Shown here piece by piece: positions 1 to 60,677 of a stretch of 60,677 nt of DNA. Every line of letters starts with the position of its first letter. Within the stretch, counting starts at the first letter, position 1. This stretch comes from Kiritimatiellia bacterium. GTDB taxonomy: Bacteria; Verrucomicrobiota; Kiritimatiellia; UBA8416; JABMPJ01. Made by a program: the position numbers and the translations under genes. The stretch spans positions 1-60,677 of the forward strand of contig JADHWE010000007.1 in the NCBI GenBank assembly GCA_016783675.1. Reading direction: 5' to 3'. The notes under the pieces were generated by a model. That model was not told where the DNA came from. It worked only from the letters and a program-made list of their open reading frames with translations, and ran no database searches.

Positions 1-140
1 GAACCGGAAAATGAGCCAAATAGCTGAACCGTGGTTCCGCTTAAAATCGCCGACCGGTCATCCCGCGCGCCAATTATCGAGTCCCGGGGCCCTGCAAACT
101 CCCCCGGCAACCAAAGTTGCCAGACACGCTTATTTTGGGC

Positions 141-1571
141 CTAGTACAGCTTCCGCATATGCGACGGCGGGATCTTGAGAACGAGGCGGTACTTGGCGAT
201 CGTGCGGCGGGCAATCTTGATGCCCTCTTCGTCGAGCTTCTTGAGGATGGCCTGGTCGGAAAGCGGTTTGGCCGGGTCTTCTTCCGTCACCATCGTCGCG
301 ATCATGTCTTTCACGGTCTTGTTGGACACCGAGCTGCCATCGGCGGTCTTGATGCCCGGCGTGAAGAAGTACTTCATCTCGAAGATCCCGCGCGGGGTAC
401 GCATGTACTTTCCGTTGACGGCGCGGCTGACGGTGGTTTCATGGACCTCGACCGCATTCGCGATCTCCGCCATTGTGAGTGGCTTGAGATGGGAAACGCC
501 CTGGTCGAGGAAAGCGACCTGGCGGTTCACAATCTCGGTGGCGATGCGGAAGATGGTCTTCTGGCGCTGATGGATGCTCTTGATCAGGAAGGCACCGGCG
601 CGGATCCGGTCACGTACATACTCCTTCACCTCGTCACTCGAATCGGCGGCTTGCAGCAGACGGCGATAGTGACGGCTGATCCGGATGTGGGGGAGTTGGT
701 CGTCATCCATGATCACGATGTATTTGCCCTCCACCTTCTTCACAACGATCTCGGCGACGACATAGGTGGCTACCTCGTCCGAGTAGATGCGGCCGGGCTT
801 GGGGTCGAGCGTGGCGATGAAGGCCGTGGCTTCCAGGAGTTCCTCCGGTGAGATCTTGAGCTGTTTGGCCAGGTCGGTCAGGCGACGCGCTCCGAGTTTG
901 TCGAGATGTTTGTCGACGAGCGTTTCGACCAGTGTGTCGCGCTTGCCGAGGCGGGCAAGCTGAAGCATCAGGCACTCGCGCAGGTCGCGCGCGCCCACGC
1001 CGGTGGGATGAAAATCCTGGATCAGGTGAAGGATGTCCTCCAGGCGCTGAAGGTCAGCATTCGACGTGGTTTCCAGTTCTTCGAGTGTACCGGTCAGGTA
1101 ACCGTCGTCATCGATGCTTCCGATGATCATCTCGCCCAGGCGGTGGTCTTCGTCTTCGAGCTCGGTGAGCTGAAGTTGCTCGAGCAGGTGCTCCTGGAGA
1201 CTTTGCCGCTGGGGCAGGGAGTCGAGCAGGAACTGGCGGCGTTCGTCGGCGTCAGAGCTATAGGGCTGACTCTCCTGGTTCTGGAAGAAATACTCGCGCC
1301 ACTCTTCGTCAAGGTGGGAGAGGGCTTCGAACTCCTTGTCGAAGTCCATGGCCTCGGCCTTCTCGGTCTCACCGTCGCCGGGCTCGATCTCAATCGGTTC
1401 GTTGTCGATCGGCTGCTCTTCGATCGTGGGATTCTGCTCGATCTCCTGCTGGATCATCGTGCGCAGGTCCATGATGGGGAGCTGGAGCATCTCGAGGGAT
1501 TGGCGCAGCTGGGGCGCCAGCACCATCTGAAGGCGCTGTTGCTGCGATAAGGCAAGTGTTTGGCTTGGCAT
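141..1571 (-). CDS. rpoN: RNA polymerase sigma-54 factor
   Basis: Sigma-54 directs RNA polymerase to -24/-12 promoters that need AAA+ enhancer-binding activators. The 476-aa protein opens with the Gln/Leu-rich activator-interacting region (LSQQQRLQMVLAPQLRQSLE). An acidic linker follows, then a core-binding region, a helix-turn-helix region near VHETTVSRAVNGKYMRTPRG, and the RpoN box ARRTIAKYR close to the C-terminus. The frame stays open upstream to 1979, but the ATG at 1571 has a purine-rich ribosome site (AAGGGAGAGAGGG) and gives the normal family start. It is divergent from the MBL hydrolase gene at 1789. The upstream extension is spurious. Confidence 0.95.
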   Translation of the reverse strand: MPSQTLALSQQQRLQMVLAPQLRQSLEMLQLPIMDLRTMIQQEIEQNPTIEEQPIDNEPIEIEPGDGETEKAEAMDFDKEFEALSHLDEEWREYFFQNQESQPYSSDADERRQFLLDSLPQRQSLQEHLLEQLQLTELEDEDHRLGEMIIGSIDDDGYLTGTLEELETTSNADLQRLEDILHLIQDFHPTGVGARDLRECLMLQLARLGKRDTLVETLVDKHLDKLGARRLTDLAKQLKISPEELLEATAFIATLDPKPGRIYSDEVATYVVAEIVVKKVEGKYIVIMDDDQLPHIRISRHYRRLLQAADSSDEVKEYVRDRIRAGAFLIKSIHQRQKTIFRIATEIVNRQVAFLDQGVSHLKPLTMAEIANAVEVHETTVSRAVNGKYMRTPRGIFEMKYFFTPGIKTADGSSVSNKTVKDMIATMVTEEDPAKPLSDQAILKKLDEEGIKIARRTIAKYRLVLKIPPSHMRKLY

Positions 1572-1788
1572 CCCTCTCTCCCTTAGAGATAATACGAGAC
1601 TACATAGGGCTGGGTTCGCTTCCAAGCAAATTGGTTGGTGATATTGGTGGTGTTGGAGTGGTTGGTGTGACTGGCGGAAGTATTTTGACGAGGGTGAATT
1701 GGGGATCGGTGGCCGCCTGCGGCGGATGGCGGCCGTGATTGAGTAGTTCCGAGGCGCTTCGCTGTCGGAACGATGAGAGATTCTGACT
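1572..1788. other. Divergent intergenic region between rpoN and the MBL hydrolase gene
   Basis: These 217 bases separate two divergent genes and must hold both promoters. The stretch 1631-1680 is rich in TTGGTGGT-type runs, a low-complexity sequence that no gene explains. No confident -35/-10 pair or operator was recognised. Confidence 0.4.
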
Positions 1789-2574
1789 ATGGCTTTACGG
1801 GTGTGTGTTTTAGCTAGTGGGAGCAAGGGGAACTGTACCGTCATGGCGACGGAGTCTACCCGGATTCTCATCGATGCGGGGTTGAGCGGGAAGGAGACGG
1901 ATCGCCGGCTGCAGGAGGCCGGGTGGGAGCTCGACCAGATCGACGCCATCTGCGTGAGCCACGAGCATGACGACCACAAGGCCGCCTTGGGGATTCTGCA
2001 GCGGCGGTTGGGCGTGCCGCTCTATTCGAATGCCGGGACGATCGAGGCACTGGAACGCACTCCGAAACATGCCGGCTTGGATTGGCATGTTTTCTCCAAC
2101 GGCTCGCCATTCCATGTGGGTGATCTTGTTGTGGAGCCTTTCTCTGTGCCGCACGACTCCTACGACCCGGTGGGATTTGTCGTGTCGGCGGAGGGCGTGC
2201 GTGTCGGGATTGTAACGGACATGGGAACACCCACCGAGCTGATCCGGCAGCGCCTGAAAGGGTGCCGCGCCATTGTGCTCGAAGCCAATCATGACGAAGG
2301 GATGCTGCGTGATGCTCCGCGTCCATGGTCGCTCAAGCAGCGCATCGCCGGTCGCCAGGGCCACCTCTCCAACAAGCAGGCGGGCGAGCTGCTGGCCGAG
2401 GTCGCCGGCGAGGTGCTCGACATCGTCTTCCTTGCCCACCTCAGCGCCGACTGCAACCAGCCCGACATTGCCGAGCAAACCGTCCGCGACGCCCTCGACA
2501 GTTCTGGTCACGCCCACGTCCGAATCCGCCACACCTATTCCGACCGCATCAGCGAGGTGGTGGAGTTGGGGTGA
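1789..2574 (+). CDS. MBL-fold metallo-hydrolase, WalJ/YycJ-like
   Basis: A 261-aa metallo-beta-lactamase-fold hydrolase. The N-terminus VCVLASGSKGNCT and the metal motif SHEHDDH (HxHxDH, around residues 58-64) match the WalJ/YycJ family, whose Firmicutes members are linked to cell-wall and DNA-repair phenotypes. Later metal ligands are plausible at VTDMG and in the C-terminal LAHLSADCN segment. The length is normal for the family. The exact substrate cannot be read from sequence. It is divergent from rpoN and convergent with lpxB, whose stop lies 3 bases downstream. Confidence 0.85.
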   Translation: MALRVCVLASGSKGNCTVMATESTRILIDAGLSGKETDRRLQEAGWELDQIDAICVSHEHDDHKAALGILQRRLGVPLYSNAGTIEALERTPKHAGLDWHVFSNGSPFHVGDLVVEPFSVPHDSYDPVGFVVSAEGVRVGIVTDMGTPTELIRQRLKGCRAIVLEANHDEGMLRDAPRPWSLKQRIAGRQGHLSNKQAGELLAEVAGEVLDIVFLAHLSADCNQPDIAEQTVRDALDSSGHAHVRIRHTYSDRISEVVELG

Positions 2575-2577
2575 GTG

Positions 2578-3720
2578 CTACGGAGCGATCGTATCGAGCA
2601 CCGACTGGGCGGCGCGGGTGGCGGCGCCGGGTGGGCCGAGGCGTTCGTTGACGGCGTCGAGCTCGGCCAGGGCGGCGGTGTGGGCGGTGTCGTCGCTGAT
2701 GAGTGGCTCGATGGCGTCGGCCAGGTTCTCGGGGGTGCCGCCGTACTGGATCCGCTCCGGGGCGATCTCACGGCCGGCGACGATATTGACCAGGCCGAGG
2801 TAATCCACCTTCACCATCGCGCGGTACAGTAGGTAGGTCATAAAAGAAGCCTGGTAGGTGATGACCATGGGGCAGCGCATGAGCGAGGCCTCAAGCGTGG
2901 CGGTGCCGGAAGCAATGAGCGCCGCGCGCGCCTCTCCCATTACCGGTCGTGTCTGGCCGATGGCGGTTGCGCAACGCGTGGGGCCGGGGGGCAGCGAGGC
3001 CTGGACCTTCTCCACCAACGCCGACGCGGCTTCGTCGTGTACCGGGATGATGAATGACGCGGTCGGATGGCGCTCCTCGATCAGTTTGGCCGCGGCCCAC
3101 ATCAAGGGGAGTATACGCTCGATCTCGTGGTGGCGGCTGCCGGGCAACAGGGCGATGCGCGGTTCGCCTTGCCAGGGGAGGGGGGTATGGGGCTGCTCTC
3201 TCGCTTCGGTGATTTCGTCGACGAGGGGATTGCCGACGAAGTCGACCTGCAAGCCGGTCTCCTTGAAGTAGTCGGGCTCAAAGGGGAAGAAGACAATCAG
3301 TCGATCGAGCATGGCGGCCATTTTCGGGATGCGCGCCTGGTGCCAGGCCCAGACCTGCGGGCAGACATAGTAGATGGTCTTGAATCCCATGAGATGGGCG
3401 CGTTTCGCAAAGCGCAGGTTGAAGCCGGGATAGTCGACCAGTATCACGGCATCAGGCCGCCGGCTTCGGAGAAGGGCAAGCATATCGTAGAAGATGGAAC
3501 GCAGGTGACGATACTTGCTGACGACTTCGGCGAAGCCCGTCACGGCCATGTCGGCAATATCGACAACTGTATCCACACCCGCCGCGCGCATCTGCTCGCC
3601 ACCCGCCCCGAAGAAGGTGATGTCGGGCTTCTGCTCACGGATGGCGCGAACGAGGCGCGCGGCATGCATATCGCCGGACACCTCGCCGGCTATGATCATC
3701 AAGCTGGGCTTTCGTGGCAT
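2578..3720 (-). CDS. lpxB: Lipid-A-disaccharide synthase
   Basis: LpxB joins UDP-2,3-diacylglucosamine and lipid X to form the lipid A disaccharide at the inner membrane (GT19 family). The 380-aa protein has the family N-terminus MIIAGEVSGDMHAARL. It also has VDYPGFNLRFAK, YYVCPQVWAW, FPFEPDYF and LLPGSRHHEIERILP, all typical of LpxB. The frame extends to 3744, but the ATG at 3720 follows GGAGCTAAC and gives the usual start. lpxI and an oxidoreductase lie upstream on the same strand, so this is probably a lipid A gene cluster split by repeats. Confidence 0.95.
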   Translation of the reverse strand: MPRKPSLMIIAGEVSGDMHAARLVRAIREQKPDITFFGAGGEQMRAAGVDTVVDIADMAVTGFAEVVSKYRHLRSIFYDMLALLRSRRPDAVILVDYPGFNLRFAKRAHLMGFKTIYYVCPQVWAWHQARIPKMAAMLDRLIVFFPFEPDYFKETGLQVDFVGNPLVDEITEAREQPHTPLPWQGEPRIALLPGSRHHEIERILPLMWAAAKLIEERHPTASFIIPVHDEAASALVEKVQASLPPGPTRCATAIGQTRPVMGEARAALIASGTATLEASLMRCPMVITYQASFMTYLLYRAMVKVDYLGLVNIVAGREIAPERIQYGGTPENLADAIEPLISDDTAHTAALAELDAVNERLGPPGAATRAAQSVLDTIAP

Positions 3721-3739
3721 GTTAGCTCCGCATGTGACC

Positions 3740-3832
3740 CCCATGACCTTGTGTCATGGGTGAACAAGATCTTTCGAAAACACGTCTGTTTTCGAGAAGA
3801 GATCTTCTGTTCCAACGACGCGAGGTCGTTGG
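3740..3832. repeat. Twin-hairpin palindromic element between lpxB and the oxidoreductase gene
   Basis: Two perfect 8-bp stems with 5-nt loops flank a longer stem. The first is CCCATGAC-cttgt-GTCATGGG at 3740-3760. The second is CCAACGAC-gcgag-GTCGTTGG at 3812-3832. Between them is an interrupted inverted repeat (GAACA, AGATCTT, TCGAAAACA and their complements, about 3762-3811). The layout, stem ending in GAC, 5-nt loop, GTC, recurs at 26800-26859 and 19872-19892 with different stem bases, which suggests a dispersed structural family. Confidence 0.7.
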
Positions 3833-3864
3833 GGACAGTCGTGTCTTCTTGCCATTGGTTCTCA

Positions 3865-4812
3865 CTATGAGGGATTCGTTTCGATGACGTGGCAGATGTC
3901 GGCGGCGAGTTGGAGGGCTTTGGATCCCTGTTCACCGGTCACGACGGGTTCACCGCGAGTGCGCACGCATTCGACAAACGCTTTCAGTTCATGCTCAAGC
4001 TGGTCGCCCTTTTCAGAGGGAATGTCCACCACGTGCATGCCGTCGGGGCCTTTGCGGTGCAGCGTGCCCGCCTGCTTGCCGTAGTCGAGCGCGGCATAGG
4101 TGTCGTCCTGGAATACCGTGATAGTGCGCATCTGCTCGGCACTGATCCGGCTGGCGGTCACGTTGGCGATGCACCCGTTCTGGAAGCGCAAGCGGACGTC
4201 GGCGATATCTTCACTGGGGCTCATGACGGCCACGCCAAACGCGCGGATGTCGACGACCGGCGAGCGGACGAGATGAAGAATGATCTCGAGGTCGTGGATC
4301 ATCATGTCGAGAACCACGCTCACTTCGGTGCCGCGGGGTGGGGCGCCTTCACGGAAGGGCGGGTAGGCGCACATGCGGATGGCCTCGATGAAGGTAGGGC
4401 TCCGCATGTTGTCCTCAAGGAACTGCATGACGGGGTTGAAGCGCTCAATGTGGCCCACCTGCAGGATCAGTCCCTTCTCGCGTGCCAGCGCAACCATCTC
4501 CTCGGCCTCTGCGGTTGTCGTTGCGATGGGTTTCTCCATCAGCATGTGCAGGTCATGGTTGGCCAGCTTGGCGAAGGTCTCGTGGTGGAGGTGGGTCGGA
4601 ACGACGATGCTGGCGGCATCGGCGGCATCGGCCAACTCTTCCATGCTGGTGAAGGGCTGCGTCTCGTTCTTCTCCGCGATCTCGGCTGCGCGATCGGGGT
4701 CGACGTCGAACACACCTACCAGCTCAGCGTCTTCCATCGCGGCATACTTCGCGGCATGCCACTGCCCCAGGCTCCCGACACCGAATACTCCCACCTTCAG
4801 TCTGTCAGACAT
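3865..4812 (-). CDS. Gfo/Idh/MocA-family NAD(P)-dependent oxidoreductase
   Basis: A 315-aa oxidoreductase with an N-terminal Rossmann motif (VGVFGVGSLGQWHAAKY) and the family signature MLMEKPIATT around residue 95 (EKP lysine). The C-terminal alpha/beta domain includes GHIERFNP and DMMIHDLEIILHL, the latter supplying the usual catalytic His. It lies between lpxI and lpxB. In some bacteria a member of this family (GnnA) oxidises UDP-GlcNAc at C3 for amide-linked lipid A, but no GnnB aminotransferase is seen here, so that role is only a guess. An AGGAAC ribosome site precedes the ATG. Confidence 0.85.
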   Translation of the reverse strand: MSDRLKVGVFGVGSLGQWHAAKYAAMEDAELVGVFDVDPDRAAEIAEKNETQPFTSMEELADAADAASIVVPTHLHHETFAKLANHDLHMLMEKPIATTTAEAEEMVALAREKGLILQVGHIERFNPVMQFLEDNMRSPTFIEAIRMCAYPPFREGAPPRGTEVSVVLDMMIHDLEIILHLVRSPVVDIRAFGVAVMSPSEDIADVRLRFQNGCIANVTASRISAEQMRTITVFQDDTYAALDYGKQAGTLHRKGPDGMHVVDIPSEKGDQLEHELKAFVECVRTRGEPVVTGEQGSKALQLAADICHVIETNPS

Positions 4813-4842
4813 GATTGTTCCTGTACGTAGCTACTTTCTTCT

Positions 4843-5033
4843 CAATATCCAACATCCAACAAGGAACTCCCAACCGACCAACGGGAGCCAGGTGGTTCGT
4901 ATTCGAACCACAGCGAAGCGCCAATGTCCAAGTGAGCGAGGAAGTGAGAATGGTTGGTATTTCAACGCGCTATTCGCTTTCCCTCGCGCTCTTTCCTTGG
5001 GCGGTTGGATATTCGTTGTTGGATATTGGATGT
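4843..5033. repeat. Inverted-repeat element overlapping the 3' end of lpxI
   Basis: The arm at 4843-4862 (CAATATCCAACATCCAACAA) is nearly the reverse complement of 5016-5033, with two differences over about 19 bp. Inside is a perfect 8-bp hairpin GTGGTTCG-tatt-CGAACCAC at 4892-4911. The right arm lies within the lpxI reading frame. The element fills the spacer between the oxidoreductase gene and lpxI. Confidence 0.65.
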
Positions 5034-5857
5034 TCTTCTATTTCAATTCCAATGATACTCAGCCCCACCTGGTTCGCCTCGTCGATCAGGCGCTCCTTCT
5101 CCAGGAATATCGCTCTGCCGCCTCGGAAAGCGAGGCAGCTCGCGCCGGCCTTCTTCAACGTTTTGATCGTGCGCGGACCGATCACAGGGATGTCGAACCG
5201 CATATCCTGGCCCTGCTTGGCAATCTTGACGACAACGGACCCGGGCCCACCAAGTTTTCCGGCCCGGCGGATGGTCTTGTCGGTACCCTCCAGTGCTTCG
5301 ACGGCCAGGATGACGCCTTCCTTCACGACCAGGGTCTGCCCAATCTCGAGCCCGGTCGTAGTGGTGGCAATCTGAATGCCCAAGTCGATGTCGGCCTGTT
5401 CGCGTTCGTCGGGTGCGCGTGTCGTGAGGAGCCCTGCCTCCGGCATGTGGTCATCCATAAAGGTAGATGCCGGCAGGACCTCGATTCCGAGCTTGTTGAT
5501 CTCGTCGACGAGCATGCCGAAAACCGTGTGCGGGTTCTTGACCTTGAGCGCCATGAAAGTCTTGCGGGCCCAGGCATCGGGCCGAAAGCGGAATATCTGG
5601 GTTGGCCGGAGCTGTCCGGCCATGATGGCATGTTTCGTCCCGGCCTCACGCAGGGCATCCAGCATCTTTCCCATCTGCCCGAGGTTGATCCAGTCGACCG
5701 CATCGGCCAAGCCCGCCAGGCTGCGGTGGGTCTCGCCCTTGAACGCGACAAGATGGATGTGCGACACGCCATGCCGGCGTGCGGCCTCGGCCAACAGGCG
5801 CGGGTAGTCGCCGCTCCCCGCAATCAGTGAGAGTCGTTCTGGTGCTGCCTCATGCAT
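4970..5857 (-). CDS. lpxI: UDP-2,3-diacylglucosamine pyrophosphatase LpxI (DUF1009)
   Basis: LpxI hydrolyses UDP-2,3-diacylglucosamine to lipid X, the substrate of LpxB, replacing LpxH. The protein shows the family pattern: LIAGSGDYPRLLAEAARRHG at the start, then GQMGKMLDALREAG, TFMDDHMPEAGLLT, and a C-terminal domain with VIGPRTIKTLKKAGASCLAF. The frame opens at 5911, but the ATG at 5857 gives the normal N-terminus (295 aa). The last 20 or so residues (from HPISNNEYP) are encoded by one arm of an inverted repeat, so the tail looks like a late addition. Confidence 0.92.
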   Translation of the reverse strand: MHEAAPERLSLIAGSGDYPRLLAEAARRHGVSHIHLVAFKGETHRSLAGLADAVDWINLGQMGKMLDALREAGTKHAIMAGQLRPTQIFRFRPDAWARKTFMALKVKNPHTVFGMLVDEINKLGIEVLPASTFMDDHMPEAGLLTTRAPDEREQADIDLGIQIATTTTGLEIGQTLVVKEGVILAVEALEGTDKTIRRAGKLGGPGSVVVKIAKQGQDMRFDIPVIGPRTIKTLKKAGASCLAFRGGRAIFLEKERLIDEANQVGLSIIGIEIEEHPISNNEYPTAQGKSARESE

Positions 5858-6258
5858 GCCCGGGACTATAGGCCAATCCCTGTACATGATCAATACAAGG
5901 GAAGTAACCACGGATGGACACAGATGCCAGGCCTTCGCAGAGTAATGGCAGAATCATTTACAGCAGAATCATTTCTGACTGGGGCAGGCAAGGATGCCGA
6001 TCGATGCAGAGGTCGAGGATCGGTCAGGGCGGGGTAGAGGCCACTCTTGAGAATCGCCTCTCTATCATCCATACCAGAGGCGCTACTCTCCTCCCGGTCA
6101 GAAATGATTCTGCTGTGAATGATTCTGCCGTTCTCCCCGCGGAGGCCGAGCAGCGGACGACAAGCCCCGTGGTTATTCTTTGCCCTTGGCTTTTGGGAGG
6201 GGGTTGGCATTATGGCGGAGTGCCTCGTGTGGAGTCGGGTTTTGGGGCGGAAGGATGG
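5858..6258. other. Gene-free spacer with MITE-like element
   Basis: About 400 bases between divergent lpxI and argF contain no gene that I can support. Most of the space is taken by the inverted-repeat element at 5947-6129. The flanks carry CCACGGATGGACACAGATG-type sequence. The argF ribosome site (GGAAGG) is at the right end. Confidence 0.5.
5947..6129. repeat. 183-bp element with 33-bp terminal inverted repeats
   Basis: The arms 5947-5979 (starts GGCAGAATCATTTACAGCAG) and 6097-6129 (ends GATTCTGCC) are inverted copies differing at one base. Between them are further stems, CCGATC...GATCGG and GAG-GCCTC...GAGGC-CTC. There is no coding capacity, so this is MITE-like or a large palindromic repeat. 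Each arm contains the 10-mer CAGAATCATT twice. No target duplication was identified. Confidence 0.75.
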
Positions 6259-7257
6259 ATGATGAGTAATGGTGTGAATTTGAAGGGGCGGTCGCTGTTG
6301 ACGCTGTCGGACCTGTCGGATGGCGAGGTGGCGTGGCTCCTGGACCTGGCGCTGAAACTGAAGCAGGACAAACACGCAGGGGCATGCGGTCAGCGCTTGG
6401 CGGGGCGGCATATCGCACTGGTGTTTGAGAAGATGTCGACCCGGACGCGCTGTGCGGCCGCAGTGGCCGCAGCGGATGAGGGCGGTCAGACCGAATACCT
6501 CGCCGCCACGGAGATTCATCTCGGCAAAAAGGAGTCAGTGTCCGACACCGCGCGTGTGCTGGGGCGGATGTTCGATGGCATTCTGTTCCGGGGATACCGG
6601 CAGGAGACGGTGGAGCTGCTGGCAGAGTTCAGCGGTGTACCCGTGTGGAATGGCCTGACCGATCTCTCGCATCCCACCCAGGCACTCGCCGACCTGATGA
6701 CGATCAAGGAGCGGTTTGGTGAGCTGGCAGGGCGCAAGGTGGTCTACGCCGGCGATGGCCGCAACAACGTGGCGACGTCGCTGATGCTCGGGTGCGCCGT
6801 GAGCGGTATGCATTTTGTCAACTGCACGCCGGACTCCCTGGTTCCGAACGACGGCTTGATTGAGCACGCCAACCAGTTGGCCATCGAGCGTGGCGGCACC
6901 GTGCGTGTTTGCGCCGATCCGGCCGAAGCGGTTAAGGGCGCCCACGTGGTCTACACCGATGTCTGGACCTCGATGGGTGAGGAAGATCAGTTCCAGGCAC
7001 GGGTGGACTTGTTGCATCCCTACCAGGTCAACATGGAGCTGATGCAGGCAACGGGCAACCTGGAATCGGATGAGGTGATATTCCTGCACTGTCTTCCCGC
7101 TTTCCACGATCACCGTACCGAGGTCACGCAGAAGATCGGAGCCCTCGAAGTGACCGATGATGTTTTTGAAGCGCCATTCTCGAAGGTGTTTAACCAGGCG
7201 GAGAATCGCCTGCACACGATCAAGGCGCTGTTCGTCTCATCACTCGGCAGGGAGTAG
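6259..7257 (+). CDS. argF: Ornithine carbamoyltransferase
   Basis: This enzyme transfers carbamoyl from carbamoyl phosphate to ornithine, giving citrulline for arginine synthesis. The carbamoyl-phosphate loop is FEKMSTRTRC, with HPTQALADL for the second phosphate-site motif and HCLPAFHD for the ornithine/cysteine site that separates OTCases from ATCases. From the ATG at 6259 the protein is 332 aa, the normal length. The frame is open back to 5914 but that portion lies in repeat sequence. pyrB follows after 9 bases. Confidence 0.95.
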   Translation: MMSNGVNLKGRSLLTLSDLSDGEVAWLLDLALKLKQDKHAGACGQRLAGRHIALVFEKMSTRTRCAAAVAAADEGGQTEYLAATEIHLGKKESVSDTARVLGRMFDGILFRGYRQETVELLAEFSGVPVWNGLTDLSHPTQALADLMTIKERFGELAGRKVVYAGDGRNNVATSLMLGCAVSGMHFVNCTPDSLVPNDGLIEHANQLAIERGGTVRVCADPAEAVKGAHVVYTDVWTSMGEEDQFQARVDLLHPYQVNMELMQATGNLESDEVIFLHCLPAFHDHRTEVTQKIGALEVTDDVFEAPFSKVFNQAENRLHTIKALFVSSLGRE

Positions 7258-7266
7258 GAGGTTGTC

Positions 7267-8337
7267 ATGGCGTTGACGGATATATCATGGGAGGAGTTTC
7301 ATCAGCTCGACCCGGTGGCGAAGAGTCGGCACCTGAACCAAGACGACGGGCGACCGTTTCACACGCTAATGACGCAGCAGTTCGATCGCAAGGCCCTTGA
7401 TACGCTGGGCGACTTAGCGACGCGCATCCGCTTCCTGGCCAAGACGAAGGAGGGGATGACGTTCCTTTCCGGGTTGCTCCCGCATCGGCGCGCCATGCTC
7501 TATTTCACCCAGCCCAGCACAAGGACGTTCCTCTCGTTTTGCACGGCATGTGAGATTCTGGGGATGCGTATGGGTACCGTGCGCGACACGGCAACGTCCA
7601 GCGAGCGCAAGGGCGAGACCCAGGACGATTCGGTCCGGACGTTCAGTTCCTATTTCGACTGCGTGATCATGCGCACGCAGGTGGGCGGGCTGGCAGAGCG
7701 CATGGCCTGGGTCTTGTCGAACTCCGAGCGCCCGGTTCCCATCATCAATGCCGGGTCAGGCAAAGACCAGCACCCGACGCAGGCGCTGCTTGATGTTTAC
7801 ACGCTCCAGCGCAGTTTCGAGGCGCGTGGCGGCATCGATGGCAAGACCGTCGTGTTTGTGGGTGACCTGTTGCGCGGGCGAACTGTGCGGTCGCTCTCGG
7901 CCTTGCTGACCAACTACGAAGGTGTCCGCCAGGTATTCATTGCCCCGCCGGAGCTGCAGGTGGCCGACGATGTACTGGCCATCCTGGATGCGCGCGGTGT
8001 TTCATACGAGCTGGGCGACGACCTCGAGGTAGTGGTCCCCGGCGCCGATGCGATCTACATGACGCGTGTGCAGGATGAATGGGATGCCGAAAAGGGCGAA
8101 AGCGCCAAGATCGACATTGAGCGCTACTGGTTCCAGGAGGCCTACCTGGAGCACCTCAAGCCGGATGCTGTGATCATGCATCCGCTCCCGCGCCGGCACG
8201 AGATCCCGCATTCCATCGACAACGATCCACGCGCGATGTACTGGCGCCAGATGCGTAACGGCATGTGGATTCGGGCCGCACTGATCGCCAGGATCTTCGG
8301 GTGTGATGGAGAGATTGATGCGTATAGTGAGGCGTGA
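7267..8337 (+). CDS. pyrB: Aspartate carbamoyltransferase catalytic subunit
   Basis: This enzyme catalyses the committed step of pyrimidine synthesis, carbamoyl phosphate plus aspartate to carbamoyl-aspartate. The 356-aa protein carries FTQPSTRTFLSF (carbamoyl-phosphate loop), HPTQALLDVY and HPLPRRHEI (aspartate-site motif, distinguishing it from OTCase). It is longer than the roughly 310 aa of the E. coli catalytic chain because of an N-terminal extension of about 40 residues and an insert near the C-terminus. It is probably co-transcribed with argF. No pyrI regulatory chain or pyrC is adjacent. Confidence 0.9.
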   Translation: MALTDISWEEFHQLDPVAKSRHLNQDDGRPFHTLMTQQFDRKALDTLGDLATRIRFLAKTKEGMTFLSGLLPHRRAMLYFTQPSTRTFLSFCTACEILGMRMGTVRDTATSSERKGETQDDSVRTFSSYFDCVIMRTQVGGLAERMAWVLSNSERPVPIINAGSGKDQHPTQALLDVYTLQRSFEARGGIDGKTVVFVGDLLRGRTVRSLSALLTNYEGVRQVFIAPPELQVADDVLAILDARGVSYELGDDLEVVVPGADAIYMTRVQDEWDAEKGESAKIDIERYWFQEAYLEHLKPDAVIMHPLPRRHEIPHSIDNDPRAMYWRQMRNGMWIRAALIARIFGCDGEIDAYSEA

Positions 8338-9886
8338 GTACAGTGCAGTGATCGGGCCACATGATGCTTCCACGGCTCGCTCGGAGAGCTCGCCCTACCA
8401 AGTGCATGGGTTACCCGAACGTCAGGTAGGGCGAGCTGTCCCCAGCGAGCCGTGTGTGCGTTGGCTGGGGGTTCTGCTGGCGGTCCTGCTCCTGTTCTCC
8501 GCAGGCTGCGCTTCCGTCCGCCCCTGCGGAAACGTCGACCTTGGGTTCGTCACCACATGCGATACCAGCCCTGAAGGCGCCGACCGCTGTCGCGTGGCGG
8601 GGCCGATTTTCGAGCACCAGGATACGGGTGAAGGACAGCGTTTCACGGGCGTGCGCCCGTTCTATGCCCTGACAGCAGATGACGACCGGGAGCGTCGTCT
8701 TCACGAGGTGCTGTGGCCGCTGGGGGCCGTGAAGCACCTGGGCCAGGAAAGCAACTGGCGCTTCCTGTTGGCGTATGGTCACGATTTCGATAACCGCGAC
8801 GCGGATTCCCGTCACCGCGGCATGGTATTCCCTTTCGTGTTCTGGGGCCGTGACAAAGACGACACGCCTTACTTCAGCGTCTTTCCTCTTGGCGGGACAC
8901 TCAACGAGTTCCTCGGGCGCGACCGCATCATCTATGCTCTCTTTCCTCTCTATGCGCAGAGCGTGATAGGGGACATGCGGAGCTGGCATGTCCTCTGGCC
9001 GTTCATCTCGCGCTCGCGCAGTGAAGACGTCTCGCGCTTCCGCGTCTTTCCATTCTATGGAAAGTCGTCCGATGAAGGTGAGTACACAAAGCACTTCGTC
9101 TTGTGGCCTTTCTGGACGCACGCCCGCTATCTCGAGCCCGGTCACAGCGGCTCATCCTACATCCTCTTCCCTCTCTATGGACGAACCCACAGGGAGGATC
9201 AACAGGGGTGGATGGTTCTGCCTCCCCTGTTTCGGTGGTCCAAAACAGAGGAGCGCACCGAGTTGAGTGCGCCGTGGCCATTCTTTCAGTATGCACGCGG
9301 CGACTACAGCAAGACGTATATATGGCCCTTGTGGGGCCGGCGCGAGCAAGGTGACTACAGCTCTTCTTTCCTGCTGTGGCCGTTTGTACGTACTTTCCAC
9401 ATGGAGCGACCCGGGGAGACGCAGGACCGGTTGGTCATCCTGCCGTTCGTCTACCACGAGCGGGTGACACAGGAAGCGGAGTCCGGCGCAACGGTCGAGC
9501 CGGATGTCAGTGCGCGCTACTTCAAGCTATGGCCACTGGTCTCGTATCAGCGCCAGGAGGACACCTCGCGCGTTCGCCTGTTGGAGCTCTGGCCGCTGAA
9601 ACACAGCGGGCCCGTCGAGCGGAACATGGCGCCGTTCTGGACGCTCTATACACGCACGGCAACGGCCGACCTGCTGGAGCACGAGTTGCTTTGGGGGCTC
9701 TTCCGCTATCGGCGTGAGGGCACGGAGTCGAAGCATGTATCGCTCTTCCCGCTCTTCTCGCGCAGCCGCTGCGATGCTGACGGAGCAAAACGGCAATGGT
9801 CTCTCCTATTGGGACTGCTGGGGCGCGAACAGGACGAGGAACGCTCGGTCTGGCGTGTACTCTGGCTCCTGAAGTTCGGGGGTTGA
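8318..9886 (+). CDS. Predicted lipoprotein with Trp/Phe/Pro-rich repeats
   Basis: An exported protein of unknown function. After a lipobox (LLAVLLLFSAGC) the chain is built of about a dozen degenerate repeats with cores such as LWPF, ILFPLYG and LFPLFSR, suggesting a beta-rich repeat fold at the cell envelope. The start is uncertain. ATG 8318 has a GGAGA site and overlaps pyrB, but places about 46 residues, encoded by a palindromic repeat (8373-8452), ahead of the signal peptide. GTG 8456 would start directly at the signal peptide without a clear ribosome site. I list 8318. Function cannot be assigned. Confidence 0.75.
   Translation: MRIVRREYSAVIGPHDASTARSESSPYQVHGLPERQVGRAVPSEPCVRWLGVLLAVLLLFSAGCASVRPCGNVDLGFVTTCDTSPEGADRCRVAGPIFEHQDTGEGQRFTGVRPFYALTADDDRERRLHEVLWPLGAVKHLGQESNWRFLLAYGHDFDNRDADSRHRGMVFPFVFWGRDKDDTPYFSVFPLGGTLNEFLGRDRIIYALFPLYAQSVIGDMRSWHVLWPFISRSRSEDVSRFRVFPFYGKSSDEGEYTKHFVLWPFWTHARYLEPGHSGSSYILFPLYGRTHREDQQGWMVLPPLFRWSKTEERTELSAPWPFFQYARGDYSKTYIWPLWGRREQGDYSSSFLLWPFVRTFHMERPGETQDRLVILPFVYHERVTQEAESGATVEPDVSARYFKLWPLVSYQRQEDTSRVRLLELWPLKHSGPVERNMAPFWTLYTRTATADLLEHELLWGLFRYRREGTESKHVSLFPLFSRSRCDADGAKRQWSLLLGLLGREQDEERSVWRVLWLLKFGG
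8373..8452. repeat. REP-like palindrome, family 1, full copy
   Basis: The left arm 8373-8399 (CGGCTCGCTCGGAGAGCTCG...) pairs with the right arm 8425-8452 (GGTAGGGCGAGCTGTCCCCA...). Stems of about 27 bp with few mismatches flank a 25-nt loop. It recurs as a full copy at 15383-15450 and as half copies at 14187-14208 and 21460-21487. This copy lies inside the open frame of the lipoprotein. Confidence 0.85.
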
Positions 9887-9927
9887 CAGCGCGGGCGTCC
9901 CGATGGGACGCTCACAACAAGGATCGT

Positions 9928-10740
9928 ATGGTAACACGTGAACCAGAGTATTTCCCTCCGGCCGAGAATTTCGTGGCCCAACTGGGGCGCCATGTTCTCT
10001 TCTTCTGTCGCTCTGTGGGGCAGGGCGGACTGCTGTTCCTGCAGGCCGTACTCGCGGTGCGTTTCGCCCTGACCAAACGGGCCCGCGAGGAGATCATCAT
10101 GCAGATGTTCGTCTCCGGCATCAAGAGCCTCGGCGTCATCACGGTGGTGGGGCTGTTCACGGGCATGATCCTGGCATTGCAGACCGGCATCGAACTGAGC
10201 AAGTTCAACCAGGAGGTCAATATCGGCACCGCGGTGATGGTCTCGATGCTGCGCGAAATGGGTCCCTTTATGACCGGCCTGATCCTGGCGGCCTGTGTAG
10301 GATCGGCGATCGCGGCCCAGCTTGGCACGATGGTGGTGTCCGAGGAGATCGCCGCGCTGGAGATCATGTCAATCGACCCCGTGCGTTTCCTCGTGATGCC
10401 GCGCCTGGTGGCGATGAGCATCATGACACCTTTGCTGGCCTTCTATACGTGCATCATCGGCGTGCTGGGCGGCGGGATCGTAGGGGCAACCCAGCTCGGC
10501 GTCTCGTGGGTCGCCTATATCGACAATGCGACGCGGTTCGCGGGCGTCAAGGATCTCTATGTGGGTCTCTTTAAGGCGCTGCTCTTTGGCATGATCATCA
10601 CGATCGTGGCTTGCCACGAGGGGTTCGCCACCACGCAGGGCGCTGTCGGTGTGGGCTATGCCACGCGCAAGGCGGTCCTGGTGTCGTTCCTGCATGTCCT
10701 GATTGTGGGCTACTTCGTGACGCGCCTGTTTTATGTGTAG
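9928..10740 (+). CDS. mlaE: MlaE-type ABC transporter permease
   Basis: The inner-membrane permease of an Mla-like phospholipid transporter. The 270-aa protein has five or so hydrophobic segments and MlaE signatures: GLFTGMILALQTGIEL, LREMGPFMTGLILAACVGSA and QLGTMVVSEEIAALEIMSID. The ATG at 9928 follows AAGGA; the frame is open 44 codons further upstream, overlapping the lipoprotein gene. It begins a tight mlaE-mlaF-mlaD operon. MlaB, MlaC and MlaA are not present next to it. Confidence 0.9.
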   Translation: MVTREPEYFPPAENFVAQLGRHVLFFCRSVGQGGLLFLQAVLAVRFALTKRAREEIIMQMFVSGIKSLGVITVVGLFTGMILALQTGIELSKFNQEVNIGTAVMVSMLREMGPFMTGLILAACVGSAIAAQLGTMVVSEEIAALEIMSIDPVRFLVMPRLVAMSIMTPLLAFYTCIIGVLGGGIVGATQLGVSWVAYIDNATRFAGVKDLYVGLFKALLFGMIITIVACHEGFATTQGAVGVGYATRKAVLVSFLHVLIVGYFVTRLFYV

Positions 10741-10753
10741 GGAGTTCTGAGTT

Positions 10754-11515
10754 GTGATCCGGTTTGACAATGTAACGAAGGTGCTCAGCGGGAAGCCGGT
10801 GCTGAACGGCATCGACTTCAAGATCGAGCGCGGGGAGACGTTCTGCATTGTCGGTGCGTCGGGAGCCGGCAAGAGCGTAACCCTTAAGCACATGGTCCGG
10901 CTGATGACACCCGACGACGGAAGTATCCTGGTTGGCGACGACGAGGTCAGCTCCGCTACGGGAGAGGAGCTGGCCAGGATCCGCAACCGCTTCGGCTACC
11001 TGTTCCAGAGCGCGGCGCTGTTGGCGTGGCTGTCCGTGGCCGAGAACGTGGCACTGCCGCTGCGCGAGAAGCACAACATGACAGACGAGGAAATACTCGA
11101 CTGCGTGCACAAGACGCTGGCCATGGTGGGCCTGGAGGCCGATGGCGAGAAGCTACCCTCCGAGATCTCCGGCGGCATGCGCAAGCGTGCCGGGCTGGCA
11201 CGCGCCATTGTCGAGAACCCGGAGATTGTCCTCTACGATGAACCGACATCCGGACTCGACCCGGTGACCTCGCGCACGATCGACCGACTCATAGGCAAAC
11301 TGCGGGAGGACCTGGGCGTCACGAGCGTGGTGGTGACGCATGACCTGCACAGCGCCCTGGCGATCGGCACGCGGATCGCGATGCTGCACCAGGGGCGGGT
11401 GGCCGAGCTGGCAACTCCTGAAGCATTTATGGAATCTTCAAGCGAAGAGGTGCAGCGCTTCCTGGCCTCGCAATACATCACGAAGGAAGCGCCGTGGGAA
11501 AGGGACCTGCAATGA
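10754..11515 (+). CDS. mlaF: Mla-type ABC transporter ATP-binding protein
   Basis: The cytoplasmic ATPase of the Mla complex, 253 aa. Walker A is GASGAGKS near residue 35, the Q-loop is YLFQSAALL, the ABC signature is LPSEISGGMRKRAGLARAI, Walker B is IVLYDEPTSGLD, and the H-loop is VVTHDLHSAL. The GMRKR signature variant is typical of MlaF. It starts with GTG 13 bases after mlaE. Its stop overlaps the mlaD start (ATGA). Confidence 0.93.
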   Translation: MIRFDNVTKVLSGKPVLNGIDFKIERGETFCIVGASGAGKSVTLKHMVRLMTPDDGSILVGDDEVSSATGEELARIRNRFGYLFQSAALLAWLSVAENVALPLREKHNMTDEEILDCVHKTLAMVGLEADGEKLPSEISGGMRKRAGLARAIVENPEIVLYDEPTSGLDPVTSRTIDRLIGKLREDLGVTSVVVTHDLHSALAIGTRIAMLHQGRVAELATPEAFMESSSEEVQRFLASQYITKEAPWERDLQ

Positions 11516-12408
11516 GAAAAGACTGCGTAGCACGCGAGTTGACCCGGGAGATGATCGTCGGCGCCTTCATGGTGATGGTGTTCCTGGGACTCGCCTATTT
11601 CACCATCATCCTCTCCCGCGAGACGTGGTTCTCCCGGAAACAGCACATGGACGTGAGGTTCAAGAGCGTGATGGGCCTTCGTGAAGGCAACAACGTGGTG
11701 GCCCGCGGCATGCCGATTGGCAAGATCGATAGCCTGGAGTTGGAAGACAAGTGGGTGCGTGTGCACCTGGTGTTGGACAACAGGCTGGAGATGAAGAAGG
11801 ATTACGAGATCCGGATCGTGGCCACCTCGATCCTGGGTGGGCGCTACCTTGAGATCAGGGAAGGATCCGAGTCGCTGCCGCCCCTTCCCATGTCGAGCCG
11901 CTTCGTCGGGAAAGAGCCCTATGACCTGATGGCGGATGCGGCGGCCGTCATCAACAAGACGCGCACGGAGCTTGTTGAAGGCGGCGCGATTGACAACTTT
12001 AAGAAGGTGTCCGAACAGATCACTGCGATCGTAGAGCGGGTTGAGGCGGGGGAGGGCTCCCTGGGCAAGCTCCTTTCCAAGGATGCCTCGCTGTACGACG
12101 ACCTGGCCGGAACGGTTGAGTCCATCCGTGAGGTGGCAGAACGCCTGCAGCGCGGGGAAAGCACACTGGGTCATCTCATGTCTGATGACGACCAACTCTA
12201 CAACGATCTCTCCGACGTGGTGGCCTCGCTGAAGGAGATCGCCTCCAAGATCGAAAAGGGCGAAGGATCGCTCGGCAAGCTGATCAGCGAAGACGGCGTC
12301 TATGCCGAGGTCGAGGGCATGATGCAAGAGGCCCGTGCCGCGCTTGACGATCTGCGCGAGACATCACCCGTGGTCACATTCACCAGCGTCTTCTTCGGCG
12401 CCTTCTAG
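11512..12408 (+). CDS. mlaD: MCE/MlaD-domain lipid-binding protein
   Basis: A membrane-anchored periplasmic protein that forms the lipid-conducting ring on MlaFE. After one N-terminal TM helix (IVGAFMVMVFLGLAYFTIIL) comes the MCE domain (VRFKSVMGLREGNNVVARGM, GRYLEIREGS). The C-terminal helical region, about residues 140-298, contains repeated GEGSLGKL/GESTLGHL motifs, the type seen in longer MCE proteins. Start at 11512 by ATGA overlap with mlaF. 298 aa. Confidence 0.9.
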   Translation: MRKDCVARELTREMIVGAFMVMVFLGLAYFTIILSRETWFSRKQHMDVRFKSVMGLREGNNVVARGMPIGKIDSLELEDKWVRVHLVLDNRLEMKKDYEIRIVATSILGGRYLEIREGSESLPPLPMSSRFVGKEPYDLMADAAAVINKTRTELVEGGAIDNFKKVSEQITAIVERVEAGEGSLGKLLSKDASLYDDLAGTVESIREVAERLQRGESTLGHLMSDDDQLYNDLSDVVASLKEIASKIEKGEGSLGKLISEDGVYAEVEGMMQEARAALDDLRETSPVVTFTSVFFGAF

Positions 12409-12575
12409 CGCCTTCGGCGCGTCAGGGTCGCTTTGCTCCCGTCAGGTGCGCCTTCGGCGCGTCATGTGGCCGCTTCGCGACCGTCATTGGAAAGAATGTG
12501 TTCAATGACTAATGACGGCGCGGAGCGCCTAATGACGCGAGCGTAGCGAGCACCTGACGACGCAGCTCTGCTGCG
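12409..12575. repeat. Array of short hairpins joined by GTCA/TGAC
   Basis: The spacer between convergent mlaD and guaB holds several short palindromic units, CGCCTTCGGCG, CGCTTTGCTC, CGCCTTCGGCGCGTCATG and CGCTTCGCGACCGTCA. Complementary units follow in inverse order on the right (TGACGGCGCGGAGCGCC, TGACGCGAGCG..., TGACGACGCAGCTCTGCTGC). The whole can fold as one large branched hairpin and may serve as a bidirectional terminator. This is another repeat type distinct from the REP-like family. Confidence 0.65.
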
Positions 12576-14066
12576 TCACGACCTATAGTTCGGCGCTTCC
12601 TTCATGATCTTCACATCATGCGGGTGCGACTCACTCAGGCCTGCCATGCTGACGCGTACGAACTCGCCGTTGGACTGCAGTTCGTCGATCGTCCGGCAAC
12701 CGCAGTACCCCATGGCGGAGCGTACGCCCCCGCAGAACTGGGTCATCACCTTCTCAACGTGTCCCGCATAGGGCACGATGCCTTCGATGCCCTGGGGAAC
12801 GAGCTCGTCGTCGCTGGTCTGGGTCTGGCTGTAACGTTCGCGACTACCCTCCGATTCGCGCATGGCGGCCAGGCTTCCCATGCCGCGGTAGACCACGTAC
12901 TGGCGCCCTTGGTGAATGATCTTCTCGCCCGGACTCTGGTGCGTGCCGGCAAGGATCGAGCCGAGCATGACGGTGTCTGCACCGGCGACGATGGCTTTCG
13001 GCACATCGCCGGAGTGGCGGATGCCGCCATCGGCAATCACCGGGATGCTGCCTTCCAGGGCCGCCGCACAGTGATAAACGGCCGAGACCTGGGGCACGCC
13101 CACGCCGCAGACCACGCGCGTGGTGCAGATGGAGCCGGGACCGATACCAACTTTCACGGCATGGGCGCCGGCATCGCGTAGGGCCAGTGCGCCGGCGGCG
13201 GTTCCCACGTTACCGGCAATCACGTCGATGTCGGGATAGTGCTTTGTGAGCCAGCGTACCATGTCGATGATGCCGACGGAGTGGCCGTGGGCGCTATCGA
13301 GCACAATGATGTCAACATGCGCATCGGCCAGCCTCTCGGCCCGCTCGTGGTTGCCGCCACTGACCGCCGCCGCTACGCGCAGGCGGTACTCATCATCGCG
13401 GTTGTACATCGGCTGCACGTCTTCGATCAGGTTCTTCACATCGGAGAAGGCATAGAGACCTACCAGCTTACCCTTGTCGAGCAGCGGAAGCTTGCCGACC
13501 TTGTTCTTCATCATGATGTCGTAGGCTTCCTGCAGCGAGGTGCCCTGCGGAGCGGAGATCATATCGGTGCTCATGACCGAGTCGACTCGTGCGTTGGCGT
13601 CGCGCGCGAACTTGGTGTCCTTGGATGTCAGGATCCCGGTCAGCGCGTCATCGTCGTTGAGGATCGGGAATCCGCTGAATCCGTACCCGTGTTCGCGGCG
13701 CATCGCATCCACCTTGTCCAGCGTATCTGAGGCGCGCAGAACCACCGGGTCGATAATCAAGCCGTGGAGGTGGCGCTTGACCATGTCGACTTGTTCGGCC
13801 TGCACCTCTTCAGGCAGGTTTTTGTGGATAACCCCGATGCCGCCGAGCATGGCCATGGCGATCGCCATCTCGGATTCCGTCACCGTATCCATCGCCGCAC
13901 TGATGAACGGGATATTGGCGCGGATGCGTGACGTCAGCCGTGTCTCAACTAAGGCGTCGTCGGGCAGAAAATCGGCGTAGCGCGTGACCAGTGCGACGTC
14001 GTCAAACGTCAGGCCTTCAAAGGGGAACTGGGCGATAAACGCATCAAGATGTTTGTTTCGGCTCAT
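12576..14066 (-). CDS. guaB: Inosine-5'-monophosphate dehydrogenase
   Basis: Oxidises IMP to XMP with NAD+, the committed step of GMP synthesis. The 496-aa protein has the TIM-barrel substrate site ([19 protein letters not shown]), a CBS pair in the middle (about residues 95-210), the catalytic loop [18 protein letters not shown] with the active-site Cys, and the flap region [11 protein letters not shown] 14066 has an excellent GGAGG site; the frame upstream to 14165 is unlikely to be translated. It is convergent with the mla operon. Confidence 0.95.
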
Positions 14067-14186
14067 GGGGAAACCTCCGTCCGCAAGCCGCCCGCGACAA
14101 CGCGGCCCGACCTCGGCTGTTGCCCCCAATCTCTTACCCTTTAGATGGGCGATTGACAAGCGCAAAGCACTCGGATTCTTAGATTC

Positions 14187-14208
14187 GGCGAGCTCTCCGA
14201 GCGAGCCG
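14187..14208. repeat. REP-like palindrome, family 1, half copy
   Basis: GGCGAGCTCTCCGAGCGAGC matches the right arm of the full REP-like copies at 8425-8452 and 15424-15450. It lies in the guaB/M24-peptidase spacer. The other arm is missing. Confidence 0.7.
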
Positions 14209-14219
14209 GGATACCGGCA

Positions 14220-15365
14220 TCAGGTAAGAATTACGTCCTCAATGGCGCGTGGGAAGCGGGTCAGGCACTCGTGGCCGCGCGCGGTAACGCGGACATCGTC
14301 CTCGATACGGATGCCGCCCAGGCCCTTCAGGTAAATGCCCGGCTCGACCGTCACTATCATACTTGTGCGCAACCGCGTAAGGCCGGTGGTCTGCCTGGCG
14401 CCGTTGCCCATGGTGGGTTGCTCGTGGACGTTGAGTCCGAGTCCGTGGCCCAAGCCGTGGCGAATGTTGTCACCATAGCCGCCGTCGCGAATGACATCCC
14501 ATGCCCGGCGGGCCACCGTGTGGAGGGCAACACCGGGACGAATCGCCGCCGTGCCCTCGCGGTTGGCGCGCAGAACCAGGTCGTAGATTTCAGCCAACTT
14601 CGGGCGGGGCGATCCCATGAAGAGGACGCGCGTGATATCGCTGCGATAGCCGTGCAGTTCGGCACCCCAGTCGAACAGCAATGGTTCGCCGCGCCGCACC
14701 TTCCTGTCCGTGGGTGCATGGTGGCAACTGGCACTGTTCGGTCCGCCGGCAACAATAATGCCGCCGTCGGGAAACGCCTGTTTGTCCGCGCCAAGCAGAC
14801 GCATGCGGTACTCCAGTTCCGCGGCCAACCGTTTCTCGGTCCGCCCGAGAAAGGCGTGCAACCCCTCTTCCAACATGGAGTGAAAAGCCTTTTCCGCGAT
14901 GCGGACGCACTTGCGTATGAGCCGGATTTCATGTTCGTCCTTGATGGCGCGGCACTCCATCACGGTATTGCCGATATCGATCTTGCGCCGCCGCCCCATC
15001 GCGGCGGCGAACTGCTTGTGCACATGCCAGTTCATCTTGCTGCCCTGGAATCCGACGGCACCCCGATGTTTCATGCGATGCATGGCATTGTGGGCCTGTT
15101 GGAAGACGGGCACGTGGGGAATAGTGATATCAACGCCGGGGGCTTGAGTACGGATGCACTCCATAAACATCTTGTTGGTATAGAGCCGGGACCAGTCACG
15201 GTTGAACAGGAGGGCGGAAGCTCCCTCGGTGCATCCGGTAAGGTAGCGGACATCGGTGGCATCCGTGATAAGAAGGGCCTCAACCCCGTGCTGCTCTCGC
15301 ACATACCGAGCCACAGCGCGGCGCCGGCGCTGGTAGTCATCTCCCGAAAAAAGTGGTTTGGTCAT
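14220..15365 (-). CDS. M24-family Xaa-Pro aminopeptidase/dipeptidase
   Basis: A metallopeptidase of the pita-bread fold that cleaves Xaa-Pro bonds. The 381-aa protein has the creatinase-type N-terminal domain and then a complete set of metal ligands: two Asp in LLFDWGAELHGYRSDITR, His in HGLGHGLGLNVHE, Glu in VEPGIY and Glu in IRIEDDV. Whether it acts as PepP or PepQ cannot be told. The GGAAGG ribosome site sits just beside REP copy 15383-15450. Confidence 0.9.
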   Translation of the reverse strand: MTKPLFSGDDYQRRRRAVARYVREQHGVEALLITDATDVRYLTGCTEGASALLFNRDWSRLYTNKMFMECIRTQAPGVDITIPHVPVFQQAHNAMHRMKHRGAVGFQGSKMNWHVHKQFAAAMGRRRKIDIGNTVMECRAIKDEHEIRLIRKCVRIAEKAFHSMLEEGLHAFLGRTEKRLAAELEYRMRLLGADKQAFPDGGIIVAGGPNSASCHHAPTDRKVRRGEPLLFDWGAELHGYRSDITRVLFMGSPRPKLAEIYDLVLRANREGTAAIRPGVALHTVARRAWDVIRDGGYGDNIRHGLGHGLGLNVHEQPTMGNGARQTTGLTRLRTSMIVTVEPGIYLKGLGGIRIEDDVRVTARGHECLTRFPRAIEDVILT

Positions 15366-15382
15366 GGTGGGGTCCCTTCCTG

Positions 15383-15450
15383 CGGCTCGCTGGGACAGCT
15401 CGCCCTACCCGATAGAGGAGTAAGGTAGGGCGAGCTCTCCGAGCGAGCCG
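15383..15450. repeat. REP-like palindrome, family 1, full copy
   Basis: Arms 15383-15409 and 15424-15450 are near-perfect inverted copies (CGGCTCGCTGGGACAGCTCG... and GGTAGGGCGAGCTCTCCGAG...) with a 14-nt loop. The element sits between ruvC and the M24 peptidase gene. Confidence 0.85.
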
Positions 15451-15472
15451 TTTGCGTTGATGATCTGCAGCG

Positions 15473-15985
15473 TCATAGCGGCTCAGTCTTCTGGAGGGCG
15501 GCGTGTTTGCCGGAGCTATGGACGTGGCAGATCGCGAGGGCGAGGGCGTCACTGGCGTCCTCGGGCGGTGTTTCTGAAAGGTTGAGCAGTGTGACCACCA
15601 TCTTCTGCACCTGCGACTTCTGCGCCCCGCCGAATCCCACGATGGCCTGCTTCACACGACGCGGGGCATATTCATACAGTTTGAGCCCCGCACGCGTGCA
15701 GGCGGTGATGGCGGTACCGCGCGCCTGCCCCAATACCATGGCCGTACGCGCATTCTTGAAGTAGAACGCCCCCTCGATGGCTACGGCATCGGGCTGGGTT
15801 TCGCGGATAATGTCCTGCAGTCCCTCGTCGAGATGCAACAGGCACTGCGAGATCGGCACCTTGGGCTTGGAGCGTATCACGTCGTAAGCGACAAGCTTGA
15901 GTTTGCTGCCGCTGGCCTCCACGACACCGACGCCGCTTGCCCGCAACGCGGTGTCGATCCCGAGGATACGGGCACTACTCGTCAT
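15473..15985 (-). CDS. ruvC: Crossover junction endodeoxyribonuclease RuvC
   Basis: RuvC resolves Holliday junctions made by RuvAB branch migration. The 170-aa protein has the RNase-H-fold acidic residues: ILGIDTALRASGVGV (first Asp), VAIEGAFYFKN (Glu) and the C-terminal EDASDALALAICH (Asp pair and His). Length is normal. The start overlaps the 3' end of yebC by 11 bases, so the two are co-translated. ruvA and ruvB are not in the window. Confidence 0.93.
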   Translation of the reverse strand: MTSSARILGIDTALRASGVGVVEASGSKLKLVAYDVIRSKPKVPISQCLLHLDEGLQDIIRETQPDAVAIEGAFYFKNARTAMVLGQARGTAITACTRAGLKLYEYAPRRVKQAIVGFGGAQKSQVQKMVVTLLNLSETPPEDASDALALAICHVHSSGKHAALQKTEPL

Positions 15986-16730
15986 TCAGTTCCTGCATGA
16001 TCGCGTCGTCGACGTCCATGTTGGTATAGACGTTCTGAACGTCGTCGTTGTCCTCGAGGGCATCGACGAAGCGCATGATCGATGACGCGGTCGACTTCTC
16101 GGTCACGGGAACGAGCGTGTCACTGATGAGCGACACGTCGGCGCTGAGGGTCGCAATACCGGCCGCTTCGAGAGCCTCTGTGACATCGGCAAACGTGCTG
16201 GGATCGGTCAGGATCTCGAACTGCTCGCCGTCACGCGTCATGTCTTCAGCGCCGGCTTCGAGCACAACACCCATCAGCTCGTCCTCATCCACGCCTTCAG
16301 CGTCCACGAAGATCTGGCCCTTGCGCTGGAATCCGCGCGATACCGAGCCCTGCTGGGCAAAACTGGAGCCGTGCTTGTTGAAGATGTGACGGATCTCTGC
16401 CGCGGCCCGATTCTTGTTGTCGGTCAGGCCCTTCACGATCAGGCCAACGCCCCCCCCGGCGTACCCCTCGTAGACGACCTCTTCGAACACGGCGCCTTCC
16501 AGCTCGCCGGCGCCCTTCTTGATGGCGCGATCGACGTTATCGGCCGGCATATTGACGCTCTTGGCCTTCTGGATCAGGGTGCGCAACGTGGGGTTCATGC
16601 CGGGATCGCTGCCGCCCTGGCGCGATACCACCATCAACTCCTTGGCCAACTTGCTGAATACCTTGCCGCGCTTCGCATCCGCGGCGCCCTTCTTGTGCTT
16701 AATCGTTGCCCACTTACTATGTCCACTCAT
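15975..16730 (-). CDS. yebC: YebC/PmpR-family protein
   Basis: YebC proteins were first described as transcriptional regulators and some members are now linked to relief of ribosome stalling at proline stretches. The 251-aa protein carries the signature start MSGHSKWATIKHKKGAADAK. It continues with NVDRAIKKGAG, EVVYEGYAGGGVGLIVKGLTDNKNR and FNKHGSSFAQQGSVS. Linkage to ruvC is a widespread bacterial arrangement. A GGGAGAGGA site precedes the ATG. Confidence 0.95.
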   Translation of the reverse strand: MSGHSKWATIKHKKGAADAKRGKVFSKLAKELMVVSRQGGSDPGMNPTLRTLIQKAKSVNMPADNVDRAIKKGAGELEGAVFEEVVYEGYAGGGVGLIVKGLTDNKNRAAAEIRHIFNKHGSSFAQQGSVSRGFQRKGQIFVDAEGVDEDELMGVVLEAGAEDMTRDGEQFEILTDPSTFADVTEALEAAGIATLSADVSLISDTLVPVTEKSTASSIMRFVDALEDNDDVQNVYTNMDVDDAIMQELNDE

Positions 16731-16769
16731 CTGGCATTCCTCTCCCTAAGACCCAAAACCTGAAACCCC

Positions 16770-17675
16770 CTATATACCTGATCCCGGCTCCATCGTAAAT
16801 CCGATTAATTCGTCGGGAGCGTCCCCTTCGAACTCCTGCATCCATCCGATGTCGAAATCGAGATCACCCACAACGTCGGCTACACGATCATATTCGGAAC
16901 GGCTAATGCGCCGATGCCAGCCTTCCATGCCCGGCGCACGGAAAGCGGGCGTGTATTGCGACATGACGCTTACCGCAATCCCGGGGCCAATCGTGGCCGC
17001 CAGCCATTGCAGGTTGTCGACGGCTTCCTCGGCGCGGCCGGGCAGGATGAGCAGGCGGCAGATCGTGCCGTGCGTAGCAATGCCGTCGTCATCGAACTGC
17101 AGCGGCCCTTTCTGTCGCCACATCTCGAGAATGGCTTCGCGCGCGATGGAGGCGTAGTCCGCGCGGCCCGATCCCTCCAGGGCGGATCCCTCGCACGCAT
17201 AGCGCAGGTCGGTCAGGTAGATGTCGACCATGTCCTCCACTCGGGCCAGCGTCTCGAGGCTCTCGAACCCGCTCGTGTTGTATGCCACGGGCAGGGAGAT
17301 TCCCTCTTCACGAAGTCCGGAGAGCGCCTGTTGCACGTGCGGAATCCACGGGGTGGGGCTGACCAGGTTCCAGTTATGGCAGCCTGCCGTGTGCAGCACG
17401 CGGAAGATCTCTGCGAACGCGTCGGGACCGTAGGCTGTGCCGTCGCCTTGCTGGCTCCACGGATAGTTCTGGCAGTAGAGACAGCGGAGCGTGCAGCGGC
17501 TGAAGAAGATCGTGCCGGATCCGTGCGTGCCGGAGAGAGGCGGTTCCTCGCCATGGTGGGGACCGTAGCGGAACACCTCCGCATCGGCCCCGGCGCGACA
17601 GAAACCCCGTTCACCGGCCTGCCGATCGACGCCACAGCGTCGCGGGCACAATTCGCAGGAATGCAGCGCATTCAC
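16770..17675 (-). CDS. Radical SAM protein, COG1313 (PflX-like)
   Basis: A 301-aa radical SAM enzyme resembling pyruvate formate-lyase activators of the PflX/COG1313 group. The N-terminus has CELCPRRCG, an extra Cys cluster, and the radical SAM motif is FSRCTLRCLYCQNYPWS (CxxxCxxC), binding a 4Fe-4S cluster. The C-terminal part includes the barrel motif VMSQYTPAFRA. Start is a GTG at 17675. Substrate unknown. The gene is separated from the EF-G-like gene by a short direct-repeat tract. Confidence 0.85.
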   Translation of the reverse strand: MNALHSCELCPRRCGVDRQAGERGFCRAGADAEVFRYGPHHGEEPPLSGTHGSGTIFFSRCTLRCLYCQNYPWSQQGDGTAYGPDAFAEIFRVLHTAGCHNWNLVSPTPWIPHVQQALSGLREEGISLPVAYNTSGFESLETLARVEDMVDIYLTDLRYACEGSALEGSGRADYASIAREAILEMWRQKGPLQFDDDGIATHGTICRLLILPGRAEEAVDNLQWLAATIGPGIAVSVMSQYTPAFRAPGMEGWHRRISRSEYDRVADVVGDLDFDIGWMQEFEGDAPDELIGFTMEPGSGI

Positions 17676-17689
17676 GTCAAGGCTGCCCT

Positions 17690-17735
17690 CCGACTTCCGG
17701 CCCCCGACTTCCGACCTCTGACCTCCGACCTCCGG
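17690..17735. repeat. Short direct repeats of CCGACYTC
   Basis: Six or so near-tandem copies of a 7-8-bp unit (CCGACTTC, CCGACCTC, TGACCTC) fill the spacer between the COG1313 gene and the EF-G-like gene. No coding role is seen. Confidence 0.6.
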
Positions 17736-17736
17736 G

Positions 17737-19767
17737 CTACTCTTCGCTCTTCTCTTTCTCGGCCTCGGCGACGACTTTCTGGGTTACGTTGGCAGGGACC
17801 ACTTCGTAGCGGCAGAAATCCATCTCGAACGAGCCCTGGCCGGCGGTCATGCTGCGCAGCTCGGCGGCATAGCGGAACAGTTCCGCCTTCGGCACCTCGG
17901 CGGTCAGGACCTGCATGCCTTCATCCGCTTCCATGCCCATGATGCGGCCGCGCTTGTGGTTGAGGTCGCCGTTGATATCGCCCAGCGCGTGGTCCGGGAT
18001 CGTAATCTTGACGGTCATGATCGGCTCGAGCAACACGGGCTTGGCTGCGGCCATGGCTTCGCGCAGCGCGCGTGAGCCGGCGATCTTGAAGGCGACTTCG
18101 GAGGAGTCGACATCGTGGTACGACCCGTCATAGAGCGTGGCTTTTACCTTGGTAACCGGATACCCGGCCACGGAGCCGGAGGTCATGCCGTCGACCAAGC
18201 CCTTTTGGACCCCCGGGATGAAGTTTCCGGGAATCACACCGCCGACGATTGCATTGACGAACGCATCCTCATCGCCTTCGGGCAGGGGTTCGACACGCAG
18301 GTAGACCTCGCCGTACTGGCCGCGTCCGCCGGACTGCTTCTTGTGCTTATAGTGGCCTTCGCCCATGGCGGTGACCGTCTCCATGTAGGGCACTTTGGGC
18401 GTGCTCAAGCTAACGGAGACGTTGCTGCGGCTCTTCATCATGCCGACCGCAACGTCGATGTGCACATCGCCCAGGCCCTGCAGCACGACTTCGTGGGTCT
18501 GCGCATTGCGGTCGACATGCAGGGTGGGGTCTTCCTCGCAGACGCGAGTCAGGGCCAGTCCGATCTTGTCTTCGTCGGCCTGCGTCAGGGCTTCGACCGC
18601 CTGGAACATGACCGGCTTCGGGAATCGGATCGCATCCATCACCGTGGTGCCGCCCGCGGCGCAGAGCGTATCGCCCACGTGCGTGTTCTTCAGCTTGGGA
18701 ATCGCGACGATGTCGCCCGGGGTGGCCTCGGAAACAGCCTCCTGCTTCTTGCCGTTGATCCGCAGCATGTTGCCCATGCGCTCCTTGTGCTCGCGCGAGG
18801 TGTTCTGCAGTTCGCAGTCGCCTTTGAGCGTTCCGCCCAGAACGCGCACGAAATTGAGCTGACCGACAAACGGGTCGTTGACCGAGCGCCAGACGAACCC
18901 GGTGAAGGGGGCATCCTCGGCCGTATTGACGACGTTGCCTTCCTTGTCCTTGATCTCGCGGTCGAGCGGCGAGCGGAAAAGGCGGCAGATGCCGTCCAGC
19001 AGCTCGGTGACGCCGATGTCCTTGAGGGGCATGGCCACGAAGATGGGGCAGAGGCCGCCGGAGTCGACCGCCACGTGGAGCCCCGCCGCGATCTCGTCGG
19101 GGGAGAGGTCTTCGCCGCCGAGGAACTTCTCGATCAGGGTGTCATCCGTCTCAGCCGCCAGTTCGACCAGCGCGCCCTTGGCTTCTTCAACCTGGGCGGC
19201 CATGTCATCCGGCACGTTCTGTGCGGCGAGCACGTCGACCACGGACGAGGCGTCGTCGGCGGGCAGAACCACCGGCACGCAGCCGTTACCGAAGGTCGAC
19301 TGGATCTCGCCGATCACCTTATCGAAGTTGGCGTTGTCACGGTCGAGGCCGGTTACCACGAATCCGCGGGCCAGCCCGGCGCGCTTGGCGTGTTTCCAGA
19401 CCTGGCGGGTGCCGACCTGGACGCCGGAGACCGCGTCAACCGCGATCAGGGCCGTGCCGGTGGCGCGGCAGGCGGAAATGACCTGGCCGTAGAAATCCAT
19501 GTAGCCCGGGGTGTCCACGAACGTCAGGGCGCGCTGCTTGCCGTTCGTTGCCTTGTAGGGCGCGGCGAAGGGCTTGGAGACAATTGTGATCTTGCGCCCT
19601 TTCTCCTCTTCTGTGAAATCGGCCATGCTGGAGCCGTTGTCGACCAGGCCTAACCGGTCATTCAATCCCAGCTTGAAGAGCAGCGCGTCCACGAGCGTCG
19701 TCTTGCCGCTCCCTGTGTGCCCCATGACAGCAAAAGTCCTCGCATCAGCCACCGGAATATTTTCCAT
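17737..19767 (-). CDS. EF-G-like translation GTPase (FusA2 type)
   Basis: A 676-aa five-domain translational GTPase. G1 is GHTGSGKTT instead of the AHVDAGKTT of canonical EF-G, G3 is VDTPGYMDF, and the NKxD guanine-specificity motif is replaced by TGLDRDN. The C-terminal half has EF-G domains III-V (MKSRSNVSVSLSTPKVPYME, GQGSFEMDFCRYE). These changes mark the EF-G-like/FusA2 paralogue group rather than housekeeping FusA. The precise role, translocation under stress or ribosome recycling, is not known from sequence. Confidence 0.88.
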   Translation of the reverse strand: MENIPVADARTFAVMGHTGSGKTTLVDALLFKLGLNDRLGLVDNGSSMADFTEEEKGRKITIVSKPFAAPYKATNGKQRALTFVDTPGYMDFYGQVISACRATGTALIAVDAVSGVQVGTRQVWKHAKRAGLARGFVVTGLDRDNANFDKVIGEIQSTFGNGCVPVVLPADDASSVVDVLAAQNVPDDMAAQVEEAKGALVELAAETDDTLIEKFLGGEDLSPDEIAAGLHVAVDSGGLCPIFVAMPLKDIGVTELLDGICRLFRSPLDREIKDKEGNVVNTAEDAPFTGFVWRSVNDPFVGQLNFVRVLGGTLKGDCELQNTSREHKERMGNMLRINGKKQEAVSEATPGDIVAIPKLKNTHVGDTLCAAGGTTVMDAIRFPKPVMFQAVEALTQADEDKIGLALTRVCEEDPTLHVDRNAQTHEVVLQGLGDVHIDVAVGMMKSRSNVSVSLSTPKVPYMETVTAMGEGHYKHKKQSGGRGQYGEVYLRVEPLPEGDEDAFVNAIVGGVIPGNFIPGVQKGLVDGMTSGSVAGYPVTKVKATLYDGSYHDVDSSEVAFKIAGSRALREAMAAAKPVLLEPIMTVKITIPDHALGDINGDLNHKRGRIMGMEADEGMQVLTAEVPKAELFRYAAELRSMTAGQGSFEMDFCRYEVVPANVTQKVVAEAEKEKSEE

Positions 19768-19871
19768 GATCCCCGTCCCTGTTTCTGGTTGTTAAACGAC
19801 GAAAAGGGCGGATTATGGCACGCAGAAACAAGTTTTGCAATAACTGACCTTGCTGCCGCGTTTACATATTA

Positions 19872-19892
19872 GAGGGGACACTGCGTCCTCTC
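19872..19892. repeat. Single hairpin of the GAC-5nt-GTC type
   Basis: GAGGGGAC-actgc-GTCCTCTC: 8-bp stem with one G-T wobble and a 5-nt loop, the same layout as the twin hairpins at 3740-3832 and 26800-26859. It lies 22 bases before the DUF1549 gene and could also act in its leader. Confidence 0.5.
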
Positions 19893-19913
19893 CTGGAGTA
19901 TATTGATTGTCCG

Positions 19914-21449
19914 ATGAAACCGCTCTGTAGCCCATCCGTAGTTGCCTGCTTGCTGGCCCTGCTCCAGGGGGTTGTGTCGGCCAATGAAATCGACCGGCTC
20001 GTGCTTCAGAAGTTGGATGCGGACGGCATGTCGTGCTCCCCGCGCTGTTCCGACGAGGTCTTCGTACGCCGTGTCTACCTGGACATGATCGGAACGGTGC
20101 CGCGAATCTACGAGGTACGCGCGTTCCTGGCCAGCGAGAACCCCCGCAAGCGAGCCCAGTTGATCGAGAAACTTTTTGCGCGCGAGGAGTTTGGCGACTA
20201 CTGGGGGATGAAGTGGTGTGACATACTGCGGGTCAAGGCCGAGTTTCCCAGCAAGCTCTGGCCCAATGCGGTGCAGGCCTACCAGCGCTGGTTAACGGAT
20301 GCCGTTCGCGACAACATGCCCTATGACCAATTCGCCCATGCGCTTCTGACGGCGTCGGGCAGCAACTTCAGGGATCCTCCTGTCAACTTCTACCGCGCCA
20401 TGCCCGAACGCAAGCCGGCGGCCCTGGCCACGACCGTGGCGTTGACCTTTATGGGGGAGCGGGCTGACAAGTGGCCAAAAGCGCGCCGGGACGGCATGAC
20501 CGCGTTTTTCACGCGCCTCGGCTACAAGGGCACGGCGGAGTGGAAAGAAGAGGTCCTGTTCTTCGATCTGCCGCGCGCGCTGGAAGAAGGCGCGCCCAAG
20601 GGGGCTGTGTTCCCCGATGGGACCCCCGTGAAGCTGAGTGCGGACCAGGATCCGCGCGACGTGTTTGCGGAGTGGCTGACCACGCCGGACAATCCCTATT
20701 TCGCCCGTAACATCGTGAATCGTATCTGGGCATGGCTGATCGGGCGCGGCATCATCCATGAACCGGACGACATCCGCCCGGGCAATCCCCCCTCGCACCC
20801 GGAACTGCTCAGATGGCTGGAGACGGATCTCGTGACCCACAACTACGACCTGCGCCACATCTACCGCCTGATCCTGAACTCCGAGACCTACCAGCGTTCG
20901 TGCGAGCACAACGAGAGCAATGCCGCCGATGAGCGCGGCTTCTCCCACTACCTCGTGCGTCGCCTTGAAGCCGAGGTGTTGATCGATGCCATCAACCAGA
21001 TCACCGGCAGCACCGAGAGCTACACGAGCGAAATTCCCGAGCCATTTACGTTCATTCCTCCCCGGCATCGCGCCATAACGCTGGGGGACGGCAGCATCAC
21101 GAGTCCGTTCCTGGACATGTTCGGCCGCCCCCCGCGCGACACCGGGATGGAGTCGGAGCGTAATAACGACCCGACCGATACGCAGCGCCTGCATCTGCTG
21201 AACTCGACCCATGTTCAGCTGAAGATCCAGCGGAGCCGGGTCCTGCGTGAACTGCCCAAGCGGGTCAAGTGGCGACCGGCGGCTGTCATCGACCTGTTCT
21301 ACCTGGCCCTGCTCTCACGCCATCCTTCTGAGGCCGAGAGAAAAACGGCACTGGCTTACGGCGCGTCGGGAGTGGTGAAGAAGCACGAAGCGTATCAGGA
21401 TCTGGCGTGGGCACTGCTGAACAGCAAGGAGTTTCTCTACAGGCATTAG
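19914..21449 (+). CDS. Secreted DUF1549/DUF1553 domain protein
   Basis: A 511-aa exported protein typical of PVC bacteria. A signal peptide (ACLLALLQGVVSA) is followed directly by DUF1549 (NEIDRLVLQKLDADG, RRVYLDMIGTVPRIYEVRAFL). The DUF1553 region follows (NPYFARNIVNRIWAWLIGRG, HPELLRWLETDLV, IYRLILNSETYQRS). It lacks the cytochrome-like PSCyt1 domain that many longer family members have. Its partner, a DUF1501 protein, follows at once. The function of the pair is not established. Confidence 0.88.
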   Translation: MKPLCSPSVVACLLALLQGVVSANEIDRLVLQKLDADGMSCSPRCSDEVFVRRVYLDMIGTVPRIYEVRAFLASENPRKRAQLIEKLFAREEFGDYWGMKWCDILRVKAEFPSKLWPNAVQAYQRWLTDAVRDNMPYDQFAHALLTASGSNFRDPPVNFYRAMPERKPAALATTVALTFMGERADKWPKARRDGMTAFFTRLGYKGTAEWKEEVLFFDLPRALEEGAPKGAVFPDGTPVKLSADQDPRDVFAEWLTTPDNPYFARNIVNRIWAWLIGRGIIHEPDDIRPGNPPSHPELLRWLETDLVTHNYDLRHIYRLILNSETYQRSCEHNESNAADERGFSHYLVRRLEAEVLIDAINQITGSTESYTSEIPEPFTFIPPRHRAITLGDGSITSPFLDMFGRPPRDTGMESERNNDPTDTQRLHLLNSTHVQLKIQRSRVLRELPKRVKWRPAAVIDLFYLALLSRHPSEAERKTALAYGASGVVKKHEAYQDLAWALLNSKEFLYRH

Positions 21450-21459
21450 CTGAACCTAT

Positions 21460-21487
21460 GGAGGGCGAGCGTCCTCGCGAGCCGAGG
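21460..21487. repeat. REP-like palindrome, family 1, degenerate half copy
   Basis: GGAGGGCGAGCGTCCTCGCG continuing to GAGCCGAGG resembles the right arm of the REP-like family (AGGGCGAGC and GCGAGCCG boxes). It is located between the DUF1549 and DUF1501 genes. Confidence 0.5.
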
Positions 21488-21524
21488 CTTACCTGATCGC
21501 CAGACTGCACTAGGGAGTATTGAT

Positions 21525-22847
21525 ATGACAATAACACGGCGCGATATGCTGAAGACCTCCCTGGCGGGCGCGGCCGGACTGGCCCTGTACGATCCACTGC
21601 TCGTCCGTGCGGCCGTGGCGCCACAGCCGTTGGCCAAGTCGGTCATCCAGATATGGATGTGGGGCGGCCCGGCCCACCTCGATACGTTTGATCCCAAGCC
21701 GGGCGCCGGCTATGACTACTATGGTGCATACGACAAGCCCATCGCGACGAACGTGGATGGTATTCAGATTGGCCAGATGCTCCCCAAAATGGCCAAGCAG
21801 GCCGATAAGTACTCGATTCTGCGCGGCATGACCCATGGCGTGAACGGTCACGAAACGGCTTCCTACCTGGTGCAGACCGGGCACCAGTCGGGCGACGGCA
21901 TGGTCTACCCGTCCGTTGGCGGCGTGGTGTCCTACTTCAAGGGCTACAACGCGGGTTACGAGGGGTTGATTCCGCCCTACATCGTGCTGACCAAGCCGCA
22001 GGGCCGCTTCTCGGAGGCCGGTTTCCTCGGGACGCGCTACAAGCCGTTCGCGACGGGAGGCAATCCCTCCAAGGATCCCTTTGTGGTGGAAGGCGTGGTT
22101 GCCCAGGGGATCACGCGCAAGCGCCAGGAGAGCCGGCGTGCGTTGCTGAGCGACCTGGATACGTTGGGACGCCGGATGAAAGGCAATGCCGCTTTCGCGG
22201 CCTCGGACCGCTGCCAGGAACAGGCCTATGACCTGATCCTGGGTGATGCCGGCAAGGTGTTCGATCTCACCGAGGAGCCCGACGGTGTGCGCGACCGCTA
22301 TGGCCGGCACGAGTTCGGTCAGTCCTGCCTGTTGGCGCGGCGCCTGGTGGAGCAGGGCGTGCCGTACGTCACGATCAACTACCGCGGATGGGATACGCAC
22401 AAGCAGCACTTCCAGAGCATGCAGCGCATGCTGCCGCAGCTCGACAGCGGTTTGGCGACGCTGTTTGCGGACCTGTCCGATCGCGGTCTGCTCGACTCCA
22501 CGATCGTCTGGTGGGGCGGCGAGTTCGGTCGCACACCGAAAATCCAGTGGGACCCGCCCTGGAACGGCGGTCGCGGCCATTTCGGTAAAGCTTTCTCATC
22601 GGTCGTGGGCGGTGGCGGCTTCGAGGGCGGCCAGGTGCTCGGGGCGACGGATGAAAAGGGCGAGAATGTTGTGGAGCGCAAGATCTACCCGCGCGACCTG
22701 ATCGGCAGCATATACGAGCTGCTGGGCGTCGATCCCGAGGCCACGCTGCCGCATCCGCAGGGGCTGACCCTCAAGGCCATGCCGGAAGCGACCGATGGCC
22801 AGGATGCCGGCCGGCTTCACGAGATTATGAAGGGGATTCGTGCATGA
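21525..22847 (+). CDS. DUF1501 protein with Tat signal
   Basis: A 440-aa alkaline-phosphatase-superfamily-like protein exported by the Tat route. The N-terminus ITRRDMLKTSLAGAAGLAL has the twin-arginine motif. Family features include WMWGGPAHLDTFDPKPGA, HGVNGHETASYLVQTG, GWDTHKQHFQSM and WWGGEFGRTPKIQ. DUF1501 proteins are almost always encoded beside DUF1549/DUF1553 proteins, as here. The enzymatic activity is not known. The stop overlaps the start of the PPC gene (ATGA). Confidence 0.92.
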   Translation: MTITRRDMLKTSLAGAAGLALYDPLLVRAAVAPQPLAKSVIQIWMWGGPAHLDTFDPKPGAGYDYYGAYDKPIATNVDGIQIGQMLPKMAKQADKYSILRGMTHGVNGHETASYLVQTGHQSGDGMVYPSVGGVVSYFKGYNAGYEGLIPPYIVLTKPQGRFSEAGFLGTRYKPFATGGNPSKDPFVVEGVVAQGITRKRQESRRALLSDLDTLGRRMKGNAAFAASDRCQEQAYDLILGDAGKVFDLTEEPDGVRDRYGRHEFGQSCLLARRLVEQGVPYVTINYRGWDTHKQHFQSMQRMLPQLDSGLATLFADLSDRGLLDSTIVWWGGEFGRTPKIQWDPPWNGGRGHFGKAFSSVVGGGGFEGGQVLGATDEKGENVVERKIYPRDLIGSIYELLGVDPEATLPHPQGLTLKAMPEATDGQDAGRLHEIMKGIRA

Positions 22848-24937
22848 GGATGTCTCCTCCAGGATGGCTCCGAATTGCCTGCGTGCTCCTTGCACTGGGT
22901 CGTGTTGCGTACGCCGTGGATCCGCACATCGGGTATGTCTATCCCGCCGGTGCCCGGCAGGGGATGAAGGTGGACATCACGGTGGGCGGCCAGTTTCTGG
23001 AAGACACCACGGAGCCCGTCTTCACTGGTAAGGGCGTACGCGCGCGTGTGGTGGGCTACTTCAAGGAGCTTACCCCGCAGGAGATTAACCGCCTACGCAA
23101 CCGGATACAGAAGCTGGAACAGACGGTCGAGAGCAAGACTGGCGACGAGCGCACGAAGATGGAAGATCAGATGGCTGAAATCCTCGACGAGTTCGAGGCG
23201 CAGGGGTGCAACGAGAAAGGCCGCTACCTCAAGGGACGCCGGCCCGATCCAAAAAAGCAGGCCAACGCCCAGCTCCGCGAGCGAGTAACACTGCGCTGTA
23301 CCATCGGTCCGCAAGCCAAGCCTGGCGCCTACGAGCTGAGGCTCAAGACGCCCAAGGGGCTGTCCAACGCCATCGTGTTCCAGGTGGGGGAGGTGCCCGA
23401 GGTGCGCGAGACCGAACCGAACGATCGTGAGCCGGAGGAAGATCAGCAGCTCACGCTGCCTGCCGTTGTCAATGGACAGGTCATGCCGGGCGACATCGAC
23501 CAGTTTCGCATCCATGCCACGCAGGGGCAGCGCCTTGTCTGCAAAGTGGCCGCGCGAAGCCTTGTGCCCTACCTGGCTGATGCCGTCCCCGGCTGGTTCC
23601 AGGCCGCCCTGACGCTCTATGGCGCCGACGGCAAAGAGTTGGTCTTCGTGGATGATGACCACTTTGATCCGGACCCCCTGCTGATCTACGACGTACCGGT
23701 GGATGGCGACTACGTGCTCGAGATCAGGGATGCCATCTACCGCGGCCGCGAGGATTTCACCTATCGACTCACGATCGCCGATGCGCGGGCCATGAATGGG
23801 CCAATCCCCACGGCGGTACAGGGCCCGGCCCGCCAGAAAGGGGATGTCTCTGAGAAGGAACCGAACAACACGCCCGACAGCGCACAGTCCATCACGCTGC
23901 CTGCCGTGGTCCATGGCGGAATCAACCAGCCGGGTGAGTGGGATCTCTACGCCTTTGAAGGGCGCGCCGGGCAGTCCGTCGTGGTGGAGACGCGGGCTCG
24001 CCGTGACGGCTCGCCATTGGATTCGGTCCTGCAGCTGAAAGGGCCTGGCGGCAAGGTGATCGCCGTGAGCGATGACCATGTTGATCGCCGCGAGGGTCTT
24101 GTCACGCACCATGCCGATTCATACATCGTCGAGAAACTCCCTGCCGACGGACGCTACACCGTGCATCTTGGTGATATCCAGGGCAAGGGCAGCAAAGAGC
24201 ACGCCTATCGACTGCGCGTCACGCCATCCCGCCCCGGTTTCGACCTGCGCGTCACGCCTGCGACGTTGAGTGTCACGCCCGGTGGAAGTGTTCCCCTTAC
24301 CGTGCACGTGTTTCGGCGTGATGGCTTTGAGGGGCCAGTGAAGTTGGCCCTGGCGGGCGGGCCCGAAGGGGCGCGGCTTTCCGGCGGTGCTATTCCTCCC
24401 GGCCAGGAGAAGACCCATGCCACTATCACTGTGCCTTGGAAGACGCCGGAGGGAACGGCCGAGATTGCGCTGAAAGGGGAGGCCAGGATTGGCGGACACA
24501 TTGTCAGGAAGACCGCCGTACCCGCCGAGGACCGGATGCAGGCCTTCTTGTGGCGCCACCTGGTGCCTGTCGAGCAGTGGGTGCTCTCCGTTGTGCAAGG
24601 CCCCCGTATCGTCGTACAGACCGACCTTCCCGAAAGCGGCGAGCTTGAGTTGCTGGCCGGGCAAGAGACGGAGATCGTGTTGCACAACCCGGCGCGTAAA
24701 CCCATTAAACGGATGCCCCGCTGTGAGCTGTATGAGCCGCCGGACGGACTCGAGCTAGTCAAGACAGCGCAGCGCAACAACAAGAAAGAGGTCATCCTTA
24801 CCCTAAAGGTCAATTCTGAGAAGCTCAAGCCAGGCACAGAGGGCAACCTGGTTGTCACTATCCTCGCCCCCAACAAAAAAGTGAGAAAAGTACTTGGCGC
24901 CGTGCCCGCCATTCGCTTTAGAGTAGTAAGCTTATGA
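22844..24937 (+). CDS. Secreted protein with bacterial pre-peptidase C-terminal (PPC) domains
   Basis: A 697-aa exported protein with signal peptide WLRIACVLLALGRVAYA. An N-terminal Ig-like region (IGYVYPAGARQGMKVDITVGG) is followed by a charged helical insert (about residues 70-130). Two PPC-like beta-sandwich domains each begin at an E(K)EPNN/TEPNDREPE motif (residues about 190 and 340). C-terminal Ig-like domains follow. It may bind polysaccharide or protein at the envelope. It is co-translated with DUF1501 upstream and the RidA-like gene downstream (both ATGA overlaps). Confidence 0.85.
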   Translation: MRMSPPGWLRIACVLLALGRVAYAVDPHIGYVYPAGARQGMKVDITVGGQFLEDTTEPVFTGKGVRARVVGYFKELTPQEINRLRNRIQKLEQTVESKTGDERTKMEDQMAEILDEFEAQGCNEKGRYLKGRRPDPKKQANAQLRERVTLRCTIGPQAKPGAYELRLKTPKGLSNAIVFQVGEVPEVRETEPNDREPEEDQQLTLPAVVNGQVMPGDIDQFRIHATQGQRLVCKVAARSLVPYLADAVPGWFQAALTLYGADGKELVFVDDDHFDPDPLLIYDVPVDGDYVLEIRDAIYRGREDFTYRLTIADARAMNGPIPTAVQGPARQKGDVSEKEPNNTPDSAQSITLPAVVHGGINQPGEWDLYAFEGRAGQSVVVETRARRDGSPLDSVLQLKGPGGKVIAVSDDHVDRREGLVTHHADSYIVEKLPADGRYTVHLGDIQGKGSKEHAYRLRVTPSRPGFDLRVTPATLSVTPGGSVPLTVHVFRRDGFEGPVKLALAGGPEGARLSGGAIPPGQEKTHATITVPWKTPEGTAEIALKGEARIGGHIVRKTAVPAEDRMQAFLWRHLVPVEQWVLSVVQGPRIVVQTDLPESGELELLAGQETEIVLHNPARKPIKRMPRCELYEPPDGLELVKTAQRNNKKEVILTLKVNSEKLKPGTEGNLVVTILAPNKKVRKVLGAVPAIRFRVVSL

Positions 24938-26007
24938 ATCAATCCGAGATCAATCCTGACCTGGCCACGCTGAAGCTCTCCTCACACGTAGAGCACCACG
25001 TCTGCCTGCTGGCCGATGACGACGGGCATCTCCCCGTGATCAATGGCCGTTTGCCGGCCGGGCACCACAAACTGCACCAGTTTGTTTTCGGCGGCTGTCA
25101 CCACTATGATACCTCCGAACTGACCCAGGCCGGGGATGTGCCGACTACCTGGCTGCAGGGCGATGCCTGTCGCAAAGGCGAAATGCTCGCGATGCAGCTT
25201 CTGGCCATCAGCGGTGCGGATGCAGCGCCTGTCTTCCTGGACGGCAAGCCGATCGGGTCAGTCTATGGCGACGAGGATGCGCGTTACTGTTATCTCGGCG
25301 GCATCATTCCGGCCGACGTGACCGCCTCGCGGGAGGAACAGGCCCGCTCCGTGTTCGAACGCATGGGCGAGGCGTTGGAGTCGATTGGAATGAAGTCGAC
25401 CGACATCGTGCGCACCTGGCTCTACCTCGACCGCCTGCTGGATTGGTATGATCCATTCAACACGGTGCGGACGACCTGGTTCAACGAGCAGGGCATCTTT
25501 GATCACATGGTTCCGGCCAGCACGGGCATCGGCGCGGCCAACCCGTTCGGCGCGGCGCTCACGGCGGGGCTCATCGCCGTGCAGCCGCTTTCGGATGCCG
25601 CTAAGATCGAGCCCGTGGCCTCGCCACTGCAGTGCCCGGCCCTGGATTACTCCAGCTCGTTCAGTCGGGCGGTTGAAATAGGGGTGCACGATCATCGCAC
25701 GCTCTACATCTCGGGAACCGCCAGCATCGATCCCGACGGAAACAGCGTTCATCTCGGCGATGCCGAGCAGCAGGTTGACCTCACGATGCGCGTCGTCGCT
25801 GCGATCCTCGAGTCACGCGGTATGAGCTGGAACGACGCCGTCCGCGGCATCGCCTACTTCAAGAACATCACGCAGGACAAGCCGATCTACGACGCCTACT
25901 GCAAGGCCAACAACATCCCCAACTTCCCCCTCGCCATCTCCCACGCCGACGTCTGCCGCGACGACCTCCTCTTCGAGATTGAGGTCGATGCGGTGGTTGT
26001 GGGATAG
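24934..26007 (+). CDS. Tandem RidA/YjgF-like protein
   Basis: A 357-aa cytoplasmic protein with two regions of YjgF/RidA character. The C-terminal one is clear (TLYISGTASIDPDGNSVHLGDAEQQ, VVAAILESRGMSWNDAVRGIAYFK, FEIEVDAVV). The N-terminal one is divergent (ARSVFERMGEALESIGMKSTDIVRTWLYL). Chorismatases (FkbO/Hyg5) have the same two-domain layout, but I cannot confirm their active-site residues. Its place inside an operon of secreted PVC proteins is unexplained. ATGA overlap with the PPC gene. Confidence 0.7.
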   Translation: MNQSEINPDLATLKLSSHVEHHVCLLADDDGHLPVINGRLPAGHHKLHQFVFGGCHHYDTSELTQAGDVPTTWLQGDACRKGEMLAMQLLAISGADAAPVFLDGKPIGSVYGDEDARYCYLGGIIPADVTASREEQARSVFERMGEALESIGMKSTDIVRTWLYLDRLLDWYDPFNTVRTTWFNEQGIFDHMVPASTGIGAANPFGAALTAGLIAVQPLSDAAKIEPVASPLQCPALDYSSSFSRAVEIGVHDHRTLYISGTASIDPDGNSVHLGDAEQQVDLTMRVVAAILESRGMSWNDAVRGIAYFKNITQDKPIYDAYCKANNIPNFPLAISHADVCRDDLLFEIEVDAVVVG

Positions 26008-26014
26008 TGCGTCC

Positions 26015-26770
26015 ATGACGCGCGAAGCTATTGACAAGGTCGGGCTGATCATTGTGGGCGATGAGATCCTCAATGGGCGGCGGCAGGATAAGCATTTCCA
26101 CTGCACGATGGATCTGTGCGGGGAGTGGAATGCCGGACTGGCCTATACGCTCGTGCTGCCGGATGACATGGACGTGCTGGTGACGCACTTCAAGTGGGCC
26201 ATGGCGCAGCCCTGTCCCTTCTTCTCCTGTGGCGGAATTGGATCGACCCCGGACGATGTGACGCGGCAGGCCGCCGCGGCAGCCGCCGGGGTGGGACTGG
26301 AGGAGCACGCCGAAGCGCGACGCATCCTGATCGAGCGCTATGGCGATGAAGCGACCGAACCGCGCCTGCGCATGGTGACGTTCCCGGTCGGATCAACACT
26401 CGTGCCCAACCCGGTGAACCAGGTGCCCGGTTTCGGCATCGCGAACGGCTACTTCCTGCCCGGCTTCCCTTCCATGGCGGCGCCGATGATGCGCTGGATA
26501 CTGGAGACCTACTATGAGCCCGGAGCGGAACGAGCGCGCTTTACGATGGCGCTGCCCAATGCACGCGAGGCCGATCTGACCGACCTGATGGAGACGTTTG
26601 TGGCCGACTATTCTGACCTTACATTCTCCAGTCTGCCTCAACACACCGATGCCGGTCCCCGCGTGATCCTGAGCATCAGTGGTCTCCCCGAGGCGGCTGA
26701 AAGCGCCTATGCAGACCTCAAGCAACGCCTGAATGAGGTCGCCGTGACGTTCGAAGAGAACGCGTCATGA
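26015..26770 (+). CDS. CinA/MoaB-like molybdopterin-binding domain protein
   Basis: A 251-aa protein with the MoCF-biosynthesis fold. VGLIIVGDEILNGRRQD and FFSCGGIGSTPDDVTRQAAA are the two diagnostic motifs. NQVPGFGIANGYFLPGFPSMAAPMM matches the CinA N-terminal domain. The C-terminal CinA deamidase domain is absent. The true start is the ATG at 26015, just after the RidA-like stop. Its stop overlaps the next ATG (ATGA). The role may be nucleotide/pyridine-nucleotide pyrophosphatase, as in CinA, but that is inference. Confidence 0.8.
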   Translation: MTREAIDKVGLIIVGDEILNGRRQDKHFHCTMDLCGEWNAGLAYTLVLPDDMDVLVTHFKWAMAQPCPFFSCGGIGSTPDDVTRQAAAAAAGVGLEEHAEARRILIERYGDEATEPRLRMVTFPVGSTLVPNPVNQVPGFGIANGYFLPGFPSMAAPMMRWILETYYEPGAERARFTMALPNAREADLTDLMETFVADYSDLTFSSLPQHTDAGPRVILSISGLPEAAESAYADLKQRLNEVAVTFEENAS

Positions 26771-28779
26771 TGCGGGGAGTGCTTGCCACCTGCCTTTCCC
26801 CTGCGACCTTGTGTCGCAGGAAACGGAGATCTTTGCCTCCTGCGACACAAGGTCGCAGGGGGGCTCGTGTCTTGGCCTGTGCCCTATTCGCCGTGTCGGT
26901 GCAGGCTGCGCCCGTGGTGCTGGTGCAAGGAACACGATCCACCCCCAACACATCCGAGCGCAACTATGCCGGCAGCGTGACGCGGCGGATCGACGGATGG
27001 TTGAGCGAGCTGGGTATTTCGCATCGCGTCGTGCCCGACGAGAAGTTGTCGCGGAAGACGCTGAGCGGGGTGAAGGTTGCTGTTCTGACCTACAACCCCA
27101 ACCTGCCGGCCTCTGAGCTGGCCGTGCTTGAGGCGTTCACGAAGCGCGGCGGCCGCCTTGTGGTCTTCTACTCCGCCGATCCCAACCTGGCGCAGTTGAT
27201 GGGGCTGAAGCTGGGCTCCTACCGGGCCGACCCCAAGGCACTGCGTTGGACACGCATGGCTTTCGCCGACAACGCTCTGCCCGGCGGGCCGCGAACGGTC
27301 TACCAGCGTTCGCGCAACATCCGCCCCGTCACGCCGCGTTGGAAGCGCGGCAAGGTGGTGGCTTACTGGGAAGATGCCGCCGGTAAGCGGCGCGAGCCGG
27401 CCTGGGTACAGACCGGCGTAGGTTTCTGGATGACGCACGTCCTGCTGGACGATGGCGATACCTGGCACAAGCAGCAGCTTCTTGTCGCACTGCTGGGCGC
27501 CCTGGACCCGGGCGTATGGCCGGATGCCGCGCGCGCGGCGCGCCGGCGTGCCGAGACGCTGGGGATCTTCAAGTCCTACTCGGAGACCGAGCGCGTCATT
27601 CGCTCACGCGCGCCGCGGACCGGCAGTGCCGCGAAGGCCGCCGCCGCGCTGGCCGCTGCCCGCAAGACACGCGCACAGCTTGATGAGCTGGTGCGAGCGA
27701 AGCAGTATGCCGCGGCCGTGGCGCAGTCGGATGTCCTCCTTCGTCAACTCACGCAGGCCTATGCCGCGACATTCCGTGTGAGCGGTCAGCGCATGCGGGG
27801 CGTGTGGGACCATTTTGGACTGGGTCTCTATCCGGGCGACTGGCGACGAACCTGCCGGGAGCTTGATCTGCACGGAATAACGGACGTCTTCGTGAATGTA
27901 CTGTGGCCGGGACGGGCGCTCTACCCGAGCAAGGTGCTGCCGGTGGATGATGTTGTTGCGGTCTACGGCGACCCACTCAAAGCGGCCGTCACGGAAGGCC
28001 ATGCCCAGGGGTTGAAGATGCACCTGTGGAAGGTGTGCTGGAAACTGGATGGCGCACCGGAATCGCTCATGACAAGCCTGCGCAAGGCCGGGCGGTTGCA
28101 ACGTAGCGACAACGGCGCCGAACTGCCATGGCTCTGTCCGTCGCACCCCGACAACCTGCGGCACGAGAAGGATAGTCTGCGCGAGGCGCTGCGGCTTTAT
28201 CCGGTCGATGGCATCCACCTCGACTACATACGCTACCCCGGCTCATACGGCTGCTATTGCAGTGGCTGCCGCAAGCGGTTCGAGGTCCATCTGGGTCGCC
28301 GCGTGGGGCGCTGGCCGGAAGACGCGCGGAAGGGCAGGGATCGCCAGGCCTACACGAAGTGGCGCTGCGCCCAGATCACCCGCCTGGTACGGGATGTCAG
28401 CGCACTGGCTCGCAAAGCGCGCCCGGGCATTCAGCTTTCGGCCGCGGTGTACGGGAAGTATCCCAGTTGCAGAGACAGCGTGGCGCAGGATTGGCCCGGC
28501 TGGGTCAACGAAGGCCTGATCGATTTCGTCGCGCCGATGAACTACACCGACCACCTCGATGGGTTTGACAAGTTGCTCAAGAGCCAGGTCGCGTTGCTCA
28601 AGGATGACTCCCGGCTCTGTCCCGGCATCGGCGTCACGGCGGCGGAGAGTCGCTTGGGCGTTCCCGCCACACTGCAACAGATCGAAGAAGCACAGCAGCG
28701 CGGCGCCGGCGGCTTCATCCTGTTCGACCTCAACGAAGTGCTGTCGCGGGAGATCCTGCCGTTTCTGGGGCTGGATTGA
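26767..28779 (+). CDS. Secreted GHL10-type glycoside hydrolase-like protein (DUF187)
   Basis: A 670-aa exported protein. The N-terminal third is a ThuA/GATase-like region ([34 protein letters not shown]). A helical linker (about 270-335) is followed by a TIM barrel of the DUF187/GHL10 family with [22 protein letters not shown] and [13 protein letters not shown]. Acidic residues of these motifs are the likely catalytic ones. The coupled ATG at 26767 places about 30 residues, encoded by a perfect palindrome, before the signal peptide core [14 protein letters not shown]. Confidence 0.82.
26800..26859. repeat. Twin-hairpin element inside the GHL10 leader
   Basis: Two 21-nt hairpins, CCTGCGAC-cttgt-GTCGCAGG (26800-26820) and CCTGCGAC-acaag-GTCGCAGG (26839-26859), are also exact reverse complements of each other. 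The whole is a perfect inverted repeat with an 18-nt spacer. It lies inside the coding frame, upstream of the signal peptide hydrophobic core. Confidence 0.85.
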
Positions 28780-28789
28780 ATATGGATCT

Positions 28790-28918
28790 TGTATTGGCCT
28801 CTACGCTCCGCATCGCCCGCACGAACCGGAGAAGTCGCTCAAACTACAGGACCACGGCGACCTGGTCCGCTTCCGCAACATCTGGTACCGCCCGCTGACC
28901 GGGTATGACCAGGGGTAG
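28790..28918 (+). pseudogene. C-terminal remnant of a DUF1080 (3-keto-disaccharide hydrolase-like) gene
   Basis: The frame ending at the TAG 28916-28918 encodes [20 protein letters not shown], which matches the conserved C-terminal end of DUF1080 proteins (LQDHGNPVRFRNIW type). Only about 40 residues remain, with no start. The rest was lost upstream, probably by deletion against the GHL10 gene. It sits on the host side of the island junction. Confidence 0.6.
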
Positions 28919-29045
28919 TAAGGGATGGCTTGCCAAGCCGTAGTCTCGTAGCGCTGGGTAGATCGTCCGCCTCCGCGTTCTTCGCTCTGCTCAGAACGAG
29001 TACGGCGTGACAGCCTTCGCCCTCCGCTGCGCTGCGAGCGAAGGC
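28919..29045. other. Host-side spacer with hairpins at the island junction
   Basis: No gene is seen here. Two inverted repeats occur: CGTTCT...AGAACG (about 28976-28998) and AGCCTTCG...CGAAGGCT (29012-29019 with 29039-29046). The latter abuts the 3' end of the tRNA fragment and may be the original tRNA terminator or a repeat copy. Confidence 0.45.
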
Positions 29046-29103
29046 TGGTGGCAGGGCTAGGATTCGAACCTAGGAAGGCGTAGCCAGCAGATTTACAGTC
29101 TGC
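29046..29103 (-). tRNA. tRNA-Tyr(GTA) 3' fragment, probable att site
   Basis: Read on the minus strand, this is the 3' part of a tyrosine tRNA. It has the anticodon stem-loop GCAGA-CTGTAAA-TCTGC (anticodon GTA at 29094-29096), a class II variable arm, and the T arm CTAGG-TTCGAAT-CCTAG. The acceptor strand CCCTGCC, discriminator A and CCA complete it. The matching 5' half (acceptor GGCAGGG and D arm) is absent; identity is lost just before the anticodon stem. This is what remains when an element integrates in the 3' half of a tRNA and rebuilds the gene at its other end. Confidence 0.85.
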
Positions 29104-29238
29104 CATTGGAAAGCGCCCCCATCCCCGCGTTTCCTAATAAACTCTGCGATTTGCGCCCTTTTTCTGTTGCCGTGCACCCGTGACTGTGGTACTTCTGTGG
29201 TACTTCTTAAATAAATAGCCGACTTTGGGTGACACACA

Positions 29239-30771
29239 ATGAACACGACTGACAACGAGGGTACACCATCTGGTGTCGAGGCTCAAGTGGCGGAACCGGT
29301 CCAGGAGTCGCTACCTGGCCGCGCCAAGAAGCACCGCAAAGGTCACCTCTTCAAGCGAGGCAACATTTACTGGCTGGAGTACAAGGTCAATGGCAGACGC
29401 TTCCGCCAATCTCTCGGGACCTCAGACGTCAAGGAAGCTCGCGTCGAGCGTGCGCGCATCATGGCGCCCTTCACGCTCGCGACCGAGGAGGAAGTGCTTC
29501 AGACCGTCAAGCAACGCATCGAGACGACGAGCGAGAAGCAAGAGGCCTTGGCAACGGCCAACTTGCCGTCCGTTGTTATCGGCAATGCATGGGATGCCTT
29601 CGTCCGATCACGCAATCGTCCGGACCCCGGACCAGCCACCCTTCACCAGTATGAACTGCAGTATCGACGCTTCGCGTCATGGGTGAGTGAAAGTCATCCG
29701 GAGATTGTGGAACTTCGCGACGTCGGATCCACGGTTGCCGAGGAGTACGCGGATGAACTCGCGGCCTCTGACATCTCCGCCAACACCTTCAACAAACACG
29801 TCCGCCTTCTCATGCTCGTCTTCCGCGTCCTGAAGAGGCGCGCCAGGCTTCGGGTCAACCCCTGGGAGGATATCCAACGCAGGAAGGAAGACCACAATAG
29901 TCGCCGCGAGTTGACCAGCGAGGAACTCCAGAAGGTCGTTGGCTCCGCCGAGGGAGAACTCCATACGCTGTTCGCGCTCGGAATCTATACAGGTCTGCGC
30001 CTAGGCGACTGCGCCACTCTCCGCTGGTCCGAGGTCGACCTCAATCGAAAAATCATCATCCGGGTGCCGCGCAAGACGGGTCGGGGACACGCGAAACCGG
30101 TTCATGTCCCCATTCATCCCACACTGGCCGGAGTCCTTGCCGACGTGCGCAATGCCCCATCGCTTCAGGTCAAGTCATCTCACGGGAAACGATCGAGGCG
30201 AAAGGTTAAGAATCCTCCCGAGGAGTATGTGCTGCCCACAATGGCCGCCCGTTATCTGACCCGAACAGACCTGGTCACGGATCGGATCCAGAACCATTTT
30301 ACGAAGTGTGGGATCCGCACCCACAAACCAGGCACCGGTAAGAAGCGCGTCCAAAAGAAGGGCGTGAAATACAAGAGCGTCGGCAAGCGTGCCGTTGTCG
30401 AAGTCGGATTCCACAGCCTGCGCCATACCTTCGTAAGCTTGTGCCGTGAGGCCAATGCTCCCCTCGCCGTGGTCGAGTCGATTGTCGGTCACAACAACCC
30501 GGCCATGACGCGCCACTACACGCATGTAGGTGATGTGGCCGCAATCGAAGCGGTTGCCGCGTTGCCAGTCATCAACGGCGAGACAGAAGCCCAGGACAAA
30601 CCGAAAGCGGCTCTCTCCGAACGCGATCAGAAGATAGAAGCCATTCTCCTCAAGTCCACTGCAAAGACATGGGCGAAGGACCGCAAGACGGCGCTCGCTC
30701 TCATCCAAGGATCTCGGCCAGGCAGGAAGAGGAGGATCTCGACGGACACCAAGAAAGCGAAAAACATATAA
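29239..30771 (+). CDS. Tyrosine recombinase (site-specific integrase)
   Basis: The likely integrase of the island. The 510-aa protein has an N-terminal arm-binding region (GHLFKRGNIYWLEYKVNGRRFRQ) and a SAM-like core-binding domain (about 115-210). The catalytic domain contains R254 (TGLRLGD), H392 and R395 (FHSLRHTF), H418 (GHNN) and the nucleophile Y427 (TRHYTHVG), all intact. A 50-residue insert between the first Arg and the HxxR motif and a basic C-terminal tail make it longer than average. It starts 136 bases from the tRNA fragment. Confidence 0.92.
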   Translation: MNTTDNEGTPSGVEAQVAEPVQESLPGRAKKHRKGHLFKRGNIYWLEYKVNGRRFRQSLGTSDVKEARVERARIMAPFTLATEEEVLQTVKQRIETTSEKQEALATANLPSVVIGNAWDAFVRSRNRPDPGPATLHQYELQYRRFASWVSESHPEIVELRDVGSTVAEEYADELAASDISANTFNKHVRLLMLVFRVLKRRARLRVNPWEDIQRRKEDHNSRRELTSEELQKVVGSAEGELHTLFALGIYTGLRLGDCATLRWSEVDLNRKIIIRVPRKTGRGHAKPVHVPIHPTLAGVLADVRNAPSLQVKSSHGKRSRRKVKNPPEEYVLPTMAARYLTRTDLVTDRIQNHFTKCGIRTHKPGTGKKRVQKKGVKYKSVGKRAVVEVGFHSLRHTFVSLCREANAPLAVVESIVGHNNPAMTRHYTHVGDVAAIEAVAALPVINGETEAQDKPKAALSERDQKIEAILLKSTAKTWAKDRKTALALIQGSRPGRKRRISTDTKKAKNI

Positions 30772-30808
30772 ATGTCATCGCCTTCACGCTTCGTAGAGGT
30801 GGCAGCTA

Positions 30809-31162
30809 GTGAGCTGCGTGTTTATGAGATGGATCGACCTGGACGAGGAGCACTTCAAGAATCGACTCAGTGTGGGAGATCCATCTTTCGGCAGCACAGC
30901 TACCTCGTCCCCATTTGGGGCGAGATCTCTTTCTCCTTATCAGTTCCGTGATCACATGCAGTTCCTGCGGGAACGACTGCGTGACCTGTTGAGAAATATG
31001 GCATGTGAGAAGTCGAACGGCGCTTGTCACAGCCTGGAGGCCCGCGCAGAACTGCTCGCGGTATACGGCGACTTCATGCGTGCAAGAAGAAGCGCTTTCG
31101 GCTGGCAGGATCTGCACGCAGCAGATGTCGAACTGATCCGGCAGACCGAAAGATATCTATAG
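30809..31162 (+). CDS. Hypothetical protein
   Basis: A possible 117-aa protein of unknown function, starting at GTG 30809 or ATG 30824. The C-terminal 70 residues look like a helical bundle (FLRERLRDLLRNMACEKSNG, ARAELLAVYGDFMRARR), which argues for real coding. An opposite-strand frame of similar length overlaps it. I saw no domain. It lies between the integrase and the convergent lipoprotein gene. Confidence 0.4.
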   Translation: MSCVFMRWIDLDEEHFKNRLSVGDPSFGSTATSSPFGARSLSPYQFRDHMQFLRERLRDLLRNMACEKSNGACHSLEARAELLAVYGDFMRARRSAFGWQDLHAADVELIRQTERYL

Positions 31163-31186
31163 GTCAGTTACGGCATATGATGAGAA

Positions 31187-31498
31187 TTACTTCTGAGAGC
31201 TCCGGTTCAGCAGTTTCTCTCCTTCCCTCGCCAGGCGTGAAATGCGCAGGGGTTCTCTCGGGCACTTGAGGCGCATCGTTCCGTTGCTGATATGCATCGA
31301 ACAATTGCTCTTTCCGAAGTCATACTTGTTTACGTACGCATTGCCTCTCACCTTCATGGAGAGATTGCCGGCGTCTGCACATTGAAGGATCAGTGTGAAG
31401 TTGCGGTCTTCGATGGGGAGACCATCCGGTTGGGATGGTTGATTCGCGCATCCAGCGCAGATTGTCAGAATGATCATCGCATAGATTAGATATCGCAT
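31187..31498 (-). CDS. Small predicted lipoprotein
   Basis: A 103-aa protein of unknown function with a lipoprotein signal peptide, MRYLIYAMIILTICAGC, Cys 17 being the lipidation site. The mature part has three further Cys residues. The ATG at 31498 has a GAGGTGA site 6 bases before it; an in-frame GTG lies at 31507. It follows the membrane coiled-coil gene with almost no spacing, as the third gene of the Orc1/Cdc6-like operon. Confidence 0.7.
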   Translation of the reverse strand: MRYLIYAMIILTICAGCANQPSQPDGLPIEDRNFTLILQCADAGNLSMKVRGNAYVNKYDFGKSNCSMHISNGTMRLKCPREPLRISRLAREGEKLLNRSSQK

Positions 31499-31508
31499 TC
31501 TTTTCACC

Positions 31509-32651
31509 TCATGGTTGCTCTTTCTTGAGCTTGAGACGCGTCAGGCCAAGCAAACGCTTCTCGGCCCGGAGCAACCGCTTCAGATCATCCCTCTGCTGCT
31601 CTTCGGTTGCCACGGCAGCTGAGATGTGGTGCGAGGTGCTGTCTCTGTCTTCGCGCGAACAGGCTTTCGCTGCTTGGTCCAGGGCTTTCCGGAGCGACTG
31701 ATGTCGTCGCTCACAGCGTTCGGCCAGCTGAACGATGGCGTGCTCCTGTACGATCTTACGGCGCTCCAAGAGGATCTGCTCCTTGAGAGCTTCGCGGTCC
31801 TTTTCGTCCAAGTCGCTGCAGTAGCCGCTGAGTTCCTGTAGCTCATGCCAGTCGAAGTTGCGCAGTCTACGATCCAAGACTCGAATTCTGTCGATCACTT
31901 GGACGACATCGTCGGCACGGTGCGCAATGCCTGACAGCGCCTCGGAGATTGCTCTCCAGTTCGGAGAGCCGCGTTTCAACTCTTTCAGCAGCGCTTCCAG
32001 GTTGTGTTGAAGGCGAGCCGTCTCCCTTTGGGCTTGGGGCGCCAAGCGCTTCCTTATGCGCTTCTCCACCTTCACTTCGCGCTGTTCATGTTTCCGGTCG
32101 AGTCCGGCAATGAATGACGAGTCGGACGCCGCGGTTTCACCGTGTCCCCGCCCTTTCGGCCAGAGAGCAACGCCTACCTGCCATACACAGATGAGGAAGA
32201 TGATGGCGGACAGAAGGTTGATGAATGGGACACGACTGGCCACTGCCTGTAGCATGGATGGGCTCATCGCCCGCACAAACAGATAGAGCAGGACGTACGT
32301 GAGCGGCACCGCCAGCTTCCAGGCAACATGGACACGCAGCAGGACATGGAGAACGAGAAAGCCCACCAGGAGCAAAGCAATGAAGACGGCGATTGGGCCT
32401 GCCTGCCGTAGGTTCCATCCGAATTGCTGCTGAGCGAGAGTCAGCGAGATCCCCAGCGCCAGTCCGATGGCCGTGGCCATGACCTTCCCGGGACGACCGG
32501 TGAATCGCCGGGTGAAAACAACATGGGCCAACGCAATGAAAATTGAACAGTAGATAGCAAGATCGAAAAACCCGGAATACCTGTCGTAGGTAGCCGAGAT
32601 GTCCCACCATGCGAATGGGTCCAGTATTCCGGCAAACGGATCACGGGTCAC
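31509..32651 (-). CDS. Polytopic membrane protein with C-terminal coiled coil
   Basis: A 380-aa protein of unrecognised family. About five TM helices occupy residues 25-165 (FDLAIYCSIFIALAHVVF, AVFIALLLVGFLVLHVLL, INLLSAIIFLICVWQVGVAL). They are followed by a long charged helical region (about 190-380) rich in Arg, Glu and Gln. The start is a GTG whose last bases overlap the stop of the upstream ATPase (CTGTGACC), so the two proteins are translationally coupled, and the pair probably works as a complex. The frame upstream to 32711 only overlaps the ATPase gene. Confidence 0.8.
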   Translation of the reverse strand: MTRDPFAGILDPFAWWDISATYDRYSGFFDLAIYCSIFIALAHVVFTRRFTGRPGKVMATAIGLALGISLTLAQQQFGWNLRQAGPIAVFIALLLVGFLVLHVLLRVHVAWKLAVPLTYVLLYLFVRAMSPSMLQAVASRVPFINLLSAIIFLICVWQVGVALWPKGRGHGETAASDSSFIAGLDRKHEQREVKVEKRIRKRLAPQAQRETARLQHNLEALLKELKRGSPNWRAISEALSGIAHRADDVVQVIDRIRVLDRRLRNFDWHELQELSGYCSDLDEKDREALKEQILLERRKIVQEHAIVQLAERCERRHQSLRKALDQAAKACSREDRDSTSHHISAAVATEEQQRDDLKRLLRAEKRLLGLTRLKLKKEQP

Positions 32652-33901
32652 AGGGGCATCACCCCTGGTGGCATGCTGAACGTCTCCCGAATAGTCCGCA
32701 CCAGATTGCACATGATCGCGCGAGAGAATGATGTGCGGATTTCCTTTGTTCGTCCGTAACGGCCGCGTGATACCGTTCGGGCACGGATGAACCCATACAT
32801 ATCGAGCTCGTACAGTAGGTCACTGAAAGCGCGTTGGGAGATGGGACGCAGTCCAGTCTCGGAACAGAACCGCTCGTAGACAAGATAGGCGGGCCCAGTG
32901 TGCAGTGCTCCCGTGCGTGGCTTGCCGGTCAGGGCCGCGTATAGCGCGGCTTGGAGCTGCTTTGGACTGCTACGGATCATGTCGATGTACTTGTCGCGTT
33001 CGATTTCTTCATAGGCCCGATCGACAAGCTCCAGTGTGATAGCGGTGCGGTCCTGCTCTGCCAGATCCGCCGAGCGCCGCAAAAGGTTGACCGCCTTGCG
33101 TGCATCACCATGTTGCTGCGAAGCCAGGGCGGCGATCTTGTCGATTACGCCCTCCTCGATGCGGGAGGGCTGTAGAGCTTTCTTGACGCGCATGGTCAGG
33201 ATTCTCTTGAGACTATCTGCATCGTATGACTTGAAACTGAGTTCGCGGACCTTCAAGCAACTCTTCACCCGGGGATCAAGATTCTCCATCCAATCCAGCC
33301 GGTTCGAGGTAAAGATCAGGACCAGACGCGCGCCGATGCGCTTGGGTAAGCGCTTGACCAGAAACTGGTAGAAGGTGTTGAAGTCAGTGCGAACGTTGTC
33401 TGCTTCATCAACGAAGACGGCCAAGTAGCCGTCCGATGATTTCAGCTTCGCCTCCACCCGCCCCATGATCTCCTCGAGGCTAACGCCCTTTCGGTAGCGT
33501 TTAGAGGCGTCGAGGAGGCACGCCAGGTTGTTCAGGGCACGGAAGCACGGAGTTGGGCAGCACAGATCCAGGTGGACCTGCTGGAAGGGGATTCCCTTGC
33601 CAGCGCAGAACTTCTCGATCTGTGCGAGGAACCATCGGATGGTAATAGTCTTGCCGGTACCCGTGCTGCCGATGACTGACAGGTGAGTAGGGTGACCATT
33701 TCGGAATACAGGCGAGAAGTGGTTACTGATGGTCCGGATCTCATGCGTCCGTACGTTCGTATTGAATATCTCGGTCAGGACTTCGAACTGCCTTTCCTGA
33801 GGCAACTGTTCGTCGTCCAGGTATTCATGACTGATGACGATAGGGTTCTCAGCCGCATCCTCAATTTCAGCCCATATCCGTTCTTGAATGTTCGTCTGCA
33901 T
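32648..33901 (-). CDS. Orc1/Cdc6-like AAA+ ATPase with winged-helix domain
   Basis: A 417-aa ATPase with the architecture of archaeal/eukaryotic Orc1/Cdc6 initiators. It has a pre-Walker segment LPQERQFEVLTEIF, Walker A GSTGTGKT (78-85), Walker B VFVDEADN (162-169) and sensor 1 IFTSN (196-200). Sensor 2 is GDARKAVNLLRRS (265-277), and a C-terminal winged helix (VYERFCSETGLRPISQRAFSD) follows. Such proteins are rare in bacteria, where DnaA normally fills this role. The coupling to a membrane protein and the defence-island setting suggest a sensor or remodeller rather than a replication initiator. That role is inference. Confidence 0.85.
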   Translation of the reverse strand: MQTNIQERIWAEIEDAAENPIVISHEYLDDEQLPQERQFEVLTEIFNTNVRTHEIRTISNHFSPVFRNGHPTHLSVIGSTGTGKTITIRWFLAQIEKFCAGKGIPFQQVHLDLCCPTPCFRALNNLACLLDASKRYRKGVSLEEIMGRVEAKLKSSDGYLAVFVDEADNVRTDFNTFYQFLVKRLPKRIGARLVLIFTSNRLDWMENLDPRVKSCLKVRELSFKSYDADSLKRILTMRVKKALQPSRIEEGVIDKIAALASQQHGDARKAVNLLRRSADLAEQDRTAITLELVDRAYEEIERDKYIDMIRSSPKQLQAALYAALTGKPRTGALHTGPAYLVYERFCSETGLRPISQRAFSDLLYELDMYGFIRARTVSRGRYGRTKEIRTSFSRAIMCNLVRTIRETFSMPPGVMPL

Positions 33902-34202
33902 TGGAAAATCACACTCCAGACGAACGGTACATATAAGTAGTACTTAAACCTTTCTCACCACTCGCGAGTAGCAGTCCTGGGCGACGCCTTGCGGCATATC
34001 ACGATCAGATAAGATGCCGGAGTCACCGGCAGGGCGGTGGACAGCAGTGGATACGGGACCGGCTCGAACTCGCACAGTGGGCAAATGTGTCGGGGGTGGC
34101 ACTGTCCGGTAAGGTCTGCGCTGGGGCCATTGACGCACTCCAATGCTGCCAAGTGCCGTGAGTTATGGTAGACGTTGAGCTTTACGGGAGTGTGAGAGGC
34201 CA
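33902..34202. other. Divergent intergenic region with a weak Cys-containing frame
   Basis: About 300 bases separate the Orc1/Cdc6-like gene from the divergent STAND gene and should contain both promoters. A minus-strand frame ending at 33955 encodes a Cys/His segment (CHPRHICPLCEFEPVPYP) that could be a small zinc-binding protein. It has no ATG outside the STAND gene and no ribosome site, so I do not call it a gene. Confidence 0.4.
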
Positions 34203-37200
34203 ATGGCGAATGCGAGCGTAATCCTGAGTGTACTGCTACTGCCCCAAGCGAAGAAGCTTGTGGAAGGTGTCGTTCAGTCATACCTCTCCAGCCAGTCAAC
34301 CGGCTGGGTTCGACGGCAGCTAGTTCGGATCGCCAGCCGGCGGATCAAAACCCGGGCAATCGCGCGTCTCGAGGGCTTCCTGAATGCTGAGATGTCCAAG
34401 GAGGAGGCCGACCTGTTCGTCCATGAGTTCGAGGCCATCATCGGAGGCGTCAATCTTACGGGAGCCATGCTGGCCGAGCATGATTTCAGTGCCGAGGCCG
34501 TCGTGGCTGAGATGTGGTCAATTCGGCCCCCAGATATTGAGGTATTCCATCGGCGGCTCGACTCAAGACTCAAGACTGTGTTGGGGGCTACTGTCGAGAC
34601 ACTGACGCAGCTGATTCCGGAACTGCAGCAATGGGAGCGGGTCGCCTGGGGAAGACTCTTTGCCAAGCTGAAAGAGCTGCGGCAGGGGCAGAAGGACCAG
34701 CTCGCGCTGCTGAACCAGATACATGCGATAGTCCGTCTGCTGCACGCTGACACGGAGAAGTACCCACCGCCGAAGCCTGTGATAGCAGCTCCCAGCCCTT
34801 ACCTCATAAGGCGCGTAAGCGCCCGCCGACACGAACTCGGCAGCATGCATGGTTTCTTGGAGAAGGGAGAGGACCTGCTGACTGTCCTTGCAGCGCACAA
34901 GCGGATTGTGCTGCTTGCGGACGCGGGCATGGGGAAATCGTGGGAACTCCGACGTATTGCTCATGCCATGGCTGAGTCCAGTAATCCACACTATCCGCTG
35001 TGGGATCCTGAGTTCAAGAGCTACAACCCCTCCGATTCACTCGCTGCACGAATCGACAGATCCTGGCCGTTTTGGGATGCCATCTCAGACGCGCGCCGCG
35101 TCTTGATTCTTGATGGGCTTGACGAGGTCGGCCAGGACAACGTCGAAGCCACGATCACACGGTTCAAGGAGTTCTGTGACGCGCAGCCGGAGTCAGCGGT
35201 TCTCGTGTCGTGCCGAGCTAAGGTATTCACACCGTTCGCTGACTATCTGAGCGGCTTCTCGGCGTTCTTCCTTCGCCATCTGGATGGAAAGAGCATCGAG
35301 TTGTACGTTCGCGATGCTATGGGGGACCGATGGGATGACTTCAGTGAACAGGCGTCAGCACTGAAGCTATGGGACTTGCTCCATGTACCGTTCTACTTGG
35401 CCCTGGCAACAGAGGTCTACCAGCAGAAGGGCTCACTGCCAGCGCGACGGGCGGCGTTCTTCTCAGAACTCATTGAATCGCGGATTGCCAAGGACGCGGG
35501 GAGAAGCGTTGATGCCGGAGTGCTACGGCTGCGGCAGAAGCAAGTGATGGATGCCCTGAGCCAACTGGCGCTGGGCATGGAGATGCTCTGTACGAACGAG
35601 ATCACGGACGATGCATTTGTTCGCTTGGTTCCGAATCGGGAGAGCCGGGACGTTCTCAATATGAGCGGCATCTGGAACAGTGTGGCCAGAAACGGTGGAG
35701 TCTACTGGCGGTTCGAACATAACAGTATCCAGGAGGCGCTGGCTGGCCGATTGCTGTCCACTCTAGACTTCGACAAGATCAAGTACTGCGTTGGGGTGCC
35801 CCCTGACCGCTCGAACGTCAACCCGTCCTTCGGGAATGCTGCCTCGTTCATGCTGGAGGAAGCTGCCAACGCTGATGTACTGCAATGGTTTGTCGAGGCA
35901 GCGCCAGAGATCGCTATCCAGTCTGAAAGCACGCTCATGCCGATTGAGCAGCGAGTGAGTCTTGTAAAGGCGATTCTGGCTGATCACGAAAGGCGCGGCG
36001 CTACTGTCGTGTGGGGCAAATTCAGCACACACGACATGGCTCGTTTTGCAGACACACCTGAGCTGTTGGCATGGTTACTGGATGAGGCCGAGCGCGCAGA
36101 GGACCTCAGGCATTTCGCCAGTCTGATACGCGTGGCCCAGCACGTAACCGTACCTGCCGATATGGTTGATCGTGCTAAGGGGTTCTACCTGTCCCTATTC
36201 AGAGATTCCGAGCGGCCACTATGGCTGAGGCGAGGGGCTGTAACGGCTCTGTCTCTCTCTGGTTTGGGCGACAAGAGCGTTGTCGGCGAGATCGTGAAGG
36301 AAGCGCAAGCCAACGGGGATTCTGAACTGCTTGCGGAAGCGTACCGGCTAATAAGGACATCGAAGTGTGTTGATGATTTCATTGACGAGCTTCTTGCCGG
36401 CATCGACGCCGCGCTGGGACAGGGCCGCCTACTGAACGAACGCACAGAAATCCGAGAGGCGCTGGCTGAAACGACTAGTGAGGCGACTCTCGTCCGGATC
36501 TGTGACCACTTTGCCGAGAAGCCGGATCGGCTGAACGAGATCTTTCTCTCGCATGACTTCGGTGATTTCGTCAGTAGCGCGGTTGGCATGTACCGGAAGG
36601 AACCCAGCGAAGGCATCTTTCGCGGGGTGATCAGGCTCTTCTCCTCTCTCAGCAGGCATTACCACCATGAGTTCATACCTTCCGTTGCACAGTTCTTCAT
36701 TGAGTTAGACATGCGCCAAGCCGCTATTGACGCACTCCTGGCGCTGGAAGAGAAGGACGAGTTATGTGTTGGCGAGGCCGTGGTTGCATTGGCAACACGT
36801 GCAGAACTGCAGGTTCTCGTGGGTCGATACCAGCAAGGCGATCTCGACAAGACGATTCTCGACGGCATCTTGCACCGAATGGCGCCTGGTGAGCTCCTGG
36901 ACTGGCTGAGAAATCGCCTCGAGACTGTTGACCCAGAGGCATTTCGTCAGGAACCGAGGCCGCAATGTTCCATTCTGACGCCGCAACAGGACTTTGACCT
37001 TCTCTTTGATCAGGAAGAGTACGTCCGGCAAGTCGAGTTCGTTTTCGAACAGGCCGGTACTGACATGTTGGACTGGGATACGATTCATGACCTGCGATGG
37101 CGTCCCAGGAACGACGTAACCGTGAGCGGGATGGTCGCGGACGACATATCCCATCAGGCGGCAAGGAACCCAGTAAACCGAGGCGCCTTCATTGAGGAGG

Positions 37201-38324
37201 CATGCAGACACTGGCGAACATGGTCAGTGGGCACCGCGGCCAGAGTGATTGCCGAAACCGAAGGAATCAATCTCACTGCGACTCAGCGAGAGGTCTTCGA
37301 GAAGTGGATCAAGGATTCGATCCCGCAGACCAGATTTGCGGGGGAGAAGAACGACAGTGGTGGCACGAACTACCAGGTACGGGCTCGCCTCATAGTGTGC
37401 GTAGCTGTCCTTCTGGATCTGCCGCTATCGAAAGAGGAATGTGGGCAATTCCTGCAATTCCCTTTCGACGCTCTGCCTGAGCGTGTGCGAAAACAGGTGG
37501 TGGCGTATCTGTCTCGCCGCATAGGGAAAGCTGAACTGCGCAGTCAGATCGTTCGGGTCATTGAGACCCGAAGCGCGGATGAGTCTGTTTTGGCGGAGAG
37601 GTACCGTTACTGTGCAGAGGCAAAGATGAATGAGGTGAAGCCACCTGCAATCCGTGACCTGGTTGATGAGGGCCTTCCCCATAACGTCCGTCTCGCAGCG
37701 CTGCGTGCCCTGGAAGCACTGCCCGACGGACAGGATGCAATCATCCCTCTCCTGCCAGGGATGCAAGAGGACCTGCGTCTGATTGCACTGGATTCTCTGT
37801 CACGGACGAGGAACCAGCATGCTACTGATTACTTAGAGAAGCTATTCCATGATGGAGAAGGCGAGATCAGGGATCAAGCGGCGCATCTTCTCGTGCGCTA
37901 TGAGAACCAGGATGCGCTTCGCTTCTATGTAGAGAGAGTCATTGAGCAGGGCCGCCTACCGTATGAAGACCGCATTGACAGATCCTCGGTCTTCACGGCT
38001 CTTGTTGCGACGGACTCGGTGGCGCCTCTTCTTGATCTGCTAAGGGCACACTACGAAGACAGGATTCAGTCCAAAGATCCGACGCTGGATATTGATGGCA
38101 TCGTGAGGGGCGCTCTGACGCGGATTGCCCAGCAATCGGATGAAGCCTACACGGTGGTCAGGGGTGCAGTGGAAGCCTTCCTGGCAGAGAATCGCGCTCT
38201 GTGGAGCACCGGATTCTTGCACGCCTTCCTCGACGACCTGGACCGGCAACACTGGATGGCGAAGTCGAAACGTCGCCCTCTAGAGGAAGTCGTCGAGTTT
38301 CTGCAGCGTATCAGTGCCGGGTGA
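34203..38324 (+). CDS. NACHT/STAND NTPase with repeat-rich C-terminus (NLR-like)
   Basis: A 1373-aa signal-transducing NTPase. An N-terminal helical domain (1-190) has no recognised effector motif. The NACHT module has Walker A ADAGMGKS (239-246), Walker B LILDGLDEV (302-310) and VLVSCRAKVF as the sensor-type motif, then the winged-helix-like region HVPFYLALATEVYQQKG. The C-terminal 850 residues are helical repeats, HEAT-like near residues 1100-1290 (AALRALEALPDGQDA, IALDSLSRTRNQHATDYLEK). Such proteins (Avs-type and related) detect phage components with the repeat domain. The end overlaps the convergent DUF429 gene by 14 bases. Confidence 0.82.
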   Translation: MANASVILSVLLLPQAKKLVEGVVQSYLSSQSTGWVRRQLVRIASRRIKTRAIARLEGFLNAEMSKEEADLFVHEFEAIIGGVNLTGAMLAEHDFSAEAVVAEMWSIRPPDIEVFHRRLDSRLKTVLGATVETLTQLIPELQQWERVAWGRLFAKLKELRQGQKDQLALLNQIHAIVRLLHADTEKYPPPKPVIAAPSPYLIRRVSARRHELGSMHGFLEKGEDLLTVLAAHKRIVLLADAGMGKSWELRRIAHAMAESSNPHYPLWDPEFKSYNPSDSLAARIDRSWPFWDAISDARRVLILDGLDEVGQDNVEATITRFKEFCDAQPESAVLVSCRAKVFTPFADYLSGFSAFFLRHLDGKSIELYVRDAMGDRWDDFSEQASALKLWDLLHVPFYLALATEVYQQKGSLPARRAAFFSELIESRIAKDAGRSVDAGVLRLRQKQVMDALSQLALGMEMLCTNEITDDAFVRLVPNRESRDVLNMSGIWNSVARNGGVYWRFEHNSIQEALAGRLLSTLDFDKIKYCVGVPPDRSNVNPSFGNAASFMLEEAANADVLQWFVEAAPEIAIQSESTLMPIEQRVSLVKAILADHERRGATVVWGKFSTHDMARFADTPELLAWLLDEAERAEDLRHFASLIRVAQHVTVPADMVDRAKGFYLSLFRDSERPLWLRRGAVTALSLSGLGDKSVVGEIVKEAQANGDSELLAEAYRLIRTSKCVDDFIDELLAGIDAALGQGRLLNERTEIREALAETTSEATLVRICDHFAEKPDRLNEIFLSHDFGDFVSSAVGMYRKEPSEGIFRGVIRLFSSLSRHYHHEFIPSVAQFFIELDMRQAAIDALLALEEKDELCVGEAVVALATRAELQVLVGRYQQGDLDKTILDGILHRMAPGELLDWLRNRLETVDPEAFRQEPRPQCSILTPQQDFDLLFDQEEYVRQVEFVFEQAGTDMLDWDTIHDLRWRPRNDVTVSGMVADDISHQAARNPVNRGAFIEEACRHWRTWSVGTAARVIAETEGINLTATQREVFEKWIKDSIPQTRFAGEKNDSGGTNYQVRARLIVCVAVLLDLPLSKEECGQFLQFPFDALPERVRKQVVAYLSRRIGKAELRSQIVRVIETRSADESVLAERYRYCAEAKMNEVKPPAIRDLVDEGLPHNVRLAALRALEALPDGQDAIIPLLPGMQEDLRLIALDSLSRTRNQHATDYLEKLFHDGEGEIRDQAAHLLVRYENQDALRFYVERVIEQGRLPYEDRIDRSSVFTALVATDSVAPLLDLLRAHYEDRIQSKDPTLDIDGIVRGALTRIAQQSDEAYTVVRGAVEAFLAENRALWSTGFLHAFLDDLDRQHWMAKSKRRPLEEVVEFLQRISAG

Positions 38325-39126
38325 CGGCGGCATATCGACTGGCCCTTCTTTCACCACTTCTTGACGTTGAGGGAGCGGGCGCAGCAGCATCTCGCACCCA
38401 GATCCAGCCCTCCTTGCGTGCTGTCTCCGCGTTGGATGGCGCAATAGCGTGACCCGCGAGGAAGTCGGTAGCCGCGAGGACACAGAGTACAGCATCGAGG
38501 CAGTCGGCGTCATCCAGCATGGCCTCTTGGTTTTCGGGAAGCACCAGACGCTCGCCGACAGCATCAAGGATGTCGGCTCGGACTTGTCGGTGTTCTGGTT
38601 TCTTGTAACCAGTTGCAGGAAGGCCGTGGGCCAGCAGTGTGCCCGCGGGATACACCTCAATCGCACTCGCGCCTCGCAGGTCTCCAGTATCCCAAGCAAG
38701 TGGGATGTTTTGATCGGCGATTTGGCGGACTTCGTCGAGCAGTGACAGGGCCGCATGCGCCGTGCGTGCGATTCGGTCGGCACCGACATCCAACGGCGTC
38801 TTGCCGAAGCGTAGCTTTATATCGCGATCGGTCTCTCGCCTGAAGATGACGTTCGGCTCTGTGGGGATGGCCTGTCCGGCCGTATGCGAGGCGAGCCGCA
38901 TTCCCATGGCCTGCGGCCAACCGAGCGGCGCGTCAAGTGCAAGCACGCAGTGGTCGGCACCGCACATCCATTCTGCAACCAGCGATGGTATGGACGGAAG
39001 CCCATTGCTGCCACACAGAGCATCCGTCACCGTCGCTCGCCCCGCAGACCACTCAGCACGAGCCAAGCCTACGTCCCTGGCCTGACAGGCGCAGTCGATA
39101 CCAATGATGACTATATTCTGTGTCAC
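38311..39126 (-). CDS. DUF429 family protein (predicted RNase H-fold nuclease)
   Basis: A 271-aa protein of the DUF429 family: IIGIDCACQARDVGLA near the start, VLALDAPLGWP, the conserved FRRETDRD, and EVYPAGTL. The C-terminal region is LDDADCLDAVLCVLAA. The acidic residues fit an RNase H-like active site (IGIDCA, LALDAP, DDADCLDA). It starts at a GTG overlapping the stop of the NERD gene (GCGTGACA), hence is co-translated with it. The frame reaches 39168, but coupling favours 39126. A role in the adjacent defence genes is inferred only. Confidence 0.75.
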   Translation of the reverse strand: MTQNIVIIGIDCACQARDVGLARAEWSAGRATVTDALCGSNGLPSIPSLVAEWMCGADHCVLALDAPLGWPQAMGMRLASHTAGQAIPTEPNVIFRRETDRDIKLRFGKTPLDVGADRIARTAHAALSLLDEVRQIADQNIPLAWDTGDLRGASAIEVYPAGTLLAHGLPATGYKKPEHRQVRADILDAVGERLVLPENQEAMLDDADCLDAVLCVLAATDFLAGHAIAPSNAETARKEGWIWVRDAAAPAPSTSRSGERRASRYAAVTRH

Positions 39127-39917
39127 GCAGCTTTCCTCGTTCCCCTGCAAGCCGGATAGCCTGGGCAACCCCAGAACTGACTGCCGTCCTTCCGGCTAGT
39201 GCGCAGCACCATTGCGGACCCACAGCGCGGACAAGCTGGTGCGGCGGCGCTTGTTTCAACCCCTCGCCGGTTCCGACGCAGGTTCTTGACGTGCTGCCGG
39301 CGCTGCTCATCCGTCACTGTGCCCGCCCACTCCTGAATTACGGCCGCAACTTCAGCTACCTGCCCATCGCGGATGATCGGCGTCTGGTAGCTCTTGATGT
39401 GGCGAATGAACTCCCGGATGTGAACGACGTTCGCCGGCATGTCGGTTTTGAACTTAGACTCACCGACAAACACCACCATCGACTTGAAATACTCGTGCGG
39501 GATACCGGTGAGGTCCGAAAGCGTCTTGGTGTGCTTGTGGTTCTGCCGAAGCGGATTCTGGAAGCGCTCCTTGCGCTTGTAAATGACCTGCGTCCACTTT
39601 GCATCCCGTTCGCTACCGTAGATCCAGCCCTTGTAGGTCTTCGTCTCGATTACAAAGATTCCGTATCGAGACACAATGACATGGTCGATCTGCGTCGTGC
39701 CGTCCGGTGTCGGCAGCGTCACGTCCGGAATCAGGTGGTAGACATTCTGATCGAGCATGCGCTTCACCCAAAAGTTGATGCTCGCCTCCCCCAAGCGCCC
39801 CTTCAAAGTTGGCAGCAGGAATGCTTTGAATGCTGCCATCAGGACGGACAATAGGCCGAACAGTAGCAGGATGGGGAGAATCTGAGGCAGCAGGTCTGTC
39901 GTACTGGAGGGTGTCAT
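39123..39917 (-). CDS. NERD-domain nuclease-like membrane protein with topoisomerase-type zinc finger
   Basis: A 264-aa protein: an N-terminal TM helix (LPQILPILLLFGLLSVLMAA), then a NERD domain. The NERD domain has GEASINFWVKRML, the core IDHVIVSRYGIFVIETK (PD-(D/E)XK-like Asp, Glu, Lys) and FQNPLRQNHKH. A C-terminal zinc ribbon of the topoisomerase I type (CPRCGSAMVLR...CPGYPAC) follows. NERD proteins are thought to process nucleic acids. The start lies 4 bases after the stop of the RloC-like gene. Confidence 0.85.
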   Translation of the reverse strand: MTPSSTTDLLPQILPILLLFGLLSVLMAAFKAFLLPTLKGRLGEASINFWVKRMLDQNVYHLIPDVTLPTPDGTTQIDHVIVSRYGIFVIETKTYKGWIYGSERDAKWTQVIYKRKERFQNPLRQNHKHTKTLSDLTGIPHEYFKSMVVFVGESKFKTDMPANVVHIREFIRHIKSYQTPIIRDGQVAEVAAVIQEWAGTVTDEQRRQHVKNLRRNRRGVETSAAAPACPRCGSAMVLRTSRKDGSQFWGCPGYPACRGTRKAA

Positions 39918-39921
39918 GCGA

Positions 39922-42189
39922 TCACTCCGTTAGCAATGCACACTGTTTGCACGCAGACCCGTCCTGTGGCGGCTTACACTTGCTGGTGTCAGGGTTCAGA
40001 TGTCGAGCCAAGGCATGGTGATGATCCGGGTCCTTAGCCTTGATTGACAAACATACCCGGTAGACCATCTCCCGGAACCGGCGTGGATCGCAAAGGTCAT
40101 CGGCACCGTTGGGGTGCGACCCTGCGTTCAGTACTCCGTACATTTCCCCCGGAATACGCTTCTCCTCGAACCACTGGTCAAGCTTGCTGCGAAAATCACC
40201 TGCGCCATACTTGAACTCCAGCAGCGTCTCAAGGAATCGGCGCAGGATGTTCCGTGAGATATAGAAGTTGGAGTCCTCGGACACGAGATGGTGAAGCCTA
40301 TAGAATAGGTAGTAGTACTCTGATTGAAAATCGGTGATCAGGCGTGGGCATGTGCCGATTGTCGGCTGCGAGGACGAATCACCTTCCATAACATACCACG
40401 CGCGCTTGTCCTCCTTTGGGCCTGGAAACAGCTTCAGGAACTGGAAATGATGGGTAAGGATAAAGAGCTGTTGGCAGTGGTCCCACAGCTTGTCATGCAC
40501 AAGGCCGTACGTCGCATGAACCTTGTTGCTGTCGAGACTGGAAACAGGATCGTCAACGACAACGGTTGTCTTCGCAAGATCTACAGACTCGTCATCAAGC
40601 GTCGCAATGAAGTAGGCAAATGTGATGGCCGTCTTCTCTCCTTCGCTCAGGTGGCTGGCTGGGGCATCACCGCGCATCAGGTGATATCCCCCCTCGGATT
40701 CGGAATGCACAAGCGAGATGGCATCTGAACAGAGGAGGTACCGCATATACTCGTTGGCCGTGTCAGCGCCTCTTGCTGGCTGGACCACATTCGCCCGCGT
40801 CTCTTGTCGAAGCGTCCTCGCTTCGCCCAGTTCTTCCGTCGCATTCTGAAGCTGTTCTTTAGCCTGTGCGATATCATTGGCCAGGCTATGATTGTCGGAA
40901 GCGTAGTTGGCTGATTCGTCACGCGCCAAACGATCAAACGCCGCCTTCTGCCGCGCTGTCACATTGTTCTGTAGGCTGTTGTGACGGTTGACCAAAGCAT
41001 GGATCTGATTGACGCACTCCTCCGCCGACGCAAAGCTCTGCTTGAGCGGGGCGGTGGCGTACTCTGAGACCTCGAACAGGTTGTCTAACTTCTTCTCAAG
41101 AGCCACCATCAGGGAGCCGATCTGCCCGTCCAGCGCTGCCACCGCCTTCAAGTACTCATTCTCGGCAGATTCGAACTCCTCCAAGAGAGTATCGTCGAAG
41201 GAATGCTTGTCGTATCCCGAGGAGATGGAAGCGGAATTCTTCGCTGCGGAAGCCGTAGTTCTGCACTCTGTCACAAGCTGCTGGAGCTCTTGGTATGCAT
41301 TCGAGAAGCGTTCTTGGAGCTTCGCCAAGCGGTCGGCAGTCAAGACGCCACTGCAGAACTCGCAGCGTTCCTTGCCGTCATGTAGCGTGAGTCCGTCTTG
41401 TAGCCAACGGTTCAGAGCCGGATCATCCGATAGACTCTCTACGGAGTCCTTCACGATCTCTCTTGCCAGGGCGTCTTCTACTGTGGCGATGAAGGTGTCG
41501 AGGGCTTCAGCCGATTGCCACGGAAGAGTGAGCGAGGCGGAGAGCGTGGGCTTGCCTTGGATCTTCATTTCCTTGAGCAGCCGGGCCTTCTCTGAAGCTG
41601 ACAGGGACGGCTTCTCGTTCGCGTCCATCGTCGAGAAAAGCCTCTCCAGCTTGGTAGTGTTGAAGAGATTACCTTTCACACCAATGGCATTGCGGACCGC
41701 GAGAGCTTTGTCAGAAAGGAAACGGTCTCGCTTCTCCCTCGCGGACCCGAGAGCAGAGCTGGCCGTCCGCTCCTCTCTCTCCAACTTCGCAACTTGCTCT
41801 CGCGCTGTCTCGTAGGCTTTCAGGTCGACCTTTGCGCTTTCACCCATGACGACGTTGATCAGGTTCAAGCGCTTGTTCTCCGTGAAACTGAACTCGCGCT
41901 CAACGAAATCGGGATTGTAGACGCGTACTGGTGGCGCTTCATCAAGGCCATCCTCGGTCAGCGGTGACCCGGAATCGGTTGAGAGAGAGAACCTGCCCTT
42001 CGCGAAATGATCATCATCGGGAAACATCTTGCCCCGTTCGAGGCAGGCGAAGAGACGTGACAGAGACGTTTTCCCAGAGGCATTCCATCCAAACACAACG
42101 TTCTTCTTGGCAAAGTTCTGAAGCTCCTGCGGCCAGGTAAACTCTTTGAATGGGCCGAAGTCCTGAATGCTGGCCATCTTGCGGATCAT
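39922..42189 (-). CDS. RloC/PrrC-like zinc-hook ATPase, probable anticodon-nuclease type
   Basis: A 755-aa ABC-type ATPase of the AAA_13 group. Walker A is GWNASGKT (34-41), coiled coils are interrupted by a CEFC zinc-hook motif (C276, C279), the ABC signature is LSEGEK (514-519), and Walker B is VVVDDPVSSLDS. The C-terminal region has R650-E654 (LRRFLE) and H692 (NAGSHPN), a spacing close to the Arg-Glu-His triad of PrrC/RloC anticodon nucleases. In those proteins the nuclease is released when DNA restriction is disturbed. A restriction-like operon upstream fits that logic. The nuclease assignment is tentative; the ATPase is certain. Confidence 0.72.
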   Translation of the reverse strand: MIRKMASIQDFGPFKEFTWPQELQNFAKKNVVFGWNASGKTSLSRLFACLERGKMFPDDDHFAKGRFSLSTDSGSPLTEDGLDEAPPVRVYNPDFVEREFSFTENKRLNLINVVMGESAKVDLKAYETAREQVAKLEREERTASSALGSAREKRDRFLSDKALAVRNAIGVKGNLFNTTKLERLFSTMDANEKPSLSASEKARLLKEMKIQGKPTLSASLTLPWQSAEALDTFIATVEDALAREIVKDSVESLSDDPALNRWLQDGLTLHDGKERCEFCSGVLTADRLAKLQERFSNAYQELQQLVTECRTTASAAKNSASISSGYDKHSFDDTLLEEFESAENEYLKAVAALDGQIGSLMVALEKKLDNLFEVSEYATAPLKQSFASAEECVNQIHALVNRHNSLQNNVTARQKAAFDRLARDESANYASDNHSLANDIAQAKEQLQNATEELGEARTLRQETRANVVQPARGADTANEYMRYLLCSDAISLVHSESEGGYHLMRGDAPASHLSEGEKTAITFAYFIATLDDESVDLAKTTVVVDDPVSSLDSNKVHATYGLVHDKLWDHCQQLFILTHHFQFLKLFPGPKEDKRAWYVMEGDSSSQPTIGTCPRLITDFQSEYYYLFYRLHHLVSEDSNFYISRNILRRFLETLLEFKYGAGDFRSKLDQWFEEKRIPGEMYGVLNAGSHPNGADDLCDPRRFREMVYRVCLSIKAKDPDHHHALARHLNPDTSKCKPPQDGSACKQCALLTE

Positions 42190-42932
42190 AGCGCATCACC
42201 TTTCACTTCCCGCCGGCCCGCCTCAGACCGGATCTCGATGATGTTCTCGGGTGGGATATCCGCCAAAACATGGATTGCTCGCTGGGACTCGTAGGGGTCG
42301 CCGAAAACCTGTTGTGACATGAAGGCACGCAGCAGTTCCCGTGCATAGTCTTCCAGCAGATTGCCATCGGTCTTCTCGCCCGTGATCCAATCCATCGGAA
42401 GGCGGCAAACGAGAACGGTTGGCCTGGTCAATGCCTGGATCTCCTGCCAACGTCGTTTGCCGGCTTCTCCGAGGGCATCGGCCATTCTTCCGCCGAAAAG
42501 ACTGCCTTTGCAGTAGTAGTTGAATGGTGTGAAGCTCAAGCCCACGGTGCCACCGTACCAGCCGTCAACGTAGTGCGGTGCGACCGGCTTGTTCAGGGCG
42601 CTATCGAATGCGGATTCCCAGCCATCCAGCATTCCGAAGTATTCCGCGGCGAGTTCTCGTAACCGGTCCTCGCTTGTCACCCAAAGGCCGTGCTCACGAT
42701 AACTCTCAGGGCGCAAAGGGCGGCAGCAGTGATAGGCGGTGCATCCGGCGTAGTCCTCGTCTATGCGCTGCATCGCACCGTCCCGCAGCTCACAGGCCAG
42801 CGCATGGCCTGTGCCAGGATGGTTGAGTTCCTGGTACAGCTCAACGGGCTCCTCGATGTCGCGCGGCACTGCGCTAGCGAGCCACTTGCTCGGCCATGTC
42901 TTCTCTGCCCCTATATCGAGAGTGCGCGTCAT
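42186..42932 (-). CDS. Hypothetical protein coupled to the RloC-like gene
   Basis: A 248-aa protein I do not recognise. It is soluble, with aromatic-rich stretches (HYVDGWYGGTVGLSFTPFNY, YAGCTAYHCC) and a helical C-terminal half (DYARELLRAFMSQQVFGDP). Its stop overlaps the start of the RloC-like gene by 4 bases (ATGA), which argues for a functional partner, perhaps a regulator or antitoxin-like factor. It lies 143 bases after the helicase gene. Confidence 0.65.
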   Translation of the reverse strand: MTRTLDIGAEKTWPSKWLASAVPRDIEEPVELYQELNHPGTGHALACELRDGAMQRIDEDYAGCTAYHCCRPLRPESYREHGLWVTSEDRLRELAAEYFGMLDGWESAFDSALNKPVAPHYVDGWYGGTVGLSFTPFNYYCKGSLFGGRMADALGEAGKRRWQEIQALTRPTVLVCRLPMDWITGEKTDGNLLEDYARELLRAFMSQQVFGDPYESQRAIHVLADIPPENIIEIRSEAGRREVKGDAL

Positions 42933-43075
42933 GCCGACTCAATAGCCTCCGCTGCATTGGTTATCGTCTTGAAATCGACTCCGATGGCTTCAAAGTGGCG
43001 TTTGCCGCACTTGATATTCTGGTTCTCGGATGTCCGGCGCTTGTCTCATCGCTTCCCCGCCAGCGCGGAGTTTGG

Positions 43076-45610
43076 CTATACTCCATACTCTTCCCCCGGC
43101 GGGAGATTCTCAAATACCAGATGTGCATCGGCCCTCGTCAATACCGTGTCGTACAACCCGATGTCTTCACCCTCGTGCTTGTTGATGCCCGTGTAGCTCA
43201 GACTGGCATCCTCATAGCGCTTGAACTTGTATACTGCATCGTTCATCAGAGCTGTGTTGAACACTCCCAGGCTAACCAGCAGCTCGAAGTCCTTCACCGT
43301 AAGCCCTGTGACCTTCTTGAACAGCCCCGGCTCCAGTTGCGTGATCACATCCTTCAGCGTCCGCTCGCGGTAGTCGGTCAGATACATGAAGACGGGAACT
43401 CGCGTAGCGAACTTGATGAGCTTCTCCTGGATCTGCCTGCGCTTGCTCTTGTATTCCTTTTCCTCGGCTGTAAGCTCCTTCTTCTCCTTGGTAGAGAGCG
43501 TTTCGTCGTTGGCCTCTTTGCGAGCTTTTTGTACGTGTTCAGACTTGTTGATGATGGTTTCGATATCCTGATTCAGATTGCGAAAACCCTCGATACTCAT
43601 GAGAGCGTCCATTGCCTTCTGGTCAGCCATGACGCGGCGTAGCGTGTCATTGTCGACGTTCACCAGTAGGGCGCTTTCCCACCGCCGTGCCAGCAAGGTT
43701 GCCGTTGTGCCACTCATCGCCATGTCGAGGATCCCGGCAGCGTCTATCTGCTTCATGGAACTGCCGTCATAGGCCAGCACCGGCAGAAAACTGATGAACT
43801 CCTCGACCTTTTTCTCCGGGTTCGTTTCGTTCACATTCAGCCGGCAACTGTAGTCGGCGATCTGGCGCAGAGCCCTGTCTGGCGCGAAGTCGAAGACGTA
43901 GCACTCCTCCTTGATGACCTGTTCCTCGTTCGGCGATGCCCCATCCGGGTTCATGACTGTCCAGGGAGACTGGACTCGAAAAGCCGCCTGAAAATACGTC
44001 TCCGGACTGGATGAGTTGCGGAGCATCAGTATGCCCGTCCACGGCTTCACGGTCACGCCCGTGGTCAGCTTTCCACACGACAATGTAATGGTCTTGGTCG
44101 TCAGGGGATCGTCCATTGCCTCCTGTACCGGTGGCAAGGCCGCGACCCCGATTCCGGCGGCGCTCCCCGCCGCCACGATGACTTCGTAGTCGTGGTAGAA
44201 ACGGTTCTGCTTCTTCGCCAGTAGGTTTCGCATGGCGTGACACGCCGCGACACTCGGGAGGAACCAGAAGGAATGCGATAGCACGCCGAGGAGGCGGGCA
44301 TCCGAAAACGGCATTGGCGGCTTCTGCGCTCCGAGCTTCAGATTGTCAATGCTTGTCGGCGTAAATGAGCCGCGAATGAGGTCCAGCCACTTCTGCACCT
44401 CGTCTTCGTACTTGAACTGCGCCAGTACGCCCAAACCCTCAGCGGCGAAGAATACATTCAGGTCGAACTCGTTGAACTCGCCCTGCATCGCGATTTCCCG
44501 GATTGCATCCGGCAACTGGTACGTGAGTAGCACCATCCGGGCCAACGCGGCGTATGGATTGCCTGTACCTTCCCAGTCCTGCTTCGCGCGCTGCTCGTCA
44601 GAATAGGTCCAGTTGAAGATCTGCTCTTCAATGAACTCGCCAGAGGCTATGGCTCGGAAAGGTGTGCCGGACAGATACAGGTAGGCGTCCGTCGTGATGG
44701 GCATAATCTGCTCGTCATAATACTGCATGCCTTCGCCCTCGCCGAACGCCACCTCCTTTGCATCTTCCGCCTCGAACAGCTCCTTTGCGCCCTCGCGCCA
44801 TGCGCCATAGTGATACTCGTCGAGGATGACACAATCCCAGTTCGTCGCGTGGACCCACTCGTTCTTCGTCTTGATACCGCCGGTGCTCGGGTTGCGGCCC
44901 AGGTAGTCCTGGAACGAACCAAAGCAGACGAACGGCCGCTTCTTGTTGGCCTCCTCGTATGTTAGCCCACCTGGCTTGATAAACTGCCACCCCTTGAACT
45001 CAACGTGGCACTTCAGGTCATCTTCCCACGCGCTCTGCACGGCCGGTTTGAACGTCAGTACGAGCACTTTCCGCCAGCCCATCTTCTTGGCCAACTGATA
45101 GGCCGCAAAGGTCTTCCCGAAGCGCATCTTGGCGTTCCACAGGAAGTGCGCGGGCTTGTTCCCGTTGCTCTTGTCCCTCCGCCAACTGCCGAAGTAAGCC
45201 GCAGTCTTCTCAATCGCCCCTGCCTGTTCTGGCCGCATCTGGAAATCCAGTGTGCGGTTCTCCTCGTTGAGCTGGCCGGTACTTACGGCGACAATGGCGG
45301 CTTTGACTTGGTCGACCGCGCACCGGAACCATTCACCATCCGGGTTCTTGACGCCATTGATACGAAGCATCCGGTGTACGTTATGATCGGTGAAGACTGT
45401 CCCATCACGACGCATTGCGAGTTCTTCGAGGACGATACGGTACGGGGGCTTCCCGGGCTTCTTTGTCGGGTACTGCTGGGCAACACGATCCTGCACGTCC
45501 ACGGTCGTGTAGCCAACCTTGAGCAAGCCCTCATACTGAGGATTCGTGTCCTCGTAGGCGTAGATCTTGGGCCTCACTGGTGGGCGTGGAGGAAAGAACC
45601 CGTCACTCAT
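43076..45610 (-). CDS. Helicase with N-terminal GIY-YIG-like (T5orf172) domain
   Basis: An 844-aa protein that looks like the restriction/translocase subunit of a modification-linked system. Residues about 15-100 match the T5orf172/MUG113 GIY-YIG-like fold ([30 protein letters not shown]). A superfamily 2 helicase core follows: NAKMRFGKT (motif I), [10 protein letters not shown] (DEAH-like motif II), YLSGTPFRA (motif III). The C-terminal part has a charged helical segment and no other nuclease that I can see. The start overlaps the end of the methyltransferase gene by 8 bases. Confidence 0.82.
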
Positions 45611-47156
45611 CTCTGGCCTCCATAGGGCGGACTATGGATTCGACGAAGGCGATTTCCTTTTTGCTCAGTTTGTAACGTGCATAAAGCCGTTTGTCAGACC
45701 ACGGCTTTGACCAGTCCTGCGTGGGCACGAAGGTGTAAACCTTGCGCGTCGTGTCTTGAGAGGGTTTGTGTAAGAGGATCAGCAGGCGAGTCAGTCGGCA
45801 GTATAGGTAGGACAGCGCACTCTCGGCCTCACCCTCGGACTCGAATGGACCGATGCAGAGGTAAGTCTCCGAAGAGATGCTCCCAGGTTCGCCAATGAAT
45901 GGCGTGCTAATGATTCGGTGAGGGTAGGTGTCCTTGTTGCCGGTGCCCGGAGCAGCCCGACCGGTGAAAAGCTTCCACTTGTCGATCAGGTCAGTGCCGG
46001 TCGAGATCGATTTCCGAGCGACGTATCCCGTGCCACCGTTCTGATAGATCAGCAGATCGTTGCGCGTCTTCCTTTTCTTGCCCTTGAAAGTGGTCTCCAA
46101 CCCGAAAGGCTTCCTCGAACTGACCAGCTGGTCGAAGCGCTTCTTGTCAGGCAGTTGCAGGGAACCGGGCGATCCGCATTCGACGGCCATAACCTTCTTG
46201 AGAATAGACAGCCCTTCGTTGAACCGGATGAAAACGTCAGCCCCCTTCTCAAGGAGTGGCCGCGTTGCCGTTGTGACGGGCCAGTCCTTGTAATGGGTGC
46301 TCACTCGGCATGGCCCGGAGTTGTCGCGATCCCAGAGAAAATAGCAGACACCACCCTTCAGTCCCACGCCAGGAAACAGGTCGGACGCGCTAAGGAAGTC
46401 ATTGATCGAGCGCACACGGTCATCAGACAACATCGACTCCCGGAATTGGTCCAGGCCCTTGCCCCCAGCGAACCACCGGGAAGGAATGATCATGGACAGA
46501 AAACGGGGCTTCAGCTTCTTCGCCTGCTCAACGAATAGATGATAGATGGGGCGCGCGCTTTCGCCGAACCCGCCGTCGCTCAGTTGGTAGGGTGGGTTGC
46601 CAATGATGACATCGAATTTCATCTTGAATATCTCCTCCACGTCGTCGGTATGAATAAACTCATAGGCGTGGGTCTCCAGTTCCGATCCCCGCTCGTAGTT
46701 CTCTTTGTTTGCTCCGCAGAGGCGGCAACGCCCGTTCTGCCACGCGTGCTCCACGCGGCCGAAACGGATGTTCCCTTCCGGTGTGTCGAATGTCTCGCAG
46801 ACGGAGTAATCCCCATTCGCAGTCTTGGAGCAGTAAATAGACCTGCGTGAGAGCAAGGCTGTTAATTCCGTTATGGCGAACGCAAAGAGCTGCTTCTTGA
46901 AGATATGGTTCATTCGGTCTTGGCGATTCGGGATCTGCTTCTCTAGCCCTGTGTCCAAGCGCTTGGCGATCTCGCGCAGGAATACTCCCGACTTACATCC
47001 TGGATTGAAGAAGGTCGCCTCGCTGTTGCACCACAGATCTTCAGGCAGCATGTCCAGAATTCGGTTCGCTACTTGCGGTGGCGTGAAGACCTCATCGCTG
47101 CTGAGGTTCGCAATACAGGAAAGCACATCGGGGTTGTAGCCGCTACTGGTCAGCAT
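45603..47156 (-). CDS. Eco57I-like N6-adenine DNA methyltransferase
   Basis: A 517-aa methyltransferase. It begins with an [16 protein letters not shown] motif X region. Motif I is [12 protein letters not shown], a variant of the usual DPxCGSG, and the catalytic motif IV is [11 protein letters not shown]. An internal CRLCG...C cluster may bind zinc. The C-terminal half (from about residue 330) probably recognises DNA, as in Eco57I-type enzymes. It overlaps the preceding methyltransferase-like gene by 14 bases and the helicase gene by 8. Confidence 0.85.
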
Positions 47157-47832
47157 GGGCGATCTCCATGAAGTGGGTGGGACGGTACTCCTTCACCGGC
47201 TTGGGAATGTAGACATCCTCACCGAGATCGGAGAAGAGCGGTAGTTGCTTGGCCTTCTCAAGGTCAGGAAAGAGCAAAGCCTGTCGCGCTTCCTCATGCC
47301 GAAGCAAACCGCCAAAAGTGAAGTCACGCCGTTTCAGCATGCTGCCGTTGACCGGCGACCACTCCGAGAACACTATCGGTACTCGCGGTTCGGTCTTGGT
47401 CTTAAGATCAAGGGCGTCGCCCCAGATGATGTTGTGCGCCAAGATGAAGCGTACAGCTTCACGGCAACCGTCATTGGCCTGCTCCTTGAACAAACACGTG
47501 TACGCGTTGTCGAACACGACGAACAACCGCTCCCGGCAAGCACGAACGTTGTCCTCCAGTATGTCGATGCCGTAAATCGAAGAGACGGCCAGGACGGCGT
47601 AGCGCTCGTAGTCGAGCTGTGCCTTGCCGTATCGCTTCTCAACAACCGCCAACTTCCGTTCAAGAATCGGAGTGAGGAAGTTCCCGGTGCCGCAAGCCGG
47701 TTCAAGGAAACGGGAGTCGATTCGCTCGGTCTCCTGCTTCACTAGATCAAGCATCGCGTTGACTTCACGCTGTCCGGTCAACACCTCACCGTGATCCGCA
47801 ACACGCTGCTTCGATATGACTTGCGCTTCCAT
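47143..47832 (-). CDS. Truncated-looking N6 methyltransferase-domain protein without NPPY
   Basis: A 229-aa protein with a good SAM-binding motif, [12 protein letters not shown], and [17 protein letters not shown] for motif II, preceded by the usual N-terminal helix. The catalytic (N/D)PPY motif is absent; the chain ends with a unique 60-residue tail. Next to it is a methyltransferase with a weak motif I but intact NPPY. The pair may form a heterodimer in which this subunit supplies SAM binding, or this one may be non-catalytic. Confidence 0.72.
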
Positions 47833-47884
47833 GCTAGCTCAATCTGTTCCGCACTACGTCTTCCACTCTCACACCGCGACTCCG

Positions 47885-48082
47885 TTACTTCAGAGGGCCT
47901 GAATTCTCGTCCTTCCCCGTCCGGACCCACCCATCTACCTCGGACACCTTGAATCGCCAGACCCGACCCACCTGATGGGCCGGTAGGCCACGGTTGCGTA
48001 TCCACCGGTGCACAGTGTCCTGGCTCACCGCCAAATGCTGCGCGATTTCCTCAAGAGAGACCCAAGGCTCAGGTTTCATCAT
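47885..48082 (-). CDS. Small helix-turn-helix DNA-binding protein (excisionase/MerR-like, HTH_17)
   Basis: A 65-aa protein with the HTH_17 pattern WVSLEEIAQHLAVSQDTVHR, then WIRNRGLPAHQVGRVWRF, a wing reading helix-turn-helix. Such proteins act as excisionases or as controllers of restriction-modification genes. The ATG at 48082 has a GAGGGG site; the frame extends 8 codons upstream. It is the first gene of the minus-strand restriction-like operon and likely its control protein. Confidence 0.8.
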   Translation of the reverse strand: MMKPEPWVSLEEIAQHLAVSQDTVHRWIRNRGLPAHQVGRVWRFKVSEVDGWVRTGKDENSGPLK

Positions 48083-48212
48083 GTCCCCTCGATCATTATC
48101 TACCATTGCACGCTACTCCGTAGCCTTTGCGCACGTGCGCGATACTTGCACGCGGCGAGCACTGCGTCACTTCGTTCTTCTGTAGCATTTCCAAAATCGA
48201 TCCCCTTATGGA

Positions 48213-48830
48213 TTACCCGGACCAATAGGTCCGAAGTATCAGCGCAGCAGCTATGAAGACAGCTTGCGCCAGGCATCCGAGGAAAAAGTACCTCCACGCC
48301 TCATTCACTTTCGTCCCCTTAAGGTTGGCTATGTCCACGTTGTTCTTGTACGTGACCAGCTTATCGGCTGCCAGATCGCGCTGCATCTCTTTGGGGGTCT
48401 TGCTAGTTCCGGAAATCCAACCATCTTCGTCCAGTCGACACAGCGGACGTGCACGCAGGGAGACCAGAGAATTCCAAGTGGCCAAGAAGAACAAGCCCAA
48501 AGAAAGCAGAAAAACAACAACCATCGCAAACCAACACCAGAAGTGGCTCCAGGAGTGTGGACTCATCCCGGGCGCGATCAGCGTAAAGCCCAGAGGCGCT
48601 AGCGCCAGCAGGAGGCCGGATGCCCCCAGCATAGCCGATCCCTTTGCTGTCCAGCTATCGAAACGTGATACTTCATCCGCATTGAGTTGGGTCAGCTCCG
48701 CAGCCACCTGTTCAAGCACAGCGCTGTCGGACGGCAGCTTGTCTACGTACTGTTCGGCACTCCGCACCTCCGGCGTCTCCATTTCACTACCGCTGAAGAC
48801 TTCCTTCTCAAGGATATCCACTATCTTCAT
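48213..48830 (-). CDS. Three-TM membrane protein, SLATT/PycTM-like
   Basis: A 205-aa protein. A soluble N-terminal region carries RFDSWTAKGSAML immediately before a TM pair (LGASGLLLALAPLGFTLIA and FAMVVVFLLSLGLFFLATW). A charged helical stretch and a last TM (FLGCLAQAVFIAAALIL) follow. The D-x(3)-K-A/G motif ahead of the first TM resembles SLATT and Pycsar TM effectors, which disrupt membranes. Here it is coupled (4-base overlap) to a RiPP ligase gene, so it might equally be an exporter, immunity or toxin component. Family assignment is tentative. Confidence 0.55.
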   Translation of the reverse strand: MKIVDILEKEVFSGSEMETPEVRSAEQYVDKLPSDSAVLEQVAAELTQLNADEVSRFDSWTAKGSAMLGASGLLLALAPLGFTLIAPGMSPHSWSHFWCWFAMVVVFLLSLGLFFLATWNSLVSLRARPLCRLDEDGWISGTSKTPKEMQRDLAADKLVTYKNNVDIANLKGTKVNEAWRYFFLGCLAQAVFIAAALILRTYWSG

Positions 48831-49801
48831 CGTGTGCCCCCGTCCCGGAGAAACTCGACCATGTATTGAATCATTCCGTTATTGAGGTCCAGATCCAGCC
48901 ACGCCCACTGGCCATTCGGATTGTTCTCGAGAAACACGTACGCGCCGTCGGGGGTTTTCACGAAATCAAATGCCGAGAACTTCAAGCCATAGTGATCCAT
49001 AAACAGAAAGCACTTATCGAGGAGATCCTTGGGAACTGTTGTCGTGAAGTACTTTGCATCCTGACACAGGTTCCGGCGCCAGTCATGTTTCGTCGATTCT
49101 TCGTGCTGGGAGTCGACTCCCACGACAAATGCACGCCGCCCAATGACTGTAATCCGCAGCTCATACTGCTTCTGCACGTAGTCCTGCAGCAGGCACGGGG
49201 CGTAGCTGACCTGATGGAGATTGTCCATGTCTTGAGGAGTCAGAACTGAAGTGTAGATGAGCTCCACGTTTCCGTCGGGGTACTCAACGCTTCCCCCTGT
49301 CAGAGGCTTGACGATCTTCTCGCCCGGCGTCTCATCGCAAAAGGCTGCTGCCCTCTCAGGGCTGTTCGTGACCAGTGTTCGCGGGACTGTGAAGCCGAGC
49401 GACGCTGCGATCTGCAGCTGGTAGAGCTTATCATTGGCGCGACGGATGGATTCCGGCCGACTAACCCAGAAGGCATGCTCAAGAAGACGGTATGTGCCGC
49501 GAAGAAAGGCTCTACTCTCTTCCAGTGCGAAGGTCCGAGCTTCCGGCTGTTGGACATCCCCGCTGATTGACGGCGGGTTGGGCTTCCGGTACCAAACCAC
49601 TGAAATCTCGGAGAACTCCATCTCCCTGCCGTCTACGGACAGCATGCCAGACGAACCGCCGGTGCCACAGCTTACACTCAACTGGACGGATTGCGGGTAC
49701 TGGTCGGTATTCAACCGCATGAAATCAACATGTGCATCCTTCAGTCCCGTGGCAACGAGATCAGCGGTTGCATCGTCCGTACCCGTTACGATCAGAAGCA
49801 T
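48827..49801 (-). CDS. MvdD-type ATP-grasp RiPP ligase (graspetide synthetase)
   Basis: A 324-aa ATP-grasp enzyme of the group that forms ester or amide cross-links between side chains of a ribosomal peptide. Hallmarks are VVWYRKP in the N-terminal domain, the ATP-binding segment GEKIVKPLTGGS, YELRITVIGRRAFVVGVDSQ, and the C-terminal ENNPNGQWAWLD with metal-binding residues. Four small genes with matching precursor features lie directly upstream, the last ending 3 bases before this ATG. One ligase is present, in contrast to the MvdC/MvdD pair of microviridin loci. Confidence 0.88.
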   Translation of the reverse strand: MLLIVTGTDDATADLVATGLKDAHVDFMRLNTDQYPQSVQLSVSCGTGGSSGMLSVDGREMEFSEISVVWYRKPNPPSISGDVQQPEARTFALEESRAFLRGTYRLLEHAFWVSRPESIRRANDKLYQLQIAASLGFTVPRTLVTNSPERAAAFCDETPGEKIVKPLTGGSVEYPDGNVELIYTSVLTPQDMDNLHQVSYAPCLLQDYVQKQYELRITVIGRRAFVVGVDSQHEESTKHDWRRNLCQDAKYFTTTVPKDLLDKCFLFMDHYGLKFSAFDFVKTPDGAYVFLENNPNGQWAWLDLDLNNGMIQYMVEFLRDGGTR

Positions 49802-49804
49802 GTC

Positions 49805-49948
49805 TCAGTCCGTGTCCTTGTTTTCGCGCGCTACGCGCGTAATGGTCTGCGTTGCCGTGGCTGCAACCGATTCGGAGCATCCGGCTTGGGCTTTGGCGGC
49901 TTGCCTCTTGGCAAAACACAATGGCTCCTCGTTGCGCTCAGTCGTCAT
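49805..49948 (-). CDS. Predicted graspetide precursor peptide 4
   Basis: A 47-aa peptide with leader motif PLCFAKRQ and C-terminal core TQTITRVARENKDTD. Alternating Thr residues are followed by ENxDxD, the acceptor and donor pattern of ATP-grasp cross-linking. Its start overlaps the end of precursor 3 (ATG within GATGACGAC). A GGGAG ribosome site lies inside that gene. Its stop is 3 bases from the ligase ATG. It also has two Cys, unlike the others. Confidence 0.8.
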   Translation of the reverse strand: MTTERNEEPLCFAKRQAAKAQAGCSESVAATATQTITRVARENKDTD

Positions 49949-50111
49949 CACTATTCTCCCTGCGCACATTGGTAATGGTCTTTGTTCCCGACATGGCGAA
50001 GCTGTTGCCAGGTCGCGCCATCACTGGCTGCTCCTTCTTGCTGAAAGCCAGAGGGATACTGCCCCGTTGCGGTGTGGCGGCAATGTCTTTGCCGTCCTTC
50101 TCAGTCTGCAT
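49938..50111 (-). CDS. Predicted graspetide precursor peptide 3
   Basis: A 57-aa peptide: a charged N-terminal leader, the motif PLAFSKKE at about residue 20, and the C-terminal core TKTITNVRRENSDDD. It shares both blocks with the three neighbours. An AAGGAG site precedes the ATG, which overlaps the stop region of precursor 2. Confidence 0.82.
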   Translation of the reverse strand: MQTEKDGKDIAATPQRGSIPLAFSKKEQPVMARPGNSFAMSGTKTITNVRRENSDDD

Positions 50112-50310
50112 CTACGTTCTCCTTCTGCACTTCGGTGATTGTCTTTGTGCCTGCATAGATCCTCGTGGCGATGGCGCTTGCCCGGTCGCGTGCGGCCATG
50201 CCCGGGAATTCTCTCTTGCCAAAGAGCAGTGGCACGGATGCTACGCCTGTTTCGTCCGTAGCATTCTCGCACTCGCGATCCGCCTTGCTGAGTGTAGCGT
50301 TAGTCTGCAT
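50101..50310 (-). CDS. Predicted graspetide precursor peptide 2
   Basis: A 69-aa peptide with leader motif PLLFGKRE near residue 28 and C-terminal core TKTITEVQKENVDAD. Start chosen at 50310 because of an AAGGAG site 8 bases upstream; the frame is open to 50463 but overlaps precursor 1. This and the other cores end within a few residues of the stop, as usual for such RiPPs. Confidence 0.82.
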   Translation of the reverse strand: MQTNATLSKADRECENATDETGVASVPLLFGKREFPGMAARDRASAIATRIYAGTKTITEVQKENVDAD

Positions 50311-50470
50311 CAGGATTCTCCTTCGTTGCAGTCGCCGTCTTGGTGGCGCTGGACACGTGGAGCGCATCAAGGGAAACGGCGGGCTTCTCTCGCTTCGAGA
50401 AGGTGATCGGTAGCGGGTCCTGGCCTTGGCTAGGTACATCGGCTTTGCCTGAGGCTGCAGCAATATGCAT
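50300..50470 (-). CDS. Predicted graspetide precursor peptide 1
   Basis: A 56-aa peptide with PLPITFSKRE as the leader motif and C-terminal core TKTATATKENPDAD. The start at 50470 has a GGAGGA site 6 bases upstream; in-frame ATGs at 50476 and 50485 are less likely. It is the first of four tandem paralogues, 20 bases after the MBL-fold gene. Confidence 0.8.
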   Translation of the reverse strand: MHIAAASGKADVPSQGQDPLPITFSKREKPAVSLDALHVSSATKTATATKENPDAD

Positions 50471-50490
50471 TTCCATTTCCTCCATCACAG

Positions 50491-51297
50491 TTAACCGGTC
50501 GTGACGTGCCACGATGCCCCGACGTCCTTTGTGATCGTGATCATTCCATCTCTTCGTGTCGAAAGAACATACCGCGTGCCGCCGCCCTCCCAAGGAACGC
50601 CCTGGGCATGCCTAGAGTAGTCCTGTTCTTGTGTCGCGAACTGCTTGCGGGCGTCGGAGACAATCACCAGATACGGAGTGCAGTAGTCGAACACTTCGGC
50701 ACAGTAACCGGACTGTCTGCCATGATGAGAGGCAACCAAGAAGCTCGTGCTTCGCAAGATGGTCCGGAAGCTGGCGTCCTCCAGCAGTGCGAGCCAGCCA
50801 GATCGTTCGACATCCCCAGGAAAGAGAATGCCGAGGCCATCATAGCGAAGGAATGTCACCAGGCTCAGGTTGTTCGTGTCCGTGAAGGTGGGGTACGAGT
50901 TGCAGAACGTCTGAATCTCAATACCTGCGAAGTCTGGAGGATTGGGTTCGTCGTAAATCCATTTCTCATGCATGTCCAGCAGGCTATCCATGGCGCGGCT
51001 AATCGGCCCTTGAGTCTCTTTCATCTGCCGCAGTGCCTGTGGTGGCAAAGACCGGTTCCTAGAAAAGAGAGTGATGGGCAACGCAGCACGCAGCCTCGGG
51101 AGGTCGGCAATGTGATCCTGGTCGAAGTTGGAGACGAAGAGGTGCTCAATTCCCGAACACCCATTGCGGGGCAGGTATGACGAAGGTCTGAACCCCGTCG
51201 TGTCGTTGAATCCACAATCAATGAGTATCACATTGCCGTTGTTCGCAATAATGTACGCGCAGAATCCGTGCTCCACATTGAATATCTGGACTCTCAT
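50491..51297 (-). CDS. ComEC-like MBL-fold protein with altered metal motif
   Basis: A 268-aa metallo-beta-lactamase-fold protein resembling the ComEC hydrolase domain. The metal motif is SNFDQDH (56-62), where the first His of the ComEC-type SHxDxDH is replaced by Asn. LFPGDVE and ASHHGR supply the later ligands. It leads the RiPP operon, 20 bases before precursor 1, so it may process the product or its leader or hydrolyse a phosphoester; none of this is shown. The frame starts at 51315, but MRVQIFNVEHG at 51297 matches the fold start. Confidence 0.78.
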   Translation of the reverse strand: MRVQIFNVEHGFCAYIIANNGNVILIDCGFNDTTGFRPSSYLPRNGCSGIEHLFVSNFDQDHIADLPRLRAALPITLFSRNRSLPPQALRQMKETQGPISRAMDSLLDMHEKWIYDEPNPPDFAGIEIQTFCNSYPTFTDTNNLSLVTFLRYDGLGILFPGDVERSGWLALLEDASFRTILRSTSFLVASHHGRQSGYCAEVFDYCTPYLVIVSDARKQFATQEQDYSRHAQGVPWEGGGTRYVLSTRRDGMITITKDVGASWHVTTG

Positions 51298-51472
51298 CAC
51301 TACTGAGACACCCATGCTTCAGACTTCATATTTCTCACCTTCACATTCTCTAACATTGCAAAACCATGCGGAGTCTTGCATACTCATGCGCAAATGGCAA
51401 GAGGTCACTACTGTGCAGCGCGGATGTTGATGCGAGAGATACCTCTTCAGCCACATGCACGGAGGTCTCGTC
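51298..51472. other. Divergent promoter region between RiPP and ubiquitin-like operons
   Basis: These 175 bases separate the minus-strand RiPP operon from the plus-strand membrane-protein/MBL/E2-E1 operon. The middle is AT-richer than its surroundings. No specific operator was recognised. Confidence 0.4.
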
Positions 51473-52204
51473 ATGGAAATGAAGGCACTTGATGCGTACA
51501 GTTTGAAGGCGCGGTACTACCCCACGGTGATCGTCTTGGCGCCGTTGTGCCTTGTCGTCCTCGCTGTGGGCAGCGGGGTCTGGGATCCGATGAAGGGTAC
51601 CATATCCGCAGTGGTCTCGGCACTCGGCATGGCCCTGGTGATGGACCAGGTGGGACGGGACCAAGGCAAGAAGAAGGAGCCCCGTCTCTATGACGCTTGG
51701 GGCGGCAAGCCGTCCACCCGAATGTTGCGACATCACGACACAACGCTGGATGGTGTAACGCGCCGTCGGTACCACGAGAAGCTTGCGGAGCTGATTCCGA
51801 GCGTACGAATGCCAACGGTCGAGGACGAGGCGGCGAATCCGGAGGCGGCGGACGCCGTCTACGAATCGTGCGGGGCGTTCCTACGTCAGAAGACCCGTGG
51901 CAAGGACTACGCGCTGCTGTTTCAGGAAAACACGAACTATGGCTTCCGACGCAATCTGTGGGGCATGAAGTCGGCCGGCATCGTGATCTCCATCGTCGGC
52001 ACGCTAGGGTGTTCCGGCTTAACGGCGTGGTATCTGCTGGCTGGCAAGGCGGACTGGTTGGTGTCGGGGATATGCGCATCTGTCTGCATTGTTCAGCTGG
52101 TGTTGTGGACGTTTCGATTCACCCCTGATTGGGTCCGAATCCCGGCAGAAGAATACGCGCGCCAGCTACTGGCGGCATGCGACTCACTTACCCCAAATCA
52201 ATAG
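51473..52204 (+). CDS. Predicted four-TM membrane protein
   Basis: A 243-aa membrane protein of unknown family. Two TM helices lie near the N-terminus (TVIVLAPLCLVVLAVGSGVW and a second around GTISAVVSALGMALVMDQVG). A cytoplasmic domain of about 100 residues and two more TM helices (IVISIVGTLGCSGLTAWYLL, ICASVCIVQLVLWTF) follow. The ATG at 51473 has a GGAGG site 8 bases upstream. It opens the operon with MBL, E2-E1, JAB and nuclease genes and could be its membrane effector. Confidence 0.72.
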   Translation: MEMKALDAYSLKARYYPTVIVLAPLCLVVLAVGSGVWDPMKGTISAVVSALGMALVMDQVGRDQGKKKEPRLYDAWGGKPSTRMLRHHDTTLDGVTRRRYHEKLAELIPSVRMPTVEDEAANPEAADAVYESCGAFLRQKTRGKDYALLFQENTNYGFRRNLWGMKSAGIVISIVGTLGCSGLTAWYLLAGKADWLVSGICASVCIVQLVLWTFRFTPDWVRIPAEEYARQLLAACDSLTPNQ

Positions 52205-52222
52205 AGACAGAAGGAGGCATAT

Positions 52223-53299
52223 ATGAGCAACACGGCAAGAGACATCTTGATCCCGAGTGATACGAGCATATTCCGAATCGCGTTCCTTTACGTTGGGCAG
52301 GGCGATGCGACTTTACTAGTCGTGCCTGACGGCGGGAGCTTTCGATTCCTGCTCGTTGACACCAACGTTGACAAAGAGCGCGGCGGCATTGACATGGTGG
52401 CCTTGCTGACGGATCTGTTGGACGAAGAGCTTGGTGCCTTCATCAACACGCATCCGCACAGCGATCACGTTAGAGGCGTCAAGGCGATCCATGACGCAGT
52501 CGGCATCAAAGAGGTGTGGCATTCAGCCCACGTTCCTGGGAAGAAGCACAAAGACGCATATGACGAATTGCTGGAAGTCATCAAGGACATCGGCACGGAG
52601 AATGAGTACGAGTTGCGGGGCACTCGGGAAGAGAACACGCTGGAACAGAACGAAGAACCATGCGAGCACCCGATTGGCGAACCAAGTTACAATGTGCTGT
52701 CTCCCGCAGACTACGTGAAAGAAGACATAGAAGGCGAGAAGCCAGAGGATAGGGCCCGTCGGATTCACGAGCAGTGTGGTGTCATTCGCTTTGTTTACGG
52801 CGAAGATGCAAAGGCCGTGCTTCTCACCGGCGATTCCGATCGGACGGCGTGGGAGGATCGCATCACTGACTACCACAAGGAGCGCCTTCCATCAGACGTG
52901 CTCAGTGCAAGCCACCATGGCTCGCGCACGTTCTTCAAGAAGGACGAAGACGACGATGATCCGTACAAAGGCCACATGGACGAGATCACGCCCACGTATA
53001 TAGTGATCAGTGCACCGAAGCAGTCAGAAAGCCCGCATGATCATCCTCATGATGACGCTATCGAGATTTACAAGGAATACGTCAACAGTGATGACATTCT
53101 CCATCTTGGTGCGAACCGTGAATGCGTCATCGTGGACATTGACGGAGATGGGAATGTCACCGTGACGACCGATACGGAACTTGTCGATGAGTATGGATTC
53201 GACGGCGAAGAGGATGATGACGGCAGAAGCGCGGCGGCGACTGGCCCATTCGTCCACAAGTCAAGTACCGGGGACAAGACGCCTAGAAGGTATGGTTGA
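52223..53299 (+). CDS. ComEC-like MBL-fold hydrolase with Gly C-terminus
   Basis: A 358-aa MBL-fold hydrolase. It has YVGQGDATLLVVPDG, a complete metal motif THPHSDH (76-82), LLTGDSDR and SASHHGS. After the domain comes a flexible acidic tail (EYGFDGEEDDDGRSAAATG) ending in TPRRYG, so the last residue is Gly. The next two genes encode an E2-E1 fusion and a JAB peptidase, as in type II CBASS, where Cap2 attaches the CD-NTase through its C-terminal residue. This protein occupies the CD-NTase position, so it may be the conjugated substrate. That is inference. GGAGG ribosome site. Confidence 0.85.
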   Translation: MSNTARDILIPSDTSIFRIAFLYVGQGDATLLVVPDGGSFRFLLVDTNVDKERGGIDMVALLTDLLDEELGAFINTHPHSDHVRGVKAIHDAVGIKEVWHSAHVPGKKHKDAYDELLEVIKDIGTENEYELRGTREENTLEQNEEPCEHPIGEPSYNVLSPADYVKEDIEGEKPEDRARRIHEQCGVIRFVYGEDAKAVLLTGDSDRTAWEDRITDYHKERLPSDVLSASHHGSRTFFKKDEDDDDPYKGHMDEITPTYIVISAPKQSESPHDHPHDDAIEIYKEYVNSDDILHLGANRECVIVDIDGDGNVTVTTDTELVDEYGFDGEEDDDGRSAAATGPFVHKSSTGDKTPRRYG

Positions 53300-53300
53300 G

Positions 53301-55145
53301 ATGGTGAAGGGAGCCACAGTTCCCCATCCTATCCATCGCGGCTACGAGATCCTACGCCGCGAGGGCAACATTGAAATCACGGATGACCTGAAGGCTGTCG
53401 ACGAGAAGGATGAGACGGTCTTCAGGTTCTCTTACCTTGAGACTGTCGTTACGCCGAACATCGAAAATGTCCCGCGTCAGGTTCCTGTCCGGGTTGATAT
53501 TCCATGCACGTTCCCGTACGACGCACCGAAGATCTACAGTGAATCTAGAGATGTCCGGGGGTTTCCGCATCAGGATGCCGAGACAGGAAAGCTCTGCCTA
53601 TTTGATGAGTCGAGAGCGCGGTTGAATGAGAGGCGCTTGTTGACTTACGTCGAGTGGACGAGGCAATGGCTTCATGACGCGGCTACAGGCCAATTGCTTA
53701 CGGCCGGGGATCCGTATGAACTCCCCGACTTCAGCAGGCGGCGCCTGCGCAAACGAATAGAGTCACTTCCCACCGTTTACACGATGGAGTCGGAACAGTC
53801 GTGGCCCAATTGGCAAAACAGAATCGGCCAGGTGGGTGCAGTGTCATTCCGCGCACTGAAGCCCTTCAAAGGCATATTTCCGACGCTGTTTCGTGACTCT
53901 GACAAAACTGTTGTTGAGGAATTCGGCGTCGCAGACGCCCTTGTCGCCCCCCGTGGCCTTCAGATTGACGGCGTGTGGGCTTTGCTCGACAGCCTCTGCT
54001 ATCATCGTCACAGACCTGCTCAGACCTACGGTGAGATAGCAGAGGTCTGCAACCGTGTAGGAATCGGTTTTGATGCACTGCTGTGGGCGGCATGGCGTGC
54101 GTCGCGGGATGACGCCGCTCCCTGCATTATTCTGCTGGGGTATGCCATTCCCGAGCAAGTAGGAGACGACCCGGTTCGCGTCCACTGGCAGCCCCTTTTC
54201 TTTGAAGGTATCAGGAGGCAGTTTCATAACCACAAGGACAAGAAGAACAAGCGGATCAAGCCCGGGGGGCTTTTCAAGAGGAGTAAGCATGATGGGGAAT
54301 TCGCGGACAACAAGCCTCTCCTTTGGGGCAGGTCCGTGAATGTGTCGAGCGCCGCGCTCTATGCGCGCGGTGCGTTGCCAGGCGAGCTTCACAAGCGGAA
54401 AATCTCGATATGCGGTTGTGGCGCGCTGGGGTGTCTTGTCGCGGAGGTCTTAGCACGGGGAGGAGTCCGACAGCTTCGTCTGTTCGATTACGACGAATTT
54501 GAGATCGGCAACCAGTGCCGCCACACACTTTCGGGCGGTGACATTGGCGAGTTCAAGTCGAAAGCGCTAGCAGAGCGCCTACAGAGCTGCAATCTGTTTT
54601 CGGATATCCGTGGGTATGCCGCCCGCTTCCCTCTGACTGACAAGCCTGTTGCCCGGGGTGTATCGATCGCGGAAGAACTGTTCTCGTCGGACTTCATACT
54701 GGACTGCGGGATGTCTGAGGGGGGCTTTCAGTGGCTGAGTCGGGAAGCAAAGAAGCGGGGGATCCGGATGGCGGCGATCTTCTTCAATTTGCATGCCAAG
54801 ATGTTGACTCTCTGTGTATCAGGAAAGCGCGTTTCTTGTTACAAGGCGATCTGTAGGCTCGACCGGGATATCCGAGCGGGCAGAGCTTCCTTCAGCTATG
54901 AGGAGTATAGCCCCGAGGTGAGGGATGAGGATAAGGTTCTGCCGGACATTGGCTGCTGGCATGCAACTTTCCCGGGGGTCAACAACCACATATGGATGCT
55001 GGTTGCATCCGCGGTAGAACTGCTTTCTGATCGTTGCTGTCAAGAAATGGGCGACAGGGGTTCGACTGTCGTAATCCGAAGGAACACGATGCGGGACGAC
55101 ATCCCGCTGCCCCTAACGGAGGTCGTATGGTCGAAGGAATACTGA
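53301..55145 (+). CDS. E2-E1 fusion protein, Cap2-like ubiquitin-conjugation enzyme
   Basis: A 614-aa two-module enzyme. The N-terminal E2-like domain has VRVDIPCTFPYDAPKIYS and the active-site motif with H90 and C99 (GKLCLFD). A middle linker domain is followed by the ThiF/E1 adenylation domain, with nucleotide motif SICGCGALG (369-377), RLFDYDEFEIGNQCRHTL and a conserved Lys/Arg region (FKSKALAERL). Candidate E1 cysteines include the VSCYKAI segment. It should adenylate a C-terminal Gly and transfer it via E1 and E2 cysteines to a target. The start at 53301 is preferred (AAGG 10 bases before) over 53292. Confidence 0.88.
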   Translation: MVKGATVPHPIHRGYEILRREGNIEITDDLKAVDEKDETVFRFSYLETVVTPNIENVPRQVPVRVDIPCTFPYDAPKIYSESRDVRGFPHQDAETGKLCLFDESRARLNERRLLTYVEWTRQWLHDAATGQLLTAGDPYELPDFSRRRLRKRIESLPTVYTMESEQSWPNWQNRIGQVGAVSFRALKPFKGIFPTLFRDSDKTVVEEFGVADALVAPRGLQIDGVWALLDSLCYHRHRPAQTYGEIAEVCNRVGIGFDALLWAAWRASRDDAAPCIILLGYAIPEQVGDDPVRVHWQPLFFEGIRRQFHNHKDKKNKRIKPGGLFKRSKHDGEFADNKPLLWGRSVNVSSAALYARGALPGELHKRKISICGCGALGCLVAEVLARGGVRQLRLFDYDEFEIGNQCRHTLSGGDIGEFKSKALAERLQSCNLFSDIRGYAARFPLTDKPVARGVSIAEELFSSDFILDCGMSEGGFQWLSREAKKRGIRMAAIFFNLHAKMLTLCVSGKRVSCYKAICRLDRDIRAGRASFSYEEYSPEVRDEDKVLPDIGCWHATFPGVNNHIWMLVASAVELLSDRCCQEMGDRGSTVVIRRNTMRDDIPLPLTEVVWSKEY

Positions 55146-55657
55146 TGCGAGACCTCCCTCTTCACTGGATATCCGCTTGTGAATGCTACCGGGTCACCTT
55201 ATCCGCAGAATGTCTTCGGGATATGCTTATCCTTAGTAAGCAGCACTTGCCGCGGGAAACGGGTGCCTCCGTATACGGCACGTACTCCAGAGATGGGTTC
55301 CACGCCGCGGTCCTTGGCAACGGTCCAGTGGCCAGTGACTCAGTGTGTGGGCGATTCTCCTTCCTTCGTGGAGCAAAAGGGGCAACGAGCTGCTTCTCGG
55401 ATATTTTCAAGCGAAGCCGTGGTAGGCAGCACTATGTCGGAGAGTGGCACAGCCATCCCGGCGGCCCCACCACGCCCAGTACGTTGGACAACCGAACCCT
55501 TCGCGCTATTGCGGTCGACCGGGCAACAAACTGCCCCGAATGCATCTTACTGCTTATTGGTGGCGACATAGCCAATCAACCCAGGCTCGGTGTCTACGTA
55601 TACTCGCGAGAGCGGGGCCGCGTGGATCTCCATCCCGATGGAAGGAGAAGAACGTGA
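55145..55657 (+). CDS. JAB/MPN isopeptidase, Cap3-like
   Basis: A 170-aa metallopeptidase with a complete JAMM motif: E39 (ETGA), H102 and H104 (WHSHPGG), S112 and D115 (PSTLD). In type II CBASS and Bil-type systems the JAB protease matures the modifier or removes it from targets. The ATG overlaps the E2-E1 stop (TGATG) with an AAGGA site, so the enzymes are co-translated. It also overlaps the next gene (GTGA). Confidence 0.9.
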   Translation: MRDLPLHWISACECYRVTLSAECLRDMLILSKQHLPRETGASVYGTYSRDGFHAAVLGNGPVASDSVCGRFSFLRGAKGATSCFSDIFKRSRGRQHYVGEWHSHPGGPTTPSTLDNRTLRAIAVDRATNCPECILLLIGGDIANQPRLGVYVYSRERGRVDLHPDGRRRT

Positions 55658-56742
55658 GATCGGACTTCTACACCGTAAGTCGCGAGACCTGGCTTTTTGC
55701 CGGCACGGCGACAGAATCCGACGGCAAGCGTACTCAGCCGGAAGAAGACGTCCGCCAGTGGTGCCTTCACGAGCTTCTGCGTGCGTACGGGGTCCTGATT
55801 GGCAACCTGCAAGTAGAGCGCCCGGTCCGCGTCGGCACCCGTACACATCGAGCCGATATCGTGATGCTCCAGGATAACCGGCCATACATCGTGATCGAGT
55901 GCAAGTCCCGTCGAACGCGGAAGCACGACGAGGCGATGAAGCAGGCGATCAGCTACGCGACTGCAGCGGACATGAATGCTGAGTTCGCCGTGTATACGAA
56001 CGGGGACGTCTGGTGGGTACGTCGGCGCGTCAAGGATCAATGGGTGCCGGTTCCCGATCTGCCCACGTTCCGAGATGGTGCTCCGACCACGGACTGGCAG
56101 GATATCCTGCTGGCCGTGGATCGGGCGGGGCCAGTTCTGTACTGGCTCGACGAGACCGTGCCTGTCAAGCAAGCCGCCGAATACTTCGGTGCCCTGCAAC
56201 GATTCTTCCATGCATCGAATGAGATCACGGCAGATACCGACCACAAGCTGCTGTGGTCCGCAGGCCACGTTTTGCGCGTCCTCGATGATGTGAACCGCCA
56301 TCCGAACTACACCGGGGGCAAGCTATCTCATGCGTGTGATGGACTGAACAAGTACTGGCAAGCCAGGGGAATTGAGCCATCGTTCGGCGGCGATGACCTC
56401 TGGGAAATGGCGCACCACGCCTGGGCCGATCTCTCTTGTCATATGGAGGGTGCACGTGACGTCCCGGCGTTGGACCATCAGGCCATACGTGTCATTCTCG
56501 CGTTGCTGGATTACCTCAATCGCATGAAAGGCCGGCGGGTGAAGTACCGCGCAATTGAGTCTTCGATCCAGACGGAAGTCCGAGCCTACATCGACCTTGC
56601 CCTGAAGTTGCGCTTCAACGCCCAATTGCCCGATCCCCAGGACAAGATCCTGGTCCAGGACGTGCGCGACTTCTGTCGGCCTCTGTGGAGCGAGTACCTC
56701 AAGGAGCGGAATGGAGGACCATGGACGGGGCGACGCAAGTAG
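55654..56742 (+). CDS. PD-(D/E)XK nuclease-like protein (HsdR N-terminal domain type)
   Basis: A 362-aa protein with a type I restriction R-subunit N-terminal nuclease domain: EEDVRQWCLHELLRAYG, then D68 (RADIVML) and E82-x-K84 (VIECKSR), and the QAISYATAADMNAEFAVYTNG motif downstream. It lacks a helicase. The C-terminal half (180-362) is helical and unrecognised. GTG start at 55654 with a GGAAGGAG site overlaps the JAB stop. As last gene of the E2-E1/JAB operon it is the likely DNA-degrading effector. Confidence 0.83.
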   Translation: MRSDFYTVSRETWLFAGTATESDGKRTQPEEDVRQWCLHELLRAYGVLIGNLQVERPVRVGTRTHRADIVMLQDNRPYIVIECKSRRTRKHDEAMKQAISYATAADMNAEFAVYTNGDVWWVRRRVKDQWVPVPDLPTFRDGAPTTDWQDILLAVDRAGPVLYWLDETVPVKQAAEYFGALQRFFHASNEITADTDHKLLWSAGHVLRVLDDVNRHPNYTGGKLSHACDGLNKYWQARGIEPSFGGDDLWEMAHHAWADLSCHMEGARDVPALDHQAIRVILALLDYLNRMKGRRVKYRAIESSIQTEVRAYIDLALKLRFNAQLPDPQDKILVQDVRDFCRPLWSEYLKERNGGPWTGRRK

Positions 56743-56781
56743 AGCCAGATCCCGCCCCAACCGGCGGGGGTGCAATATCCG

Positions 56782-57678
56782 TTATGTGCGGGACTCAAAG
56801 TACTGCACGAGCCTCTCGTAGCGCGGGATGAGCTTTCCATCACCCACGCTGCGTAGGCGCTGCAACTCGGCGCGAGCGAACGCGTAAGCGCCCCTCAGCA
56901 CCTCATCCATGTGACCTCCGGTCATTGCTTGCGCGGAAGGGCCGAGGTAATCGACAACCCTCTTGCCGTCTGCATCCGTCCCCACCCAACACATGTGCCG
57001 GTCATACATCTCTCCGCTCATGCCCTCGCGCTTCGCAGGATCGGGATCGAGTGTCGACGAATCGAGAAACTGGGCAAGCTTCTCTCCCACGACAATTCTC
57101 GGGTACTTCGCGATCTTGGATTCCAGGAGGTAGGCGGCCTGTAGAACGGGTCCGTACAGTTCTCCCTTCACGAACTCGCACCCCACGCCCATCTCCATCC
57201 CTCCGCGAATGGGAATGCCCACGGAAAGCAAGGTCGGCGTTAGCATAGCACTCGCCGCAAGTAGCGCATGAATGCCCCGCCATTGGCAACGACCATGTCG
57301 ATTCATGACAGGCAGATAGACGATCAAGGTGTCCGAAAAGCCCTGGAAGCCGATCTCCGCGTCGCTGCATTCCAGAACGCGTTGCTGATCGGTAGACGCC
57401 AGGCCTGCAACCCATTCTGGCGGCGGTGTCTGGATGTAGGCCGCCATGTACTCGTTGAAGAGGCGCCTGAACTCGAATACTGCGCCGAGGGTTCGGGCTG
57501 CCTGCTCTTCAAACGCCCGTGCATCTTCCTTCTTGGATGGCACCGGCCCCATGGCCGCCAGGCTTTCGCGTTGCCCCAAGATGTCGAAGAAGGCCACAAC
57601 GAACTGGCGCATTTCCAGGGCCACTCCTATTTCAGGAACAGCCACTCTTGGGATGTGTTGCCTCTCGTTGCCCATCAT
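56782..57678 (-). CDS. Class III nucleotidyl-cyclase-like protein
   Basis: A 298-aa protein with the layout of a class III cyclase catalytic domain: VVAFFDILGQ with D32, FQGFSDTLIVY with D116 (the two metal Asp positions), IPIRGGMEMG, and a GELYGPVLQAAYLLES segment followed by KYPRIVVG. The same pattern occurs in Pycsar pyrimidine cyclases (PycC), but I cannot distinguish product specificity. It begins 3 bases after the stop of the HEPN gene, so both form one operon. Confidence in the fold is moderate; activity is unproven. Confidence 0.6.
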   Translation of the reverse strand: MMGNERQHIPRVAVPEIGVALEMRQFVVAFFDILGQRESLAAMGPVPSKKEDARAFEEQAARTLGAVFEFRRLFNEYMAAYIQTPPPEWVAGLASTDQQRVLECSDAEIGFQGFSDTLIVYLPVMNRHGRCQWRGIHALLAASAMLTPTLLSVGIPIRGGMEMGVGCEFVKGELYGPVLQAAYLLESKIAKYPRIVVGEKLAQFLDSSTLDPDPAKREGMSGEMYDRHMCWVGTDADGKRVVDYLGPSAQAMTGGHMDEVLRGAYAFARAELQRLRSVGDGKLIPRYERLVQYFESRT

Positions 57679-57681
57679 GAT

Positions 57682-59250
57682 CTATCTCTTCCAGTCATCT
57701 TCCCAGTAGTCGAGCGGGATTGGCGGGACTATATCTTGTTCAGTTCTCTCGCGTTCCTTTAGAGCTTCCTCAACAAACACGGCACCAGTCAGATAAATCA
57801 GGGCGGCACGGACGGTTTTCAGCAACCACAGGGCCTTTGCTTCGAATTCGTGCCGATAGACTGAGTATGCCAGCGCATCGTGGTTCCACGAAGGGCCAAA
57901 GCGGGTTGCGTTTTCCGCGCCGATCCATTCTCGTTCGTGAAGCTTGAGATACCTATGCTCAAGGTGATTTCGGAGCTGGGAGACTCCTCGCGCTTCGGGC
58001 GCGATGACGTCACGGAACCCGGGAGCATCCTCAAACAGGTCTTTGCTCAGCCAAAACAGACCGTGTAGGGGTAGGTTTCGACGGCATGTGATTGCAGGTC
58101 TCAGCCCTTTCTTTCGTTGGCTTGCTTGGTACCAAAGGCTGCGAAAGCTCACACCTGAGTGGCGGATGCCCAAATCGAGGTACTCGTTGAGAAAGAAAGC
58201 GATCTTGTCGAGGACGGAATAGGCAATGCGAAAACCAGCTTTCTCCTGTTCTGCAGCCAGCGAATATGAGGGGTAATCCAATGTGTTGACCAGTCGGACG
58301 AGTCGATCACTGAAATGCGGACCACACGATGTCAGACCGGTATAGAAAATGTAACGGGCAGAGGCATACTCCTGCTTGAGCTGATTCATCATTCCGAGCA
58401 GACGCATGTCGTCATCTATGCCAACGACCATGTCCGGCAGCATGAGATCGTCGTTGGCTGAATCCGGCCCCCTCGAAACTTCGTTTGTGGGGGTCAGAAA
58501 GAGACAATTCTCCAGAGCCCACATACGATACTTCCGCTCTTGAGCCGAACACTCTTCCCCCCATGAACCAGTCGCGGCGGGTTGATTTCGGCACTGGGGC
58601 GAAAGGACCTTTTCGAGTGACTGCTGCGCGCGTTCGAAAACGCCGCGGGCGTGTTCCTCTACATTTCCGTCCAAACCTTGGCAAATGTCCCGGTACGCCT
58701 GGCGCCACAGCACATGGCGGTGCGTCTCGCTCTGTGCGTACTGACCGTAGAGGAAGATCCCATACCCTCTGTTCCCGCGCGCCATGCCGAAGGATTGATC
58801 TCTGGCCAGAGCACGATCCCAATATGCGATTGCCTCAACGGGGCGACCAAGCCAACTCATCACATTCGCCAGGTTCGTCAACGCGGGGCAGAGCACACGG
58901 GAATCGTCCAACTCGGGATATGACAGGGACGTGCGGTAGTGAAGGATCTCTTGTTCCGCCTCTGGATCTTCCCATGTAGGGAAGCCGGAAGATGGTCGCG
59001 TCTTGATGCCGCGTAGGCCCGACCAGGCGTTTGCCAGGAAGTAGTTCAGCCGGCAGACTTCGTCGGCGGACAAGGAACGGGCCTCTATTTCCGCACCCAA
59101 GCTCACTGCCTTCTTGAGCCCTGCCTCTCTCCGCAATGCGTTCGCGGTATCGATCAGCAGTCCCAGGTGCCGGAGACCGGCCTCAGTCTCCAGGTCGGCA
59201 ATCGAGTCCCGCTTGAGCAGCGTCTGATAGTTGTTCTCTATCTCATTCAC
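57682..59250 (-). CDS. LA2681-type HEPN RNase-like protein
   Basis: A 522-aa protein. The N-terminal half looks like TPR helices (ALTNLANVMSWLGRPVEAIA, WDRALARDQSFGMARGNRGY). The C-terminal half matches the LA2681 HEPN family: HSGVSFRSLWY, LHGLFWLSKDLF, and the catalytic R-x4-H motif R427-NHLE-H432. HEPN proteins of this kind are metal-independent RNases found in toxin-antitoxin and abortive infection systems. The nucleotide-cyclase-like protein follows immediately and may signal to it. Confidence 0.82.
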   Translation of the reverse strand: MNEIENNYQTLLKRDSIADLETEAGLRHLGLLIDTANALRREAGLKKAVSLGAEIEARSLSADEVCRLNYFLANAWSGLRGIKTRPSSGFPTWEDPEAEQEILHYRTSLSYPELDDSRVLCPALTNLANVMSWLGRPVEAIAYWDRALARDQSFGMARGNRGYGIFLYGQYAQSETHRHVLWRQAYRDICQGLDGNVEEHARGVFERAQQSLEKVLSPQCRNQPAATGSWGEECSAQERKYRMWALENCLFLTPTNEVSRGPDSANDDLMLPDMVVGIDDDMRLLGMMNQLKQEYASARYIFYTGLTSCGPHFSDRLVRLVNTLDYPSYSLAAEQEKAGFRIAYSVLDKIAFFLNEYLDLGIRHSGVSFRSLWYQASQRKKGLRPAITCRRNLPLHGLFWLSKDLFEDAPGFRDVIAPEARGVSQLRNHLEHRYLKLHEREWIGAENATRFGPSWNHDALAYSVYRHEFEAKALWLLKTVRAALIYLTGAVFVEEALKERERTEQDIVPPIPLDYWEDDWKR

Positions 59251-59437
59251 CTGCCAGAATCCTCTTCATGAACCATGAGGATAGCGGAAAGCGCGAAAAA
59301 CTCAATCGGCCTCTCCGGGGAGATGTGCATGGCCCGGACTTCAACGTGCTCACGGTGCGCGCATCAGTCACAGCTTGCAATATGTGTGATGAATGATTAG
59401 CGTGATCGCAGTAGAAACCTTATAGGAGGATATTGAT
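59251..59437. other. Divergent intergenic region before the Pro/Gly-rich peptide gene
   Basis: Between the HEPN gene (minus) and the peptide gene (plus) are 187 bases with no gene, expected to hold both promoters. The right end has a strong AGGAGG ribosome site (59424-59429) that marks the peptide start. Confidence 0.5.
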
Positions 59438-59611
59438 ATGCCAAAGGATGATAACCCCGGAAAAGGCAATCCCGCAGGACCCGCAACACCTGCGAATCCG
59501 GGCGGCCCCGGACAGCCGGCTGAACCTGCAAAGCCGGCGACGCCGCCACCGAATCCCGGAAAGCGGCCGCCGAATCGCCCCAAACCTGGCCCCGGAAGAC
59601 AAGTCGGGTGA
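59438..59611 (+). CDS. 57-aa Pro/Gly-rich disordered peptide with C-terminal Gly, candidate protein modifier
   Basis: A very short gene: MPKDDNPGKGNPAGPATPAN at the start, then Pro/Ala/Gly/Lys-rich sequence, ending GPGRQVG. About a third of the residues are Pro; no beta-grasp fold is possible, so it is not ubiquitin-like in structure. An AGGAGG site 8 bases before the ATG and a stop overlapping the next start (TGATG) support real translation. The next gene is an E2-E1 fusion. A C-terminal Gly just ahead of an E1-type enzyme suggests that this peptide is adenylated and attached to targets. Alternatively it is a linker or unrelated small protein. Confidence 0.75.
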   Translation: MPKDDNPGKGNPAGPATPANPGGPGQPAEPAKPATPPPNPGKRPPNRPKPGPGRQVG

Positions 59612-60677
59612 TGAGATGGTGGGAACGCTACGCGGGCTCCCTCGATGAAGAGCTGAAGGCGCTCGATCAGCTTGGCGTCGAGCCCCATCTCAACGATGAA
59701 TTACTGAAACAGGGCGTCGTCAGCATCGACGTTCGCGTATCGATATTGGGCGATGCGCGCTCCGGGCGTATTGAATATCCGGAGCTTTTTTCCTATTTTC
59801 GGCCCCGATTGTACGTACGATCCCTCGATCGCAGCGTGCGTCACTGGAACCCCATCAACGGGGAGCTCTGTCTACTCGGTCGATCCTCGGAGCACTGGGA
59901 ACCCCAAATGACCGCGGCCGACCTGTTAAGGGATCAACTCCCCAAGTGGGAGGAAGCCGCCGTCCACGCCTATGACAATGAGCGAACCCCTGGCGAGGAC
60001 TCACAAGCAGAACCCGCCAGCGCCTACTTTCCTCAGCAGCCAGGGCAGATGGTCTTCATCGACAGTTCGCAAGAGTTGCCTGCCGGTCTGATATGGGGGT
60101 GGATGAAAGTCGCGACCGCGAAAGGTCGGACTTCCATTGTACGTGATTCGCCTTGGACTGGGTGGGTTGTCGAGATTGCAGGCTCCGACCGCAAAGACGT
60201 GATCGCTGCCCCTGAAGCCGACATCAAGGAGTGGGCAGAACGGCATGGACTGGAATCGTTCGTCTGTCCCTGGATAGCTCTGGATCAACCACCAACGAGC
60301 CTTGAGACATTGCTTGATGATGTGTTGGCTTGGCTTGCCGGGAAGGAACCAGATGCGCCGGGGAAGATCCTGCCGTTCCAGTCCACCAAGAAGAGCGGTT
60401 TGCTAGGCCTTTGCTTCCCCGAAGAAGCCCCCGGCGGAGGCATAAGACAGGGCTGGCTCTTTATCGCACACTGCCGGGCTCCCAAGATCAAAAAGAAGGA
60501 GCGAGGCTCAACGAAGCAAGTTGCACGCTGGATCGTGACAGCGGAAGGCATTGGAAGAACAGGTCTTTTCGAGCGAGTGCCGGAGCTTTCACCACTTCGC
60601 GAGAAAACGATCGCTGTAGTCGGACTGGGGTGCATCGGCGCACCCAGCGCGCTGGCTTTTGCAAAGGCAGGGGTTGG
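59611..60677 (+). CDS. Second E2-E1 fusion protein, cut by the window end
   Basis: Partial, 355 codons seen. The N-terminal E2-like domain has YFRPRLYVRS and the active-site motif HWNPINGELCLLGR (H78, C87). A middle domain of about 230 residues follows, then the beginning of a ThiF/E1 domain with TIAVVGLGCIGAPSALAFAK (nucleotide motif GxGxxG). It differs strongly from the E2-E1 at 53301, so this is a distinct system, not a duplication. The start at 59611 overlaps the stop of the Pro/Gly-rich peptide. The remaining E1 domain and any JAB gene lie outside the window. Confidence 0.83.
   Translation, partial: MRWWERYAGSLDEELKALDQLGVEPHLNDELLKQGVVSIDVRVSILGDARSGRIEYPELFSYFRPRLYVRSLDRSVRHWNPINGELCLLGRSSEHWEPQMTAADLLRDQLPKWEEAAVHAYDNERTPGEDSQAEPASAYFPQQPGQMVFIDSSQELPAGLIWGWMKVATAKGRTSIVRDSPWTGWVVEIAGSDRKDVIAAPEADIKEWAERHGLESFVCPWIALDQPPTSLETLLDDVLAWLAGKEPDAPGKILPFQSTKKSGLLGLCFPEEAPGGGIRQGWLFIAHCRAPKIKKKERGSTKQVARWIVTAEGIGRTGLFERVPELSPLREKTIAVVGLGCIGAPSALAFAKAGV

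Follow-up and report, generated by a model that had tools for sequence, protein, structure and literature searches.

An Orc1/Cdc6-family ATPase gene overlapping a membrane protein gene in probable integrative elements of Kiritimatiellia bacteria

A stretch of 60,677 nucleotides from a Kiritimatiellia bacterium (hereafter the window) encodes an AAA+ ATPase that, judged by its sequence, is a true full-length Orc1/Cdc6 protein on an island of a bacterial chromosome. Its gene (orc) and an overlapping membrane protein gene probably belong to the backbone of tRNA-targeting integrative elements that are replicated from an archaeal-type origin by a membrane-tethered initiator, and the findings suggest that mobile elements of one family are copied in bacterial hosts by means of archaeal signals. 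Replication in bacteria is started by DnaA or by plasmid Rep proteins, and Orc1/Cdc6 with origins built of origin recognition boxes (ORBs) is regarded as a mark of archaea.

With TIGR02928, the model for replication initiation proteins of the orc1/cdc6 family, the ATPase (Table 1) reaches 237.6 bits, above the curated cut-off of 181.3, with separate matches to Cdc6_C (2.8e-19) and Cdc6_lid (1.1e-16), and these family scores are far above chance. The top PDB chain is 2qby_A (Sulfolobus Cdc6-1; E 7.5e-55), in an alignment that reaches the wing of the winged helix, a domain also aligned with 2v1u_A. Walker A (GSTGTGKT), Walker B (FVDEAD), sensor-1 (Asn200), sensor-2 (HGDAR) and winged-helix (SRGRYGRTKEI) motifs were all found, and none of the seven orc copies described below deviates at the P-loop, acidic, sensor Asn or sensor-2 Arg residues. 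Both the Cdc6-type lid and the C-terminal winged-helix DNA-binding domain that mark Orc1/Cdc6 initiators are present. A transposition ATPase of the TniB/DnaC type was also considered and was rejected, the protein being a true Orc1/Cdc6.

Table 1. Features of the window, and loci of the diverged Orc1/Cdc6-like and HerA genes
Feature	Location	Strand	Basis
tRNA-Tyr 3' fragment adjoining the integrase gene	29050..29103	-	anticodon arm GCAGACTGTAAATCTGC and T-arm, no D-arm
Tyrosine recombinase (integrase), 510 aa	29239..30771	+	PF00589 6.6e-17
Small lipoprotein, 106 aa	31187..31507	-	lipobox ICAGC; diverged homologue at L025
Membrane protein, about 5 TM helices and a long helical tail (predicted), 380 aa	31509..32651	-	homologues after orc; AF2 helical model
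Orc1/Cdc6-family AAA+ ATPase with C-terminal winged helix, 417 aa	32648..33901	-	TIGR02928, Cdc6_C, Cdc6_lid, 2qby_A
TATA-like box (AGAAAGGTTTAAGTAC), 39 nt upstream of the start of orc	33937..33955	-	alignment with relatives
NACHT/HEAT-repeat protein	34203..38324	+	PF05729 8.9e-6; weak match to antiphage EruA/HyoA-type models
Diverged orc and HerA loci	L101:8846-11835, L102:7636-11776, L103:10215-14067, L104:8561-11643		

The stop codon of orc and the start codon of the membrane protein gene overlap as GTGA (32651-32648, minus strand). The listed open reading frame of the membrane protein begins at 32711; the start adopted here is the GTG at 32651, which the relatives conserve. About five hydrophobic helices are predicted within residues 18-163, followed by a helical tail that extends to residue 378 (AF2, mean pLDDT 65.8, low-to-medium confidence). 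The protein matched no Pfam or NCBIfam family, and a fold search with its model returned generic helical bundles only, none at E < 0.001. Homologues with 41-73% identity and an invariant DRRLRNFDW block are encoded immediately 3' of orc at five other loci. The lipoprotein gene is probably real, because a diverged homologue, recognised by its lipobox and shared Cys pattern, occupies the same position at the nearest related locus (L025); it was not found at the other four membrane-gene loci. An earlier note on this DNA, made from its letters alone, had described the complete set of Walker, sensor and winged-helix elements, the GTGA coupling, a five-helix membrane protein with a helical tail and a lipoprotein gene following it, and this description is upheld, for the ATPase by its motifs, TIGR02928 and 2qby_A and for the membrane protein at the level of prediction.

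Close homologues of orc (51-72% identity) were found in only three of 345 genomes of the class, as seven copies: two in the window's own genome (G000), namely the window copy and one on contig C47, one in G227 and four in G333. The linkage of the ATPase gene to the membrane gene, which the earlier note had left in question, is conserved in six of the seven, the membrane gene following orc directly with frames that overlap or almost touch; the exception is the copy on the small contig C47, which has no membrane gene and lies beside a DDE transposase. The pair recurs, and the three-gene set as that note had it was found only in the window and at L025. Locus L025 (element A of G333) encodes an ATPase and a membrane protein 72% and 73% identical to those of the window, in the order orc, membrane protein, lipoprotein and then an opposed tyrosine integrase gene beside a tRNA-Tyr 3' fragment, of which the window layout is the mirror image. 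Between the two loci, nonsynonymous divergence (pN 0.18 for each of orc and the membrane gene) stands against saturated synonymous sites (pS 0.76 and 0.79, respectively), and both genes are thus under purifying selection.

A gene for a HerA/DUF87 ATPase, mostly preceded by a partner gene of 185-197 aa, always lies within a few kb of orc and the membrane gene in G333 and G227; several elements also encode ArdC, a MoxR-type AAA protein with a DUF2201 protein, and SprT, and the cargo is variable. No HerA gene was found in the window or in the 72%-complete G000 genome. Two adjacent caspase-like proteins, recognised by eye from the sequence, are encoded as element cargo in region C of G333 (contig C1, about 1555667-1559038). 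There is also a second, diverged set, in which a gene for an Orc1/Cdc6-like protein of about 368 aa (122-137 bits against TIGR02928, below the cut-off) adjoins a gene for a 38%-identical HerA and no membrane gene is present, at four loci in G534, G329 (two) and G139. Archaeal-looking boxes were noted at these loci, and integrase-like genes at three of the four. No relatives were found among phage records or among viral contigs, the latter searched with the ATPase and membrane protein sequences, with alignments of each and with HerA. In a plasmid search all 60 sampled orc matches were archaeal, none above 35% identity; the membrane protein had no match there and no counterpart in the phage-like or viral collections searched. 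A scan of genome contigs gave one weak AAA match, in Saprospiraceae.

The hosts were examined for bacterial and archaeal features. G000 encodes a bacterial DnaA (2.9e-68), and the left flank of the window encodes LpxB, EF-G and PSD1/PSCyt2 proteins. The carrier genomes G227 and G333 have bacterial 16S rRNA, in which a perfect site for the Pla46 probe suggests the PVC superphylum, and no TFIIB was found in any of the three carrier genomes. Thus, a true Orc1/Cdc6 sits in a bacterium that also has DnaA. In a tree of 20 sequences, a check that the earlier note had proposed, the seven close orc copies form one group (100/100) on a long branch among archaeal Orc1/Cdc6 sequences; being midpoint-rooted and drawn from a small archaeal sample, this tree shows neither donor nor direction of transfer.

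A tyrosine integrase gene beside a tRNA 3' fragment, the arrangement by which integrative elements are recognised, was found in the window and at elements A and E of G333, and the window integrase is 34-37% identical to those adjoining these two elements. The tRNA-Tyr fragment of the window is likely an attachment site at the left end of the island; neither the window nor its genome, which is 72% complete, yielded a second tRNA copy marking the far end, and no free circular form of an excised element was seen. On contig C2 of G333, a perfect 43-bp repeat of a tRNA 3' end (about 496953-496995 and 511644-511686), one copy of which adjoins the integrase gene of element E, appears to represent tandem attachment sites. 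At L025 a second tRNA 3' fragment (Leu-like, about 12930-12990) between the lipoprotein and integrase genes possibly derives from a nested insertion. The NACHT gene is probably cargo; neither it nor the other defence genes of the window have homologues at other orc loci. Positions 38311-60677 of the window contain further defence-like genes (NERD, an AAA_13 ATPase, a T5orf172-helicase, an Eco57I-type methylase, ThiF with Prok-E2_A, and HEPN_LA2681), and also, at 48830-49801, a gene for a protein with an MvdD pre-ATP-grasp domain, a possible peptide-modifying enzyme.

Five relatives, four in G333 and one in G227, have an inverted pair of 24-nt sites (YTCCASYGGAARYYYACTCNCRCY) upstream of orc with an AT-rich stretch between them, at -555/-400 (L025), -236/-110, -322/-112, -831/-639 and -236/-110 relative to the orc start. 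These sites match the core of the archaeal ORB (TCCASTGGAAA) and agree at the core with a published ORB, CTTCCAGTGGAAACGAAAGGGGT (PMC4153887); the G-string end of archaeal ORBs is missing from them, with ACTCNCRC in its place. Their layout likewise agrees with that of archaeal orc-adjacent origins, in which inverted ORBs flank an AT-rich element (PMC3528665). With up to two mismatches allowed, the motif has seven matches in G333 (8.7 Mb) and two in G227 (6.3 Mb), all at orc loci, and its reversed control has none, counts that are not fully independent since the motif, like the promoter pattern below, had been noticed in the elements beforehand; the eighth G333 site has three mismatches. In the window no ORB-like site was found within four mismatches in 60.7 kb, no inverted repeat in the orc promoter region is origin-like, and in G000 no site was found within two mismatches. 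Only 302 bp separate the window orc from the start of the NACHT gene, which occupies the stretch where L025 has its ORB pair; the window origin may have been displaced.

The window and the five relatives share a TATA-like box at 38-39 nt upstream of orc, which in the relatives reads AAAG(A/T)TTAAATAG. The pattern CGAAANNTTTAWWWA, modelled on an archaeal BRE plus TATA (for comparison, RRAAA and WTTTAAAW in PMC6640164), has 14 matches in G333 (8.7 Mb), of which 11 are no more than 13 kb away from one of its four orc loci, and the associated P of 2.5e-19 overstates independence because the pattern was first noticed in these elements. The strict pattern is absent from G000.

The initiator family, the gene linkage, the layout of integrase and attachment site, the sites in relatives and the clustering of BRE/TATA boxes in the elements can be read from the sequences themselves, and a course of events consistent with them can be proposed. 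The element would be excised as a circle, on which Orc1/Cdc6 would bind the ORB pair, open the AT-rich stretch and start replication; the membrane protein would tether initiator and element DNA to the membrane, and the HerA-type ATPase of the relatives, not found in the window, would move or segregate the DNA. Tethering is suggested by predicted helices, from a model of modest confidence with no fold matches. The earlier note's proposal that the module controls island replication fits, since orc is part of integrative islands, and the membrane tethering that it also envisaged would depend on those same predicted helices. The largest gap in the replication reading is helicase loading, which is unexplained because no MCM was recognised in the three host genomes, where the only matches were weak and came from a model that also matches E. 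coli. The window copy retains integrase, orc, membrane and lipoprotein genes with no ORB pair nearby; having lost that pair, it may either act on sites elsewhere or be a partly decayed element.

The lack of a recognisable MCM leaves room for a role in segregation or transfer, in which Orc1/Cdc6 would mark the inverted sites as a centromere-like or transfer-origin-like tag, the membrane protein would anchor it and HerA would pump the DNA, no helicase being loaded. The constant partners in relatives, namely the membrane protein and, together with a partner of its own of 197 aa, a DNA translocase resembling HerA/CedD, are in keeping with such a role, as is the recurrence of the diverged orc-HerA set in three other genomes. 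We nevertheless consider it unlikely, given that a replication origin requires just such a complete set of initiator domains and just such a layout, with inverted ORBs enclosing AT-rich DNA next to orc; nor are Orc1/Cdc6 proteins known to have a role in segregation. Less likely still is that the window operon is a stranded leftover with no present function, its origin displaced by the NACHT gene. The missing ORB pair and HerA, the position of the NACHT gene, which starts 302 bp upstream and takes the place of the pair found at -400/-555 in the closest relative, and the second G000 copy (C47), which lies by a transposase with no membrane gene downstream, would all suit a decayed remnant, but the overlapping genes are intact and under strong purifying selection relative to L025, and the TATA-like box and integrase have been retained.

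The earlier note had also proposed a membrane-tethered AAA+ module that senses replicating foreign DNA, and the company of NACHT, restriction and HEPN genes around the window copy might suggest a detector of invading replicons. This proposal finds no support and seems very improbable: for the ATPase PADLOC gave nothing beyond short matches to the P-loop (mad8, HerA), and for the membrane protein and lipoprotein no match at all, so that no meaningful match to a defence model was obtained; the three-gene set has no toxin or nuclease domain; the defence neighbours are absent at other orc loci; and orc behaves as a backbone gene, with four copies in one genome amid differing cargo, accompanied in relatives by ORB sites instead.

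Beyond the preferred reading, that of integrative elements replicated by their own initiator, lies a more tentative one, which we hold possible and rather doubtful: that integrative elements with Orc1/Cdc6, inverted ORBs and BRE/TATA boxes persist in bacterial chromosomes as inter-domain replicons, either moving between archaea and bacteria or running an archaeal-type initiator on a bacterial replisome. If an element family in bacterial chromosomes has this initiator, these origin sites and promoters of archaeal appearance, then bacteria can keep an archaeal system for starting replication, and the loading of a bacterial helicase or the crossing of domains could be tested. A further outcome is a link between Orc1/Cdc6 and an uncharacterised family of membrane proteins.

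Known systems share parts of this arrangement. Archaeal Orc1/Cdc6 replicons (Sulfolobus oriC1/Cdc6-1; haloarchaeal chromosomes and plasmids) likewise have a full-length Orc1/Cdc6, the nearest archaeal protein compared being about 33% identical to the bacterial ATPase, and BRE/TATA-like promoters and, as in the five relatives, sites with the ORB core that are inverted on either side of an AT-rich stretch beside orc; here, in contrast, the setting is a bacterial chromosome, the sites have no G-string, no MCM or TFIIB was found in the hosts, the window copy has no sites, and orc overlaps a membrane gene. The integrative and conjugative elements of actinomycetes (AICEs) resemble these elements in having a tRNA-targeting tyrosine integrase and their own replication initiator, and their FtsK/HerA-type DNA translocase is matched in the G333 and G227 elements and missing from the window and G000; they differ in that the initiator here is an archaeal-type Orc1/Cdc6 instead of a bacterial Rep, with membrane and lipoprotein partners. 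Archaeal islands commonly carry integrases, HerA-like ATPases and Orc/Cdc6-related proteins (PMC4158269), and archaeal pT26-2-type and other integrated plasmids share these components, their hosts being archaea. Among the open-access papers searched, none describes bacterial elements in which Orc1/Cdc6 is linked to ORBs. The parts are of known kinds, and what is new is their combination in bacteria.

Follow-up and report, generated by a model that had tools for sequence, protein, structure and literature searches.

What does an E2-E1 fusion enzyme act on when the gene that precedes it encodes only a short, disordered, Pro/Gly-rich peptide? The question arises at the edge of the window, by which we mean the whole stretch of DNA analysed (60,677 nucleotides). 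The window is one complete contig of a 2.6 Mb, 71.6%-complete genome and ends within the E2-E1 gene at 60677, so that the catalytic half of the E1, and anything downstream, including a JAB gene, would lie beyond the contig end. No recognisable piece of the remaining E1 was found elsewhere in the same assembly. Because the contig stops inside the E2-E1 gene, our analysis relied on relatives.

The peptide gene (59438–59611, + strand) encodes 57 amino acids, MPKDDNPGKG...PKPGPGRQVG-stop, of which 33% are Pro and 18% are Gly. Its product is the proposed modifier, and it has counterparts in 38 other loci. An AGGAGG ribosome-binding site (59424–59429, + strand) lies eight bases 5′ of the ATG, and a purine-rich site also precedes the peptide start in most relatives. 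The conserved C-terminal tail, defined by column counts over 34 peptides, reads G-R-Q-V-G in the window (59594–59608, + strand). The TGA stop codon (59609–59611) overlaps by one base the ATG of the E2-E1 fusion gene (59611–60677, + strand), which was recognised by a clade profile (held-out score of 214 bits), by the PADLOC E1-E2 model PDLC00855 (E 1.8e-9) and through plasmid relatives. The Pfam ThiF match of this fragment is weak because most of that domain is missing from it. Within the fragment lie the E2 active site HWNP...GELCL (59842–59874, + strand; HWNP at 59842–59853, Cys codon at 59869–59871), whose His and Cys are invariant in 28 relatives, and the E1 nucleotide-binding motif GLGCIG (60622–60639, + strand), whose three Gly positions are likewise invariant in 28 relatives. 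The gene ending in GRQVG, its ribosome site, the stop/start overlap and both enzyme motifs had been described in the earlier note, and all were confirmed.

A tblastn search of plasmids with the window's fragment returned four distant relatives (28–34% identity), from Arthrobacter, Hymenobacter, Iamia and Indioceanicola. In all four, a Pro-rich frame of 48–59 aa lies directly 5′ of E2-E1, with the ends PRPVG, DRPVGQQ, HRPVG and PRQVG, and a JAB gene lies directly 3′. We then searched 84,980 species genomes using the E1 half, and plasmids a second time, which brought the number of loci with an intact start to 39: the window and 38 others (L003–L006, L008–L019, L021–L033, L050–L055 and L066–L068). 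This set contains near-duplicates, for example L004/L018, L025/L052/L055, L051/L068, L053/L066 and L054/L067. The phyla represented are Pseudomonadota, Bacteroidota, Actinomycetota, Planctomycetota, Chloroflexota, Bacillota and Patescibacteria. No relatives were found in 388 genomes of the window's own phylum, and the phage records searched gave no match; viral contigs yielded one short fragment (L007, left out), and a later search of them yielded none. Most annotated plasmid records that we examined have no entry for the peptide, so annotation-based surveys are likely to miss the cassette.

Broken, degraded or cut loci were not counted, namely L020, L041 (degraded) and L043 (whose contig begins inside E1). 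At L020 (Mesorhizobium, 2450–4789), apparent insertion-sequence DNA replaces the 5′ part of the E2-E1 gene, and no peptide was found at this broken locus. Candidates L034–L040, L042 and L044 from the E1-half scan were rejected as members, being MoeB/ThiF-like. Plasmid pNGR234a of S. fredii NGR234 carries two cassettes (L050 and L066), with the tails PPKHVG and SHRPVG.

A short Pro/Gly-rich frame lies directly upstream of E2-E1 in all 39 intact-start loci. The earlier note had held that homologous E2-E1 loci lacking the peptide would refute its reading; none with an intact start was found. As controls we took the E2-E1 genes that come closest to the clade without belonging to it. They comprise six CBASS operons that contain a CD-NTase (L056, L059, L060, L062, L063 and L065), four 6A-MBL operons (L057, L058, L064, assigned by its layout, and the one in the window itself, at 53181) and one Bil-like operon (L061). 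None of these 11 carries the peptide. The arrangement is far beyond chance, because it recurs in 38 further loci and in none of the controls. In 27 of 31 loci the gap between peptide and E2-E1 falls between −4 and +6 nt; judged from this spacing, the two genes appear to be translationally coupled, and their association as neighbours is itself supported by comparison between loci. The enzymes are also well delimited: against the clade profile no full-length member, held-out sequences included, falls below 497 bits, and no outsider exceeds 147. Of the 28 peptide-linked rows in the E1 tree, 26 fall in one clade (support 96/95); the two Bacillota members join it with low support (58/10), and their placement is insecure.

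What is conserved in the peptide is mainly its end. The 34 core peptides, which were not deduplicated, are 30–59 aa long with an average P+G content of about 51%, and share the tail consensus [R/K]-x-[V/Y]-[G/A], preceded by a PPKPP-like run. Counting from the C-terminus, and setting aside the QQ that follows the terminal Gly in two copies (L004 and L018), position −1 is G in 33 peptides and A in one (L016), position −2 is V in 32, the two Bacillota peptides having Y, and position −4 is R or K in 32. The expectation that such a frame always ends in Gly therefore held for 33 of the 34, two of them with the added QQ, and failed for the single Ala. At L015 (2967–3332) the frame has no stop after DREVG (DREVG-ARCSS...), the only member to run past the Gly; it is either a real long precursor or an assembly error. 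Between pairs of relatives, the pooled pN/pS of the peptide is 0.23; well-diverged pairs range from 0.08 to 0.34, and the most similar pairs differ at too few sites for a judgement. These comparisons support both a conserved tail and coding constraint, with substitution patterns indicating that the peptide is under purifying selection.

The peptide has no predicted fold. AlphaFold2, given 22 aligned peptides, predicted no secondary structure (pTM 0.18), and neither Pfam nor NCBIfam yielded a real match. At one locus in a Hymenobacter genome (L014, 1602–2090), however, the upstream gene encodes not a bare peptide but a protein with two DUF1508 (YegP-like) repeats (Pfam PF07411, E 1e-21), followed by a Pro-rich linker and the same end, PGDRPVG. 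Since the tail here sits on a folded domain, the conserved unit is the tail. The earlier note's inference of a short, unstructured, Pro-rich modifier is supported by these comparisons, with the refinement that the tail is what is kept and can sit on a folded domain, as in L014; conjugation itself has not been shown.

The enzymes retain the residues that a conjugation cycle would use. In 28 aligned E2-E1 proteins (numbering of L008), the invariant positions comprise His78 and Cys87 of the E2, the GxGxxG glycines of the E1, and Asp354, Asp356, Arg365, Lys377 and Cys509; the zinc-type cysteines are nearly invariant. Only the E2 catalytic Cys is visible in the window, and the E1 catalytic Cys that the earlier note had sought beyond the contig end is seen in the relatives, as Cys509. 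The JAB gene it expected there was likewise met in relatives, as a frame 3′ of E2-E1 in 30 of 30 scanned loci; in the further plasmid loci a JAB gene is annotated or visible in seven of nine (L053 and L055 were not covered). Glu28, His90, His92, Ser101 and Asp104 are invariant in 20 JAB proteins, and the JAMM motif is intact. These catalytic residues and the JAB linkage are comparative observations, as is a Cap2-like architecture: the closest solved structure by sequence profile is Cap2 (7to3, E 2.4e-23), and an AlphaFold2 model of E2-E1 (pLDDT 79, pTM 0.70) matches Cap2 best across E2, linker and E1 (TM 0.51, rmsd 31), with a domain placement that differs from Cap2. By sequence and predicted fold, the E2-E1 is thus closest to CBASS Cap2. 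Its best NCBIfam match is 6A-MBL (NF058523), far below cut-off, and the JAB matches the TIGR02256 and Cap3 models, also below cut-off.

We propose that the peptide is most likely a ubiquitin-like modifier consisting of little more than a C-terminal tail, its conjugation being inferred. That the three genes (peptide, E2-E1 and JAB) form a ubiquitin-like conjugation system with the peptide as modifier we consider highly probable, in the absence of biochemical evidence. We also think it probable that the cassette represents a widespread bacterial modification in which a disordered Pro/Gly-rich peptide is the minimal, tail-only modifier of a full E1-E2-JAB cycle. In such a cycle, the E1 domain would adenylate the terminal Gly of the peptide and form a thioester with it on the E1 Cys; the peptide would then pass to the Cys of the fused E2, which would attach it to an unidentified target, probably on lysines. 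The JAB protease would remove the attached peptide, and may first trim precursors in variants such as RPVG-QQ. Activation, conjugation, deconjugation, the targets and the function of the cassette are all inferred. Chains linked through lysine cannot be a general feature, since the core peptide of L005 contains none.

The enzymes would act as Cap2 and Cap3 do in type II CBASS, with a free-standing tail in place of the cyclase. There cGAS, which lacks the ubiquitin fold, is bound by Cap2 as a thioester through its C-terminal Gly; Cap2 conjugates it, mainly to lysines, and Cap3 removes it; the last residue of Cap2 substrates is Gly or Ala, and no other is known (PMC10097602). The cassette resembles type II CBASS in its order, an E2-E1 fusion followed by JAB, in a Cap2-type E2-E1 with (in relatives) a catalytic Cys in both domains, and in a Cap3-type JAB gene, also seen in relatives. 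It differs in that its upstream gene encodes a 30–59-aa peptide, its E2-E1 clade is well separated, no CD-NTase recurs in it as cyclase or substrate, and no cyclic-nucleotide effector family recurs among 119 neighbours. Nor does any alternative beta-grasp or CD-NTase gene, which the earlier note had named as a possible refutation, recur beside the cassette. Because it has neither cyclase nor effector, the cassette is not CBASS; it would work like the conjugation arm of CBASS. By analogy, it would keep the CBASS enzymes and the rule on the terminal residue, including one Ala, with a bare tail as substrate.

Other systems resemble the cassette in part. The 6A-MBL operons (Iyer et al., 2006, row 6a; NCBIfam NF058523) share E2-E1 and JAB, but a metallo-beta-lactamase gene stands where the cassette has the peptide. 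Iyer et al. described E2-E1-JAB operon types 6a–6e, with a Rhizobium NGR234 replicon among the entries for 6b and 6c (PMC1779556); a text search of that paper found no mention of a proline-rich peptide. Bil/Bub systems also combine bacterial E1, E2 and JAB with a small modifier, and the Bub E1-E2 complex (9eav) is a weak structural match to our E2-E1 model. Their modifier, however, is a beta-grasp protein, BilA having ubiquitin-like domains (PMC11354881), whereas AlphaFold2 predicts no fold for the cassette peptide. We found no earlier description of the cassette in the open-access literature; most subscription papers and preprints were not covered. Since the enzyme is Cap2-like, a substrate without a beta-grasp fold is not without precedent. 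In pupylation the small modifier is disordered as well. The last residues of Pup are GGQ or GGE, and PafA attaches it via a side chain; the cassette instead has the [R/K]x[V/Y][G/A] tail and E2-E1 and JAB enzymes. ThiF, MoeB, MccB and PaaA have the E1 adenylation domain in common with the cassette, but they come without E2 or JAB and make different products.

This last group suggests another role for the peptide, as the precursor of a small secreted or toxic product whose C-terminus the E1 activates without any protein target. MccB acts in this way on MccA in microcin C7 synthesis, and PaaA acts on its own peptide; both are E1-like enzymes on short peptides that appear among our structure and sequence matches, and the cassette peptide is likewise short and encoded beside its enzyme. 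We nevertheless regard such a product as unlikely. The fused E2 has an invariant His and Cys and a JAB gene always follows, and to our knowledge MccB- or PaaA-type pathways need neither; Cap2 outscores MccB in both the sequence-profile and the structure searches; genes for transport or immunity do not recur next to the cassette; and L014 carries the tail on a DUF1508 protein. We give similarly little weight to the idea that the peptide serves E2-E1 as a partner or regulatory subunit, or that its tail only docks, the true modifier being encoded elsewhere. A binding partner, too, could be tightly coupled and have a conserved tail, but this tail, with its terminal Gly or Ala, is exactly the kind that Cap2 activates (PMC10097602). 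Moreover, the QQ after the Gly in L004 and L018 resembles a processed precursor, and no other small gene recurs in the cassette.

Less probable still is a regulatory leader, in which a Pro-rich nascent chain stalls ribosomes and so controls expression of E2-E1. The frame is indeed short and Pro-rich, lies immediately 5′ of E2-E1 and is conserved at its C-terminus, much as arrest peptides are. Yet an RNA switch would have no space between genes that overlap or lie at most 6 nt apart, as these do in 27 of 31 loci; the would-be stalling context is altered in the QQ and DUF1508 variants; and a Gly/Ala end beside an E1 enzyme would be a coincidence. All three alternatives lose ground to the constant presence of E2 and JAB, to the gene overlap, which would not accommodate an RNA switch, and to the QQ and DUF1508 variants. 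A chance open frame, which arises easily in GC-rich DNA since Pro and Gly codons are GC-rich, is refuted by 39 loci in seven phyla against none of 11 controls and by purifying selection.

If the peptide is indeed a modifier, it would be the smallest and least structured of any E1-E2 system known to us, in a system spanning at least seven phyla. E1 and E2 enzymes would then need only a C-terminal tail, the head on that tail would be swappable (peptide, DUF1508 domain or cyclase), and the cassette would offer a minimal system for studying recognition by E1 and E2. The pNGR234a pair (L050 and L066) would suit asking whether cassette pairs are orthogonal.

Among 119 neighbours, no fourth gene, target or effector recurs beside the cassette, so its function has to be read from a context that is only partly defence-like. 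Neighbours include integrases, resolvases and transfer genes, with defence genes in several loci: a 6A-MBL operon in the window, type I restriction-modification genes beside L030, a type IIG system beside L033, and a CBASS cyclase near L008 that is separate and on the other strand. Three cassettes on plasmids, from three phyla, lie beside metal-resistance genes (L003, L004 and L051). From this context we infer that a role in defence against phages or other mobile DNA is likely.

The 6A-MBL operon of the window (metallo-beta-lactamase, E2-E1 and JAB; 52223–55657) is separate and lies 4 kb upstream of the cassette. Its metallo-beta-lactamase ends in KTPRRYG, and those of L058 and L057 in RKPMGGQ and KQPMGTEHE; by analogy with the CBASS cyclase, the metallo-beta-lactamase of such operons may itself carry a tail that E1 activates. 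Directly 3′ of the JAB gene of this operon, at 55657–56742 (+ strand), is a gene for a stand-alone protein that bears an HSDR_N_2 (type I restriction) nuclease domain. Just before the peptide gene, at 57682–59250 (− strand), lies a gene for TPR repeats and a HEPN_LA2681 domain (E 1e-68), which is probably an independent defence gene.
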